Shown here piece by piece: positions 1 through 51,551 of a stretch of DNA of 51,551 nt (position 1 is its first letter; each line of letters opens with the position of its first letter). The stretch covers positions 1-51,551 of the forward strand of contig CAJQJY010000007.1 of NCBI GenBank assembly GCA_905478765.1. Reading direction: 5' to 3'. Source of the DNA: an uncultured Flavobacteriales bacterium. GTDB lineage: Bacteria > Bacteroidota > Bacteroidia > Flavobacteriales > BACL11. The position numbers and the translations under genes were made by a program. The notes beneath the pieces are model-generated. The model searched no databases, was not told the origin of the DNA, and saw only the letters and a program-made list of their open reading frames with translations.

Positions 1-1764
1 CGCAAAATTATACTGTAACACATTAACGTAATCATCAACGCCAATACTGATAACCCCATCTAAATCATCCCAACAGTTCACATCTAAACTACTTACACTA
101 AAACGAATAGGTGATATCGTGTCTGAAGGAACTGAATTATCCGCACAAGTTGACTCGCTAGTTAAGAAAAAATATTTTGATCCTGAAGGTAATGAAGATA
201 CTGCCGTAGTAAAATCATTAATAGGATAAAAGATATCTGCAACTACAGAATATGGTCCACCAATATTTGAAGCTGCATGAATATGATATTCAGTTGAAGA
301 ACTTGCTCCTGTTGCATGATTCCAGTTAAACACTATATCTCCATTCTCATCTTCCCAAGCACAATCAAAATCAGGAGCTGGCAATGAATCTGCAGCAGTA
401 ACCTCAATAGTAATTGTTGCAATTGTAATTGCATTTGCAGGGCAAAAATCATCAAAAGCTTTTACAGCAAAAGTGTAAATATTTGATGTTATACCACAAC
501 CAGCATCAGTAGCGACATGACTACAAGCTGTTTGCCACTCAAAAACACCCTCTACAATTTGTAATCCAGTAATAGGTGGAGCCTGACCAGAAGTATTTAC
601 AAAAGTGGCACAAGGGGGATTATCACATAAAGTACTAGTTACATAATCATCAGCAATTTGACCACCAGTAATCTCTAAAGTAACATCTTGAAAAAGTGTC
701 CCTCCATAAAGATCATTATCAGTAGCAGTGATATTAAACGATACAAGATCACCAGCTGAAACTATTGCATAATAAGGATTTGGAGCTGGAAATGGTGGAC
801 TAACAATTGGTGGTAAATTAATTGTATTTAAAGGTTGTAAAGTAGGACAAGAAATTAAAACCGCCTGGATTTCTCTATAAATTGAAGCAACTAATTGTCC
901 ACACTTAAACGCATCAACACGGATAACTGAAGCAAAATTTCCTGAAATATTTGAGTTATAAGAAATCTGTCCTGTTTGTGAATCTAAAACAACACCTCCA
1001 GGAAGTGGGCTATTAAATGAATACCCAGCTACAAATGTTAAAGGAACAGGATTTACTGGAGGATTGTATGCTTGTCCAAATGCCATATCATCCATAGGAA
1101 CATCCCAATCATAAACAATACTATCTAGCTCAATATCAGAAGCGTTATGAGTATAAGCAAATGGATAGCCTGTACATATAATTGTTTGTGGACTTTCATT
1201 AAATTTTGGAGAGCTATCAAAACAAGGATCCGCAGGTATTGCATTACCACTTGCGTCAAGATAAGGGAACATTGAAGCTCTTAAAGTAAAGCCTTCACTA
1301 GGTGAAGTTGTACTAGAAAGAACTAAGTTAGATATTGCTCCATTTCTACAACATGAATCCCAAGTAAAATGCCAGCCATTTGCAGGTGGTATACCAGGCA
1401 ATGCTATTGGTTGAGATTCATAAATATATTCCTCAACAGCCCCTACAGGATTACTAAAACAATCTAATGCCGCATTTCCACTATTTGTAACATCACAATT
1501 TGGTGAAATATCAGCACTTAGCACCCAATCAACAGGAATTTGGGTTACAGTAGGATGATTCCAGACATCTATGTTTTGAGTAAAAGTTGATAAGGTTGTA
1601 CCATCACAATCACGATAAATCTTCATTTTAAAAATATATAATCCTACATTAGGGTCAGTAGGATCTTTAATACATTCCCAAGTAATTTCACCACCCATAA
1701 TATGAGTTGCATTTACATTAGTAAAAGTTAAAATTAAGGCGAAAAAAAATATAAGTTTCTTCAT
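1..1764 (-). CDS. Partial large secreted protein, HIxGGE-type, probably T9SS cargo
   Basis: The frame is open from an ATG at 1764 to the window edge, giving 588 codons without a stop, so the C-terminus lies outside the window. Residues 1-19 are a classic signal peptide (MKK, then a hydrophobic stretch ending in NVNA). The mature protein starts with HIMGGEITWEC, close to the HIVGGEMTY opening of large Bacteroidota surface proteins that usually end in a gliding-motility-associated C-terminal (type B T9SS) domain. The rest is Cys- and Pro-containing, beta-rich sequence with fibronectin or cadherin-like spacing, including paired Cys such as DSCCRN. An adhesin or structural surface role is inference; the sorting domain that would confirm the secretion route is not visible. 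Two TAnnTTTG boxes lie just upstream. The gene is divergent from the uvrD-like helicase. Confidence 0.75.
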   Translation of the reverse strand, partial: MKKLIFFFALILTFTNVNATHIMGGEITWECIKDPTDPNVGLYIFKMKIYRDCDGTTLSTFTQNIDVWNHPTVTQIPVDWVLSADISPNCDVTNSGNAALDCFSNPVGAVEEYIYESQPIALPGIPPANGWHFTWDSCCRNGAISNLVLSSTTSPSEGFTLRASMFPYLDASGNAIPADPCFDSSPKFNESPQTIICTGYPFAYTHNASDIELDSIVYDWDVPMDDMAFGQAYNPPVNPVPLTFVAGYSFNSPLPGGVVLDSQTGQISYNSNISGNFASVIRVDAFKCGQLVASIYREIQAVLISCPTLQPLNTINLPPIVSPPFPAPNPYYAIVSAGDLVSFNITATDNDLYGGTLFQDVTLEITGGQIADDYVTSTLCDNPPCATFVNTSGQAPPITGLQIVEGVFEWQTACSHVATDAGCGITSNIYTFAVKAFDDFCPANAITIATITIEVTAADSLPAPDFDCAWEDENGDIVFNWNHATGASSSTEYHIHAASNIGGPYSVVADIFYPINDFTTAVSSLPSGSKYFFLTSESTCADNSVPSDTISPIRFSVSSLDVNCWDDLDGVISIGVDDYVNVLQYNFA

Positions 1765-1781
1765 GGTATTCGTATTTTCTA

Positions 1782-1797
1782 CAAAAATACAAAAATA
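1782..1797 (-). promoter_or_regulatory. Tandem -7 boxes for the partial secreted protein
   Basis: On the minus strand two copies of TATTTTTG follow each other directly (1790-1797 and 1782-1789). Each matches the Bacteroidota -7 consensus TAnnTTTG. The nearer box ends 17 nt before the ATG at 1764. Only one may be used. Confidence 0.55.
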
Positions 1798-1879
1798 TCA
1801 GAGAAATTAAGATGCTTTCAAAACAATCTTATCTGTTCAAAAAAACACCACTAAAATTAAGTTAATATCTGATAATTAT

Positions 1880-1887
1880 TACTTTTG
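1880..1887 (+). promoter_or_regulatory. -7 promoter box for the uvrD-like helicase
   Basis: TACTTTTG matches the Bacteroidota -7 element TAnnTTTG and ends 17 nt before the ATG at 1905. No clear -33 TTG partner is seen. Confidence 0.55.
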
Positions 1888-1904
1888 GACTCACAAAAAT
1901 AACT

Positions 1905-4187
1905 ATGGAAGATTATTTGCAAAAACTAAACCCTGAACAAAGAAATGCAGTAACGCATTCAACCGGACCATTAATGGTAATTGCTGGCGCAGGTTCAGGC
2001 AAAACAAGAGTTTTAACATATAGAATTGTACACCTATTAAAATCAGGAATATATCCACATAATATTTTAGCTTTAACTTTTACTAACAAAGCATCAAAAG
2101 AGATGCGGAACAGAATAGAGCTTATGGCAGGGGAATCGGAAGCTAGAAGCCTTTGGATGGGGACTTTTCACTCGGTTTTTTCTAAGATTTTACGATTTGA
2201 AGCCGAAAAATTAAATTATCCAAGCAACTTTACAATTTACGATACGGACGACTCTAAAAGTTTAGTAAGAAGCATCATTAAAGAGTTAAACTTAGATAAA
2301 GATATTTATAAACTTGGCGTGATAAGGAACAGAATATCATCATTAAAAAATAACTTTATTTCTCCAGCAGGATACAACAATAAATCCGAACTTAACCAAC
2401 AAGATAAAATAGCAAAAAGAACTGAATTTGGGAGGGTTTATCAAATGTATGTTCAAAGATGTGAAAAAGCATCAGCAATGGATTTTGATGATCTACTTTT
2501 AAAAACATATCAATTATTAGAAAATCATGATGAAGTATTGCTTAAATATCAAGAAAAATTTAAATATATTTTAATTGATGAGTACCAAGATACTAACCAT
2601 ATACAGTATTTGATAATCAAAAAATTAGCCGCACTGAATGAAAATATCTGTATAGTAGGAGATGATGCTCAAAGTATCTATGCATTTAGAGGGGCAAATA
2701 TTCAGAATATCCTCAATTTTAAAGATGATTATCCTAACTATAAAACTTATAAACTAGAACAGAATTACCGATCCACTTCTACTATTGTTGAGGCTGCAAA
2801 TAGCATTATCAAACAAAATGAGCAACAAATTGCAAAAAATGTTTGGACAAGTAATACAAAAGGAGATAAAATAATTGTTGTAAAAACGGGCTCAGATAAT
2901 GATGAAGGGAGGCTAGTTGCAAACACAATTTTTGATGTGCAAATAAGAAGTCAAGCGCACCATAAAGATTTTGCTATTCTCTACAGAACAAACGCGCAAT
3001 CTCGTTCTATGGAAGAGTCGCTCAGAAAGAGGAACATTCCTTATAAAATCTATGGTGGATTGTCATTCTATCAAAGAAAAGAAATTAAAGATTTACTAGC
3101 TTATTATCGTCTTTGCACAAACCCAAATGATGAAGAAGCTTTTAAGCGAGTTATAAACTATCCAACAAGAGGTGTTGGCACAACTACTATTCAAAAATTA
3201 TTTTTTTTTGCAAACGAAAAAAACAAGACTATTTGGGAGGTGATAAATCATCTTGATGAAGCAGATATTAACATTAATAATGGGACTCGAAAAAAGTTGA
3301 AAGAATTTGCTTTATTAATCAATAATTTTATTTTAGATACTAAGAAAAAAGATGCATATACTGTAGCGGAAGAAATTGCTAAAAAAACTGGACTTTTTAA
3401 TGATTTATACACAGACAAATCACCAGAAGGAGTTAGTAGATTTGAAAACATTCAGGAACTTTTAAATGGAATAAAAGATTTTAGCGAAACAGCTGAAAAG
3501 GGCACCAACAAACTACCTGATTTTATGGAAGATGTAGCACTTTTAACTGATCAAGACAAAGAGACTGATGATGACTTTAACAAAGTTACTTTAATGACGG
3601 TTCATGCTGCAAAAGGATTGGAGTTTGCTTATGTATTTGTGGTTGGTTTAGAAGAAAATCTTTTTCCAAGCATGATTAGTGGTGAAAGTCAAGAAAATTT
3701 GGAAGAAGAAAGAAGACTTTTTTATGTTGCAATTACTAGAGCTAAAAAAAGACTTTTTTTGTCTTTTTCTTCAACTAGATTTAAATGGGGGCAATTCACA
3801 GACTGTAAGCCCAGCAGGTTTATAAGCGAATTGGACGATAATTTTTTAGAAAAACATGAGCTTACACCAAAAAAGAAAAAAGAATACAATCCGTATAAAA
3901 TTTATGCCAAAACAAAATACAAAGAGAAGAAGTACTCCGCTGCTACCAAAAAATTTGTAGCTCCAAAAAATTTAACCAACATAAATAGAGCAAAAAATAT
4001 ATCAATTAAAGAAAGTGATTTAAGTAAAATACAAAACGGAATGCAAGTGAAACACTCAAGGTTTGGTGAGGGTACAGTTTTAAGCATTTCAGGCGAAGGA
4101 AGCAATAGGAAAGCAACCGTATTCTTTAATGGCATTGGACAAAAAGACTTGTTACTAAAATTTGCAAAACTTGAAATCATAAAATAA
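1905..4187 (+). CDS. uvrD: UvrD/PcrA-type ATP-dependent 3'-5' DNA helicase (SF1)
   Basis: This is a superfamily 1A helicase that unwinds DNA in nucleotide excision repair, mismatch repair and removal of recombination intermediates. Walker A is AGAGSGKT at residues 27-34, Walker B is DEYQDT near residue 226, motif III is GDDAQSIYAFRGA, motif V is TVHAAKGLEF and motif VI is RRLFYVAITRAKK. The C-terminus (KHSRFGEGTV and following) resembles the Tudor-like tail of PcrA/UvrD, which contacts RNA polymerase. At 760 residues it is the usual family length. The choice between PcrA and UvrD is only nomenclature here. The gene is monocistronic: its own promoter lies upstream, and the remnant of a LuxR-type regulator abuts its stop codon. 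Confidence 0.95.
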   Translation: MEDYLQKLNPEQRNAVTHSTGPLMVIAGAGSGKTRVLTYRIVHLLKSGIYPHNILALTFTNKASKEMRNRIELMAGESEARSLWMGTFHSVFSKILRFEAEKLNYPSNFTIYDTDDSKSLVRSIIKELNLDKDIYKLGVIRNRISSLKNNFISPAGYNNKSELNQQDKIAKRTEFGRVYQMYVQRCEKASAMDFDDLLLKTYQLLENHDEVLLKYQEKFKYILIDEYQDTNHIQYLIIKKLAALNENICIVGDDAQSIYAFRGANIQNILNFKDDYPNYKTYKLEQNYRSTSTIVEAANSIIKQNEQQIAKNVWTSNTKGDKIIVVKTGSDNDEGRLVANTIFDVQIRSQAHHKDFAILYRTNAQSRSMEESLRKRNIPYKIYGGLSFYQRKEIKDLLAYYRLCTNPNDEEAFKRVINYPTRGVGTTTIQKLFFFANEKNKTIWEVINHLDEADININNGTRKKLKEFALLINNFILDTKKKDAYTVAEEIAKKTGLFNDLYTDKSPEGVSRFENIQELLNGIKDFSETAEKGTNKLPDFMEDVALLTDQDKETDDDFNKVTLMTVHAAKGLEFAYVFVVGLEENLFPSMISGESQENLEEERRLFYVAITRAKKRLFLSFSSTRFKWGQFTDCKPSRFISELDDNFLEKHELTPKKKKEYNPYKIYAKTKYKEKKYSAATKKFVAPKNLTNINRAKNISIKESDLSKIQNGMQVKHSRFGEGTVLSISGEGSNRKATVFFNGIGQKDLLLKFAKLEIIK

Positions 4188-4188
4188 T

Positions 4189-4508
4189 TATAGTGCAGTA
4201 GGATATTTGAGCAAGAACAATGATAGATCCGAAATAATCAAAGCTTTAACAAACTGTTTAAACGGAAAAGAATTTGTTAATAAAAATTTATTGCAAGAAG
4301 ACAAAATAAGTTCAGTTAATAAAAATAAATATCAAAAAAATAATCTTTATTTATTAGAGAGAGGTGAGGTGGAACATATATTAACTTTGAGAAAAATTAT
4401 GTGATTGCATGCTTGTTAAAGATAAGCAAATGGACTGTTGAAACACACAGAAAAAACATAATAGTAAAACTTGATGTAAAAAATTCAGCAGCTTTAGCTC
4501 AGCTTTAA
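4189..4508 (+). pseudogene. Decayed LuxR/NarL-family response regulator (C-terminal remnant)
   Basis: Starting directly after the helicase stop codon, one frame reads SAVGYLSKNNDRSEIIKAL, which resembles the end of a receiver domain, where GYLLK-type motifs are typical. It continues through NCLNGKEFVNKNLLQE into LERGEVEHILTL, a damaged copy of the LuxR-HTH opening LTEREVEILTL with extra codons, and then stops at 4402-4404. From 4422, in another frame, it resumes as ISKWTVETHRKN, then KLDVKNSAAL, and ends at TAA 4506-4508; this is the recognition-helix half of a LuxR/GerE domain. The scanning helix between the halves is lost and the frame is shifted. The N-terminal receiver domain with its phospho-acceptor Asp is absent, apparently deleted up to the helicase gene. 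The TTG at 4207 is an internal Leu codon, not a start. Confidence 0.85.
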
Positions 4509-4527
4509 ATAAAACACAAGTTAACCA

Positions 4528-5463
4528 CTACCTTAAAAGATTAAAAATTTTCTTGCATTTACTTTCATCAATTTGCAATTGTTTTTTCAAAGCATCAAGA
4601 TTTTCAAATTTCTTTTCACCTCTAATTCTTTCTGAAAACTCAATTTTAATATTTTGATTATATATCTCTTTATTAAAATCAAAAATATGAACCTCTATGG
4701 TGTGTGATTCGTCATGTATAGTAGGACGAAATCCAATATTTAACATGCCATAAAACTGCTGATACTCAATAAGAACTTTAACAGCATACACCCCATCTTT
4801 TGGTAATATTTTCCAGTTATTTACCACATTAATATTTGCAGTTGGAAAACCAATACTATATCCAATTTTATTTCCTTTTTCCACCTTACCATTTATAGCA
4901 AAATCACAACATAAATAAGAATTTGCTTTTTCAATATCCCCTTCAGCAATCGCGTTTCTTATTTTAGTAGAACTGATAGTTACCTCTTCAACATTTTGAG
5001 GTTCAATTTTATGTAACTTAAAGTCATATAATTCTGATAAAGCTAAAAGGTTTTCAAAAGTTCCCTCTCTATTTTTGCCAAAATGATGATCATAACCAAC
5101 TACCACATGTTTCATGTTCAACTTATTCACTAAAAAATCTCTGATAAAATTAACTGATTTTAAACGAGAGAAATCAACAGTAAACTCATGTATAATAAGA
5201 TTTTGCAATCCAGTTTTTTCAAGTGCCTTAGTTTTCTCTTCAATTGTGTTAATTAATTTTAACTTTTGATCATCAGGAAATAAAATATGCCGTGGATGAG
5301 GATAGAAAGTAAGTAAGACACTTTGCAAACCTTCTTTTTTTGCTGTTGCATTTAGCTTATCAATTATTGTTTGATGCCCCTTGTGTACCCCATCAAAAGT
5401 GCCAATAGTAATAATTGTATTAATATCTGAAGGAAATTCCTCAATTGAATGGTAAACGTTCAC
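4528..5463 (-). CDS. ribF: Bifunctional riboflavin kinase / FMN adenylyltransferase
   Basis: This protein makes FMN from riboflavin and ATP, then FAD from FMN and ATP. The N-terminal adenylyltransferase domain shows the nucleotidyltransferase signature TIGTFDGVHKGHQ (residues 20-32) and a second motif SSTKIRNAI near 170. The C-terminal kinase domain carries GNKIGYSIGFPTANI and GVYAV. At 311 residues it matches the usual 305-315 for RibF. It has its own -7 box upstream and no cotranscribed partner. Its 3' end faces the LuxR remnant. Confidence 0.96.
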   Translation of the reverse strand: MNVYHSIEEFPSDINTIITIGTFDGVHKGHQTIIDKLNATAKKEGLQSVLLTFYPHPRHILFPDDQKLKLINTIEEKTKALEKTGLQNLIIHEFTVDFSRLKSVNFIRDFLVNKLNMKHVVVGYDHHFGKNREGTFENLLALSELYDFKLHKIEPQNVEEVTISSTKIRNAIAEGDIEKANSYLCCDFAINGKVEKGNKIGYSIGFPTANINVVNNWKILPKDGVYAVKVLIEYQQFYGMLNIGFRPTIHDESHTIEVHIFDFNKEIYNQNIKIEFSERIRGEKKFENLDALKKQLQIDESKCKKIFNLLR

Positions 5464-5500
5464 TTATTTATTATATGTTTTTTTTTGTTAAAAAAGTGTT

Positions 5501-5508
5501 CAAAATTA
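5501..5508 (-). promoter_or_regulatory. -7 promoter box for ribF
   Basis: The minus strand reads TAATTTTG, a TAnnTTTG match, with about 37 nt to the ribF ATG. An 11-nt T tract lies between it and the start. Confidence 0.45.
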
Positions 5509-5557
5509 ACAATTAATTTTATCCAATATATATAAGTGAGAAACAATTTAAAAATAG

Positions 5558-5565
5558 TAAGTTTG
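5558..5565 (+). promoter_or_regulatory. -7 promoter box for atpDC
   Basis: TAAGTTTG matches TAnnTTTG and lies 46 nt before the atpD ATG. It is back-to-back with the ribF promoter, about 50 bp apart. Confidence 0.55.
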
Positions 5566-5608
5566 CAGCCGATTTAAACAAAGATTTTAACGACTATAAA
5601 AGAAATAA

Positions 5609-7120
<1,512 letters not shown>

Positions 7121-7127
7121 TCAAGTA

Positions 7128-7364
7128 ATGAGATTAGAAATAATAACCCCCGAAAAAAAAGTTTTTACAGGAGAAGTGATTTCAGTTAAATTCCCAGGAA
7201 CAATAGGGGGTTTTGAAGTATTGAATAGTCATGCTCCTATTATTTCAACTTTAACTAACGGAAATATAAGAGTTATAACTGCTGATAACAGTACTAAAAA
7301 TTTTAAAATAAATGGTGGAGTAATTGAAATGCAAAAGAATAAAATAATTGTTTTAGCAGATTAA
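7128..7364 (+). CDS. atpC: F1 ATP synthase subunit epsilon, short form
   Basis: Epsilon is part of the central rotor stalk. The protein is only 78 residues and consists solely of the N-terminal beta-sandwich (LEIITPEKKVFTGEV, FPGTIGGFEVLNSHAPI). The C-terminal helical hairpin of the roughly 135-residue enterobacterial or Bacillus protein, which mediates auto-inhibition, is missing. Short epsilon subunits are known in this phylum, so this is a lineage trait and not a truncation. It is cotranscribed with atpD, and the shared transcript ends at the terminator 20 nt downstream. Confidence 0.95.
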   Translation: MRLEIITPEKKVFTGEVISVKFPGTIGGFEVLNSHAPIISTLTNGNIRVITADNSTKNFKINGGVIEMQKNKIIVLAD

Positions 7365-7383
7365 TTATATTTAAATAAATTAG

Positions 7384-7415
7384 AAAAAGAGGACTAAATG
7401 TAGTCCTCTTTTTTT
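7384..7415 (+). terminator. Rho-independent terminator of atpDC
   Basis: A perfect 13-bp stem (AAAAAGAGGACTA with TAGTCCTCTTTTT) closes an AATG loop and runs into a T tract. The last T of the tract is the first base of the next gene's -7 box. Confidence 0.93.
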
Positions 7416-7422
7416 ATGTTTG
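7415..7422 (+). promoter_or_regulatory. -7 box for the YiiX-like gene, overlapping the atpDC terminator
   Basis: TATGTTTG begins inside the terminator T tract and ends exactly 4 nt before the ATG at 7427. With the motif centred near -7, the start codon would lie at about +1/+2, so the mRNA should be leaderless. Confidence 0.65.
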
Positions 7423-7426
7423 AAAA

Positions 7427-8068
7427 ATGAAAAAATATTTTTATTTACTTCTTACCATTCTGATTTCATGCACTAAAACCTTTAAACTGCAAGAAGGAGA
7501 TTTACTTTTTCAGGATTTAGATTCCTCACCACTTTGTGATGCAATAGAATTAGTAACTCCAGGATATAATGGCGCTAACTTTTCTCATATTGGTTTGGTG
7601 GTTTTAGAAAATGATACGCTTAAAGTTTTAGAAGCAATCCCTCCCAAAGTAATGATTACTAACTTATATGATTTTATAAATCGTTCTTTTGATAAAAACA
7701 GGAACCCAAAAGTAATTGTTGGTAGATTAAAAAAGAAGTTTACAAATTCTATCAATAATGCTGTTTCTTATTCTAAAAGTAAATTAGATATTCCATATGA
7801 TGAAGTATTTTTAATAAATAATGAAACGTATTACTGCTCAGAACTTATTTATGAAGCATTCTTAAATGATTCTATTTTCGAACTAAAACCAATGACTTTC
7901 CTTCATCCAAAAACCAAAGACACCCTTAAAGTTTGGAAAGAATATTATTCAGACTTAAACACTTATATTCCTGAAGGAAATTCTGGAATAAATCCTGGTA
8001 TTATCTCTCTTTCAAACAAAATTGAGATAGTACATTTTTATGGAATCCCTAGCGGAATGGAAAAATAA
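7427..8068 (+). CDS. YiiX/YebB-like permuted NlpC/P60 cysteine hydrolase, lipoprotein
   Basis: This belongs to the circularly permuted papain-like (peptidase C92, YiiX) family, whose members cleave amide or ester bonds of peptides, lipids or cell-wall fragments. A lipoprotein signal peptide ends in the lipobox LISC (Cys15), so the enzyme is probably anchored to a membrane outside the cytoplasm. The family order His-then-Cys is seen: the GDLLFQD entry motif at residues 24-30, His54 in NFSHIGLV and the nucleophile Cys137 in YYCSELIYEAF. The 213-residue length fits. It appears monocistronic and starts 4 nt after its own promoter box. The substrate is unknown. Confidence 0.85.
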   Translation: MKKYFYLLLTILISCTKTFKLQEGDLLFQDLDSSPLCDAIELVTPGYNGANFSHIGLVVLENDTLKVLEAIPPKVMITNLYDFINRSFDKNRNPKVIVGRLKKKFTNSINNAVSYSKSKLDIPYDEVFLINNETYYCSELIYEAFLNDSIFELKPMTFLHPKTKDTLKVWKEYYSDLNTYIPEGNSGINPGIISLSNKIEIVHFYGIPSGMEK

Positions 8069-8100
8069 TTTATTATGCTTAGAATAAATCTAAATAAATA

Positions 8101-8108
8101 TATATTTG
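8101..8108 (+). promoter_or_regulatory. -7 promoter box of the TPP-element/TonB receptor transcript
   Basis: TATATTTG is a full TAnnTTTG match. The predicted start, about 4-5 nt downstream, falls right at the 5' edge of the riboswitch P1 stem at 8114, as expected if the RNA starts with the aptamer. Confidence 0.65.
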
Positions 8109-8113
8109 CCACA

Positions 8114-8188
8114 ATTATCGGGGTGCTGTATAACTACTGAAATTACAACCATTAATTCTGAAATGGCAATTCATTTTAGGAAAATAAT
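8114..8188 (+). promoter_or_regulatory. Probable TPP (THI-box) riboswitch, divergent
   Basis: The order of conserved blocks follows the TPP aptamer: GGGGTGC at 8120-8126, CTGAAA at 8137-8142 (consensus CUGAGA, one change), ACC at 8148-8150 in place of ACCC, TTCTGA at 8156-8161 (consensus ACCUGA), AAT at 8168-8170 inside the P4 loop, and TTAGGA at 8176-8181 (consensus GUAGGG). Pairing is preserved by compensation: P1 ATTAT 8114-8118 with ATAAT 8184-8188, P4 AATG 8162-8165 with CATT 8172-8175, and TTCT 8156-8159 with the AGGAA that follows. P2 is imperfect. A small hairpin (AGAAC/GTTCT, 8190-8203) follows and could be part of the expression platform; no terminator is visible. The G to A change in CUGAGA makes activity uncertain. 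It controls a TonB receptor, a known target of THI elements in this phylum. Confidence 0.62.
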
Positions 8189-8236
8189 AAGAACACTTGT
8201 TCTGCACTTACTCATTAAAAAACTAGAAAAAGAAAA

Positions 8237-10156
8237 ATGAAAAAAGTAGTAAAAACACTTTTTGCAATTGTTATTAGTTCAACTTTTGTAAATGCACAAA
8301 ACACAGTAAATCAAAAATTAGATGAAGTAGTAGTTTCGGCAAACAGAGCATCATCAACTGAAAACACATCTAATGTGCAAATAATCAGCTTAGATGAAAT
8401 ACAAAATGCTCCAGTTCAAACTATTGAAGATTTATTAGAGTACGCATTAAATGTAGATGTAAGACAAAGAGGAGGTCAAGGAGTGCAAGCAGACATAAGC
8501 ATGAGAGGTGGAACATTCGAACAAGTACTTGTAATGTTAAACGGAATCAAATTGAATGACCCTCAAACAGGACATCACACTATGAACCTACCTGTAAGCT
8601 TGGAGCAAATAGAAAGGATTGAAGTAATTACTGGTGGAGCTACACGAATTTTTGGGAACTATGCCTACACAGGAGCTATCAATATTATTACTAAGAAAGA
8701 GGGGAATTCTTCAGCAACTTTAAGTGGCGGTCAAAACGGATTTAAATCAGCTGAAATCAACTATGCTTTAAAAACATCTAACATCAATCACAATATTTCT
8801 ATTAATCAAAAAAGAAGTGATGGATTTCCTGTCTACCATAAAGATAGAGATACAACTACTATGGAAGTAGATTATAAAATTAAAAATTACTATTACCAAG
8901 CAAGCGGTAATATTGCAGGAATAAAAGCTCTTTTCAATATAGGATATACCGATAAAGAATTTGGAGCTTATACCTTCTACACACCAGAATATCCAACACA
9001 ATTTGAAAAAACTAAAACTACTTTTTCATCTTTACAATTCAAGAAAGAAGGAACTATTTCATTAGAGAACAAATTGTATTGGAAAAAACACAATGATGAG
9101 TTTATTTTATTCAGAAATCATCCATCTTGGTATCATAATTTCCATGAAACAAATGTTTATGGAATGGATTTTAATGCAGTTCAAAAAACAAAAAATGGCT
9201 CTAATGTCGTTGGAATGGAAATCAGAACTGATAAAATAATCAGTAATAGATTAGGGGAAGACTTAGAAAACCCTATTGAAATTGACAGCATAAATACTTA
9301 CACAAAAGGACAAACAAGAACAACAACAAACTTATTTGCTGAAAAGAATTTAACCATTGAAAATCTTAGCGTATCAGTAGGGGTTATGATGAATATTGAC
9401 TCAGAATATGGGAATGAATATTTCCCGGGAATTGATATCTCTTACAATATAAATGATGACATTAAATTATTTGCATCTTCTAATAAATCAATGAGAACAC
9501 CAAACTATACTGAGCTTTATTATGCATCACCAACAAATCAGGGAAATGAATATTTAAAATCAGAACACTCAACTAACAAGGAGATTGGAGTAAAGTGGAC
9601 AGCCAATTATCACAAAACAACTTTTACTTTATACCAAAGAGAAGGATCAAATATGATTGACTGGATATTAGCTGAAGGAGACAGTATCTGGCGAACTCAA
9701 AACTTAAATCAACTTACAACTAAAGGATATGAAATTAATTCAAAAATAAACATCAACAAGTTGTTTAACTCTAACCTTCCTGCAAACAATTTAGGAGTAA
9801 ACTATGCTTCAAATAAGTTAAATAAAAAATCTGATGGATTCCAATCAGCTTATGTACTTGATAATTTAAAAACTAATTTTTCAATTTCAGCAAATCAATT
9901 AGTTAATGATAAATTAAGAATAGATTGGAGAGCGACTTATCAAGACAGAGAAGGAGGGTATACGGACTTTAATACAGGATTAGAAGTTGAGTATTTACCA
10001 TTTTGGATAGCATCAATTCGAGTATCTTATAATGCGTTTAAAAACAGTACACTTTTTCTTGAAATCAATAATTTATTCGACAAAGAATATGTTGATTTTG
10101 GAAATGTACCCCAACAAGGAAGATGGATGCGAGCTGGAGTGAAAATTAAACTTTAA
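8237..10156 (+). CDS. TonB-dependent outer-membrane receptor, probably for thiamine compounds
   Basis: This is a 22-stranded outer-membrane importer energised by TonB-ExbBD. The signal peptide ends at VNA (residue 20), followed by a TonB box-like LDEVVVSA (residues 28-35), a plug domain (residues about 45-150, with RGGTFEQVLVMLNGIKLND and GGATRIFGNYAYTGAINIITKK) and a barrel ending in an aromatic-rich terminal strand (GRWMRAGVKIKL). At 639 residues it is BtuB/FyuA sized, much shorter than SusC, and it lacks the SusC N-terminal carboxypeptidase-like domain. The substrate is inferred only from the TPP-type RNA element in its leader. No SusD partner or inner-membrane transporter gene is adjacent. 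A strong bidirectional terminator follows. Confidence 0.9.
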   Translation: MKKVVKTLFAIVISSTFVNAQNTVNQKLDEVVVSANRASSTENTSNVQIISLDEIQNAPVQTIEDLLEYALNVDVRQRGGQGVQADISMRGGTFEQVLVMLNGIKLNDPQTGHHTMNLPVSLEQIERIEVITGGATRIFGNYAYTGAINIITKKEGNSSATLSGGQNGFKSAEINYALKTSNINHNISINQKRSDGFPVYHKDRDTTTMEVDYKIKNYYYQASGNIAGIKALFNIGYTDKEFGAYTFYTPEYPTQFEKTKTTFSSLQFKKEGTISLENKLYWKKHNDEFILFRNHPSWYHNFHETNVYGMDFNAVQKTKNGSNVVGMEIRTDKIISNRLGEDLENPIEIDSINTYTKGQTRTTTNLFAEKNLTIENLSVSVGVMMNIDSEYGNEYFPGIDISYNINDDIKLFASSNKSMRTPNYTELYYASPTNQGNEYLKSEHSTNKEIGVKWTANYHKTTFTLYQREGSNMIDWILAEGDSIWRTQNLNQLTTKGYEINSKININKLFNSNLPANNLGVNYASNKLNKKSDGFQSAYVLDNLKTNFSISANQLVNDKLRIDWRATYQDREGGYTDFNTGLEVEYLPFWIASIRVSYNAFKNSTLFLEINNLFDKEYVDFGNVPQQGRWMRAGVKIKL

Positions 10157-10159
10157 TTT

Positions 10160-10187
10160 AAAAGGAGCTTTTCAGCTCCTTTTTTTT
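10160..10187. terminator. Bidirectional terminator between the TonB receptor and dtd
   Basis: A 10-bp perfect stem, AAAAGGAGCT (10160-10169) with AGCTCCTTTT (10174-10183), has a TTTC loop and A and T tracts on the two flanks, so it can stop both the receptor transcript and the rsgA-dtd transcript. The dtd stop codon (10186-10188) sits in its T tract. Confidence 0.9.
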
Positions 10188-10638
10188 ATTCCTTATTTTT
10201 ACTATCAACAGTAATAGTAACAGGCCCATCATTTACTAAGGAAACTTTCATATCTGCACCAAACTCTCCTGATTGCACTTGTTTTCCAATAACTTCTGAT
10301 AATTCTTTTTTAAACTGATCGTACAAAGGAATTGCTTGTTCTGGTCTTGCAGATTTTATATATGATGGTCTGTTTCCTTTCTTTGTTTTGGCATGTAAAG
10401 TAAATTGACTCACTACAATTACATCTCCATCAACATCTAAAATGGAATTATTCATTTTCCCTTCTGAATCTGAGAAAATTCTTAGAGCAGAAATCTTATT
10501 TGCAAGCCAGTCTGCATCTTCTTTTGTATCTTCAATTTCAATTCCTAACAAAACTAAAAGCCCTTGCTGAATATTAGCAACTTTTTCATCTTCAACAACT
10601 ACAGAAGCTTCACTTACTCTTTGGATTACCGCTCGCAC
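10186..10638 (-). CDS. dtd: D-aminoacyl-tRNA deacylase
   Basis: This enzyme hydrolyses D-aminoacyl-tRNAs (and Gly-tRNA-Ala) to proofread chirality before translation. The 150-residue protein has the family signatures SQFTLHAKTKKGNRPSY (about residues 78-94) and the cross-subunit GP motif, seen as NDGPVTITVDS near the C-terminus. It is the second gene of the rsgA-dtd operon, separated by 2 nt. Confidence 0.96.
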   Translation of the reverse strand: MRAVIQRVSEASVVVEDEKVANIQQGLLVLLGIEIEDTKEDADWLANKISALRIFSDSEGKMNNSILDVDGDVIVVSQFTLHAKTKKGNRPSYIKSARPEQAIPLYDQFKKELSEVIGKQVQSGEFGADMKVSLVNDGPVTITVDSKNKE

Positions 10639-10640
10639 AA

Positions 10641-11567
10641 CTAGTAATTATTTGTTCTAAAATGTTCTTCCTTCTCCACTAACATATTCAAATAATTCTT
10701 ATACCTAGCTTCAGCAATCTCACCATTTTCCAAAGCTGATTTAACAGCACAATGAGGTTCGTTTTTATGTATGCAATTATGAAATTTACACTGAGATTTC
10801 AATTTAAAAAATTCAGGAAAATAACTGCCCAATTCTGCCACTTCCAATTCCACCAAACCAAACCCTCTTATTCCTGGAGTATCAATAATAGAAGCACCAA
10901 AATCAAGCTCATGCAATTCAGAAAATGTAGTAGTGTGTTGTCCTTGCTGATGAGTCTCAGAAACCTCTTTAGTATTGATATCTAACTCTGGTTGCAACTT
11001 ATTTATTAAAGTGGATTTTCCAACTCCTGAGTGACCAGAAATCATATTTACCTTTCCCTTCATTAACTCCTTTATCTTTGATAAATCATCATTAATTACT
11101 GAAGTAGAAAAACAAGTATAACCTATCTTTTCATATACATTTTTAAATTTTGCTTGTTGAAATTTCAACTCATCATTCAATAAATCAACCTTATTAAACA
11201 GTAATAAAACCTCAACACCATAAGCATTTGCTGCTACCAAAAATCGATCAATAAAACCAGTAGTAGTTACAGGACTATCCAAAGTAATCATAAGTATGGC
11301 TTGGTCAATATTAGCCGCAATAATATGGGTTTGCTTGGACAGGTTTACGGACTTTCGTAAAATATGATTTTTTCTATCATGCAGTTTTACAATCATCCAT
11401 AATTCTGATTCTTGAACAACCTCAACTTTATCGCCAACTACAATTGGGTTTGTACTTTTTATGCCAGCAATTCGGAATTTTCCTTTCAAACGAGATTGTA
11501 CAATATCTCCAACTTCCGTTTTTACGGTATAGCGTTTTCCTGTTGTTTTTATAACCACTCCATTCAT
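10641..11567 (-). CDS. rsgA: Ribosome biogenesis GTPase RsgA (circularly permuted)
   Basis: This GTPase checks late maturation of the 30S subunit. The permuted order of G motifs is visible: G4 NKVD at residues 125-128 comes before G1 GHSGVGKS at 178-185 and G3 DTPGIRGFG. An N-terminal OB-fold precedes them and a C-terminal zinc knuckle (CKFHNCIHKNEPHC) follows. At 308 residues it is normal. The ATG at 11567 lies only 5 nt after the -7 box, so the transcript is near-leaderless. It is cotranscribed with dtd. Confidence 0.97.
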   Translation of the reverse strand: MNGVVIKTTGKRYTVKTEVGDIVQSRLKGKFRIAGIKSTNPIVVGDKVEVVQESELWMIVKLHDRKNHILRKSVNLSKQTHIIAANIDQAILMITLDSPVTTTGFIDRFLVAANAYGVEVLLLFNKVDLLNDELKFQQAKFKNVYEKIGYTCFSTSVINDDLSKIKELMKGKVNMISGHSGVGKSTLINKLQPELDINTKEVSETHQQGQHTTTFSELHELDFGASIIDTPGIRGFGLVELEVAELGSYFPEFFKLKSQCKFHNCIHKNEPHCAVKSALENGEIAEARYKNYLNMLVEKEEHFRTNNY

Positions 11568-11572
11568 TGGGG

Positions 11573-11580
11573 CAAATATA
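11573..11580 (-). promoter_or_regulatory. -7 box for rsgA-dtd, 5 nt from the start codon
   Basis: The minus strand reads TATATTTG, then CCCCA, then the rsgA ATG. The predicted start point falls within a few bases of the ATG. Confidence 0.6.
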
Positions 11581-11595
11581 CAATTAGATTTTTCT

Positions 11596-11603
11596 TATAT
11601 TTG
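11596..11603 (+). promoter_or_regulatory. -7 box for the 324-residue T9SS protein
   Basis: TATATTTG lies 19 nt before the ATG at 11623. It is only 15 bp from the divergent rsgA -7 box, so the two promoters overlap. Confidence 0.6.
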
Positions 11604-11622
11604 ACAATTCTAAAAACTATTA

Positions 11623-12597
11623 ATGATGAAGAAAGTACTTTTCCTTTTATTTACTTTACCCATATTTGGAATTGCACAAAACACTGTTTGTTTCACAATA
11701 GATCCTAATCCTGTAAATGGCATTGCTTTTAGCGGATTTACAAAATATGTAGATGTTTTAGGGTGCTTCTTTATTGTTGCAGAAAGCACAATTCCAGATG
11801 CAAAAGTATTACATGCAGCTGCAGTTGCTGCAGAATTGTTAGATAACAATGAAGATGGTATAGTAGACGATCCATTAATTGAACTACAATTACAAAACAA
11901 ACAAGCATTTACACCAATTTTTGCTTATGAAGGGAGTAGTGCAGAAGATTTATTATTCAATAATTATCAGGGAGATGGTGCAAGTGCAGTACTTTATAAT
12001 AATGAAATAGATCCTACTCAAACAGGGCATTGGGGAGATGATGCAACAGTTGAGGAAGTAATACATACTATTAATCATGTAGGGCATACTAATGTTTATC
12101 CAGCTGCCTTTAGTTTACAGCCAAATTCCTCTCTTATGTCTACTGCTATGGATGTGGCAAGAGGAGGTCAATTTTTATCTATTCCAAATCCCTATCCTTC
12201 TTCAGCTTGGTATCATTATGATGACTGGACTTGTGATTATGAATGTATGATGATTGAATACATGTATTGGGCACTTGTAAGTAATATGGGAATTTTGGAT
12301 GACGCTCAAACTGCCTCAGTAATTGCAAATGAATGGGAGCCTTACAATGCAACTCTTTTGCAATCTATGGATATTTTGATGTATGCTTTAATTACTGACT
12401 CACAATACACACTTCCTTTACTTGCTCCTGATGGAAACTACTGCCCCAACCCATCTGCTATAACTGAAATAAACACCAACAAAAAACTAATTAAAATTGT
12501 AGATGCATTAGGAAGAAATACTCATCAAAACAATAACGGATTATTGTTTTACATTTATAATGATGGAAGTATAGAAAAGAAAGTTATTATTCAATAA
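11623..12597 (+). CDS. Secreted protein of unknown function with a T9SS tail
   Basis: A signal peptide (MMKKVLFLLFTLPIFGIAQ) is followed by one domain of about 240 residues and a short C-terminal segment (IVDALGRNTHQNN, then FYIYNDGSIEKKVIIQ) of the Flavobacteria type A sorting class, so the protein is exported through T9SS. The central domain contains a calcium-loop-like acidic repeat (DNNEDGIVDD) and the motif EEVIHTINHVGH near residues 145-156. With its alternating Glu and His residues it could bind a metal, but it is not a standard HExxH zincin site, and no enzyme class can be assigned. Two adjacent ATGs (11623 and 11626) are both possible starts. The gene overlaps the convergent sulfotransferase gene by 11 nt. 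Confidence 0.85.
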   Translation: MMKKVLFLLFTLPIFGIAQNTVCFTIDPNPVNGIAFSGFTKYVDVLGCFFIVAESTIPDAKVLHAAAVAAELLDNNEDGIVDDPLIELQLQNKQAFTPIFAYEGSSAEDLLFNNYQGDGASAVLYNNEIDPTQTGHWGDDATVEEVIHTINHVGHTNVYPAAFSLQPNSSLMSTAMDVARGGQFLSIPNPYPSSAWYHYDDWTCDYECMMIEYMYWALVSNMGILDDAQTASVIANEWEPYNATLLQSMDILMYALITDSQYTLPLLAPDGNYCPNPSAITEINTNKKLIKIVDALGRNTHQNNNGLLFYIYNDGSIEKKVIIQ

Positions 12598-13402
12598 TTG
12601 AATAGCCAAAAAATTCTAGCAAATCTATGTCTTTATTAAAGTAAGTGTTTATAATACCCATATTCTCCTTGTTTATTTTCTTTATTTTTTCTTTATTCAG
12701 ATTTTGGATTTTCATTTTGCCATCAGTCTTAAAGTTATGTGCTGAAAATTCTAAATCAGAATCAATATCTCCTATTTCAGGGATAAATTTTTTAATCTTC
12801 TCTACTAATTCATATTTTGTATCACATAATTCTTCATAAGAAGTAAAAAGAATATTTTCTTTTACTGAAAGTTTATTTTGCTTTTGATACCTCAAACATT
12901 TTAAAGCAAACTTTGCAGCATATTCTGCTGTTGCTCCATTTCTTCTCATAATTCCTTCAACTTGAGCATATGGATTTCTTACCATTGCGATAAAGATGGA
13001 GTTTTTAAATTCTTTCTTTATTGAATGCACTCTCATTATATTAGGATTGCTTTTATCCATTAGTATACCCATCCTTTGATCCCAATATTTCATCCAAGTT
13101 TTTTTGATAAACGCCCAGTCATAATGCACTTCATTATGCCAACCTTTATTTAAAAACATCATGTCTTTTAATTCAGGCAGTAATTGCCCTTCCCTAACAC
13201 CTAAATGATTATTACAACTCAAATTATTAGAACTAGAAAGAATCTGGTTTAACAAAGTAGATCCACAATAAGGTGGAGTTAAAATAAATAAAAATTGATG
13301 ATCTTTTCTTCCAAACAAATTATTTGTAAAAAACCTACTAAGTTTTACTAACTGATAATAAGCAAGGTGCAAATACCATCTTGAAGAGTTATGTAATTTC
13401 AT
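12587..13402 (-). CDS. PAPS-dependent sulfotransferase family protein
   Basis: It is predicted to transfer sulfate from 3'-phosphoadenylyl sulfate to a hydroxyl group. The 5'-phosphosulfate loop is TPPYCGSTLLNQIL (residues about 42-55), and the 3'-phosphate site is VRNPYAQVEGIMRR (near 145), the RxxP and following residues typical of carbohydrate sulfotransferases. At 271 residues it is a single-domain enzyme with no signal peptide. The acceptor is unknown; no polysaccharide cluster or sulfate activation genes are adjacent. It starts 4 nt after its -7 box (leaderless) and overlaps its convergent neighbour by 11 nt. Confidence 0.85.
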   Translation of the reverse strand: MKLHNSSRWYLHLAYYQLVKLSRFFTNNLFGRKDHQFLFILTPPYCGSTLLNQILSSSNNLSCNNHLGVREGQLLPELKDMMFLNKGWHNEVHYDWAFIKKTWMKYWDQRMGILMDKSNPNIMRVHSIKKEFKNSIFIAMVRNPYAQVEGIMRRNGATAEYAAKFALKCLRYQKQNKLSVKENILFTSYEELCDTKYELVEKIKKFIPEIGDIDSDLEFSAHNFKTDGKMKIQNLNKEKIKKINKENMGIINTYFNKDIDLLEFFGYSIIE

Positions 13403-13406
13403 ATCA

Positions 13407-13414
13407 CAAAATTA
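13407..13414 (-). promoter_or_regulatory. -7 box for the sulfotransferase, 4 nt from the start
   Basis: The minus strand reads TAATTTTG, then TGAT, then ATG. It is the mirror image of the gldA promoter across a 70-bp intergenic region. Confidence 0.6.
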
Positions 13415-13460
13415 TGATAATTTTAGAATGAATCCTTAACTAATGTCAAAATCTATTGTC

Positions 13461-13468
13461 TATCTTTG
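13461..13468 (+). promoter_or_regulatory. -7 box for gldA, 4 nt from the start
   Basis: TATCTTTG is followed by CTAA and the ATG at 13473, which predicts a leaderless mRNA. Confidence 0.65.
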
Positions 13469-13472
13469 CTAA

Positions 13473-14174
13473 ATGTCATTAATCATAAATAGTGTAAATA
13501 AATCTTACGATAAACAACAAGTTCTTACTGATGTTTCCTTTACACTAAACAAAGGTGAAATAGTTGGTTTTTTAGGGCCTAATGGAGCAGGCAAATCTAC
13601 ACTTATGAAAATTATAACTTGCTATTTACAACAAGATAGTGGTAAGGTACAGGTCTGTAACTTAAATATTCAAGAACAAGACATACAAGTAAAAGCAAAA
13701 ATTGGCTATTTACCAGAGCACAATCCTCTTTATACTGACATGTATATTAAAGAATATCTTTCTTTTATTGGAGGTATTTATGAAGTTGAAAACTTAAATA
13801 ATCGTGTTGCTGAAATTATCATGCAAACAGGATTAATTTCTGAGCAAAGTAAAAAAATTAGAGAACTAAGTAAAGGATACAGACAAAGAGTTGGCTTAGC
13901 TTCAGCACTCTTACATAATCCAGAGGTATTAATTCTTGATGAACCCACAACAGGACTTGACCCTAATCAATTGGTGGAAATTAGAAATCTAATAAAAGAA
14001 GTTGGTAAAGATAAAGCTGTACTACTATCCACACACATTATGCAAGAAGTTGATAAAATGTGTAGCCGAGTCATCATCATTAGTAAAGGTAAAATTGTTG
14101 ACGACCAGTTAATTTCTAATCTCAAAAACAATAAGATCAACCTAGAAGAGCATTTTAGAAAATTGACTGCTTAA
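13473..14174 (+). CDS. gldA: GldA-type gliding/secretion ABC transporter ATP-binding protein, shortened
   Basis: This is the ATPase of the GldAFG ABC transporter required for gliding in Flavobacterium. Walker A is GPNGAGKST (residues 35-43), the GldA-typical GYLPEHNPLY follows, the signature is LSKGYRQRVGLA (132-143), Walker B is LILDEPTTGLDPNQLVEIRN, and the switch region is LSTHIMQEV. These blocks match Flavobacterium GldA closely. However, the protein has 233 residues and not about 300: after GKIVDDQLISNLKNN it jumps to LEEHFRKLTA, which is how full-length GldA ends, so an internal stretch of about 65 residues is missing. gldF and gldG are not adjacent, which is usual. A generic ABC-2 exporter ATPase is the alternative. 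Confidence 0.85.
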   Translation: MSLIINSVNKSYDKQQVLTDVSFTLNKGEIVGFLGPNGAGKSTLMKIITCYLQQDSGKVQVCNLNIQEQDIQVKAKIGYLPEHNPLYTDMYIKEYLSFIGGIYEVENLNNRVAEIIMQTGLISEQSKKIRELSKGYRQRVGLASALLHNPEVLILDEPTTGLDPNQLVEIRNLIKEVGKDKAVLLSTHIMQEVDKMCSRVIIISKGKIVDDQLISNLKNNKINLEEHFRKLTA

Positions 14175-14182
14175 AAAGCTTA

Positions 14183-14254
14183 CTATGGGGGTTTATACCT
14201 TTTACTTATAGTTCCCATGGCTCCATCAAGCACAAGGATTTTGTTTAATAATAA
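14183..14254 (-). pseudogene. metH: metH (cobalamin-dependent methionine synthase) N-terminal stub
   Basis: On the minus strand, about 23 codons read LLLNKILVLDGAMGTISKRYK and then Pro-Pro and a stop at 14183-14185. ILVLDGAMGT is the opening of the homocysteine-binding domain of MetH, nearly always found within the first 25 residues. An in-frame stop (14255-14257) precedes the block and no ATG remains in frame, so it cannot be translated as methionine synthase. The remaining protein of roughly 870-1,200 residues is gone; gldA ends 8 nt away. The stub lies downstream, on the same strand, of a degraded SAM-I riboswitch, which is the expected regulator of a methionine synthase gene. Confidence 0.85.
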
Positions 14255-14325
14255 TTATTTTATATCAGATCCCACATTATAACAATACTCAATAAAAAAT
14301 ATAGGTTGTGAAAATTTATGTATTT

Positions 14326-14426
14326 CATACATCTTACTAAATGTTGGAGTAGAACTTGGCACCTTGCATTTACAAGCTTGCAAAGACACCATAAGACCCA
14401 TCTCTAAGTCTTACTTTATAAGTATG
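14326..14426 (-). promoter_or_regulatory. Degraded SAM-I (S-box) riboswitch upstream of the metH stub
   Basis: Read on the minus strand the S-box blocks appear in order: P1 5' strand CATAC (14426-14422), AAGAC, AGAGATGGGTCTTATG (consensus GAGGGA, then GGCCC and gAUGA), GTCTT, GCAAGC (consensus GCAACC), AAGGTGCCAAGTTCTAC (consensus GGUGCUAAUUCC), a P4 hairpin TACT/AGTA, AAGATG (consensus AGAUG), and the P1 3' strand GTATG (14330-14326). P3 would be a perfect ACCTTG/CAAGGT stem if 14377 had not changed so that GCAACC became GCAAGC; there is now a G-G mismatch. Just after P1, ATGTAT/ATACAT can form a competing hairpin. The missing consensus bases, the absence of a TAnnTTTG box and the lost target gene suggest a relic. 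A short open frame across it (14255-14401) is not a gene. Confidence 0.75.
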
Positions 14427-14463
14427 CTACAATTAAACACGAAAAAATTAAAAAACAACCACA

Positions 14464-14483
14464 ATTATAAAAAATTTTATAAT
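14464..14483. repeat. Perfect 9-bp inverted repeat over the metK promoter
   Basis: ATTATAAAA (14464-14472) and TTTTATAAT (14475-14483) form a perfect inverted repeat around a 2-nt centre, overlapping the first four bases of the metK -7 box. It could be a repressor operator, but its AT-only composition makes chance possible in this genome. Confidence 0.35.
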
Positions 14484-14487
14484 TTTG
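14480..14487 (+). promoter_or_regulatory. -7 promoter box for the SAM-II/metK transcript
   Basis: TAATTTTG matches TAnnTTTG. The predicted start point (about 14491) lies a few bases before the SAM-II P1 stem, the same geometry as at the TPP element. Confidence 0.65.
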
Positions 14488-14496
14488 CATTAATAT

Positions 14497-14545
14497 GTGG
14501 ATAGATTTGGCCTATTGCAACCACTAAAAAAAATGCTAAAAATAG
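14497..14545 (+). promoter_or_regulatory. SAM-II (SAM-alpha) riboswitch controlling metK
   Basis: All parts of this compact H-type pseudoknot aptamer are present. P1 is GTGG (14497-14500) with CCAC (14521-14524). The conserved GATTTG (14504-14509) and TTGCA (14515-14519) occupy the loop. The pseudoknot helix P2 is CTATT (14512-14516) with AATAG (14541-14545), after an A-rich linker and the invariant GCTAAAAA (14535-14542). SAM-II binds S-adenosylmethionine and lowers expression of methionine/SAM genes, which fits metK 67 nt downstream. The core strand GATTTGGC (14504-14511) is also perfectly complementary to GCCAAATC at 14567-14574, a possible SAM-free alternative helix. Confidence 0.93.
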
Positions 14546-14612
14546 TATTTCCTTTAGCGCTTTTACGCCAAATCTTCCGATTAAATTATTGTTAAACTTA
14601 AAATTTAAAAAG

Positions 14613-15872
14613 ATGTCATATTATTTCACATCAGAGTCCGTTTCAGAAGGACACCCAGACAAAGTAGCAGATCAGATTTCGGATGCATTATTAGATAATT
14701 TCTTAGCGCAAGACCCATCATCAAAAGTGGCTTGCGAAACATTAGTTACAACCGGACTTACTGTATTAAGTGGTGAGGTGACAACAGATGCGTATATTGA
14801 CGTACAAAAGATTGCAAGAGAGGTGATTTTAAAAATTGGTTATGATAAATCAGAATATCAATTTGATGGCGATAGTTGTGGTGTGATTTCTGCAATTCAT
14901 GAACAATCACCGGATATTAACCAAGGTGTTGTAGAAGGTAAAGGACTAAACAAAGAGCAAGGAGCAGGAGATCAAGGAATGATGTTTGGTTATGCAACAA
15001 ATGAAACAGAAAATCTTATGCCACTAGCCTTAGATATTTCTCATAAAATATTGATTGAACTTGCTGACATTAGAAAAAAAGGAGTTGAAATGACTTACTT
15101 GCGTCCTGACTCAAAGTCACAAGTTACTTTAGAGTATAATGACGATCATACTCCAAAAAGAATTACAGATATAGTAGTTTCTACTCAGCATGATGATTTT
15201 GCAGAGGAAAAACCAATGCAAGAGCAAATTGAAAAAGATGTTAAAGAAATATTAATTCCAAGAATTAAAGTTCAATTATCAGAAGATAATAAAGCGCTTT
15301 TCGGGACTGAAAAATATCATGTAAATCCAACAGGGAAATTTGTGATTGGAGGGCCACATGGAGATACTGGACTTACTGGAAGAAAAATTATTGTTGATAC
15401 TTATGGTGGAAAAGGGGCTCACGGAGGTGGAGCATTTTCTGGTAAAGACCCATCAAAAGTAGATAGATCAGCTGCTTATGCTACAAGACACATTGCTAAA
15501 AACTTAGTAGCAGCCGAAGTTGCTGAAAGAATTCTAGTGCAAGTTAGTTATGCAATTGGTGTTGCTGAGCCAATGGGGATATTTGTAGATACTTATGGAA
15601 CTTCAAAAGTAAATTTAACAGATGGGGAAATTGCTGACATTGTAAAAGGAATGCCTTGTTTTAACCTTAAACCTGCTTCTATTATTAACCGTTTAAAACT
15701 TAAAAATCCGATTTATTCTGAAACTGCAGCTTACGGGCATATGGGAAGAACATCAGAAAATAAAACTGTTAGTTTCCTTATTAACGGAAAACAAAAAGAA
15801 ATAGAAGTAGAAACCTTTACTTGGGAAAAATTGGATTGTCAAGAAGAGGTGAAATCTGCATTTAGTTTATAA
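14613..15872 (+). CDS. metK: S-adenosylmethionine synthetase
   Basis: This enzyme makes SAM from methionine and ATP. The start is taken at the ATG at 14613 ([21 protein letters not shown]), because the family begins there; the upstream in-frame ATG at 14589 would add eight unrelated residues. The signature hexapeptide region [13 protein letters not shown] and the P-loop-like [19 protein letters not shown] are intact, and the length of 419 residues is normal. The gene is monocistronic with its own promoter, SAM-II leader and terminator, so it should be under feedback control by its product. Confidence 0.98.
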
Positions 15873-15889
15873 TAAAAAAAACTATTTTT

Positions 15890-15916
15890 AAGACCGCATC
15901 TATGCGGCCTTTTTTA
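15890..15916 (+). terminator. Terminator of metK
   Basis: CCGCAT (15894-15899) pairs with ATGCGG (15902-15907), flanked by A and T runs, followed by TTTTTT. The next gene begins only 11 nt after the T tract. Confidence 0.85.
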
Positions 15917-15926
15917 TTGCATAATT

Positions 15927-18900
15927 ATGAAGAAAATACTATGTCTACTTTTTATCAGTTTCCAGTTTTCAGTTGTTGCACAAGTGGAAATGAAGTACAA
16001 TTCAAATACTAAAAATTTACCGAATTGGGCACAACTGATGTATGGAGAAAAACCTGATGAAGGAGAAGTAATGAATGCCTACACCGATTATTATAAAAAG
16101 AATAAATTAGTAAAAAATAAACACACTCAGTACTACAAAAGATGGTTAAGGGGTATTAGTAGGTTTTCTGATGCTAAACCAACTATTCAAACTTCAAAAA
16201 GCAGTAATCAGTGGGAATGTGTTGGACCTTGGGATTTCGATAAGGATGCTGCAAGTAGTAGTTATGCCCCTGGTGCTGCTCATGTATATACAATAGAACA
16301 AGCTGCAAGTAATCCAAATGTATTATATGCAGGCTCTGCTACTGCTGGAGCATGGAAAACTATTGATAAAGGTGATAACTGGAATTTAATTACTCAAGAT
16401 TTATCTCTAAATGGAGTATATGCTATTGAAATAGATTTTACAAATCCTGAAATTATCTACATAAGTGGAAATGGAGGAATTTATAAATCAGATGATAGTG
16501 GTAATACTTGGAATATAATTGGTGATGCTACATTCACAAGTATGTCACACTCAATAAAAGATATAAAACTAGATCCATCAAATAATTTTGAGCTTTTTGT
16601 AGCGTCTAATGAAGGTCTTTTTAAATCAATAGATGGAGGAAATAATTTTACACAAATAATGAGTGGAAACTTCTTAGAGATTGAATTCCATCCTAACATT
16701 CCAAATACAATGTATTTTGTAAAACAGGCTGGAGATAGTACTCTTTTTTACAGATCAGATGATGGCGGAAATACACTTACAAACTTCACAAATGGATGGC
16801 CAAATCCTAATAGTGTTGGAGGTGAGCAAAAAAGAACAGAAATTGCCATAAGCCCTGCTGCTCCTGATAAAATTGTAGCATTAGCAACAGGAAGTGCAAA
16901 TGGGGGAAGTGGTTTATATGGTATTTACATAAGTGATGATAAAGGAGAGAATTGGACTTTTCAATGTTGTGGGCCTCAGCCTGCAGGTCCTCCAGATTCA
17001 GTAAATATAAATATGATGGGCTGGCAACCGGATGGATCAGATGATGGTGGACAATATTATTATGATTTAGGATTAGCAGTAAACCCAACAAATGCTGACA
17101 TTATTCATGTTGGAGGAGTTCAGCATTGGATATCTTTTGACAATGGAGTCAGCTTTACGTGCCCTGCTAAATGGAGCGAACCTCATAAAAAAGGCTATGT
17201 TCATGCTGATATTCATGACATCAACTACTTTGGGAATGATCTGTGGTTTGCATGTGATGGTGGTGTATTCTATTCTGATAATGGAGGAGATAGTATCTAT
17301 AAAAAACAATACGGAATTGCGGGAGCTGATTTTTGGGGTTTTGGTGCAGGCTTTAAGGATGGAGAAGTAATGCTTGGTGGAACTTACCATAATGGTACAA
17401 TGCTTAAAGATGGGAATACTTACATAAATGATTGGCTATGTACTGATGGTGGTGATGGGATTAGAGGTTTTGTAAATTTTGGAAATCCAAGAGTTGCTTA
17501 TAGTGACTATGGTGGAAAGGTACTTTCAGGAGATAGAACAGTTGGAATAGCTGGTTTATCAATAGCAAAAAAACCAAATGCATCCTATATAACAGGAGAA
17601 TCTTCCCAAATGGAATTTGACCCAAGATGTTATAATTGGAACTATATTGGAGAAGATACAACTCTTTGGCTATCAAAAAATAATGGCGCAAGTTATTCTG
17701 CTGTTAATCATTTTAATGATAAAGTAACATCTGTTGAAGTAGCATGGAGTAATCCTGATGTAATTTATGTAGCTACTTGGCCATCATGGTGGGGAACTAA
17801 ACATATTTATAGATCTTCAGATGCAGGAAATACTTGGATTGAAATTACCCCAACAAATATCAATGGTCAAGATTGGATTCCATATGATATAACAGTAAGT
17901 AGTTATGACGAAAATACGCTTTGGATTGCAAGATGCAGTATGTATGGCGGGGTGCAAGATGCGGAAGGTTATGAAGTTTTTAAATCGGTAGATGGTGGAC
18001 AAAACTGGATAAATTGGAGTACACCAACTCTTGATAATATTAATATTACTAATATTGAACATCAAAGAGGAGGAAATGGGGTGTATATAGGAACAAGGGA
18101 GTCTGTTTACTACAGAAATAATTCTATGGCTGATTGGGATATTTATGATTCTAATTTACCTAAAAATACATATTCAACACAGTTAATCCCTTATTATCGT
18201 GAGGGGCTTTTACAAAATGGAACTAATAGAAGCGCTTATGAAATTGATTTTTATGAGAACACACCTCCATCTGCACAAATAGCAGCAGATAGACTAGAAA
18301 TTAATTGTATGAATGATACGGTAAAGTTTGTTGATCATTCGGCCGTAAGATTAAGCAGTGCTTCTTGGCAATGGTCTTTCCCTGGAGGGACTCCTTCTAC
18401 ATCTACTCAGGAAGACCCAGTTGTTGTTTATCCTCAACCTGGTGCTTATGATGTAAGTTTAACTGTCACTGATGCTTTCGGAACAAGCTCACAATCTTAT
18501 ACTGATTTCATTACTTATGCTGATTCAATATCATTAATAACAAATTCAATAAATTTTGATCAAGATTTTGAGAATAGTAACTTCCCTCCTACAGCATGGG
18601 AATTAGAATCACCATCTTTTAGTTGGCTTTCTACTGTTGTTGATTTTGGAATAGATTGTCTTCCGACAACTACGGCTTATGTTAATCATTACTGGATTCA
18701 ATATCCTGGTGAAGAAGCCTATTTAATTAGCAACAAGGTATCCTTAGGAAATGGAGTAAGTGCTCAAAACTGGTTAACTTACGACTATGCTTATTCCGGA
18801 TATGCAAGTGGTTATGATGATGGATTAAGAATTGATATCTCTACTGATTGCGGTAGCACTTGGGATTCGATTTATGGAGCTATCGGTACAGATTTGCAAA

Positions 18901-19334
18901 CTGTACCTTATGAAGGAAGTGCTTGGTCTCCTACTTGTGGCAGCTGGGCAAGTGATAGTATCAATTTAAGTACTTGGGGACTAAATGGAGATACAATTAT
19001 GGTACGTTTCGTTGCTATTAATGATTATGGAAATCATTTTTACATGGACAATATAAATATTAATGGGCAAAACATTCTTGCGATTGAAGAAGGGGAGACT
19101 GTTAATACTAATACCTTAATTTACCCGAACCCTACCAAAGGAATATTTAACATTCGTACAGATGCCAATAACATGAAAGTTGAAGTATATTCTACTCTTG
19201 GACGATTGGTTGCTAATGAAATTATTCATGGTGGCGTGCAGCAAATTGACCTCAGCAAACAAGCAAAAGGTATCTATTTTGTAAAGTTAATGCATAAAGG
19301 GACAACTGAGCAAAAGAAGTTAGTGGTGCAGTAA
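15927..19334 (+). CDS. Large secreted BNR/sortilin-like repeat protein with PKD domain and T9SS tail
   Basis: A signal peptide (MKKILCLLFISFQFSVVAQ) is followed by about 600 residues of repeats of the type IYKSDDSGNTWNIIG, IYRSSDAGNTWIEIT and VFKSVDGGQNWINWS. These are Asp-box (BNR) motifs that build a VPS10/sortilin-like beta-propeller. A PKD domain (WQWSFPGGTPSTST, then GAYDVSLTVTDAFG) lies near residues 800-870, then a jelly-roll-like region, and a C-terminal T9SS type A sorting domain (IYPNPTKGIFNI and GIYFVKL) over the last 70 residues. Proteins of this build are surface-attached or secreted; no catalytic residues are obvious, so glycan or protein binding is only a guess. It is monocistronic, between the metK terminator and a bidirectional terminator. 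Confidence 0.93.
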   Translation: MKKILCLLFISFQFSVVAQVEMKYNSNTKNLPNWAQLMYGEKPDEGEVMNAYTDYYKKNKLVKNKHTQYYKRWLRGISRFSDAKPTIQTSKSSNQWECVGPWDFDKDAASSSYAPGAAHVYTIEQAASNPNVLYAGSATAGAWKTIDKGDNWNLITQDLSLNGVYAIEIDFTNPEIIYISGNGGIYKSDDSGNTWNIIGDATFTSMSHSIKDIKLDPSNNFELFVASNEGLFKSIDGGNNFTQIMSGNFLEIEFHPNIPNTMYFVKQAGDSTLFYRSDDGGNTLTNFTNGWPNPNSVGGEQKRTEIAISPAAPDKIVALATGSANGGSGLYGIYISDDKGENWTFQCCGPQPAGPPDSVNINMMGWQPDGSDDGGQYYYDLGLAVNPTNADIIHVGGVQHWISFDNGVSFTCPAKWSEPHKKGYVHADIHDINYFGNDLWFACDGGVFYSDNGGDSIYKKQYGIAGADFWGFGAGFKDGEVMLGGTYHNGTMLKDGNTYINDWLCTDGGDGIRGFVNFGNPRVAYSDYGGKVLSGDRTVGIAGLSIAKKPNASYITGESSQMEFDPRCYNWNYIGEDTTLWLSKNNGASYSAVNHFNDKVTSVEVAWSNPDVIYVATWPSWWGTKHIYRSSDAGNTWIEITPTNINGQDWIPYDITVSSYDENTLWIARCSMYGGVQDAEGYEVFKSVDGGQNWINWSTPTLDNINITNIEHQRGGNGVYIGTRESVYYRNNSMADWDIYDSNLPKNTYSTQLIPYYREGLLQNGTNRSAYEIDFYENTPPSAQIAADRLEINCMNDTVKFVDHSAVRLSSASWQWSFPGGTPSTSTQEDPVVVYPQPGAYDVSLTVTDAFGTSSQSYTDFITYADSISLITNSINFDQDFENSNFPPTAWELESPSFSWLSTVVDFGIDCLPTTTAYVNHYWIQYPGEEAYLISNKVSLGNGVSAQNWLTYDYAYSGYASGYDDGLRIDISTDCGSTWDSIYGAIGTDLQTVPYEGSAWSPTCGSWASDSINLSTWGLNGDTIMVRFVAINDYGNHFYMDNININGQNILAIEEGETVNTNTLIYPNPTKGIFNIRTDANNMKVEVYSTLGRLVANEIIHGGVQQIDLSKQAKGIYFVKLMHKGTTEQKKLVVQ

Positions 19335-19372
19335 GATTAGTTATTTGTTATAAACTCAAAATTTCAATAAAT

Positions 19373-19407
19373 AAAAAAGCCCTCCAAATTGGAGGGCTTT
19401 TATTTTA
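19373..19407. terminator. Bidirectional terminator between the BNR protein and lpdA
   Basis: AAAGCCCTCC (19376-19385) pairs perfectly with GGAGGGCTTT (19391-19400). A and T tracts on the flanks let it work on both strands. Confidence 0.92.
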
Positions 19408-19423
19408 TATTTAAATACTAAAA

Positions 19424-20809
19424 TTATATATGAATAACCTCATCATAAGCATCAGCTACAGCTTCCATTACTGCTTCACTCATTGTTGGGTGAGGATGAA
19501 CTGCTTTCAACACTTCATTTCCTGTAGTTTCTAATTTACGCGCAACAACTGCCTCAGCAATCAATTCCGTAACATTGTATCCTATCATATGGCAACCTAA
19601 CCATTCGCCATATTTAGCATCAAAAATAACTTTTACAAAACCATCCTTATGTCCTGCTGCAGATGCTTTTCCTGATGCAGTGAAAGGGAACTTCCCTACT
19701 TTAATTTCATATCCTGCTTCTTTTGCAGCAGCCTCTGTCATTCCTACTGATGCAATCTCTGGACTAGCATAAGTACAACCAGGAATATTTCCATAATCAA
19801 TTGGCTCAGGGTTATGTCCTGTAATTTTTTCTACACAAATAATCCCTTCAGCAGATGCAACATGTGCCAATGCTTGATTCGGCAAGACATCACCAATAGC
19901 ATGATATCCACTTACATTTGTATTGTAGAAATCATCTACCAAAATTTTTCCTTTTTCTGTTTTAATACCAACTTCTTCCAAACCAATATTCTCAATATTA
20001 GCAACAATTCCAACAGCTGAAAGCACCACATCACATTCTATATTTTCTTCCCCTTTTTTAGTTTTTATTATTACTTTACAGCCTGTGCCATTAGTGTCTA
20101 TTTTCTCAACAGATGAGTTCGTCATTACTTTAATTCCTGACTTTTTGAATGATCTTTGTAACTGCTTGGAAACATCAATATCCTCAACAGGAACAATATT
20201 TGGCATAAACTCAACAACAGTAACATCTGTACCCATTGCATTATAGAAATAAGCAAACTCTACACCAATTGCTCCAGAACCAACAATCACCATTTTTTTA
20301 GGTGCCTTTGCTAAAGCAAGCGCATCTCTATATCCAATTATTTTTTTTCCATCTTGAGGTAAATTAGGTAGTTGTCTACTTCTAGCACCTGTTGCTATAA
20401 TAATATTTTTTGCTGAATAATCAGTTGATTTACCATCAACAGTAACAGCTACTTTATTTCCTGGCTTTACTTTTCCGAAACCATAAATTACTTCAACCTT
20501 GTTCTTTTTAAGTAAATATGCAATCCCACTACTCATACCATCGGCAACATCTCTACTTCTTTTAATAATTGCAGGAAAATCAGCATTTGCATCTTTAACA
20601 GTAATTCCATAGTCCTCTGCATGATTAATATATTCGAAAACTTGAGCTGATTTTAATAATGCTTTAGTTGGAATACAACCCCAGTTTAAGCAAATCCCAC
20701 CTAAGCTTTCTTTTTCAATAATAGCTACTTTCAATCCTAATTGTGAAGCTCGGATAGCTGACACATAACCTCCAGGACCACTTCCTAACACGATAACATC
20801 AAAGTTCAT
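19424..20809 (-). CDS. lpdA: Dihydrolipoyl dehydrogenase (E3)
   Basis: This FAD-dependent enzyme reoxidises dihydrolipoamide of the pyruvate, 2-oxoglutarate and branched-chain dehydrogenase complexes and the glycine cleavage system, using NAD+. The FAD-binding GSGPGG is at residues 9-14, the redox-active disulfide is Cys40/Cys45 in GGICLNWGCIPTK, the NAD-binding GSGAIGVEFA is near 180, and the catalytic His is in HPHPTMSE near the C-terminus. At 461 residues it is normal. It is monocistronic; none of the E1/E2 genes is adjacent, but lipA in this window makes the cofactor of its partners. No exact TAnnTTTG box is seen upstream. Confidence 0.96.
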   Translation of the reverse strand: MNFDVIVLGSGPGGYVSAIRASQLGLKVAIIEKESLGGICLNWGCIPTKALLKSAQVFEYINHAEDYGITVKDANADFPAIIKRSRDVADGMSSGIAYLLKKNKVEVIYGFGKVKPGNKVAVTVDGKSTDYSAKNIIIATGARSRQLPNLPQDGKKIIGYRDALALAKAPKKMVIVGSGAIGVEFAYFYNAMGTDVTVVEFMPNIVPVEDIDVSKQLQRSFKKSGIKVMTNSSVEKIDTNGTGCKVIIKTKKGEENIECDVVLSAVGIVANIENIGLEEVGIKTEKGKILVDDFYNTNVSGYHAIGDVLPNQALAHVASAEGIICVEKITGHNPEPIDYGNIPGCTYASPEIASVGMTEAAAKEAGYEIKVGKFPFTASGKASAAGHKDGFVKVIFDAKYGEWLGCHMIGYNVTELIAEAVVARKLETTGNEVLKAVHPHPTMSEAVMEAVADAYDEVIHI

Positions 20810-20912
20810 ATTTTTAAATTTTTATTTAAGACTGCAATATTACTCAAAACATCATGAATATTATTGACATAATACAAATTTTTAAAACATGAACTATACA
20901 TCTTAAAATTTG

Positions 20913-20920
20913 TATTTTTG
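20913..20920 (+). promoter_or_regulatory. -7 promoter box for the M61-to-aroA operon
   Basis: TATTTTTG matches TAnnTTTG and ends 17 nt before the ATG at 20938. No other promoter box is evident within the eight-gene run. Confidence 0.6.
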
Positions 20921-20937
20921 CGACTTAAATATTTTAG

Positions 20938-22644
20938 ATGATAAACTATACTATTTCATATAACAACCCACATAGGCACTTTGTTGATTTTGAATTTACT
21001 ACCAAAACAAATGAAGCAAAAACCATGCAGTTTCAGCTTTCTGCATGGCGTCCTGGAAGATATGAGTTAGCAAATTTTTCTCAAAACATTCAAAAATGGG
21101 CTGCTTTTGATGAAAATAATAATCCTCTTCCATTTAAGAAAATTACTAAAGATTTATGGGAAGTAGATACAAATGGAACAATTGAAATTACAGTTACTTA
21201 TAACTTTTATGCAAACCAATTGGATGCTGGCGCTTGTTATTTAGATGAATACCAATTGTATTTAAATCCTGTACAATGCATGTTCTATATTGTTGATAGA
21301 ATGGAAGAATACTATAAAATTGTATTTGATATTCCTAAAAATTATAAGATTGCCTCATCAATGATGCAGGAAGAAAATATGCTTACGGTAAAAGGTTATG
21401 ACATGCTTTCAGAATCACCAATTATTTGTTCGGATACTTTACAGCACGGAACATATGAAGTAGATGGAATTGTATTTCATTTGTGGTTTCAAGGAGAGTG
21501 TAAGCCAGACTGGGGGAAACTTAATAAAGATTTTGTAGCTTTTACAAAAAGCCAGATAAAACACTTTGGCGGATTTCCTGTTGATGAATATCATTACTTT
21601 TTTCAAATCACTCCTTACAGAAGTTATCATGGAGTAGAGCACACCAAAAATACGGTCTTGCTTTTAGGTCCTGGAAAAGAAATAATGGATAAAAGGTATG
21701 AAGATCTTTTGGGAGTTTGTTCTCATGAGCTCTATCATACTTGGAACGTAAAGTCCATCCGGCCAGTAGAAATGTATCCATACGATTATACCAAAGAAAA
21801 TTATTTCAGAACTGGATTTGTTGCAGAAGGAGTCACTACTTATATGGGCGATATGATGCTGTATAATTCAGGAGTTTTTAATTGGGAAGCATTTGTAAAA
21901 ACACAAAACCAAAATATAGAAAGACACTTAACTAACTATGGAAGGTTTAATCTATCGGTTGCTGATAGTGGTTTTGATAATTGGTTAGATGGCTATAAAT
22001 TAGGAGCTCCTAATAGAAAAACATCAATTTACCCTGATGCTTCAATTTGCATGTTGATGATAGATTTAGAGATTATCCAAAATACGGAAGGAAAAAAAAG
22101 TTTACATTCTGTAATGAAAGAACTCTATGAAGATTTTGCTTTAAAAGAAAAAGGATATTCTGAAGATGATTTTAGAAATATATGCGTGAAATTTGGAGGG
22201 CTGAAAGTAGCCGAGATTTTTGAAAATCATATTTATGGAACAGAGGATTACATCCCAACTTTAAAAACGGTTTTGGAAGTAGTTGGTTTGGAATTAAAAG
22301 AAATGAAAAACCCTAATCTATCTGCTCAATATTTTGGATTTATAGCTGTAAAAGAGGATGGTAAAATCATTATTAAAAAGGTAGAACCGAATTCGGTTAC
22401 AGATAAAAAAGGAATTGCTCCTGAAGATGAAATTACAAAAGTAAATGGGGAGAAAATTGAAGGAAAACTTTCAGACACCTTGAAAGGTTGTAAAGAGAAT
22501 GTCACTTTAACAATAAAAAAGAAGTTTTCAGAAGAAACTATATCTTTAGCTGTTGGAAATCAGTACAAACTTTTGGAAATTGTAAGAATAAAAAAACCAA
22601 CAGAAGAGCAATTAACTTTAAGAAAAGTATGGTGTAATAATTAA
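20938..22644 (+). CDS. M61 family (glycyl aminopeptidase-like) metallopeptidase with PDZ domain
   Basis: This is a gluzincin of the M61 family. The zinc motif is HELYH at residues 263-267 inside SHELYHTWNVKSIRP, and the third ligand Glu is about residue 297 in GFVAEGVTTYMGD. An N-terminal beta-sandwich (residues 1-170) carries the family's SAWRPGRYELANF motif, and a PDZ domain occupies about residues 455-545 (YFGFIAVKEDGKI and VTDKKGIAPEDEITKVNG). No signal peptide is visible, so it is probably cytoplasmic. M61 enzymes remove N-terminal Gly or Ala. It is the first gene of the operon and is followed by hpt after 2 nt. Confidence 0.93.
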   Translation: MINYTISYNNPHRHFVDFEFTTKTNEAKTMQFQLSAWRPGRYELANFSQNIQKWAAFDENNNPLPFKKITKDLWEVDTNGTIEITVTYNFYANQLDAGACYLDEYQLYLNPVQCMFYIVDRMEEYYKIVFDIPKNYKIASSMMQEENMLTVKGYDMLSESPIICSDTLQHGTYEVDGIVFHLWFQGECKPDWGKLNKDFVAFTKSQIKHFGGFPVDEYHYFFQITPYRSYHGVEHTKNTVLLLGPGKEIMDKRYEDLLGVCSHELYHTWNVKSIRPVEMYPYDYTKENYFRTGFVAEGVTTYMGDMMLYNSGVFNWEAFVKTQNQNIERHLTNYGRFNLSVADSGFDNWLDGYKLGAPNRKTSIYPDASICMLMIDLEIIQNTEGKKSLHSVMKELYEDFALKEKGYSEDDFRNICVKFGGLKVAEIFENHIYGTEDYIPTLKTVLEVVGLELKEMKNPNLSAQYFGFIAVKEDGKIIIKKVEPNSVTDKKGIAPEDEITKVNGEKIEGKLSDTLKGCKENVTLTIKKKFSEETISLAVGNQYKLLEIVRIKKPTEEQLTLRKVWCNN

Positions 22645-22646
22645 AA

Positions 22647-23183
22647 ATGAAAACAATTACTTTACATAATAAATCATTTGAAGTTTTTATTGCTGAAACT
22701 GAAATTGCAGCTATAGTGCATTCAATGGCTAATAATATAAATGAAGCAAGAATACAAGATCCACTTTTTATCTCTGTATTAAATGGTTCTTTCATGTTTT
22801 CTTCAGATATAATGAAGAAAATTACTCTCCCAAACACTGAAATATCTTTTGTTAAGCTTTCATCATATTCAGGAACAGAAACAACTGGAGAAGTAAGTGA
22901 ACTAATTGGTCTAGGACAAGATATTAGACATAGAAATGTCATAATCCTTGAAGATATAATTGATACAGGAATTACCTTAGAGAAAATAATATCTCTACTT
23001 AAAAAAGAAAATGTAGCTGATATAAAAGTGGCTACATTACTCTTTAAGCCAGAGGCATATACAAAAGAAATTCCTATTGATTTTATTGGCAAATCAATTG
23101 CAAATAAATTTGTTGTGGGATACGGGCTAGATTATGATGAAATTGGGCGTAATTTGCCACATATTTTTAAATTAAAAAACTAA
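22647..23183 (+). CDS. hpt: Hypoxanthine phosphoribosyltransferase
   Basis: This purine salvage enzyme converts hypoxanthine (and guanine) with PRPP to IMP (and GMP). The PRPP-binding signature IILEDIIDTGITL is at about residues 95-107, the flexible-loop SYSG is near 70, and the base-contacting IDFIGKSIANKFVVGYGLDYDE lies near the C-terminus. At 178 residues it is the usual size. It is cotranscribed with the M61 peptidase and adk, which links purine salvage to nucleotide balance. Confidence 0.95.
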   Translation: MKTITLHNKSFEVFIAETEIAAIVHSMANNINEARIQDPLFISVLNGSFMFSSDIMKKITLPNTEISFVKLSSYSGTETTGEVSELIGLGQDIRHRNVIILEDIIDTGITLEKIISLLKKENVADIKVATLLFKPEAYTKEIPIDFIGKSIANKFVVGYGLDYDEIGRNLPHIFKLKN

Positions 23184-23194
23184 ACTGAAAATCA

Positions 23195-23767
23195 ATGTTA
23201 AACTTAGTATTATTTGGCCCTCCTGGTGCAGGTAAAGGAACGCAATCTAACTTATTAATTGACAAATACAAGCTAGTACACCTTTCAACTGGCGATATTT
23301 TAAGAGCAGAAATAGCTGCAGGAACTGTTTTAGGATTAGAGGCAAAAACATTAATGGATAAAGGTGATTTAGTACCAGATGAAGTTGTTATTGGAATGAT
23401 ATCTTCCAAATTAGATAATAACCCAAAAGCAAATGGATTTATTTTTGATGGCTTCCCAAGAACTACAGCACAAGCTGAAGCTCTGGATAACTTATTATTT
23501 AAGAAAGGAACTAAAATTTCTGCTATGCTTTCTTTATTAGTTGCAGACGAAGAATTAATAAGAAGATTACTAGCAAGGGGAGAAAGCTCAGGAAGAGCAG
23601 ACGACCAAAATAAAGATATTATTGCAAACAGAATTAACGAATATAATAATAAAACCGCACCACTTAAAGACTATTATTCTACACAAAATAAACTATCTGA
23701 AATTAAAGGTAATGGTACTGTAGAAGATATTGCAAGTAAACTTAATATTGTGATTGATATATTATAA
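23195..23767 (+). CDS. adk: Adenylate kinase
   Basis: This enzyme interconverts ATP plus AMP with two ADP. The P-loop GPPGAGKGT is at residues 8-16, the AMP-binding THLSTGD-like HLSTGDILR and the FDGFPRT motif follow, and the LID is short (RLLARGESSGRADDQNKD) without zinc cysteines. At 190 residues it belongs to the short-LID group common in Bacteroidota. It sits between hpt and obgE, directly abutting the latter. Confidence 0.97.
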   Translation: MLNLVLFGPPGAGKGTQSNLLIDKYKLVHLSTGDILRAEIAAGTVLGLEAKTLMDKGDLVPDEVVIGMISSKLDNNPKANGFIFDGFPRTTAQAEALDNLLFKKGTKISAMLSLLVADEELIRRLLARGESSGRADDQNKDIIANRINEYNNKTAPLKDYYSTQNKLSEIKGNGTVEDIASKLNIVIDIL

Positions 23768-24766
23768 ATGAGAGTTAAAAATTCCAACTTTGTTGATTAT
23801 GTAAAAATCTTTTGCCGTTCTGGTAAAGGAGGTGCTGGATCCTCCCACTTTAGGAGAGATAAAACCACAGCAAAAGGTGGTCCTGATGGTGGAGATGGAG
23901 GGCATGGAGGAAGTGTAATTATTAGAGGAAATAAACAAATGTGGACTTTACTTCATTTGCGTTATCAAAAACACATTTTTGCTGACCATGGTGGTGACGG
24001 AACTGGAAGTAATAGCTTTGGCAAAGATGGAGTGAGTAGTTATATTGAAGTTCCTTTAGGTACAATTATTAAGCATGCTGAAAGTGGAGAAGTCTTATTT
24101 GAAATTACAAATGATGCAGAAGAAATTACGCTCGTAAAAGGTGGAATGGGTGGAAGAGGAAATTCTCACTTTAAATCCCCAACCAATCAAGCTCCAAGAT
24201 ATTCTCAGCCTGGTGGTGATGTTATTGAAGATTGGTTTGTTTTAGAGCTAAAAGTATTGGCTGACATTGGTTTAGTTGGGTTTCCTAATGCAGGAAAATC
24301 AACTTTATTATCTGTAGTTTCAGCTGCAAAACCACAAATTGCAAATTATCCGTTTACAACTCTTGTACCAAACTTAGGAATTGTTTCTTATCGTGATAAT
24401 CAATCGTTTATTATGGCAGATATTCCTGGAATTATTGAAGGGGCATCTGAAGGAAAAGGACTTGGATTACGATTCTTGCGACATATTGAAAGAAATTCTA
24501 CCCTACTATTTATGGTGCCAGCAGATTCAGCTGATATTTCAAAAGAATACGAAATATTATTAGCAGAATTACAAAAATATAATCCTGAACTTTTGGATAA
24601 AGATAGGATACTTGCCATTAGTAAATCTGATATGTTAGATGAAGAACTAATAGCTGAAATAAAAGAGGAATTACCAACTGACTTGCCTTGTCTTTTCATC
24701 TCATCAGTAGCACAACAAGGAATTACGGAATTGAAAGATTTAATCTGGAAAAAACTAAATGAGTAA
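23768..24766 (+). CDS. obgE: Obg/CgtA GTPase
   Basis: This essential GTPase acts in 50S assembly and the stringent response. The glycine-rich Obg fold occupies residues 1-160 ([16 protein letters not shown] and [14 protein letters not shown]), followed by the G domain with G1 [11 protein letters not shown]3 [16 protein letters not shown] and G4 SKSD. The variable C-terminal OCT domain is absent, giving 332 residues, which is normal for this phylum. It starts immediately after the adk stop, and its stop codon overlaps the next ATG by one base. Confidence 0.97.
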
Positions 24767-25443
24767 TGGGAAGTCTGCAAAAAATAGATGAATATCTTTT
24801 CAGATTAATCAACTCTGCAGGTTGGGAACAAATGGATCAGCCAATGATTCTTATTTCCTCAAAATGGTTTTGGATTCCACTTTATATTTATATTCTTTAT
24901 TTAATTTACAAACGATTATCAGATCAATTCATCAAAATATTATTATCATTAGGATTACTAATTTTTATAGCAGATTTTGGAAGTGTTCATCTATTCAAGG
25001 AAGTATTTGAAAGAGCAAGACCTTGTCATTTTTTAGAAGGAATAAGAGTAGTTGATGGTTGTGGAGGTCCTTTCGGATTTATTTCCTCACACGCATCTAA
25101 CTCCTTTGCTATTGCCTTTTTTATTGCTTTATTGTTCCGTAATTTTTGGGGATTTGCCTGGCTATTTTCTTGGGCTGTGGTTATCGGATTTAGCCGTATT
25201 TATTTGGGAGTTCATTATCCTTTTGATATTTTAGGAGGTATGTTTTGGGGACTATTTGTAAGTTTGCTAATCTATTATATTTATAAAATGAAAATTAAAG
25301 ATTTTGACTTATTATGGTTTATATGGTTAGCCTTAGTATGTGTATGGAACTTTGTTTGGCCTGAAGTGCCACCAATTGCAGATGTATTGGTTGCAATTTT
25401 TTTATCACTTGTAGTAGTTACATTTAAAAATAGAAAGAAATGA
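24766..25443 (+). CDS. PAP2-family membrane phosphatase
   Basis: This is an integral membrane lipid phosphatase. The three PAP2 signatures are present: KEVFERARP (KxxxxxxRP), SSHAS (PSGH-type with catalytic His) and SRIYLGVHYPFDILGG (SRxxxxxHxxxD). Five or six hydrophobic segments surround them, and about 60 further residues at the C-terminus add two more. The size of 225 residues fits undecaprenyl-diphosphatases or lipid A phosphatases; which one cannot be told. It overlaps obgE by 1 nt and the PafA-like gene by 4 nt (ATGA), so translation is probably coupled. Confidence 0.9.
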   Translation: MGSLQKIDEYLFRLINSAGWEQMDQPMILISSKWFWIPLYIYILYLIYKRLSDQFIKILLSLGLLIFIADFGSVHLFKEVFERARPCHFLEGIRVVDGCGGPFGFISSHASNSFAIAFFIALLFRNFWGFAWLFSWAVVIGFSRIYLGVHYPFDILGGMFWGLFVSLLIYYIYKMKIKDFDLLWFIWLALVCVWNFVWPEVPPIADVLVAIFLSLVVVTFKNRKK

Positions 25444-27059
25444 AAAAAATACTCATACTTATACTTATCATTTTTACAGGATTTCAATCTTTTGCACAAA
25501 AAAAGTCAAAAGGTATTTCCTTGTCCTTGCAAGTAGGATCAGACAATGAAACAGAAAAACCTAAACTAGTTGTTGGTATTGTTGTTGACCAAATGCGTTA
25601 CGATTATATCTATCGATTCTGGAAGGATTTTGGAAATGATGGTTTTAAAAGATTAATAAATGAAGGTCACTTTTTCAGGAATGCACAATTCGGATATGTT
25701 CCGACTTATACGGGACCCGGACACGCGAGTATTTTCACGGGAACTACCCCTGCAGTTCACGGAATTATTGCTAATGATTGGTACGACAAGAACTCAGGAG
25801 ATTATATTTATTGTGCTGGAGATGGTGATATGCATACCGTTTGTAATTGCGAACAAAAAAATGTAGATGTACAATCTGCTGACGGGAAGATGTCACCACA
25901 TCATATGCTAACAACATCCTTTACCGACGAGTTAAAACTATTCAATGCAAACAGTAAAGTTTATGGAATATCTTTAAAAGATAGAGGGGCTATATTGCCC
26001 GCAGGACATACAGCTAATGGGGCGTATTGGATGAATAGTGAGGGTAAATGGATTACCTCTTCTTTTTACATGGAGAATCTACCAGATTATATTCAAAAAA
26101 TAAATGACAATAATCCAGCTCAAAATTATTTGCAAGGGGAGTGGAAAGTAAAAGGAGAATTCAATCATAATTTAGACTCCTTACTAATACAAAAAGGTGG
26201 AAGTGCAATAAAAAAGACACCATTTGGAAATACTATTTTAAATGATTTAGCACTTGAAATACTTAAGAAAGAAAAATTAGGACAAGGGGAAAACACCGAT
26301 ATTTTAACGGTTAGTTTTTCTTCTACCGATTATATTGGTCATCAATATGGCCCTCATGCTTCTGAAATTAATGACACTTATATTCGTTTAGATAAGGATA
26401 TAGCTAAACTTTTAAAAATAATTAATAGTAAAGTTGGTTTTGAAAATGCAATTGTATTTATCACTGCCGATCATGGAGTAGTTTCGGAACCTCATCAACT
26501 TTTAGAAAGAAATATTCCCGCTGGTTATTTTGATGGTTCTATCATGAAAAATGAGCTGCTCACTCATCTAAATACTAAATATGGAGAGGGAGATTGGATT
26601 AAAAATTACTCAAACAACCATTTGTTTTTAAATCATGAATTGATTGAAGAAAAAAAAATAAGTTTGGAAGAAATTCAGAGAAATTGCGCACAGTTTTTCT
26701 TGAAATATGAGTGGGTTAAAAATACTTATACAGCAACACAATTACACGAAAATGAATATTCAAATTCTTTTCATTCTCTAGTGCAAAGAGGTTTTAATCA
26801 GAAAAGATCAGGTGATGTAATTGTGAGCTTGCAAACTGGATGGCTCTCAACATATTGGTCAACCGGAGGTACTACACACGGTTCTTCTTATAGTTATGAC
26901 ACTCATGTCCCTCTTATTTTTTGGGGAGGGAATATTCCAAAAGGACAAACTGATAGAAAAGTAAATATTCGTGATATTGCCCCAACAATTTCTACAATTT
27001 TAGGAACTGCATATCCTAATGGGTGTACCGGAAACCCTTTGCCAGAAGTTACAGAGTGA
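25440..27059 (+). CDS. PafA-like periplasmic alkaline phosphatase superfamily enzyme
   Basis: This is a secreted phosphomonoesterase resembling the flavobacterial alkaline phosphatase PafA, which scavenges phosphate from organic esters. A signal peptide (MKKILILILIIFTGFQSFAQ) is present. Metal ligand Asp50 is in GIVVDQMRYDY, and the nucleophilic Thr is Thr91 in PTYTGPGHASIFTG, aligned to the PafA and NPP nucleophile. The PafA-specific residues ANDWYDK (Asn) and SLKDRGAILPAGH (Lys and Arg), which favour monoesters, are present. Later metal sites are STDYIGHQYGPH, TADHGV and GTTHGSSYSYDTHVPL. At 539 residues it is the PafA size. The position between a PAP2 phosphatase and aroB suggests operon convenience more than pathway logic. 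Confidence 0.9.
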   Translation: MKKILILILIIFTGFQSFAQKKSKGISLSLQVGSDNETEKPKLVVGIVVDQMRYDYIYRFWKDFGNDGFKRLINEGHFFRNAQFGYVPTYTGPGHASIFTGTTPAVHGIIANDWYDKNSGDYIYCAGDGDMHTVCNCEQKNVDVQSADGKMSPHHMLTTSFTDELKLFNANSKVYGISLKDRGAILPAGHTANGAYWMNSEGKWITSSFYMENLPDYIQKINDNNPAQNYLQGEWKVKGEFNHNLDSLLIQKGGSAIKKTPFGNTILNDLALEILKKEKLGQGENTDILTVSFSSTDYIGHQYGPHASEINDTYIRLDKDIAKLLKIINSKVGFENAIVFITADHGVVSEPHQLLERNIPAGYFDGSIMKNELLTHLNTKYGEGDWIKNYSNNHLFLNHELIEEKKISLEEIQRNCAQFFLKYEWVKNTYTATQLHENEYSNSFHSLVQRGFNQKRSGDVIVSLQTGWLSTYWSTGGTTHGSSYSYDTHVPLIFWGGNIPKGQTDRKVNIRDIAPTISTILGTAYPNGCTGNPLPEVTE

Positions 27060-28045
27060 AAGAAATAAAATCAGATAACTATTCTATTTGGCATGGAGAA
27101 AATTTCCTTTCCAAATTAGATTTTTCTGGCTATTCCAAGGTAGCAATACTAGTTGATGAGAATACAAAAAGAGATTGTTTGCCAAAACTTCCAAAAATTG
27201 AAAACTCTATAATTATTGAGGTTACTTCAGGAGAAATAAATAAAAATATTTCTAGCTGTAATTATATTTGGGAACAACTTTCAGAACATAATTTTGATAG
27301 AGATTCCTTACTGATAAATTTAGGAGGAGGTGTGATTGGTGATATGGGTGGTTTTGCAGCTTCTACTTATAAAAGAGGGATTGATTTTATACAAGTTCCG
27401 ACTACTTTATTAGCTATGGTAGATGCATCAGTTGGCGGTAAATTAGGAGTAGATTTGAATGGCTTAAAAAATCAAATTGGTGTATTTAACAATCCTGAAT
27501 CAGTATTAATTTTACCAGAATTTCTAGAAACACTACCAGAAAATCAGTTGAAATCTGGCTTTGGTGAAGTTATAAAACATGCACTAATTTCAGATAAGAA
27601 TTTATGGCAAGAAATTATTTCAATTCCTTTTAATGAAATGAATTGGGAGAAAATAATTGAAACATCAATAAATATAAAAAACAAAATTGTCTTATCTGAC
27701 CCGTATGAAAAAGGAGAAAGAAAAAAGCTAAACTTCGGACATACTTTCGGACATGCAGTTGAAACTTATTATTTAGAAAAAGGAACTCCCATTTTACATG
27801 GAGAGGCTGTACTAATGGGAATACTTTTAGAATTAGAATTGTCATTAGTTACACAAGAACAAAATAATGAAATCAAAAATTATATTTTATCTAATTTTTC
27901 TTTACCCTTTACTCCAAAAAAATCAGATTTACTACCTTTTTTAATGAATGATAAAAAAAATAAAGTAGGGAAAGTTAACTACTCTTTACTTACAAACATA
28001 GGTAGTTGTAGTGTAGATAATTTATTTTCTACAGATGAATTATAG
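27056..28045 (+). CDS. aroB: 3-dehydroquinate synthase
   Basis: This is the second step of the shikimate pathway, converting DAHP to 3-dehydroquinate with NAD+ and a divalent metal. I place the start at the GTG at 27056, which overlaps the preceding TGA as GTGA and gives the expected beginning KEIKSDNYSIWHG; the longer reading from 27023 would lie inside the phosphatase gene. Motifs: GGGVIGDMGGFAASTYKRG, PTTLLAMVDASVGGKLGVD and the metal-binding NFGHTFGHAVE with HGEAV. At 329 residues it is slightly short but complete. It overlaps aroA by 11 nt. Confidence 0.95.
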   Translation: MKEIKSDNYSIWHGENFLSKLDFSGYSKVAILVDENTKRDCLPKLPKIENSIIIEVTSGEINKNISSCNYIWEQLSEHNFDRDSLLINLGGGVIGDMGGFAASTYKRGIDFIQVPTTLLAMVDASVGGKLGVDLNGLKNQIGVFNNPESVLILPEFLETLPENQLKSGFGEVIKHALISDKNLWQEIISIPFNEMNWEKIIETSINIKNKIVLSDPYEKGERKKLNFGHTFGHAVETYYLEKGTPILHGEAVLMGILLELELSLVTQEQNNEIKNYILSNFSLPFTPKKSDLLPFLMNDKKNKVGKVNYSLLTNIGSCSVDNLFSTDEL

Positions 28046-29198
28046 AGTTTCACATCCAACTAAAGTAGTGAATTGTGAAATAGATTTACCCTCATCAAAA
28101 AGTATCTCAAACAGATTATTAATTATTCGTTCACTTTGTAAAGAAAGTTTTGGAATTAAAAACCTATCTGATTCTGATGATACAATCTTGCTTAAAAATG
28201 CTTTAAATTCTAAGGAAAAAATAATTAATGTTTCTCATGCAGGGACTTCTTTTCGTTTTTTAACTACTTTTCTATCAATTCAGAAAGGGAAAGAATTTAT
28301 TTTAAACGGATCGGACAGAATGAAGCAAAGGCCCATAAAGCAGTTGGTAAATTCTTTAAAAGAATTAGGAATTAAAATTGAATATTTAGAGAAAGAGGAT
28401 TTTCCTCCATTAAAAATTATTGGAACAGAAATTGATGGGGGAGAAATAGGAATTGACGGAACAATAAGTTCTCAGTTTATTTCATCACTTTTATTAATCG
28501 CACCTAATCTAAGAAATGGTCTAATACTTAAAATAAAAGGGGAATTAGTTTCGAAATCTTATGTATTAATGACCTTAAAATTGATGGGTGAATTTGGAAT
28601 TTATTGGACATGGAACAATGATGTAATTACTATTCTAAAGCAAGAATATGTAGCAAAAAAATACATTGTAGAATCAGATTGGTCTGCTGCAACTTTTTGG
28701 TTTCAATGCGCATCATTATCTGAAAAATGTAAAATAATCCTAAGAGGACTAAACGAGGAGTCTATTCAAGGGGATTCTACTTGTAAAAAAATTTTTAAAG
28801 ATTTAGGAGTAGATTCAGTGTTTAAAAATGGGAATTTAATATTGACAAAAAATAAAAATATTAGCCCTTCAGCAACTTACAATCTCCTTCAAACACCTGA
28901 TATTTATCAATCATTAAAATGCACACTTTTTTCCTTAAAAATGGATGCAGAATTTACAGGAATTCAAACTTTAAAAAATAAAGAAACAGATAGGATAACA
29001 GCAGTAGAAAATGAGCTGCTAAAACTTAATACACCAAAAATAATTGAAACTTATAACGACCATAGAATGGCAATGAGTTTTGCTCCACTTTCGTTAAAAT
29101 TTGGAGAGTTGCAGATAAGTAATCCAGCAGTTATAAGTAAATCATATCCTAATTATTGGAAAGATTTAAAAAAAGGGGGGTTTAAAATATCTTCTTAA
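28035..29198 (+). CDS. aroA: 3-phosphoshikimate 1-carboxyvinyltransferase (EPSP synthase)
   Basis: This is the sixth shikimate step, joining PEP and shikimate-3-phosphate. Substrate-binding motifs are visible: PSSKSISNRLLI (residues 19-30), HAGTSFRFLTTFLS near 75, RMKQRPIKQLV near 100, SSQFISSLLL near 150 and KETDRI with NDHRMAMSFAPL in the C-terminal half. At 387 residues it is shorter than the 427 of E. coli but complete. It is the last gene of the eight-gene operon and ends 17 nt inside the convergent nucleotidase gene, with no terminator visible. Confidence 0.95.
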   Translation: MNYRVSHPTKVVNCEIDLPSSKSISNRLLIIRSLCKESFGIKNLSDSDDTILLKNALNSKEKIINVSHAGTSFRFLTTFLSIQKGKEFILNGSDRMKQRPIKQLVNSLKELGIKIEYLEKEDFPPLKIIGTEIDGGEIGIDGTISSQFISSLLLIAPNLRNGLILKIKGELVSKSYVLMTLKLMGEFGIYWTWNNDVITILKQEYVAKKYIVESDWSAATFWFQCASLSEKCKIILRGLNEESIQGDSTCKKIFKDLGVDSVFKNGNLILTKNKNISPSATYNLLQTPDIYQSLKCTLFSLKMDAEFTGIQTLKNKETDRITAVENELLKLNTPKIIETYNDHRMAMSFAPLSLKFGELQISNPAVISKSYPNYWKDLKKGGFKISS

Positions 29199-29874
29199 TT
29201 TCGCTTAAACACTCAATCTCAAATTTTGGATTTTCAGCATGTTCTATTCTCTCAGGATTAAAATAAACACCATCTATTCCAGAATTTTGACATCCTAAAA
29301 TATCTACAATTAGATTATCTCCAATATAAATACTTTCATCTTTTATTGCATTTGCCAAAGTAAGTGCATGAGAAAAAATTAAAGTATTTGGTTTTTTTAC
29401 CCCTGTTTTCTCAGAAGTTATTATCTGATTAAAATAAGGTTTCAAATTAGAATATTCTAACTTAATATGTTGTGTTTTGTCAAATCCGTTAGTGATAATG
29501 TGAAGTTCATACCTGTCTTTTAAGTAGTCTAAAACTTCAATTGCATGTGGATATAACCTGTTCTTTCTAGGACAAATATCAATATAATCTTCACCTATTT
29601 TCTCTGCAAGCTTAAAGTCATTTATTCCAAAATCTGAAAGTGTTTTTTGAAACCTTTCTCTTCTTAAATCTTTTTGAGAAATTTTATCTACTCTGTATAA
29701 ATCCCAAAGTTTAGCATTATGATCTTTATAAGTTCTTATGAAATCTTCATAATCATCTACTCCTATTGCATTCATTTTGTATGTATTACAAAGTTCTAAT
29801 AAAGTTTCATGAGAATTTGTTTCAAAATCCCAGAGAGTTCTATCTAAATCAAAGAAAATATGTTTGTATTTCAT
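29182..29874 (-). CDS. YjjG-type HAD nucleotidase
   Basis: This is a HAD-superfamily phosphatase of the YjjG (noncanonical pyrimidine nucleotidase) subfamily, thought to hydrolyse unwanted dUMP, dTMP and modified pyrimidine monophosphates. Motif I is FFDLDRTLWDF (residues 8-18, nucleophile and acid DxD), motif II is ITNGF, the Lys motif is KTGVKKPN, and motif III is GDNLIVDILG. A helical cap lies at residues 20-100. At 230 residues it fits. It directly abuts upp upstream, so both pyrimidine enzymes share a transcript, and it overlaps aroA tail-to-tail. Confidence 0.9.
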   Translation of the reverse strand: MKYKHIFFDLDRTLWDFETNSHETLLELCNTYKMNAIGVDDYEDFIRTYKDHNAKLWDLYRVDKISQKDLRRERFQKTLSDFGINDFKLAEKIGEDYIDICPRKNRLYPHAIEVLDYLKDRYELHIITNGFDKTQHIKLEYSNLKPYFNQIITSEKTGVKKPNTLIFSHALTLANAIKDESIYIGDNLIVDILGCQNSGIDGVYFNPERIEHAENPKFEIECLSEIKKIF

Positions 29875-30528
29875 TTACTCTTTCTCTCCAAAAGCTAAAT
29901 CCCCAGCATCACCAAGCCCAGGCACTATGTAAGATTGTGCCGTCATTTCTTCATCTTCTGCCCCGACCCATAAAGTCCAATTTTTTACAGGGGAGTTTTC
30001 TTTCAAATATTGAATTCCTTCAGAACTTGCAATAATTGCTACAACATGAATATGCTTCGGATTCCCTTTTAAAAGGAGAGCTTCCATAGCTAACACCATG
30101 GAGCTCCCACTAGCCAACATTGGATCACACAAAATAACAATCTTTCCTTCTAAAGATGGAGAAGCCATATATTCAATCTTAATTACATAATCACTGTCTT
30201 TTTTATGTTTTCTATAAGCTGAAATAAAAGTATTTTCAGACCTGTCAAAATAATTAAGTAGACCTTGATGAAGTGGAAGTCCTGCTCTTAATATAGTCGC
30301 TAAAACTGGGGCTTTTGTCATTACACTTTCAGAAGAAATTCCTAATGGAGTAGTGATATTTTTATTTTCATAATCCATTTTTTTACTTATTTCATAAGCA
30401 AAAATCTCTCCAATTCTTTCAATATTTCTCCTGAACCTTAATGAGTCATTTTGAATTTTAACATCTCTAATCTCCCGAATGAAATGATTAAATATTGAGT
30501 TATTTATTCCTAAATTATTAAATTTCAT
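29875..30528 (-). CDS. upp: Uracil phosphoribosyltransferase
   Basis: This enzyme salvages uracil with PRPP to UMP. The PRPP loop is CDPMLASGSSMVLAM (about residues 135-149) and the uracil-binding C-terminus is PGLGDAGDLAFGE. The early ILRAGLPLHQGLLNYF motif is also typical. At 217 residues it is normal. It is the middle gene of a minus-strand trio with the deacetylase-like gene (2-nt gap) and the nucleotidase (no gap). Confidence 0.96.
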   Translation of the reverse strand: MKFNNLGINNSIFNHFIREIRDVKIQNDSLRFRRNIERIGEIFAYEISKKMDYENKNITTPLGISSESVMTKAPVLATILRAGLPLHQGLLNYFDRSENTFISAYRKHKKDSDYVIKIEYMASPSLEGKIVILCDPMLASGSSMVLAMEALLLKGNPKHIHVVAIIASSEGIQYLKENSPVKNWTLWVGAEDEEMTAQSYIVPGLGDAGDLAFGEKE

Positions 30529-30530
30529 AC

Positions 30531-31844
30531 TTACTGTTTTATTAATTTAACCATCTCCTCATATACATTCTTCCATCCTTTCCATTGACCAAAATTACTA
30601 AAAGTATCATTATGCCAAACACTTATTAAAGTTCCATCTATTTTTTTAACTGTATCAATGAGTTCAGAAATTTCACACATAACATCATCAGCACTAGTAT
30701 TCATATTAAATTTCAAAACATCATCAGTAATTGCAAAAGGATGAATTTTAATTGGCAACTCTTGTTCCATATCCAAATCATAAAAAGTAAAGGATGAAGC
30801 AATACCAGCCCTAAATCCTAATTCGGATGCATACCCCATTGTGTAATCATCAGTAATACCTGAAGCAATAAGTTTTTTATAAGTTGCTGGTAAGGAAAGT
30901 TTCAAAAAATGCTGTCGACTCAAAGAAACCTCCCTTTTTTGGATATACTCCAATCTTTTTATTTCTTCTTGTAACTTTACAATATTCTTATTTGAGCCAA
31001 ATGAAGGGTGAATTCCTACAGGAGCTAAGTCCGCAAGGCGTTTAATCAAAGAATTAACACTACTATTTGTATGTGATAAATTCTTATCATTCAGTCCATA
31101 ATCACCTAACAGAACAAAATACTTCACATTTAAATCATATTTTTTCTGAAGATTAAATTGTAAGCTATAAGTATCATAAGGGTCTTTTCTTTTTCTGAAA
31201 ATTACCTCTACTGACTGTTTTATTTCTGAAAAATTAAAAGACAAACCCGATTTTATAAGAAAAGCGAAAAAACGTACGAATCCCTTCCCTTTATAAAGGT
31301 AGGCATTATCAATATCAATTGTGGAAATATATTTAAACTTTGGTTTATTTATTTGAAGTTCAGGGTATTTATTTTGTAGAAACGTTATAAATTCTTGTCC
31401 CCAAATATTTACAATTGGTCTTTTTAAAAAACCCTCTTTATAAGCAATACATTCTGATGCTTTATACCTTCCGTATTTATCTTTCAAGTGCGGGAAATAT
31501 TCCTCATACCTACTAATCAAATAAAAAGTAGCAGCAAATAAATCATGATGATATGACTCTTGGTGAGTATTAGCAAACAAATAAGGATTCTCATTTATTT
31601 CTACAAAGTTAACTTCCACCTCATTTATATGTCTTTCTTGTAATAAATCTGCTGACTCAACAAATACCTCTCCGTCAATTAGAATTGATTTAGAATAATT
31701 TAATCTTGGTGAAGTTGAAGTTAAATAAAAACCCTTATCATCAGTAAGCTGATATTCAACTTGATATATCTGATGAAAAATGACTTTAAAAACATACTTA
31801 TGTCTTGCAGTTATCTTGGGAATATAAATCAGTAAATTTTGCAC
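30531..31844 (-). CDS. Polysaccharide deacetylase-like protein (DUF7033-type)
   Basis: I take the GTG at 31844 as the start, giving 437 residues beginning (M)QNLLIYIPKITARHKYVFKV, as in flavobacterial homologues. The ATG at 31874 lies inside the rpsT terminator and upstream of the promoter box. An N-terminal domain of about 150 residues is followed by a NodB-like barrel with TIDIDNA (motif 1, Asp pair), GIHPSFGS (motif 2, His) and a terminal SVWHND (His). Members are often annotated as polysaccharide deacetylases, but the substrate is unknown, and with no signal peptide a cytoplasmic role in cell-surface glycan synthesis is only possible. The -7 box is 4 nt before the GTG, so the mRNA is likely leaderless. 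Confidence 0.82.
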   Translation of the reverse strand: MQNLLIYIPKITARHKYVFKVIFHQIYQVEYQLTDDKGFYLTSTSPRLNYSKSILIDGEVFVESADLLQERHINEVEVNFVEINENPYLFANTHQESYHHDLFAATFYLISRYEEYFPHLKDKYGRYKASECIAYKEGFLKRPIVNIWGQEFITFLQNKYPELQINKPKFKYISTIDIDNAYLYKGKGFVRFFAFLIKSGLSFNFSEIKQSVEVIFRKRKDPYDTYSLQFNLQKKYDLNVKYFVLLGDYGLNDKNLSHTNSSVNSLIKRLADLAPVGIHPSFGSNKNIVKLQEEIKRLEYIQKREVSLSRQHFLKLSLPATYKKLIASGITDDYTMGYASELGFRAGIASSFTFYDLDMEQELPIKIHPFAITDDVLKFNMNTSADDVMCEISELIDTVKKIDGTLISVWHNDTFSNFGQWKGWKNVYEEMVKLIKQ

Positions 31845-31848
31845 GGAA

Positions 31849-31856
31849 CAAATATA
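31849..31856 (-). promoter_or_regulatory. -7 box for the deacetylase-like gene, nested in the rpsT terminator
   Basis: The minus strand reads TATATTTG directly out of the terminator's T tract, then TTCC, then the GTG start. This is the same arrangement as at 7415-7427. Confidence 0.65.
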
Positions 31857-31890
31857 AAAAAAAGGACTTATCAAATGATAAGCCCTTTTA
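31854..31890 (-). terminator. Terminator of tRNA-Glu/rpsT
   Basis: On the minus strand AAAAGGGCTTATCA pairs with TGATAAGTCCTTTT (one mismatch) and runs into TTTTTTT. It lies 22 nt after the rpsT stop. Confidence 0.88.
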
Positions 31891-31911
31891 AATAATCTAA
31901 TATTTTAAAAA

Positions 31912-32166
31912 TTATGCTAATGCATTTACATGCTTAGTTAATTTAGATTTTAAGTTTGAAGCTTTATTCTTATGAATAATATTAGTTTTAGTTAACTTAT
32001 CTAACATTGCAGATACTTTAGGTAACATTGCTGTTGCTTCTTTTTTATCAGTAGAAGCTCTAAGATCTCTTACTGCATTTCTTGCAGTTTTATTCTTATA
32101 CTTATTCAACAATCTTCTAGTTTCAGTTTGTCTAATTCTTTTTAACGCTGATTTATGATTTGCCAT
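31912..32166 (-). CDS. rpsT: 30S ribosomal protein S20
   Basis: This is a primary binding protein of 16S rRNA helices. The 84-residue sequence starts with the family hallmark [18 protein letters not shown] and is almost entirely basic helix. It lies 15 nt downstream of a tRNA-Glu gene on the same strand and shares its promoter, so its mRNA leader should be produced by tRNA 3'-end processing. Confidence 0.97.
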
Positions 32167-32181
32167 AGTTTTTATTTTTTG

Positions 32182-32253
32182 TAGCCCGTAGGGGAATCGA
32201 ACCCCTATTTTACGGATGAAAACCGCATGTCCTAACCGTTAGACGAACGGGCC
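32182..32253 (-). tRNA. tRNA-Glu (anticodon TTC)
   Basis: The 72-nt cloverleaf on the minus strand has an acceptor stem GGCCCGT/ACGGGCT, a D arm with CTAACGGTTAGG, an anticodon stem-loop TGCGG-TTTTCAT-CCGTA (TTC in the loop centre) and a T arm with GGGGTTCGATTCCCC. The discriminator is A and CCA is not encoded, so it must be added after processing. It heads a transcript that continues into rpsT. Confidence 0.97.
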
Positions 32254-32278
32254 ATCACTTTTCTCAAAATTGAGGTTG

Positions 32279-32286
32279 CAAATTTA
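32279..32286 (-). promoter_or_regulatory. -7 promoter box for tRNA-Glu/rpsT
   Basis: The minus strand reads TAAATTTG, about 25 nt upstream of the tRNA 5' end. A small CTCA/TGAG hairpin lies between them. Confidence 0.6.
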
Positions 32287-32312
32287 TACTTTTTTTTAAT
32301 TCCTCAAAGAAA

Positions 32313-32987
32313 TTAGTCATTATTTGTTTCAGAAGAGAATTTGAATCCCAAACGTTTAGAAGTTTTAATTTTATGATTGTGGTTTATATCTAGTATTTGA
32401 TGTAAAGAAACAACTTTTACATCATTAAAATTAGGTGTTTGTAAATCAAAATTTAGAGCATAAATCATAGCTGTATCAATAATTTTACAAATCTGAATTT
32501 CATCTATTTGCTGATTAACAAAATCATTAAACAAGAAACCTAACTGCTTTTCCCCTTCAAGAAAAAAATGATTATCCTTATTAATAAAGATCCGAGCAAT
32601 CAAAAATCCTGCATCATTCAAGCGATTATACTTTAAAGAGTCTGAAAGAAAATTATAAATATTTATCACTCCACAAAAGGACCTCATTTTATCCTCATTT
32701 ACATAAGCTAGCTTATGTATTTGATGTGAAGAATCAAAATCAAAAACATTTGAATGCATATGAAACAAAAGTGTGTCACCAGAGAATTTTAATTTAGCAT
32801 CAAAATCCCCAGATTCTTCATAAGAAACCTCAACATCTTTATTTTGAATTTCATTATTTAAACTGTTTGCTTTTTCTTGCAATACATCTTGAAAATTAGC
32901 AAAAACATTTTTAGTAATTCGATAAATCTTTTGCTTAGTACAAGCCTTTTCTTTCAACAAACTAACTATTTTTTCTTTTGAATTCAT
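32313..32987 (-). CDS. Conserved hypothetical protein cotranscribed with proS
   Basis: This 224-residue protein has no signal peptide, membrane segment or motif that I recognise. It starts MNSKEKIVSLLKEKACTKQK, contains an acidic beta-rich central region (FDAKLKFSGDTLLFHMHSN) and ends with a basic segment (KTSKRLGFKF). It follows proS after 2 nt, so the two are translated from one mRNA. A similar gene next to proS is common in Flavobacteriia in my recollection, but no function is known to me. Confidence 0.75.
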   Translation of the reverse strand: MNSKEKIVSLLKEKACTKQKIYRITKNVFANFQDVLQEKANSLNNEIQNKDVEVSYEESGDFDAKLKFSGDTLLFHMHSNVFDFDSSHQIHKLAYVNEDKMRSFCGVINIYNFLSDSLKYNRLNDAGFLIARIFINKDNHFFLEGEKQLGFLFNDFVNQQIDEIQICKIIDTAMIYALNFDLQTPNFNDVKVVSLHQILDINHNHKIKTSKRLGFKFSSETNND

Positions 32988-32989
32988 AA

Positions 32990-34462
32990 TTAATATGCTT
33001 TTGCAAATAACACTCGTTTATTAGATGGTTTTCCGCTAAATAAACAAGCTCCACTTTCCTTTTTTGCATCAATTGGAATACATCTAATAGTTGCTTTTGT
33101 TTCCTTTTTAATTAATTCCTCTGTTTCAAAAGTTCCATCCCAATGCGCATAAACAAAACCACCTTTATTAATAAGTTCAACAAACTTCTCTTTTGAGTCA
33201 GCTTTGTAAGTTTTTTCCGCACGAAAATCAAATGCTTTTCGATATAAATTTTCTTGAATTTTTTCTAACAAATGCTCCACCTTATTCTCAATTTCTTTTA
33301 TCTGATATGTTTCTTTTTCTAATGTATCTCTTCTGGCAACTTCAATTGTACCATTTTCTAAATCACGAGCACCAAGTGCTAAACGCAATGGCACACCTTT
33401 AAGCTCATATTCTGCAAACTTCCATCCTGGCTTATATGTATGCCTATTATCAAACTTAACTGAAATTCCTTTATCCTCTAAGTTCTTTTTAACTTTTAAA
33501 GCTACTTCCGAAACTTTTTCTAATTGCTCATCTCCTTTATAAATAGGAACTATAACGACTTGATACGGCGCTAATTTAGGTGGCAAAACTAAACCCTTAT
33601 CGTCAGAATGTGTCATTACTAAAGCGCCCATCAAACGAGTAGAAACCCCCCAAGAAGTTGCCCAAACATATTCCTTTTTTCCTTCTTTGTTAGAAAACTT
33701 TACATCAAAAGCTTTTGCGAAATTCTGACCTAAAAAGTGAGAAGTTCCTGCTTGTAAAGCCTTCCCATCTTGCATTAGTGCCTCAATACAATACGTTTCA
33801 AGTGCACCTGCAAACCTTTCATTTTCTGATTTTACACCTTTAATTACTGGCATTGCCATAAAATCTTGAGCAAAATCAGCATACACATCTATCATTTGTT
33901 CCGTTTCAGCAATTGCTTCCTTTTTAGTTGCGTGAGCTGTATGTCCTTCTTGCCACAAAAACTCAGCAGTACGCAAAAATAATCTAGTACGCATTTCCCA
34001 CCTTACCACATTAGCCCATTGATTCACTAAAATAGGTAAATCTCTATAGGATTGTATCCATTTTCTGTAAGTATCCCAGATGATAGTTTCAGAAGTAGGA
34101 CGAACAATTAATTCTTCTTCCAATTTTGCATCAGTATCAACAATAACACCTTTTCCATTAGGATCATTTTTTAAGCGATAATGAGTAACAACAGCACATT
34201 CTTTAGCGAAACCATCAACATGACTTGCTTCTTTACTAAAATATGATTTAGGTATAAAAAGAGGAAAATAAGCATTTTCATGTCCTGTCTCTTTAAACTT
34301 TTTATCTAATTCAGCTTGCATTTTTTCCCATATTGCATATCCATAAGGTTTGATAACCATACAACCTCTTACTCCTGAATTTTCTGCTAAATCAGCTCCT
34401 TGAACAATCTCATTATACCATTGCGAATAGTCCTCTTCTCTTGATGTTAATTTTTTTGCCAT
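32990..34462 (-). CDS. proS: Prolyl-tRNA synthetase, short (archaeal/eukaryotic-like) type
   Basis: This class II synthetase charges tRNA-Pro. Motif 2 is seen as [24 protein letters not shown] (residues about 148-171), and an anticodon-binding domain lies near 290-390. The protein ends in a terminal Tyr (LFAKAY), a hallmark of the short form, which lacks the bacterial editing insertion. Its 490 residues agree. This type is standard in Bacteroidota. A -7 box lies about 57 nt upstream. The downstream hypothetical gene is in the same transcript. Confidence 0.96.
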
Positions 34463-34478
34463 TTAATCTTAAAAAATG

Positions 34479-34486
34479 TAATTTTG
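34479..34486 (+). promoter_or_regulatory. -7 box for the lipoprotein/OmpP1 pair
   Basis: TAATTTTG matches TAnnTTTG, about 90 nt before the lipoprotein ATG at 34577. The resulting RNA would overlap the 5' end of the proS RNA on the other strand. Confidence 0.4.
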
Positions 34487-34518
34487 TAGTATTAATTTCG
34501 TTTACCAAAAAGGTAGTA

Positions 34519-34526
34519 CAAAACTA
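34519..34526 (-). promoter_or_regulatory. -7 box for proS
   Basis: The minus strand reads TAGTTTTG, 56 nt from the proS ATG. It faces the plus-strand box at 34479, so the two promoters converge over a roughly 25-bp overlap. Confidence 0.45.
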
Positions 34527-34576
34527 ATAAATTAAACGAGCATAAGTTTATGAGTATCAAACAAAAAATTATAGCT

Positions 34577-35551
34577 ATGAAAAACCTACTTCTCCCCTCA
34601 ATATTAATGTTGTTTTTAGCATCTTGCATAACAACAACTCATGTGCATTATTCTGATCCTAATTATTTAGAAAGTGATGAATTTAGCACCTATGAAGAAA
34701 TGACTGTAAATAATCAAGTAGAAAATGAAACGATAACTACTGATACAGGAACAACAGTCAACAATTATTATGGTGATTATTATGAAGCTGATGATTACTA
34801 TGACTATAGTTTTTCATCAAGAATAAGAAGATTTCATAGGCCAATGTCCAGTACTGGATATTATGGCGGAATTTATACTGACTACTATTGGTATAATAAT
34901 GACCCATTTTATTGCGGAACAAGCATCTATTATGGTTACAACTGGAATTCTCCTTACTATTCTTATTACAGTTACTCCCCTTATTATTACAATTACTACT
35001 ACTCTCCTTACTATACTGGGGGCTACTATTCTTATTACGGATACGGATACAACCATCACCACAATAACAATATTACTGTAAATACAAATAGCAATCACAC
35101 ATACACAACTGGACACAGAGGAGTACTTACTTCAAGAGGAAATAGAGGTATGAAAACCAATACTAACAATAACAACTCATCTACTGTAAATATCAGAAAC
35201 AACAATTCAATAAAAACCAATTCGACTAACACCAGAAGTAATAGTTCGAATTCAACTGTAAAAATAACAAATACTTACAGAGGAAATACAACTACTAAAA
35301 CAAATATTGGAGTTAGTAAAAACACTTACAATAACAGTAACTACAAAAGCAATTCAACAAATAGTAACAAAAAAAGAGGGAATAGCTCCAATAAAAACAG
35401 CACAACAACTAAAACAAACAACAGAATTAACAACACATATTCTTCACCAAAAACCAACAACAGAAGCTACAATTCAAATTCTGGGAGCAGATCAAATAGT
35501 AACAATAGATCCTCAGGAGGAAATAAAAGAAGCTCAAAACCAAGAAGATAA
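34577..35551 (+). CDS. Tyr-rich/Asn-Ser-rich low-complexity lipoprotein
   Basis: The start at 34577 gives a compact lipoprotein signal (MKNLLLPSILMLFLASC, Cys at 17); an in-frame ATG at 34550 would add nine residues. The mature part has an acidic region, then a Tyr-rich stretch (repeats such as YYSYYSYSPYYYN), a His cluster (YNHHHNNN), and about 160 residues made almost only of Asn, Ser, Thr, Lys and Arg, ending in basic KRSSKPRR. There is no recognisable domain. Such sequence suggests a disordered, strongly cationic surface-exposed tail; binding to polyanions is a guess. The next gene, an outer-membrane porin, starts 2 nt after its stop. Confidence 0.8.
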   Translation: MKNLLLPSILMLFLASCITTTHVHYSDPNYLESDEFSTYEEMTVNNQVENETITTDTGTTVNNYYGDYYEADDYYDYSFSSRIRRFHRPMSSTGYYGGIYTDYYWYNNDPFYCGTSIYYGYNWNSPYYSYYSYSPYYYNYYYSPYYTGGYYSYYGYGYNHHHNNNITVNTNSNHTYTTGHRGVLTSRGNRGMKTNTNNNNSSTVNIRNNNSIKTNSTNTRSNSSNSTVKITNTYRGNTTTKTNIGVSKNTYNNSNYKSNSTNSNKKRGNSSNKNSTTTKTNNRINNTYSSPKTNNRSYNSNSGSRSNSNNRSSGGNKRSSKPRR

Positions 35552-35553
35552 AA

Positions 35554-36996
35554 ATGATAAAAAGAATTTTAGGAATTGCTATAGCAATCAGCACAACACT
35601 TAACGCACAAAATGAAGTTGACGCATTAAGATATTCAACACATGACAATTTAGGATCTGCAAGATATTCTGCAATGGGTGGTGCATTTGGCTCACTAGGA
35701 GGAGAGTTTTCAGCTTTAAGCTTGAATCCTGCAGGCATTGGAATGTATCAGTTTAGTGAATTTACTTTCACGCCAACATTTAATTTAAATAGCACTAAAT
35801 CATACTTTAATGGAACAAATACTGCTGATTATAACACAGGATTAGACATAGGTAATCTAGGGTTAGTTTTTACTATACCAAAGGAAGATACTGACTGGAA
35901 AAGAATTAATATTGCTATAGGCTGGAATCAATTAGCAAGTTACAACAGAAGTGTAAGGATTGAAGGAGATAATAGTGGATTGACTTTTACTGATAATATT
36001 GTTGACGCCACTAATGGCTTTTCTATGAACGATCTTTCAGAAGGAAATGCTTATTCCGAATCAGTAATGGCTTGGAATACTTATTTAATTGACCCCTTAT
36101 TTAATGGGGATAGTGTAGTAGATGGACAATATATTTCAAATTTTTCTAACGGCACAAAAAATCAGTTTAAAAGCATAAATTCAAGAGGGATTTTAAATGA
36201 ATTTGTATTTTCAGTTGGGGGTTCTTTTCAAGAGAAATTATATTTAGGAGCTACACTTGGTATTCCAACTTTAGATTATACAGAAATTGCTAGTTATACA
36301 GAAAAAGAAACTTCAGACACTACAAGCAACCTAAGGCAATTAGATTACTCAGAAGAATTTACAGCTTATGGACATGGTTATAATTTGAAATTAGGTGCAA
36401 TTTACCGTGTTTCAGAAACCTTTAAAGTAGGCGGAGCCATACACACTCCAACAGTTTATGCTATTGAAGAAGATTATTACACTGATATGATTACTCATTT
36501 TAAAGACAGTACATTGGATCAATCAATGGGATATGAAATGCCTTTTCAGTACAACTTAACAACACCATGGAAAGCTATTGTTAGCGCATCAACAATCTTT
36601 AATAACAATATATTAATTAGTGCTGACTATGAAATTCTTGATTACACTAAAGGTAAATTATACCCAGATTATGAATTTGAATACGGTAATAAAGCAATTA
36701 GTAAAATCTACCAAAAAACTGAAAATATAAAGATAGGAGCAGAGATGAATATTAAACCATTTATTTTAAGAGCTGGATATGCTAAACTAGGAAGTGCATT
36801 TGCAAATAAAGATTTTAGCAGAGAAAACTATAGCTATGGTTTAGGAATAAATAATGGCGGTTATTATTTTGACATCGCTTATGTTTTATCTCAAGGAGTA
36901 AATGAACACTTACTATATAGTGAAGAATATATTACGCCAACACCTTTAGTTAACACCAATCATAGTTTGATTTTTACTATAGGCTTCAGATACTAA
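35554..36996 (+). CDS. OmpP1/FadL-family outer-membrane protein
   Basis: A signal peptide (MIKRILGIAIAISTTLNAQ) precedes a beta-barrel protein of 480 residues. The N-terminal signature RYSAMGGAFGSLGGEFSALSLNPAGIGMY is the FadL/TodX-type plug motif, and alternating hydrophobic strands lead to a terminal Tyr (LIFTIGFRY) typical of barrel C-termini. Family members transport hydrophobic compounds such as long-chain fatty acids. It is cotranscribed with the preceding lipoprotein and overlaps the convergent TPR gene by 4 nt. Confidence 0.88.
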   Translation: MIKRILGIAIAISTTLNAQNEVDALRYSTHDNLGSARYSAMGGAFGSLGGEFSALSLNPAGIGMYQFSEFTFTPTFNLNSTKSYFNGTNTADYNTGLDIGNLGLVFTIPKEDTDWKRINIAIGWNQLASYNRSVRIEGDNSGLTFTDNIVDATNGFSMNDLSEGNAYSESVMAWNTYLIDPLFNGDSVVDGQYISNFSNGTKNQFKSINSRGILNEFVFSVGGSFQEKLYLGATLGIPTLDYTEIASYTEKETSDTTSNLRQLDYSEEFTAYGHGYNLKLGAIYRVSETFKVGGAIHTPTVYAIEEDYYTDMITHFKDSTLDQSMGYEMPFQYNLTTPWKAIVSASTIFNNNILISADYEILDYTKGKLYPDYEFEYGNKAISKIYQKTENIKIGAEMNIKPFILRAGYAKLGSAFANKDFSRENYSYGLGINNGGYYFDIAYVLSQGVNEHLLYSEEYITPTPLVNTNHSLIFTIGFRY

Positions 36997-38450
36997 TCTG
37001 ATATTCTTACCAAACCTGTTTTAGCTTTTTGATGAATTCCTCTCTCATAGTCAAAACCTGACATTGAAAGACACTTTTCAAAATAGATTGCCGCTTTATC
37101 CATTTCATTTTGCTTTTCATATATTAAGGCAATTTGCAAAGCTGACATAGGAGCATAATAATTAGAAGAATTCTTTACTTGATCAATAGACAATTGAAAA
37201 TGCTCAATAATTTCTTTATCATCATAATCAAGTTTAGATTTGATACGCGCTAAACGATACCAATATTCATCATAGATTCCAATATAATCTTTTATTATCT
37301 TTACTGCAGAAAGTTCTAATAGTGCCTTTTCGTAGTACCCTCCATCATAAAGCAACCTTGTTTTTAACAATATAGAATGTGTTATATAGTTTTTATTTGC
37401 ATCTTTCAATGCAACTTTATCTTCATCAATTGAAGTATTACCTTCAGTAATTACCTTCTCAAAATAATTATCATCTTCTTCTTGCAAAAAAGAAATCCAA
37501 GCTAATTTATGATAAGCAGATTTGATGTAATTAATACCATTAAAATCGCCTAAAAATACTTCAAATTGATGTTTAGCATTTTCATAATTCAACTGATACA
37601 AATAAGACATACCGTGCAAATAATTTAAATAATGAAAAGGGAAAGCTGACAAAGAACTTGGCTTATCTGCCAGTATTTTAAGTGTTAATTCATTCTCTCC
37701 TAAATTATGAGATAGCCGTGCTGCAGTAAAATTCAATAATATATTCTCTTTATATCCATCTCCTATCCTATCCAGATATTGCTGAGAAGTGGCATCATTT
37801 TCATTTAAGTTAATTTGCAAAAAAGAAAGCAAAAATAACACTTCATTCTCATATATTTTAAAATTCTTATCATTCAAAACTTCATCTAATTCGGAAAGAC
37901 CAAGCGCTACACCCCCCTCTAAACCAGCCAGATTTAAAATCCAATGGAAGTGCTCAGGAACTGCACTAAGCAAAGCATGAATTAAACCTAAACCCTTTTT
38001 ATTTAAAGTAAAGTCAGGGAATTTTTCTTGATTTTCTTCAAATAGCTTATATGCTTTAATAAACTCATAAGCAGCAGTTGAATATTGATCAAATTTTAAA
38101 CGAGAAAAAGCCCATTGCAAATGAATTTCTGCTTGAGAATATAAATAGTAAGGAGAATCTTCATTTTTACTTTCAAGCAATTCCATTCTCACTTCCTTTT
38201 GCTGAATAGAATTATCAAAATAACTTTTCTCCTCACCTATAATAATGGTTAAGAAATCAATATAGTTTTGATGAAGTACAATAAAACCATTAGTGGAATT
38301 TTGAGATTTCTCATTAGCTAATAATTTTTTAGCAGAATCTAACTCCAAGTTCATAATATACGAGTATGATTGTTGCATATTCTCATTCATATCAAAAGAG
38401 GCAAAAGTATATTTGCTTAATAATAAAAATATGAAGATAAAAAATCTCAT
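36993..38450 (-). CDS. Secreted TPR-repeat protein
   Basis: I place the start at 38450 (MRFFIFIFLLLSKYTFAS), which gives a clean signal peptide; the upstream ATG at 38474 would fall in the preceding gene's terminator. The 485-residue mature sequence is almost all helical, with TPR-like pairs such as ALQIALIYEKQNEMDKAAIYFEKCL near the C-terminus and others at 270-330. It contains a hydrophobic middle segment (GLIHALLSAVPEHFHW). A periplasmic scaffold role is likely, but partner and function are unknown. It ends 4 nt inside the convergent porin gene. Confidence 0.8.
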   Translation of the reverse strand: MRFFIFIFLLLSKYTFASFDMNENMQQSYSYIMNLELDSAKKLLANEKSQNSTNGFIVLHQNYIDFLTIIIGEEKSYFDNSIQQKEVRMELLESKNEDSPYYLYSQAEIHLQWAFSRLKFDQYSTAAYEFIKAYKLFEENQEKFPDFTLNKKGLGLIHALLSAVPEHFHWILNLAGLEGGVALGLSELDEVLNDKNFKIYENEVLFLLSFLQINLNENDATSQQYLDRIGDGYKENILLNFTAARLSHNLGENELTLKILADKPSSLSAFPFHYLNYLHGMSYLYQLNYENAKHQFEVFLGDFNGINYIKSAYHKLAWISFLQEEDDNYFEKVITEGNTSIDEDKVALKDANKNYITHSILLKTRLLYDGGYYEKALLELSAVKIIKDYIGIYDEYWYRLARIKSKLDYDDKEIIEHFQLSIDQVKNSSNYYAPMSALQIALIYEKQNEMDKAAIYFEKCLSMSGFDYERGIHQKAKTGLVRISD

Positions 38451-38454
38451 GGTA

Positions 38455-38492
38455 TAAAAAAAAAGGGATTCCAAAAATATGAAATCCCTTTT
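38455..38492 (-). terminator. Terminator of the Nif3/zinc-ribbon operon
   Basis: On the minus strand GGGATTTC pairs with GGAATCCC (8 bp including one G-T) around an 8-nt loop, with A and T flanks and a 9-nt T tract. The TPR gene's ATG follows within a few bases of the tract. Confidence 0.85.
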
Positions 38493-38510
38493 ATATAGTT
38501 CTAAATTTCA

Positions 38511-39272
38511 CTAAGCCTCTTGCTCTTCAAAGATATTAGCATCAATCATAATTCTACCACAATGCTCACAAGCAATTACTTTTTTATGCATTTGAATATC
38601 TAACTGTCTTTGTGCTGGAATTTCACTAAAACATCCTCCACAAGCGTTTCTATCAACAGAAACAACAGCCATTCCGTTTGCTACTTTTGATCTGATTCTT
38701 TTATAGGCCCCAAGTAATCTATCATCAATTACTTTTTCTGCTTTTGAAGAATCAGCCATTAAAGCTTTTTCATCTTTTTCAGTTTCCTTAATAATTTCAT
38801 CAAGTTCAACTTGTTTTATTTTTAATTCTTCTTCTCTTTCAGCAATTTGTTCTTTACATGCATTAATGATGACTGTTTTGTGTAAAATATCTGCATCATT
38901 CTGAATTTTCTTCTTTTCAGCAATCTGAATTTCTAAATTTTGGTATTCTACTTCTTTAGTTAATGAAGTAAACTCACGATTATTCTTGATGTTTTTTAAT
39001 TGCTTTTCGTACTTTTCAATAGCGTCAGTTGCTAAAGCAATAGTGTTTTTATTAGCAGCAATATCATCAGTAATTGTAACTAATTCAGCATCAAATTTCT
39101 CTAATCTTGTATTTAAACCAGCAATTAAATCTGCTAAATCTTCAATCTCTAAAGGTAATTCACCTCTGATAATTCTAATTTTATCAACTTGCGTATCAAT
39201 TACTTGTAATTGGTGTAACGCTTTTAATTTATCCTCTACTGAAGCAGTAGTTTTTTTTTTAGTTTTTGCCAT
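38511..39272 (-). CDS. Coiled-coil protein with C4 zinc ribbon (PF02591-type)
   Basis: The first 190 residues form a long coiled coil (heptads such as LEIQIAEKKKIQNDADILHK). The C-terminus carries a zinc ribbon with CGGC and CEHC pairs (residues about 207-243), as in the CT398/zf-RING_7 family. At 253 residues it is standard. Family members have been proposed to act in flagellar, secretion or nucleic-acid contexts, without a settled function. It is translated just after the Nif3-like gene with a 1-nt overlap (TAATG), a gene pair seen widely in Bacteroidota. Confidence 0.9.
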   Translation of the reverse strand: MAKTKKKTTASVEDKLKALHQLQVIDTQVDKIRIIRGELPLEIEDLADLIAGLNTRLEKFDAELVTITDDIAANKNTIALATDAIEKYEKQLKNIKNNREFTSLTKEVEYQNLEIQIAEKKKIQNDADILHKTVIINACKEQIAEREEELKIKQVELDEIIKETEKDEKALMADSSKAEKVIDDRLLGAYKRIRSKVANGMAVVSVDRNACGGCFSEIPAQRQLDIQMHKKVIACEHCGRIMIDANIFEEQEA

Positions 39273-40060
39273 TATAGGTACTTTATCGGATTAGTATTCA
39301 CTTTTGATAATAGGACGGCAAATTTAGTAAAATTATTGGTAAGCAAATCATAAATCAAATCCTTTGTGAATTGCTCGCTTTCATAGTGCCCAATATCAGC
39401 GATAATTATATGATTTTCAGCATCAAAGAACTCATGGTATTTAAAATCAGCAGTAATAAAAACATCAGCTTTAGCAGCAATTGCATTGTTAAGCAAAAAA
39501 CTACCACTACCTCCACAAACTGCAACTGTTTTTATTTCAGCTTTTACTATTGCAGTATGCCTCACACAATTTGTTCGCATACTGGATTTTAATTGCTTTA
39601 GAAAATCAGTAGAAATAATAGGAGTTTTTAATCTTCCTAAAATACCCGAACCAACTGAACTATTTTCCACCTCATTTTTAGGAGCTAAAACTTTGCAGTT
39701 TTCAAGCCCTAATTTATCAGCAATTTTAGTGCTTACACCATTATACACATTATCTAAGTTAGTATGTATGGCGTAAATAGCAATATCTTTTTTGATTGCT
39801 TTTATTACTGTGCGTTCAATATAGTTTTTTCCATTGATTTTTTTTAATCCTGAAAAAATAATAGGATGATGTGCCACAATAAGGTTACACCCTGTTGCTA
39901 TTGCTTCATCAATTACATTTTCTATACAATCTAAAGTGATAAGAACACCCTTAATCTCAGCATTTTCATCACCTATAATTAGCCCACAATTATCATAATT
40001 TTCTTGATATTCCAATGGAGCATACTGTTCTAAAAAATTTGTTACTTCTCTTATTTTCAT
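39272..40060 (-). CDS. Nif3-like dinuclear metal centre protein
   Basis: This belongs to the NIF3/YqfO/YbgI family of toroidal hexamers with a two-metal site. Metal-binding motifs are VAHHPIIFSG (residues about 64-73) and the C-terminal DIGHYESEQF. A CGGSGSFL motif lies near residue 178. At 262 residues it is the compact form without the inserted PII-like domain of the 360-residue YqfO type. The function is unsettled (GTP cyclohydrolase-like in some annotations). It starts 4 nt after a -7 box and is first in an operon with the zinc-ribbon gene. Confidence 0.92.
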   Translation of the reverse strand: MKIREVTNFLEQYAPLEYQENYDNCGLIIGDENAEIKGVLITLDCIENVIDEAIATGCNLIVAHHPIIFSGLKKINGKNYIERTVIKAIKKDIAIYAIHTNLDNVYNGVSTKIADKLGLENCKVLAPKNEVENSSVGSGILGRLKTPIISTDFLKQLKSSMRTNCVRHTAIVKAEIKTVAVCGGSGSFLLNNAIAAKADVFITADFKYHEFFDAENHIIIADIGHYESEQFTKDLIYDLLTNNFTKFAVLLSKVNTNPIKYL

Positions 40061-40064
40061 TTTT

Positions 40065-40072
40065 CAAAAATA
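40065..40072 (-). promoter_or_regulatory. -7 box for the Nif3-like operon, 4 nt from the start
   Basis: The minus strand reads TATTTTTG, then AAAA, then ATG. It pairs with the lpxK promoter in a mirror arrangement like that at 13402-13473. Confidence 0.6.
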
Positions 40073-40120
40073 CAAAAACAAAGTCTATCCCTCAATTTCT
40101 AGTATCTTAAATCTAAATCT

Positions 40121-40128
40121 TATCTTTG
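40121..40128 (+). promoter_or_regulatory. -7 box for the lpxK operon, 6 nt from the start
   Basis: TATCTTTG is followed by six bases and the ATG at 40135. The TTG inside the box could be misread as a start codon for a longer LpxK. Confidence 0.62.
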
Positions 40129-40134
40129 CAAAAG

Positions 40135-41205
40135 ATGAAATGGACTAATTTTAATATACAAACTTTTAAATCCCTTATTTACTTTCTATTAATCCCATCA
40201 TCATTCATTTACGGCAGCATTATAGCCATTCGTAATTTATTATTCGACTATGGAATATTTAAAGCCGTAAGTCACAATATACCCATTATCTGTATAGGGA
40301 ATTTATCAGTTGGAGGTACAGGCAAAACCCCACACACGCAGTACATTATTAATTTACTAAAGCCCGATTATAAAGTTGCTATCCTCAGCAGAGGATATGG
40401 CCGAAAAACAAGCAACTTACAAATTGTTGAAAGCACAAGCAAGCCATCGAAAGTAGGTGATGAGCCTTTACAGTTAAAACTAAACAATCCTGACTGCATA
40501 GTTGTAGTAGAAAAAAACAGGAATAATGGTGTGAAAAAAATCCTAAAAAATTTTCCTAAAGCAGAAGTCATACTTTTAGATGATGGCTACCAGCACAGAT
40601 GGATAAAAGCAGGCTTTAATATTCTCATCACGCCTTACGCTTCCCCATACTATAAAGACTCCCTCATGCCAGTTGGTAATTTAAGAGAAAGTAATAAAGG
40701 AGCAGAAAGAGCAAATGCAATTGTTTTTAGTAAAACTCCTGAGAATATTAACCCAACTATAAAAAAGGGAATGCTAAAAAGGCTTCATCTTTTTACACAT
40801 CAAAAAGCTTATTTCTCACACATTAACTACTGCATTTGGAGGTGCATAAGTACAAATAAGGAATTTACTTCAGATCAAAAATACAGCATTACTTTAGTAA
40901 GCGGAATAGCAAATCCAAAACCGCTAGTGAAGCAGTTAGAAAACAAAGGGCACACTATAAGTCAAATTACATTTAAAGATCATCATTCCTATACTGCTAA
41001 TGATGCTCAAAAAATCTTAGCAAAATACAATGCTGATGAAAGTGCAAAAAAACTTATCTTGACCACCGAAAAAGATGCTACTAAATTAAGAGGATTATTA
41101 GCCCACTTTGAAGATGCAAATATCTATTATATCCCTATTGATATTGCATTTTCAGAACAAGAAATCTTTGACAGACAAATATTAAACTATGTTGCAAAAA
41201 ATTAA
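40135..41205 (+). CDS. lpxK: Tetraacyldisaccharide 4'-kinase (lipid A)
   Basis: This enzyme phosphorylates the 4' position of the lipid A disaccharide at the inner membrane. The N-terminal membrane anchor (residues 10-40, SLIYFLLIPSSFIYGSIIAI) precedes the P-loop GNLSVGGTGKTP and the DDGYQHR catalytic motif. I start at the ATG at 40135 (MKWTNFN); the TTG at 40126 belongs to the promoter box. At 356 residues it is normal. It opens the operon lpxK-punA-T9SS protein-gatB-lpxH and overlaps punA by 17 nt. Confidence 0.95.
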   Translation: MKWTNFNIQTFKSLIYFLLIPSSFIYGSIIAIRNLLFDYGIFKAVSHNIPIICIGNLSVGGTGKTPHTQYIINLLKPDYKVAILSRGYGRKTSNLQIVESTSKPSKVGDEPLQLKLNNPDCIVVVEKNRNNGVKKILKNFPKAEVILLDDGYQHRWIKAGFNILITPYASPYYKDSLMPVGNLRESNKGAERANAIVFSKTPENINPTIKKGMLKRLHLFTHQKAYFSHINYCIWRCISTNKEFTSDQKYSITLVSGIANPKPLVKQLENKGHTISQITFKDHHSYTANDAQKILAKYNADESAKKLILTTEKDATKLRGLLAHFEDANIYYIPIDIAFSEQEIFDRQILNYVAKN

Positions 41206-41998
41206 AGAATCAGCTGAATTCTTACAAAACAAAACAAATAGCCAACCAAAAGTTGGTATCATTTTAGGTACAGGGCTTGGGGGTTTAGTTAATGAAATTG
41301 ACATTAAACATTCTATTTCTTATAAAGACATTCCTAACTTTCCTCTTTCAACTGTAGAGGGACATAGTGGAAGATTAATTTTCGGAAATCTTGGAGGAAA
41401 AGAAGTAGTCGCTATGCAAGGACGATTTCATTTTTATGAGGGCTACGCTATTAATAAAGTTACTTTTCCTGTGCGAGTAATGAAACTTTTAGGAATAGAA
41501 AAACTAGTAGTATCTAATGCGAGTGGAGGCGTAAACCCAGATTATGAAGTAGGTGATTTAATGATTTTAAGTGATCATATCAATCTTATTGCTAATCCGT
41601 TAATTGGCGCAAATATTGCGGAACTTGGTCCAAGATTCCCTGATATGAGTGAACCTTATTGCAAGGATTTAATCAGTAAAGCAGAAAGCATTGCAAAGAC
41701 AAATAATCTGCCTTTACAAAAAGGAGTTTATGTTGCGCTTACAGGTCCAACTTTAGAAACTCCAGCTGAATACAATCACATGAGAATTATTGGCGGAGAT
41801 ACTGTTGGAATGTCTACTGCACCTGAAGTAATTGTTGCTCGCCATATGAATATTCCTTGTTTTGCCATGTCCGTAATTACTGATCTAGGAGTTCCTGGTA
41901 AAATACAAAAGGTAACTCATGAAGAAATTCAAAAAGTATCAGAAGTAGCTGAACCAAAACTAACTCAAATTATTAAAGAACTAATCGAATCAATATAA
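41189..41998 (+). CDS. punA: Purine nucleoside phosphorylase (trimeric type)
   Basis: This enzyme cleaves inosine and guanosine with phosphate to base plus ribose-1-phosphate, feeding the salvage enzymes hpt and adk. Signatures: GIILGTGLGGL (residues 23-33), VEGHSGRLIFG, SNASGGVNP, ALTGPTLETPAEY and GGDTVGMSTAPEVIVARH. At 269 residues it matches the trimeric, low-molecular-mass family. It starts within lpxK, and its stop overlaps the next ATG. Confidence 0.95.
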   Translation: MLQKIKESAEFLQNKTNSQPKVGIILGTGLGGLVNEIDIKHSISYKDIPNFPLSTVEGHSGRLIFGNLGGKEVVAMQGRFHFYEGYAINKVTFPVRVMKLLGIEKLVVSNASGGVNPDYEVGDLMILSDHINLIANPLIGANIAELGPRFPDMSEPYCKDLISKAESIAKTNNLPLQKGVYVALTGPTLETPAEYNHMRIIGGDTVGMSTAPEVIVARHMNIPCFAMSVITDLGVPGKIQKVTHEEIQKVSEVAEPKLTQIIKELIESI

Positions 41999-43338
41999 TG
42001 AATAAAATTATTTTAATAGTAACTATTGCTCTTATTGGCATCAGCTCAAATGCACAACAAACAGGAACGCTTTTATACAATTGGCAAGACACAACTTTAA
42101 TGGGTTCTTGGGCTTACAACAATACTTATAACGAATGTTGGGGTCTTGAAGTAAACGGAAGTGAAATAGCAATTATAGGATCAACTGATGGTACGCATTT
42201 TTTTGATGTAACTGACCCTGCAAATGCAACACAAGTTGCTTATGTTGCAGGAACATACCAAGGTGGTGGCGTAATCCATAGAGATTACCATGATTTCCAA
42301 GGGTACTTATATGTAGTTTGTGATGAAGGAAGTTCTTCTACATTACAAATAATTGATATTTCAACTTTACCTGACTCAGTAACTACCGTTTATGACTCCA
42401 ATGCGCTATTTACAAAATCACACAATATATATATTGACACTGCAACAGCAAAACTATATGCTTGTGCATCAAATACTGCTATGGATGTTTACGATTTGCA
42501 TATACCAACTGCACCTATTTTAATTTATTCTTACAATGGTGTTGGGCATGTGCATGATGCATTTGTTAGAAATGATTCAGCTTATTTAAATTGTGGAAAT
42601 GATGGTTTTAGAATTATGGATTTTTCAAATGTAAATACAATGGGAGATCAACCAACATTATTAGGTTCTTTAACTTCATATCCTGATGCTGGGTACAATC
42701 ATTCTGGTTGGCTAAGTGATGATGGGGCAGTTTATGTAATGCAAGATGAAAACCATGGTTATGAGGTTAAAATATTAGATGTAAGCGATTTCAATAACAT
42801 TTCCGTTTTATCTACATTCAGCTCAGGTGTTGATCCTCAATCAATGGCACACAATGGGATAATAAAAGGGGATAATTTATACATCCCCTATTACCACGAT
42901 GGTTTAAGAGTTTTTGATATTTCTGATCCAACAAACCCAATTCAAACTTGGGAATATGACACTTACGCTCCATCAAGTCATGCTTCATACAAAGGAGCTT
43001 GGGGAGTTTACCCTTATTTATCATCGGGAAATATTATTGTTTCTGATATGCAAACAGGACTATATATTATTGATGTAACTAGTGGAACAGCTCATACAAT
43101 TGAAAAAAATTTAAAACCTAGCATCTACCCTATTCCTGCAACAAATCATATTACAATTACGAATAATACTGCTAATAACTTTACACTTTACAATAGCCTA
43201 GGGGCAAAATTAATGGATGTTGCAATTAGTAAAAATCAAACTACTATTAAAAGAGGGAATTTAGCGAATGGTTTGTATTTTTACAGCCTTAATAAAGGAG
43301 GAGAACAAATAGAATCAGGAAGAGTATTATTCGAATAA
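41998..43338 (+). CDS. Secreted LVIVD-repeat (choice-of-anchor B) protein with T9SS tail
   Basis: A signal peptide (MNKIILIVTIALIGISSNAQ) leads into a beta-propeller-like region. Repeats such as GTHFFDVTDPANATQVAYV, LQIIDISTLPDSV, FRIMDFSNVNT and LRVFDISDPTNPIQTWEY match the LVIVD repeat of choice-of-anchor B proteins. The last 75 residues (IYPIPATNHITI, then YNSLGAKLMDV and NGLYFYSL) are a T9SS type A sorting domain. The substrate or partner is unknown. Its place inside a lipid A and translation operon, with 1-nt overlaps on both sides, is unusual for T9SS cargo. Confidence 0.9.
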   Translation: MNKIILIVTIALIGISSNAQQTGTLLYNWQDTTLMGSWAYNNTYNECWGLEVNGSEIAIIGSTDGTHFFDVTDPANATQVAYVAGTYQGGGVIHRDYHDFQGYLYVVCDEGSSSTLQIIDISTLPDSVTTVYDSNALFTKSHNIYIDTATAKLYACASNTAMDVYDLHIPTAPILIYSYNGVGHVHDAFVRNDSAYLNCGNDGFRIMDFSNVNTMGDQPTLLGSLTSYPDAGYNHSGWLSDDGAVYVMQDENHGYEVKILDVSDFNNISVLSTFSSGVDPQSMAHNGIIKGDNLYIPYYHDGLRVFDISDPTNPIQTWEYDTYAPSSHASYKGAWGVYPYLSSGNIIVSDMQTGLYIIDVTSGTAHTIEKNLKPSIYPIPATNHITITNNTANNFTLYNSLGAKLMDVAISKNQTTIKRGNLANGLYFYSLNKGGEQIESGRVLFE

Positions 43339-44786
43339 TGAGTTTAAGAGATAAATATGAAGTAGTGATTGGGCTTGAAGTCCATGCACAATTACTTACA
43401 AAAACAAAAGCATATTCTTCTGATGAGAATATTTATGGGGCTACACCCAATACAAAAACATCAGTAATTTCATTAGGCCACCCTGGAACTCTACCAAAAT
43501 CAAACGCTAAAGTTATTGAATATGCTGTTCGTTTGGGTATAGCAGTTGGTTCAGATATCAGAAAAAGAAATGAATATGCTCGTAAAAATTACTTTTATGC
43601 TGATTTACCTAAAGGATATCAAATAACACAGGACACTACACCTATTTGTAATGGTGGGATAATCACTATTAAAGATGCAGATGGAAACCCTAAAGACATT
43701 AAAATCACTAGAATTCACATGGAGGAAGATGCTGGAAAATCTATTCATGATTTAGATCCTTTCCACACTTTAGTTGATTTAAATAGAGCAGGTGTACCTT
43801 TAGTTGAGGTTGTCTCTGAACCTGACGTTAGGTCATCAGATGAAGCCTATCAATACATAAATGAAGTTAGAAAATTAGTTCGTTACCTAGATATTTGTGA
43901 TGGAAATATGGAGGAAGGATCATTAAGATGTGATGCAAATATTTCAGTAATGCTTAAAGGGGCTACAGAATTCGGAACTAAGGTTGAGGTAAAGAATATG
44001 AACTCAACAAGAAATGTAAAAAGAGCAATTGAATTTGAAATTGACAGACAAATTGAACTTTTAGATAAAGGAGGAACTATTGTACATGAAACAAGAAGTT
44101 TTAATTCTGCAAACAATACTACTATTTCCATGCGGCATAAAGAGGAGGCAAATGACTACAGATACTTCCCAGAACCAGATTTACAAGCCGTAATTGTAAC
44201 TGAAGAATATATTGCTCAAGTTAAGAGTCAACTACCACCTTTACCTAAAGAACTATACAGTAAATTTACATCTGAATACGGTTTATCAGATTATGATACC
44301 AATATACTTATAGACGAAAAAGGAGTTGCATTATATTATAATGAGCTATGCTCACATACAAAAAACTTTAAATCAGCAGCCAATTTTGTTAATGGAAGTG
44401 TAAAATCTTACCTAAATGAAAATGCCATTTCAATATCAGAATTTAGCATTTCAACTAAACAATTAGCAACACTTATTAGACTAGTTGATGATGAAAGAAT
44501 AAGTAACTCAGTTGCTACATCAAAAGTATTTCCTGCAATGTTAAGTAGCAATAAAACTGCTGAAGAAATTGCTACTGAAAATAATTGGGTGCAAGAAAGT
44601 GATAGTGATGCTTTAGGACAATATATTACTCAAGTAATTGCAAAATACCCAGAAAAAGTTGCGCAATATAAAGGAGGTAAAAAAAGGTTGATTGGTTTGT
44701 TTATGGGGGAAGTAATGAAGCTTTCAAATGGTCAAGCTGATCCTAAATTAGCAAACCAGTTACTAAAAACTGAACTAGAAAAATAA
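43338..44786 (+). CDS. gatB: Asp-tRNA(Asn)/Glu-tRNA(Gln) amidotransferase subunit B
   Basis: This is the kinase-like subunit of GatCAB, which phosphorylates and amidates mischarged Glu-tRNA-Gln (and Asp-tRNA-Asn). Motifs: VIGLEVHAQL (residues 10-19), YFYADLPKGYQI, HMEEDAGKS, NRAGVPLVEVVSEPD and MNSTRNVKRAIEFEI. A C-terminal YqeY-like tRNA-binding tail follows. At 482 residues it is complete. gatA and gatC are not in the window. It overlaps the upstream T9SS gene by one base. Confidence 0.97.
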   Translation: MSLRDKYEVVIGLEVHAQLLTKTKAYSSDENIYGATPNTKTSVISLGHPGTLPKSNAKVIEYAVRLGIAVGSDIRKRNEYARKNYFYADLPKGYQITQDTTPICNGGIITIKDADGNPKDIKITRIHMEEDAGKSIHDLDPFHTLVDLNRAGVPLVEVVSEPDVRSSDEAYQYINEVRKLVRYLDICDGNMEEGSLRCDANISVMLKGATEFGTKVEVKNMNSTRNVKRAIEFEIDRQIELLDKGGTIVHETRSFNSANNTTISMRHKEEANDYRYFPEPDLQAVIVTEEYIAQVKSQLPPLPKELYSKFTSEYGLSDYDTNILIDEKGVALYYNELCSHTKNFKSAANFVNGSVKSYLNENAISISEFSISTKQLATLIRLVDDERISNSVATSKVFPAMLSSNKTAEEIATENNWVQESDSDALGQYITQVIAKYPEKVAQYKGGKKRLIGLFMGEVMKLSNGQADPKLANQLLKTELEK

Positions 44787-44788
44787 TC

Positions 44789-45529
44789 TTGATTAAAGAA
44801 AATATATATTTTGCTTCTGACTTCCATTTAGGAAGCCCAAATCTAGAAGAAAGCCATAAGAGAGAGAAACTTATTGTAAGTTGGCTTACTTCAATTGAGA
44901 ATGATGCAAAAGTAATTTACTTAGTTGGTGATATTTTTGATTTCTGGTTTGAATACAAAAAAGTAGTTCCGAAAGGATTTGTTCGTTTACTAGGGAAACT
45001 TGCAAACCTCACTGATAACGGAACAGAAATTCACCTTTTTGTAGGTAACCATGATTTATGGATGCTTGACTATCTTGAAGAAGAAATAGGAATTACTATT
45101 CATCATAATCCTATTGTAATTGAGCAACAAAATAAGAAGATTTTTATTGGGCATGGAGATGGCTTAGGTAGTGGGGATTATTTCTACAAACTATTAAAGC
45201 AAGTTTTTACATCTAAATTTTGTCAGTTTCTATTCGCTCGTTTACATCCTAACTTTAGTATAAGCTTAGCTCATACTTGGAGTAAAAGCAGCCGTAAATG
45301 CAATGAAGTACCATTTGCTTCAAAAGAGAAAGAATTGCTTTTTGGATATTGTGAGAAAATGCAAGAAAATAATCCTGTTGATTATTATGTGTTTGGACAC
45401 AGACACATCCCTTTAGAGCTTAAGGTCGACGAAAAAGCAACGTACATTAACCTTGGAGAATGGATATCAAAAAATTCCTATGGAGTTCTGAAAGATGGAA
45501 AAATCAATCTAATAACTTATACCAAATAA
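44789..45529 (+). CDS. lpxH: UDP-2,3-diacylglucosamine diphosphatase
   Basis: This calcineurin-like metallophosphoesterase makes lipid X from UDP-diacylglucosamine, the step that precedes LpxB and LpxK. Metal motifs: SDFHLGSP (residues 10-17), GDIFDFWF, GNHDLWM, GHGDGLG and GHRHIP. No ATG is available at the beginning; TTG at 44789, 2 nt after the gatB stop, is the likely start and gives the expected IKENIYFASDFHLG. At 246 residues it is normal. Its presence in the same operon as lpxK puts two lipid A enzymes under one promoter. A terminator follows directly. Confidence 0.92.
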   Translation: MIKENIYFASDFHLGSPNLEESHKREKLIVSWLTSIENDAKVIYLVGDIFDFWFEYKKVVPKGFVRLLGKLANLTDNGTEIHLFVGNHDLWMLDYLEEEIGITIHHNPIVIEQQNKKIFIGHGDGLGSGDYFYKLLKQVFTSKFCQFLFARLHPNFSISLAHTWSKSSRKCNEVPFASKEKELLFGYCEKMQENNPVDYYVFGHRHIPLELKVDEKATYINLGEWISKNSYGVLKDGKINLITYTK

Positions 45530-45558
45530 AAAAGCCATCATTTCTGATGGCTTTTCTT
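45530..45558. terminator. Bidirectional terminator between lpxH and the M43 protease
   Basis: AAAAGCCATCA (45530-45540) pairs perfectly with TGATGGCTTTT (45545-45555) around TTTC, with A and T tracts on both sides. Confidence 0.92.
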
Positions 45559-45575
45559 TTATATTTATTTACTAC

Positions 45576-48281
45576 TTACTTAAGAATTAACTTATCTGTA
45601 AGAATCGTATTCCCATTAGAATTAACTCTTACAAAGTAGATCCCTTTATCAAGATTAGTAAGATTTGCATCAATTGACTGGTACTTACTTACTACTACTC
45701 CACTATAAAGATCCATTACTTTTGATCCTAGTATATTGATTAAAGTAACCTCAATATTTACAGCCGCAAGATTCTCAATATCAATAACTGAATTTCCATT
45801 TGTTGGGTTAGGATAAACAGATAATTTTGAATTATTTTGATTTTGTGCAGTCATTAAAGCATCAGCTTCACCAATCATAATATTATCTAAATAAAAATTA
45901 TTTGTATTTCCACTAATTACATATTCAAACTTAAAGCGAATATTATCATTTTTAAGTTGGCTTTTTGACATAATTGTATCATTCCAATCAGATGCATTAG
46001 GAACAAATCTAGTTGTATATAATCCTGAATTAGCAGCCAATAAAGCATTAATTGTTCCAAGTGATTTCCAGTCTTCACCACAATTATCAGAGTATGTAAC
46101 AATTAGTTCATTAACTGGGAAAGTATTTGCAGCAGCACCTGACCATGAAAACTTAATTGCTGGATCATTTAAATCAGATAAGTTATAAGCATCTGAAATT
46201 ATTTCTGTAGATCTTAATACTTCTCCTAATTCATCTGCATCTATCATAATAGAAGCATCACCATGAGATGCAACACCAGAATTCCATTTCCATTCTGTAA
46301 AATTACCAGCACTAAATTCCCAACCACTAGCAACATCAGTTGATTGATTAATAACCCAGTCTCCATCTAATTCAGAAGCATTTTCAAAACTATAAGAATA
46401 ATAGCCAGCATTATTTGAAGATGAATTTGATCCTACAGTAATAAATTCTTCAACTGTAGTATTTGAAATACATGTATTTGAGAAATAAGCAATATATACA
46501 GTTTTCTCAACATTTCCTCTATAGAAAAGAGTATCCATAAAGTAAGCGTCATAAGCATCAGCAGAATACCAACCAAAATAATAAGTCAGTGTGTCATATT
46601 CCCATACCAAAGTAGCTGTATTTTGAGATCCAACCACTGAATCCATTATTAAAGTTGAAAAACAATTTGTTAATCTAGCAGAAGATACTGAATCTAATAC
46701 ATCACCTTTAGGTGTGTCAAAAATTAACATAAATGTATCAAGCCCATAATAAACAGAAGAATGCTCGCCTACCATGCTATCAATTGGGATATGTGCAAAA
46801 TAAGATCCAATACTAAAAGAATCAACATCAAGATATAAATTAATATTTGTTGCATTGACAGCTTCTAATTCAGCCAGTGTACCCTGAGCTATTAATGTTG
46901 AAACTAGAGAGTCATAAGATGTTGCATTTGCAATATCTAAGTCAGCCAAAGAACTAGCTCTTGCTTCCGTCAATTCATTATATTCAACAGTCAATGTGAC
47001 ATCATAAGAACCTGCTGTAGTATATTCATGTGCAAGGAAATTCTCTCCTGAATTATCTGTATTTCCATCACCAAAATCCCATGTCATAGAATTCACATTA
47101 CCAGTACCAAACATAGTTTTATTCCCTTTTAATAGAATTGATTCACCTGCACAAATTGAAGAAGATCCACCAATAACATTAAAAGTAGCCTCTTGTGTAC
47201 AAGTAGGAGTCATATAGCCATCAGCTGTTCCGGTTAGGGCAATATTTTCATTAGACCACATATACTCTCTAAAACCTACACCTGAAGTTTGAGTTTCTTC
47301 ATCATAATTTCCATTAAGAACTTCATTCATAACAGCATTTTGACCCTTAGTAAACATAGTTACATCTGCATCATTCGAATAATCCATATAGTTTACAAAC
47401 ATCTCGCCAGCAGGATTTAATGAATCAGCTATACAACCCCAAGCTCCAGTTTGACCTGCTGGTGGAGCCAACCCAACATGATATGGAAAATTATTCAAAG
47501 TAACTCCAAAATTAGGCTCTCTTGCTGGCGGAGTGTCTTTAACTCCATCATCACCACAAACTGCATCTCCCCAAACATGCCTTAGTCCTAACCAATGTCC
47601 ACACTCATGAGTTAACGTACCTCCACTAACCATTTGAGAAGCTAATAAAACAACTCCATCAGTTGACATTGAACCGCTAAAAGGAAACTGGGCATAACCA
47701 AGAAGTGTATTCCCATCATCCTGTGGTGCAAACCTTTTAAGTGTCCAAATATTTAGATACTGATAAGAATTCCAATAACTTAATGATTTTACCGCATCTC
47801 TAGGAACTGGCTCATCAGTCAAAGTTGACCTAACTCTATTTATTCCAGTAGTAGGATTTCCGTTAGGATCCAGTTTCGCTAACCTAAACTCGACTTTTAA
47901 ATCACCTCTAACAGCAGCAAAAATATCTGGTGTTTTATTTAAAAAGTTAGCGCCTTGCCCATTAATATTTGCATTTAAAATATCTAAAGCACCTTGAATT
48001 GAAGCATCAGAAATATTTTCACTTCCTAAATCATGAATAACATGAACAACAACAGGAATAACTCTGACGCCATTCTCTTCTTTAATTGTAGTCATTTGAC
48101 TTAAAGCTTTTAAATGACTTTGCTGTAAATCTGTATTTTTACTTTCTATAGATTGGTAAAATTCTGGGAATTTATTTTTTTCATTTTCAAATGAACCTTC
48201 ATAAGTTCCACACTTTTGAGCAAAGCTAAAGTTTGCTGACAATAATGCTCCTAAAAATAATGGTAAAATTTTATTTCTCAT
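45576..48281 (-). CDS. Secreted M43-type (pappalysin-like) metalloprotease with PKD domain and T9SS tail
   Basis: I start at the ATG at 48281, which gives a signal peptide (MRNKILPLFLGALLSANFSFAQ); the earlier ATG at 48314 falls in the promoter box. The 901-residue precursor has a propeptide, then a metzincin domain with HECGHWLGLRH (His225, Glu226, His229, His235) and the Met-turn NYMDYS (Met299). A PKD domain lies near 390-435 (WDFGDGNTDNSG and GSYDVTLTVE), followed by an unclassified Ser/Asp-rich region, a MAM or jelly-roll-like region near 640-810, and a type A T9SS sorting domain (VYPNPTNGNSV, then GIYFVRV). It is expected to be secreted and to degrade proteins. It is monocistronic. Confidence 0.94.
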   Translation of the reverse strand: MRNKILPLFLGALLSANFSFAQKCGTYEGSFENEKNKFPEFYQSIESKNTDLQQSHLKALSQMTTIKEENGVRVIPVVVHVIHDLGSENISDASIQGALDILNANINGQGANFLNKTPDIFAAVRGDLKVEFRLAKLDPNGNPTTGINRVRSTLTDEPVPRDAVKSLSYWNSYQYLNIWTLKRFAPQDDGNTLLGYAQFPFSGSMSTDGVVLLASQMVSGGTLTHECGHWLGLRHVWGDAVCGDDGVKDTPPAREPNFGVTLNNFPYHVGLAPPAGQTGAWGCIADSLNPAGEMFVNYMDYSNDADVTMFTKGQNAVMNEVLNGNYDEETQTSGVGFREYMWSNENIALTGTADGYMTPTCTQEATFNVIGGSSSICAGESILLKGNKTMFGTGNVNSMTWDFGDGNTDNSGENFLAHEYTTAGSYDVTLTVEYNELTEARASSLADLDIANATSYDSLVSTLIAQGTLAELEAVNATNINLYLDVDSFSIGSYFAHIPIDSMVGEHSSVYYGLDTFMLIFDTPKGDVLDSVSSARLTNCFSTLIMDSVVGSQNTATLVWEYDTLTYYFGWYSADAYDAYFMDTLFYRGNVEKTVYIAYFSNTCISNTTVEEFITVGSNSSSNNAGYYSYSFENASELDGDWVINQSTDVASGWEFSAGNFTEWKWNSGVASHGDASIMIDADELGEVLRSTEIISDAYNLSDLNDPAIKFSWSGAAANTFPVNELIVTYSDNCGEDWKSLGTINALLAANSGLYTTRFVPNASDWNDTIMSKSQLKNDNIRFKFEYVISGNTNNFYLDNIMIGEADALMTAQNQNNSKLSVYPNPTNGNSVIDIENLAAVNIEVTLINILGSKVMDLYSGVVVSKYQSIDANLTNLDKGIYFVRVNSNGNTILTDKLILK

Positions 48282-48313
48282 ATCTAATGATTTGTTTGTT
48301 AAATTTAAGTTCA

Positions 48314-48321
48314 CAAATATA
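48314..48321 (-). promoter_or_regulatory. -7 box for the M43 protease
   Basis: The minus strand reads TATATTTG, with about 32 nt to the ATG at 48281. It excludes the in-frame ATG at 48314 as a start. Confidence 0.6.
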
Positions 48322-48367
48322 AGCTTTAAAGCTAAACAAACAACAATAATTAGAAAAATACTTTTTA

Positions 48368-49222
48368 CTAATGAATATGCTTTTCTGCATGATATGAAGA
48401 GCGAACTAAAGGGCCACTTTCAACATGCCTGAATCCTAAGGACTTTGCAATTTCTTTATATTTTTTAAATTGCTCTGGAGTAATATATTCTAAAACTGGT
48501 AAATGCTTTTTAGTAGGCTGAAGATATTGTCCAAGAGTTACAATTTGAACACCAACTTTACGTAAATCGCGCATAGTTTCAATAACTTCATCTTCAGTTT
48601 CACCAAGCCCCAACATAATGCCTGATTTAGTTTTAATACCCCCCTCATATAAGAACCTAAGCGTATCTAAACTTCTGTCATATTTAGCCTGAATTCTAAC
48701 TTTTTTTGTTAGCCTTCTTACTGTCTCTACATTATGAGAAACAACTTCAGGAGCTACATTAATAATTGGCTGAATATCTTGCAACCTGCCTTTAAAATCA
48801 GGTATTAAAGTTTCCATTGTTGTGTAAGGATTTTCTTTACGAATCTCATTGATAGTTTCTACCCATATACTCGCTCCACCGTCTTTTAAGTCATCTCTAT
48901 CAACTGATGTAATTACAGCATGTTTAACTTCCATTAATTTAACTGATCGAGCAACTTTTTTAGGTTCTAAAACATCAACAGCTAAAGGCCTGCCTGTCAT
49001 AACATTACAAAAACCACATGACCTTGTACATATATTTCCTAATATCATAAAAGTTGCAGTACCTTCTCCCCAACACTCGCCCATATTAGGACAATTACCA
49101 CTTTCACAAATCGTATGCAAATCATGAGATTTGGTAATGCCTCTTACATTCTTGTAAGCTTGCCCAGTTGGCAGCTTAACTTTTAACCATTTTGGTTTTT
49201 TCATCACTTTAGAAGTACTCAA
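48368..49222 (-). CDS. lipA: Lipoyl synthase
   Basis: This radical SAM enzyme inserts two sulfurs into octanoyl-E2 or GcvH, making the lipoyl arm that LpdA reoxidises. The auxiliary cluster motif [12 protein letters not shown] (CX4CX5C) and the radical SAM motif CTRSCGFC (CX3CX2C) are both intact, and the conserved RSSY near the C-terminus supplies the Ser ligand. At 284 residues it is normal. Either the ATG at 49222 or an internal Met (MKKPKW) six codons later could be the start. It lies 9 nt downstream of a tiny lipoprotein gene and probably shares its promoter. Confidence 0.97.
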
Positions 49223-49231
49223 TATCAGAAT

Positions 49232-49345
49232 TTAAGAGTTTGTGTTTACTTGATTACCTTGAACAACACCTGGACATGCTTTACGATTAACTACACAAGA
49301 ACTTAGTAAAGTAATCGCAAAGACAATAAAAATAACTTTTTTCAT
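49232..49345 (-). CDS. 37-residue putative lipoprotein upstream of lipA
   Basis: A short open frame encodes MKKVIFIVFAITLLSSCVVN and 17 more residues ending NTNS. The N-terminus is a clear lipoprotein signal with the lipobox LSSC (Cys17), leaving a mature peptide of only 21 residues with one further Cys. It has a -7 box 18 nt upstream and ends 9 nt before lipA. Its size keeps it below most gene-calling cut-offs. The function is unknown. Confidence 0.7.
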   Translation of the reverse strand: MKKVIFIVFAITLLSSCVVNRKACPGVVQGNQVNTNS

Positions 49346-49363
49346 TTTATAAATAGTTTGTTG

Positions 49364-49371
49364 CAAAAATA
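49364..49371 (-). promoter_or_regulatory. -7 box for the small lipoprotein and lipA
   Basis: The minus strand reads TATTTTTG, 18 nt before the ATG at 49345. Confidence 0.6.
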
Positions 49372-49391
49372 CATTTTTAAGCAAGATTATC

Positions 49392-49399
49392 TATCTTTG
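49392..49399 (+). promoter_or_regulatory. -7 box for ung
   Basis: TATCTTTG lies 10 nt before the ung ATG at 49410, back-to-back with the small-lipoprotein promoter. Confidence 0.62.
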
Positions 49400-49409
49400 A
49401 AATAAGAAA

Positions 49410-50111
49410 ATGAAATTTACTAATTTACACCTAAATAATGATTGGATAGAATTTTTGCAAGATGAACTTGAGTCAGATTCATTTAAATTAATTCTAAAAA
49501 AAGTAGATTTAGAAAGGAAAAGATTTGTCATTTTTCCAAAAAATGAATTAGTTTTTTATTGCTTTAACAAGACACCTTTGTCAAAAGTTAAGGTTGTAAT
49601 ATTGGGACAAGACCCCTATCATGGAAAAAATCAAGCACACGGACTTTCTTTTTCTGTTCCTAATAGAATTAAAAATCCACCATCATTACGCAACATCTTT
49701 AAAGAAATAAAGTCTGATTTAGAAATTCCAATATCAGAAAATGGAGACTTAACAAGCTGGGCAAAGCAAGGAGTATTGCTTTTAAATGCTATTCTTACAG
49801 TAAGAGAAAAAGAGGCTGGTTCTCATCAGAAAATGGGATGGGAGAATTATACTAATGCTGTAATTTCAAAACTATCTTCAGAGAAAGAAGGGATTATATT
49901 TTTACTTTGGGGTGCATTTGCTCAGAAAAAAGCAGATTTAATCGACTCTAAAAGACATTATATTTTACAAACTAGCCACCCCTCTCCTTTTTCAGCATAT
50001 AGAGGCTTTTTAGGATGCAAACATTTTTCTAAAACAAATGAGATACTCACAATAAATAATCAAAAACCAATTGACTGGAACTTATGCTCAGAGTCTTTAA
50101 CTTTATTCTAA
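49410..50111 (+). CDS. ung: Uracil-DNA glycosylase (family 1)
   Basis: This enzyme excises uracil from DNA at the start of base excision repair. The water-activating motif is GQDPYHG (residues 66-72, catalytic Asp68), with LLLNAILTV, the Leu-loop HPSPFSAYRGF and the family's FLGCKHFS. At 233 residues it is complete. It overlaps the downstream L,D-transpeptidase gene by 28 nt, an unusually long overlap that suggests translational coupling. Confidence 0.97.
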   Translation: MKFTNLHLNNDWIEFLQDELESDSFKLILKKVDLERKRFVIFPKNELVFYCFNKTPLSKVKVVILGQDPYHGKNQAHGLSFSVPNRIKNPPSLRNIFKEIKSDLEIPISENGDLTSWAKQGVLLLNAILTVREKEAGSHQKMGWENYTNAVISKLSSEKEGIIFLLWGAFAQKKADLIDSKRHYILQTSHPSPFSAYRGFLGCKHFSKTNEILTINNQKPIDWNLCSESLTLF

Positions 50112-50665
50112 TTTTAATTTTTTATAACACTACTTACTGCCAAGAAGATATAATACGGAAAGTAACAAATTATATTTCCACAGATTATTCTGAACTGCTT
50201 TTTGTCTCTATTGATAATCAGAAGATGTATCATATTAAAGAAGGTGCAATTGTAAAAAAATACATTATTTCATCATCAGAATATGGAACTGGAAGTGTAG
50301 ACGGAAGCAATAAAACACCTCTTGGATTACATAAAGTAAAAGAAAAACATGGAGATAACATCCCTATTAATGGCAAAATGACAGGCAGAGTTTTTTATGG
50401 TGATATGGCTACCATATACACTGATAAAACAAAAAGCATAACTGATAATGTAACATCAAGAATTTTTTGGCTTGAAGGATTAGAACAAGGAAAAAATAAA
50501 GGAGAGGGAATTGATTCATACAAACGCTACATTTATATTCACGGCACATCAGAAGAAGGAAGATTAGGAACGCCAGCATCACACGGCTGTATAAGAATGA
50601 GAAATAAAGATGTAATTGACTTGTATAAAATCATAGAAGTTGATACTTTAGTCCTCATTTTATAA
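50084..50665 (+). CDS. L,D-transpeptidase (YkuD/ErfK family)
   Basis: This periplasmic enzyme is predicted to make or exchange 3-3 peptidoglycan cross-links or attach proteins to the wall. A signal peptide covers residues 1-19 (MLRVFNFILILIFYNTTYC). The catalytic motif is SHGCIRM with His167 and Cys169, and an earlier His153 lies in YIHGT. At 193 residues it is a minimal single-domain YkuD protein without LysM or PG-binding domains. The start lies 28 nt inside ung; no later in-frame ATG would keep the signal peptide. Confidence 0.9.
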   Translation: MLRVFNFILILIFYNTTYCQEDIIRKVTNYISTDYSELLFVSIDNQKMYHIKEGAIVKKYIISSSEYGTGSVDGSNKTPLGLHKVKEKHGDNIPINGKMTGRVFYGDMATIYTDKTKSITDNVTSRIFWLEGLEQGKNKGEGIDSYKRYIYIHGTSEEGRLGTPASHGCIRMRNKDVIDLYKIIEVDTLVLIL

Positions 50666-50680
50666 TTCAAAAATTCACTT

Positions 50681-51551
50681 ATGGAATACGCTTTTTACAT
50701 CTTAATTATTGTCGGAATAGTAGCACTTTATTTAAGAAAATATTTAGTAACTGAAGATACTTCTGAGAAAGATAAAAAGAAGATTTCTGAATTAGAACAA
50801 ACTATTTCAGCAAAAGAAGAAAACATTAAAAACCTACAAAATACCTCTGAAGTTTTAAATGCTAAAATGAATTCATTTGAGCAGATAAAAACTGAAAAAA
50901 TACAAATTGAAGAAAGATTAAAACTAGTTGAGTTAGACAAAAATAATTTAAGAAATGAAAATACTAAACTAAAAAAAGAAGAAGAAAACAGAAATGAAAC
51001 TCTCAGAAAATCAATTGAATCAACAAACACATTACAAGATAGTCTTAGAGCAGAAATTGCCAGAGTTAATGACGAGCGTGTTAAAAAAGAGCAGGTAAGA
51101 TTAGAAAATATGAAACTCAAATGGGGAGAACACGAAAGGGATATTGAAAATCACATTAAAATTATCTGCAATAACCATGTTATTGAATATATCGGACAGG
51201 AAGATTTTCCTCATCCAAGAAACAAACCGGATAATTCTATTGAAATTATGGATCAACTAATTGTTTTTGATGCAAAAAGCCCAGCTAATGATGATTTAAG
51301 TAACTTTCCAAAATACATCAAATTACAAACTGAAAATCTAAAAAAATATGCAAAACATGATAATGTAAAAAAGGATTTATTTCTTGTAATTCCTTCTAAC
51401 ACACTTTCAGTAATTAACCAATTTACCTATAATATTGGTGACTACAATGTGTATATTATTACAAAAGATGCTTTGGAGCCAATAATCCTAAGCCTTAAAA
51501 AGATTGAAGAATACGAATTTGCAGATAAATTAAGTCCTGAAGAGCGAGATA
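50681..51551 (+). CDS. Partial membrane-anchored coiled-coil protein with RmuC/PD-(D/E)XK-like domain
   Basis: The frame runs from the ATG at 50681 to the window end (290 codons). Residues 4-18 are a transmembrane anchor (AFYILIIVGIVALYL), residues 28-158 form a highly charged coiled coil, and a globular domain begins near 160. It contains IEIMDQLIVFDAKSP (Asp191, then Asp197 and Lys199), the spacing of a PD-(D/E)XK nuclease core, as in the RmuC DNA recombination family, which has the same anchor/coil/nuclease order. The identity to RmuC itself is weak to my eye, so the name is provisional. The remaining C-terminus is outside the window. Confidence 0.7.
   Translation, partial: MEYAFYILIIVGIVALYLRKYLVTEDTSEKDKKKISELEQTISAKEENIKNLQNTSEVLNAKMNSFEQIKTEKIQIEERLKLVELDKNNLRNENTKLKKEEENRNETLRKSIESTNTLQDSLRAEIARVNDERVKKEQVRLENMKLKWGEHERDIENHIKIICNNHVIEYIGQEDFPHPRNKPDNSIEIMDQLIVFDAKSPANDDLSNFPKYIKLQTENLKKYAKHDNVKKDLFLVIPSNTLSVINQFTYNIGDYNVYIITKDALEPIILSLKKIEEYEFADKLSPEERD

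Follow-up and report, generated by a model that had tools for sequence, protein, structure and literature searches.

A probably decayed TPP-type aptamer of contracted form in the leader of a TonB-dependent receptor gene

Introduction

The leader of a TonB-dependent receptor gene in an uncultured Flavobacteriales bacterium resembles a thiamine pyrophosphate (TPP) riboswitch in which a key contact base has changed, raising the question of whether such a leader still senses a ligand, senses a different one, or has ceased to sense at all. The window analysed here is the whole 51,551-nucleotide stretch of DNA that carries this leader. The leader was compared with TPP aptamers of the same genome (G000), of two sibling genomes with orthologous leaders (G001 and G006), and of related families.

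Results

Relationship of the leader to TPP aptamers

The Rfam TPP model RF00059 had been proposed as the check on this leader, and it gave no match in 7950-8300 even at E<=10; the leader fails the RF00059 gathering score of 54.3 bits, and an Rfam search at gathering thresholds returned nothing there and no RF00059 match anywhere in the window. The only Rfam match on the leader at E<=10, to PreQ1 with 14 bits, was treated as chance. A whole-genome RF00059 search found a single match, to another aptamer (G000:C1:36979-37066, 39.5 bits, below the cut-off), and among 52 genomes of the family searched, the model matched 44 at E<=1. An alignment of 40 family aptamers that excluded the orthologous leaders (A1) was used to build a covariance model (R1), which was also run on the window leader with filters off. 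R1 matched 8109-8199 with 45.6 bits along its entire length (model positions 1-88 of 88), with E-values of 5.1e-11 over 173,653 bases and 4.8e-10 genome-wide that are rough owing to a short calibration; the second-best R1 match within the window scored 10.3 bits. The full-length alignment with the TPP aptamer noticed in the sequence-only reading was thereby recovered.

RF00059 scored 44.7 bits, below the gathering cut-off, at each of G001:C78 and G006:C25, directly before receptor orthologues, and the gene order at the G006 and G001 orthologues is that of the window wherever the contig is long enough. R1 scored 65.6 bits at the G006 leader, 65.6 at G001:C78 and 39.8 at a further leader, G001:C1. 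In the family search with R1, an aptamer at this receptor was found only in G000, G001 and G006, and a DNA search with the leader returned the homologous leaders plus many short A+T-rich matches, which were ignored. The R1 match, together with the RF00059 matches of the siblings, shows that the window leader shares descent with TPP aptamers. Covariance-model support and conservation of the leader, on which the sequence-only reading had staked its interpretation, were both found, the former as the match to a lineage model and the latter in two sibling genomes, whose orthologous receptor likewise has a TPP-type aptamer ahead of it.

The features of the locus are listed in Table 1. We take TAnnTTTG to be the Bacteroidota -7 element, which makes 8101-8108 a candidate promoter box; as it lies at 8101, where the sequence-only reading had the leader begin, the aptamer probably begins near the transcript 5′ end. 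Two other RNA families matched above gathering score in the window: a SAM-II riboswitch (14491-14549, plus strand, 58.2 bits) upstream of an ORF starting at 14589, and RF03531 (n00280; 3678-3775, plus strand) inside an ORF at 1905-4187. RF03531 is an sRNA described within a Clostridioides difficile helicase gene, and the match probably reflects coding conservation, since the G006 counterpart of this ORF resembles by eye a UvrD/PcrA-type helicase.

Table 1 Features of the receptor locus in the window
Feature	Position	Strand	Basis or remark
YiiX-type permuted papain-like enzyme, upstream gene	7427..8068	+	Synteny marker with G006 and G001
TAnnTTTG promoter-like box TATATTTG	8101..8108	+	Read from sequence; sibling leaders also preceded by box
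Degenerate TPP-type aptamer, contracted J4/5 form	8109..8199	+	R1 match; no RF00059 match
GGGGUGC, P2/P3 5′ strand, retained	8120..8126	+	Alignment to R1
J3-2 T-loop, CUGAAA replacing CUGAGA; G42A at 8141, with P3 G37A just 5′ at 8136	8137..8142	+	A1 invariant columns 37 and 32 broken
P2 3′ strand, AACC replacing ACCC; C48A at 8148	8147..8150	+	Invariant column 44 broken
J2-4/P4 5′ strand, AAUU replacing GAAC; G54A, A56U, C57U	8154..8157	+	Invariant columns 50, 52 and 53 broken
P4-P5 arm, contracted to 24 nt, long hairpin retained; U-turn base of L5 (8167) changed from U to C; without C77/G78	8157..8180	+	
Former expression platform: hairpin; C-tract complementary to GGGGUG gone	8190..8210	+	
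TonB-dependent receptor, 639 aa, plug and beta-barrel, BtuB/FepA-like	8237..10156	+	

Loss of invariant positions in the window copy

Alignment A1 contains 40 invariant columns, of which the window breaks 7, G001:C1 breaks 8 and G006 none; when the 40 family members were left out one at a time, 39 broke no invariant and one broke a single one. The window losses, in E. coli-style residue numbers mapped onto the window by eye, are G37A (8136), G42A (8141), C48A (8148), G54A (8154), A56U (8156), C57U (8157) and the L5 uridine (8167). The change of CUGAGA to CUGAAA and the differences in P2 reported in the sequence-only reading are therefore real, and the UGAGA T-loop with G42 is absent from the window leader, which has UGAAA at 8138-8142. 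G42 is invariant in 40/40 family aptamers; the T-loop by which the pyrimidine is recognised comprises residues 39-43 of J3-2 (PMC3764141), and the aminopyrimidine is sandwiched between G42 and A43 (PMC7824784). C77 and G78 of J5-4 are also missing from the 24-nt P4-P5 arm, which contains no CG. In 42/45 family leaders, compared with 7.1 expected from mononucleotide shuffles, the aptamer is followed by a C-rich tract that can base-pair with GGGGUG; this tract is absent downstream of the window aptamer.

Compensated base changes had been claimed in P1, P4 and the CCU/AGG helix. This was not borne out: two-sided changes were found at 0/21 pairs across the orthologous leaders, of which there are just three distinct ones. 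In the window, P1 (AUUAU/AUAAU) consists of A-U pairs only, and no more than 53% of P1 cells pair over the three leaders; the CCU/AGG helix is UCU/AGG in the window, a one-sided wobble, and GCU/AGG in G001:C1, a G-G mismatch. The fold stability of the window leader (z -1.24; 23/200 shuffles equally stable) was uninformative.

The orthologous leaders fall into intact (G006:C25 and G001:C78) and degenerate (the window and G001:C1) copies. Between the window and G006, identity was 60/82 in the aptamer, 30/38 in the 5′ flank and 29/46 in the 3′ flank, so that the aptamer changes at a rate like that of its flanks; fourfold sites were identical at 62/71 (YiiX gene) and 82/87 (receptor gene), and the other TPP aptamer of the genome is identical to its G006 counterpart at 87/88 positions. 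Between the window and G001:C1, 64/81 aptamer positions and 38/40 positions of the 5′ flank were identical, and the exact changes common to both are those at C48 and the L5 uridine only, with otherwise largely different invariants broken. The two leader versions of G001, one degenerate and one G006-like, lie on contigs that overlap in synteny, and this genome may be a mixed-strain assembly, as both leader types occur on separate contigs. In G006:C25 a stop or frameshift interrupts the orthologous receptor (3368-5285, minus strand), the aptamer being intact; the interruption marks either a pseudogene or an assembly error.

Probable decay of the aptamer and its alternatives

The most probable reading, which we hold with reasonable though not full confidence, is that the window leader is a decayed contracted TPP-type aptamer that has most likely lost ligand sensing, the receptor still being expressed. 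A contracted TPP-type aptamer like those on the thiamine receptors of the family would have come to stand in the leader of the BtuB-like receptor of G000, G001 and G006, presumably copied from a thiamine-receptor leader in their common ancestor, with loss elsewhere as the alternative. The window lineage has lost ligand-contact and folding positions as well as the switching C-tract, losses which suggest that this leader most likely senses no ligand, and the receptor would since be expressed from the retained promoter without aptamer control. The window copy would offer a before-and-after case of a riboswitch wearing out ahead of a retained receptor. Two observations count against decay. The P4-P5 hairpin and GGGGUGC are retained, and the aptamer is more diverged than the 5′ flank between the window and G001:C1, which would not be expected under simple neutral drift unless the promoter holds the flank; the promoter-like box may account for this conservation, and change faster than the surroundings is also expected from adaptive re-tuning.

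These same two observations favour a working variant aptamer in which G42A, C48A, A56U and C57U re-tune the leader to another thiamine-related ligand, in line with the altered ligand preference that the sequence-only reading had entertained. We consider this unlikely, as the degenerate copies, in losing ligand-contact and fold positions, share only the C48 and L5 changes and broke largely different invariants, no two-sided compensation was found, the C-tract is gone and G42 does not vary among the 40 family aptamers. The region moreover changes about as its flanks do, whereas the other TPP aptamer of the genome is frozen. A little less likely still, the leader could work through another device, for example base pairing between GGGUGC and GCACUU ahead of the start codon, or as a ligand-free structured translation leader; the two segments are paired in the minimum-free-energy fold, but this fold is little better than those of shuffles (z -1.24; 23/200) and the pairing is absent from the G006 and G001:C1 folds. 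Chance resemblance in an A+T-rich leader, to which the missing RF00059 match would point, is very improbable given a full-length R1 match of E 5e-11, where the runner-up in the window reached 10.3 bits, and is refuted by the RF00059 scores of the orthologous leaders.

Receptor and thiamine supply

The receptor matches TonB plug and barrel models, with BtuB and siderophore-receptor models matching weakly and all below curated cut-offs; the vitamin B12 receptor model TIGR01779 scored 129.4 bits, short of its curated cut-off of 599.7. Among solved structures FepA and BtuB match best, and the receptor shares 28% identity over 156 residues with the local thiamine receptors, from which it forms a separate branch. 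A match to the receptor was present in 23/60 genomes searched, and no aptamer was found at its orthologues in 11 other family genomes. No cobalamin riboswitch was matched by Rfam at gathering in 12 homologous-receptor loci (of 79), so that at these 12 loci no such riboswitch points to B12 as substrate. Thiamine or a precursor, the substrate predicted in the sequence-only reading, is plausible: intact sibling aptamers before the orthologous receptor lend the thiamine link support of an indirect kind only.

ThiC was matched in 0/52 family genomes, compared with 13/14 control genomes; import of vitamin B1 or a precursor is therefore expected, with uptake control central to B1 supply. The other aptamer of the genome (locus L340, on G000:C1), a contracted TPP-type aptamer, stands before another TonB receptor and near a PnuC-family gene and a NadR-like kinase assigned by eye, and this is likely a thiamine salvage cluster. 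The thiamine pyrophosphokinase model PF04263 (TPK_catalytic) had no match in the genome, so that the NadR-like kinase may phosphorylate thiamine.

A contracted aptamer form on Bacteroidota TonB receptors

The family aptamers of A1 lack C77 and G78, and their pyrimidine-sensor core (GGGGUGC, CUGAGA, ACCC) is invariant in 40/40. C77 and G78 are reportedly highly conserved nucleotides of J5-4 (PMC3764141) that hydrogen-bond the pyrophosphate directly (PMC7824784). In order to place this form, further RF00059 matches were collected from a class search (149 genomes) and an order search (118 genomes), and 183 leaders were examined, a non-random sample of automatically fetched top scorers plus 80 hand-picked, mostly lower-scoring leaders; TonB status was assigned by phmmer against five receptors. 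Three high-scoring loci that were not located automatically (L208, L230, L234) were left out, G075 was counted twice, and weak RF00059 matches at G019:C1 and G012:C39 were excluded as chance-like.

In this non-random sample, 81/118 classified TonB leaders were contracted, compared with 2/56 other leaders. The TonB leaders comprised 67 contracted 9/9, 14 contracted 10/9, 37 canonical and 6 unclassified, and the non-TonB leaders 54 canonical, 2 contracted and 3 unclassified; among the 9/183 unclassified, some (G036, G027, G042, G224) are contracted by eye. The two non-TonB exceptions stand, by labels assigned by eye, before a hydrolase-like ORF (G014b) and a Thi4-like ORF (G170b; L305, G170:C134). 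Thirteen genomes carry both forms, and in 12 the contracted form is on a TonB receptor and the canonical form elsewhere, the reverse being found in none; one of the 12, G061, may count through a canonical copy on a contaminating contig. That copy (L131, G061:C73) is a canonical TPP aptamer, G+C-rich (56%), in a family otherwise without ThiC, and its contig is possibly a contaminant. Canonical aptamers also occur on TonB receptors of other Bacteroidota families, so lineage explains part of the pattern.

C77 and G78 are often missing on Bacteroidota TonB aptamers, owing to a contracted J4/5 and a P5 that forms a covarying helix of 5 bp. In place of the J4/5 pyrophosphate pocket, this helix would carry one G-A or G-U mismatch (or NG/U). 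Among the 18 distinct 9/9 arms outside the home family, 17 have an extra P5 pair replacing part of J4/5, a count reached by 0/10,000 shuffles, with C-G, G-C, A-U and G-U as pair types, and all 18 have the G-A apposition.

Discussion

The claim that this leader is an altered TPP aptamer was partly confirmed as an observation and partly supported in its interpretation. The idea of an altered ligand suits the wider group, with its intact aptamers of contracted form, better than the window copy. The contracted form, apparently a widespread and undescribed form of the TPP aptamer (no description was found in the open-licence literature searched), keeps the pyrimidine sensor, with the phosphate side rebuilt. 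Either TPP would be bound in a new way or the ligand would lack a pyrophosphate. We tentatively suggest that it is a second Bacteroidota TPP-aptamer form on thiamine outer-membrane receptors that senses a non-TPP ligand such as unphosphorylated thiamine, with canonical aptamers in the same genomes controlling biosynthesis genes, a proposal to which we give distinctly less than even weight. An aptamer that lacks two nucleotides reported to bond the pyrophosphate in the best-known vitamin riboswitch, recurs on uptake genes and is almost never found on the other genes sampled would mean either that TPP is read by a pocket unseen in crystal structures or that another vitamer controls uptake. TPP-linked transport operons of Bacteroides thetaiotaomicron gave no significant transcript response to thiamine and the biosynthetic operon responded (PMC5613172), a comparison that runs through TPP linkage.

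Of the known systems, the TPP riboswitch (RF00059, THI element) shares with the window the order of elements (GGGGUGC, CUGA-A T-loop, ACC, CUG of P4, L5, AGG) and the position in an outer-membrane receptor leader. The window copy differs in the changes at G42, C48, A56, C57 and the L5 uridine and in having no RF00059 score, and the whole local family differs in its missing C77/G78 contacts and contracted J4/5. The omr TPP-regulated receptors homologous to BtuB (PMC2211319) and OMthi BT2390 of Bacteroides thetaiotaomicron (PMC5613172) are likewise TonB receptors after a TPP-type aptamer; unlike these, the window has a receptor from another branch than the local thiamine receptors and a degenerate aptamer. 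The HMP-PP riboswitch (thiS motif; PMC6478431) likewise senses a compound of the thiamine pathway, but is embedded in a terminator, has another architecture and is not a TPP variant.

Follow-up and report, generated by a model that had tools for sequence, protein, structure and literature searches.

The SAM-II leader of metK and its surroundings

The stretch of DNA analysed here, called the window below, comprises 51,551 nucleotides from an uncultured Flavobacteriales bacterium and carries, ahead of metK, the single SAM-II aptamer that a covariance-model search found in the 1.6 Mb genome (Table 1). The original prediction of a SAM-II aptamer in front of metK is borne out on both counts: the RF01726 score of 58.2 bits lies above the 44-bit cut-off, and the downstream gene is identified as metK by TIGR01034 (511 bits). 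The aptamer stands 63 nt 5' of metK on the same strand, which is the methionine/SAM gene context expected of a SAM-II riboswitch. Directly upstream of P1 is TAATTTTG, which fits TAnnTTTG, the consensus of the Bacteroidota-type promoter -7 element, and TAnnTTTG occupies this position in 123 of 133 metK leaders. Given where this element lies, the transcript in the window should begin right before the aptamer. In such an arrangement the aptamer would presumably be the first part to be transcribed, and SAM could bind before the competing strand described below exists.

Table 1. Features of the metK leader and of the divergent SAM-I/metH remnant, in window coordinates
Feature	Position	Strand	Basis
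metH 5' relic, NKILVLDGAMGTISKRYKPP then stop	14186..14272	-	alignment to the start of intact metH in L033
Decayed SAM-I (S-box) riboswitch, divergent from SAM-II	14324..14424	-	RF00162, 24.6 bits, gathering score 44.4
Promoter -7 element, Bacteroidota type, TAATTTTG (TAnnTTTG)	14480..14487	+	sequence; same element in relatives
SAM-II (long-loop) riboswitch aptamer	14491..14549	+	RF01726, 58.2 bits, gathering score 44, E 1.1e-8
Aptamer P1: GUGG 14497-14500 with CCAC 14521-14524	14497..14524	+	consensus structure of the Rfam alignment
Aptamer arm of the competing helix: GGA-(U bulge)-AGAUUUGGC	14499..14511	+	sequence and minimum-energy fold; kept in relatives
Possible second anti-aptamer pairing: GCUAAA 14535-14540 (aptamer 3' strand) with UUUAGC 14553-14558	14535..14558	+	sequence
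Switching strand: GCCAAAUCU-UCC, complement of 14499-14511	14567..14578	+	sole well-conserved block from aptamer to AUG in the family
Proposed start-region sequestrator	14572..14614	+	predicted; order-wide leader x start-region covariation, not significant in the window's family
metK, methionine adenosyltransferase	14613..15872	+	TIGR01034, 511 bits; ATG at 14613

The opposite strand carries a SAM-I-like stretch, the only one in the genome. It misses the SAM-I cut-off, yet the part of the window that includes it is 77% identical, over 340 aligned bases, to a relative with an intact copy (L033), and because it falls below the cut-off while being homologous to intact copies we regard it as a decayed relic. 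The metH stub in the window begins NKILVLDGAMGT..., and metH was not found elsewhere in the genome, where the two matches, of ~22 and ~18 bits, are both to a single domain. Many relatives have at this place a full-scoring SAM-I element, which precedes metH and diverges from SAM-II/metK. A sister genome (L025, G046) is an intermediate stage of SAM-I/metH loss: its SAM-I element scores 36.6 bits and is likewise decayed, and metH was not found there. A survey published in 2007 reported no species with both SAM-I and SAM-II (PMC2258182); unlike that survey, the relatives with intact SAM-I/metH carry two SAM riboswitch classes back to back in one intergenic region. The divergent pair provides a natural setting in which to ask why one cell keeps two classes of SAM sensor.

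Some observations concern other parts of the window. A GldA-like ABC ATPase of 233 aa (13473-14174, plus strand) matches residues 1-223 of a 301-residue profile at 367 bits, against a cut-off of 402.6, and may have been shortened where metH was lost. At 3678-3775 on the plus strand, Rfam n00280, a C. difficile sRNA inside a helicase gene, matches above its cut-off; the sequence at this place, LEEERRLFYVAITRAKKRL, resembles a conserved helicase motif, so the match probably reflects coding conservation and not an RNA. A search of viral contigs for exact copies of part of the leader returned none.

The competing helix and its conservation

An 8-bp complementarity had been predicted between GATTTGGC (14504-14511) and GCCAAATC (14567-14574). 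Inspection of the sequence confirms that the two are exact complements, with GCCAAATC correctly placed 55 nt downstream and 39 nt before the start codon. The helix had in fact been understated: the pair A14503-U14575 lengthens it to 9 bp and, in the minimum-energy fold, it resumes past the bulged U14502 as GGA (14499-14501) with UCC (14576-14578). Through this extension the 5' strand of P1 would be captured as well, and half of P1 removed. The full window leader folds 3.1 standard deviations better than its shuffles, none of 200 being as good. In 20,000 dinucleotide shuffles of the window leader, the exact 9-mer of the competing helix arose three times and an exact complement of any 8-mer in the 29-nt aptamer arm 207 times; with G-U pairs allowed, 9/9 pairing arises in about 4% of shuffles. 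Taken from the window sequence alone, the competing helix is suggestive and would not decide the matter; it is its conservation that makes it convincing.

In the window's family (f1), the aptamer is present in 35 of 52 genomes; 36 leaders were extracted, each of them followed by metK. All but one of the 36 retain the strand GCCAA[A/G]T (35 leaders, one row having an N inside it), at a variable spacing of 19-32 nt after GCUAAA and 21-46 nt before AUG. When 19 leaders less than 80% identical downstream were aligned, GCCAAATC was the only well-conserved block between aptamer and AUG, and the sequence flanking it has diverged across the family while GCCAAATC stays. The exception, L010, has GCCACUU, which fits the AAGUGG of its own P1, and its best duplex beats most shuffles (z -2.9). 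Across 21 distinct family rows the competing helix pairs in 93% of cells. Among its nine pairs, one shows a two-sided change (the outermost, A-U to G-C, in 3 rows), two show one-sided changes and five are invariant. Because these five never vary, covariation within the family is mostly uninformative.

At the level of the order, RF01726 matches in 269 of the 395 genomes sampled. From across the order 133 metK leaders were extracted, the window's own included, and thinned to 53 that are less than 70% identical. All but one of these (52/53) pair with their own aptamer better than the shuffle mean (mean z -2.07; 31 at p<=0.05). A swap test, corrected for row and column means, showed own aptamer-leader combinations to pair better than swapped ones by 3.24 kcal/mol, an excess reached in 0 of 20,000 permutations, and likewise in 0 of 20,000 when swaps were kept within families. 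Yeosuana aromativorans (L216) provides an individual example, with GAUUUGAC in the aptamer and GUCAAAUC downstream, a matching change of both arms. Pairing extends to eleven leaders outside the order (mean z -2.17; 10 of 11 negative). The original prediction had named conservation and covariation of the second strand in relatives as its check, and both the retention of the strand in the family and the order-wide co-variation of aptamer and leader speak in its favour. Together, family conservation and the swap-test excess argue that the competing helix is very probably a genuine alternative fold, and they provide the conserved anti-aptamer helix that is expected of sequestrator/anti-sequestrator riboswitches.

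We also keep, as a possible candidate, a second anti-aptamer helix formed by GCUAAA and UUUAGC. Complementary 6-mers of this type occur in 17 of the 53 dissimilar leaders against 8.2 expected, a modest enrichment, and the helix is absent from the minimum-energy fold of the window leader. On the minus strand (14530-14560), the same GCUAAA/UUUAGC pair together with the A-run of the aptamer, which there reads as a U-run, looks in many relatives like an intrinsic terminator; it would act against antisense transcription.

Predicted start-region pairing and the output of the switch

Intrinsic termination was rejected as the output. No intrinsic terminator was found between aptamer and metK in the window leader, and terminator-like sites occur in 2 of the 53 dissimilar leaders against 0.9 expected, so that they are essentially absent. 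For the start-region test, the leader sequence that follows GCUAAA and stops 20 nt short of the start codon was set against the start region (-16..+9) of the same species. Here the swap excess is -2.01 kcal/mol, reached in 0 of 20,000 permutations and also in 0 of 20,000 within families. Three coding-region controls gave -0.38 kcal/mol (1,440/20,000, p 0.07; within families 0.21), -0.02 kcal/mol (9,319/20,000, p 0.47; within families 0.69) and, for +30..+55, -0.47 kcal/mol (721/20,000, p 0.036; within families 0.18). As the last of these is nominally positive, at about a quarter of the start-region effect, a small non-specific component may exist, and single-family results near that level are not decisive alone, as in f9 (p 0.012). 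The other significant families are f8 (p<1e-4) and f6 (p 0.0008), the latter Weeksellaceae by resemblance to L218, a Chryseobacterium. The window's family f1 does not reach significance (p 0.19), and f3, which resembles L180 and is on that ground taken as Flavobacteriaceae, shows no effect (p 0.95). In f9 the pairing covers AUG and includes a compensatory change, UAUCUU/AAGAUG versus UAUUUU/AAAAUG. Flavobacterium-type f3 leaders (e.g. L180, L190, L209) have little start-region pairing, and the output there may differ.

Predicted openness of the start region, taken as full-length minus aptamer-removed RNA, is above the shuffle mean in 38 of 53 leaders (Wilcoxon p 1e-5), the folding energies used ignoring the SAM-bound pseudoknot. 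Overlap between the arms of the two helices was discarded as proof of their mutual exclusion: 47 of 53 leaders overlap, but by 5.3 nt against 4.7 nt by sliding. In the window leader, the predicted sequestrator would join AUCUU (14572-14576) to AAGAU (14610-14614, which includes the AU of AUG) and UUAAAUU (14581-14587) to AAUUUAA (14602-14608), and AUCU is common to this pairing and the competing helix. It is weak, being no better than shuffles; several close relatives have a stronger sequestrator (AUCUUCcUUAAA/UUUAAGAAGAU in L003). With its sequestrator at shuffle level, this locus has the start-region half of the mechanism by inference. The earlier suspicion of an output other than Shine-Dalgarno masking gains support at the scale of the order, where terminators are essentially absent and leaders are matched to their own start regions, with p 0.19 in the window's family.

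Strand exchange as the probable mechanism, its alternatives and known systems

Sequence comparison indicates that the competing helix is conserved and co-varying, and that leaders in several related families are fitted to the start regions of their own species. We consider that the leader probably functions as a feedback OFF riboswitch for metK, acting by strand exchange with a translational output. When SAM is scarce, the switching strand (14567-14578) would pair with the aptamer core and P1 (14499-14511), and the aptamer could not form; the paired block would stop about 35 nt upstream of AUG, leaving the A-rich, Shine-Dalgarno-less start region open, and MetK would be made. When SAM is bound, the aptamer would retain its own arm and set the switching strand free. 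The freed strand and the bases following it would then pair with the start region, AUG included, and close it to 30S subunits. We infer that SAM drives this exchange, that the exchange affects translation and that, in the window's species, the second pairing has the strength required.

The same alternative fold could serve another output than translation: it might alter the stability of the mRNA, or transcription through Rho-dependent or intrinsic termination. In proteobacteria, terminators are predicted for many SAM-II switches (PMC1273637; PMC2258182), and the window's own family has a weak sequestrator. Against intrinsic termination stand the lack of such a terminator in the window leader and the near-background count among the 53 leaders, and in our view an output other than translation is unlikely. 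The textbook scheme of direct occlusion, in which the aptamer folded by SAM would cover the site where the ribosome lands, leaving to the downstream complement just the tuning of aptamer stability, agrees with the classification of SAM-II as a direct-occlusion riboswitch (PMC10907184). It would call for a Shine-Dalgarno sequence in or next to the aptamer, near the start; by eye the window leader has none, and the aptamer ends at 14549, 63 nt before the AUG at 14613. A tuning role would moreover leave the leader x start-region covariation unexplained, and we hold direct occlusion to be quite improbable here. It is also conceivable, at very long odds, that shared ancestry or composition has produced the complementarity, which would then have no regulatory role. 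The five invariant pairs in the family would be compatible with this, as would the ease with which A+T-rich leaders pair once G-U is allowed. The persistence of GCCAAATC between diverged flanks goes against it, and the swap tests, at 0/20,000 both across and within families, already disfavour it.

Strand exchange with a translational output, the reading that we prefer, fits the biology of the phylum, which lacks Shine-Dalgarno sequences and in which structure near the start codon tunes initiation, as described in Flavobacterium johnsoniae (PMC6847099). More tentatively, and with chances that we would put slightly short of even, it could be the rule for SAM-II in Bacteroidota: a two-faced strand would have the aptamer as one partner and, as the other, the start codon with the A-rich region upstream of it, giving a Shine-Dalgarno-independent OFF switch for translation that evolves in step with the start region of each lineage. 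SAM-II is the textbook Shine-Dalgarno-hiding riboswitch, yet it is matched in 269/395 genomes of an order whose phylum makes hardly any use of Shine-Dalgarno sequences, and in the leaders examined the gene that follows is metK. If a conserved switching strand acts on the start region, this would be a concrete answer to how riboswitches can control translation in such a phylum, and candidate leaders are present in culturable genera.

There are clear similarities to, and differences from, the systems already described. In the Sargasso Sea metX SAM-II riboswitch (PMC10907184), the ligand class and the pseudoknot aptamer are the same and the OFF logic is as expected here, but the Shine-Dalgarno sequence lies inside the aptamer, whereas in the window the AUG is 63 nt downstream and would be reached via a separate strand. 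The Sinorhizobium meliloti metA/metZ SAM-II elements (PMC9373788) likewise act on the start codon at a distance; Shine-Dalgarno masking and terminators are involved there, neither of which was found in the window leader. Translational riboswitches of the sequestrator/anti-sequestrator type (PMC2258182) follow the same scheme of mutually exclusive pairings as the one proposed here, and differ in that the masked element would here be an A-rich start region without a Shine-Dalgarno sequence, together with the AUG. A further comparison is with the SAM-II long-loop family itself (RF01726; Weinberg et al. 2010, PMC2864571), which is the same aptamer family in the same phylum, listed as Bacteroidetes (marine). 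In the text of that paper and in the other, mostly open-access, literature consulted we found no description of an expression platform for SAM-II in Bacteroidota. The aptamer is a member of a known family, and the conserved switching strand and the start-region pairing are the features described in the present analysis.
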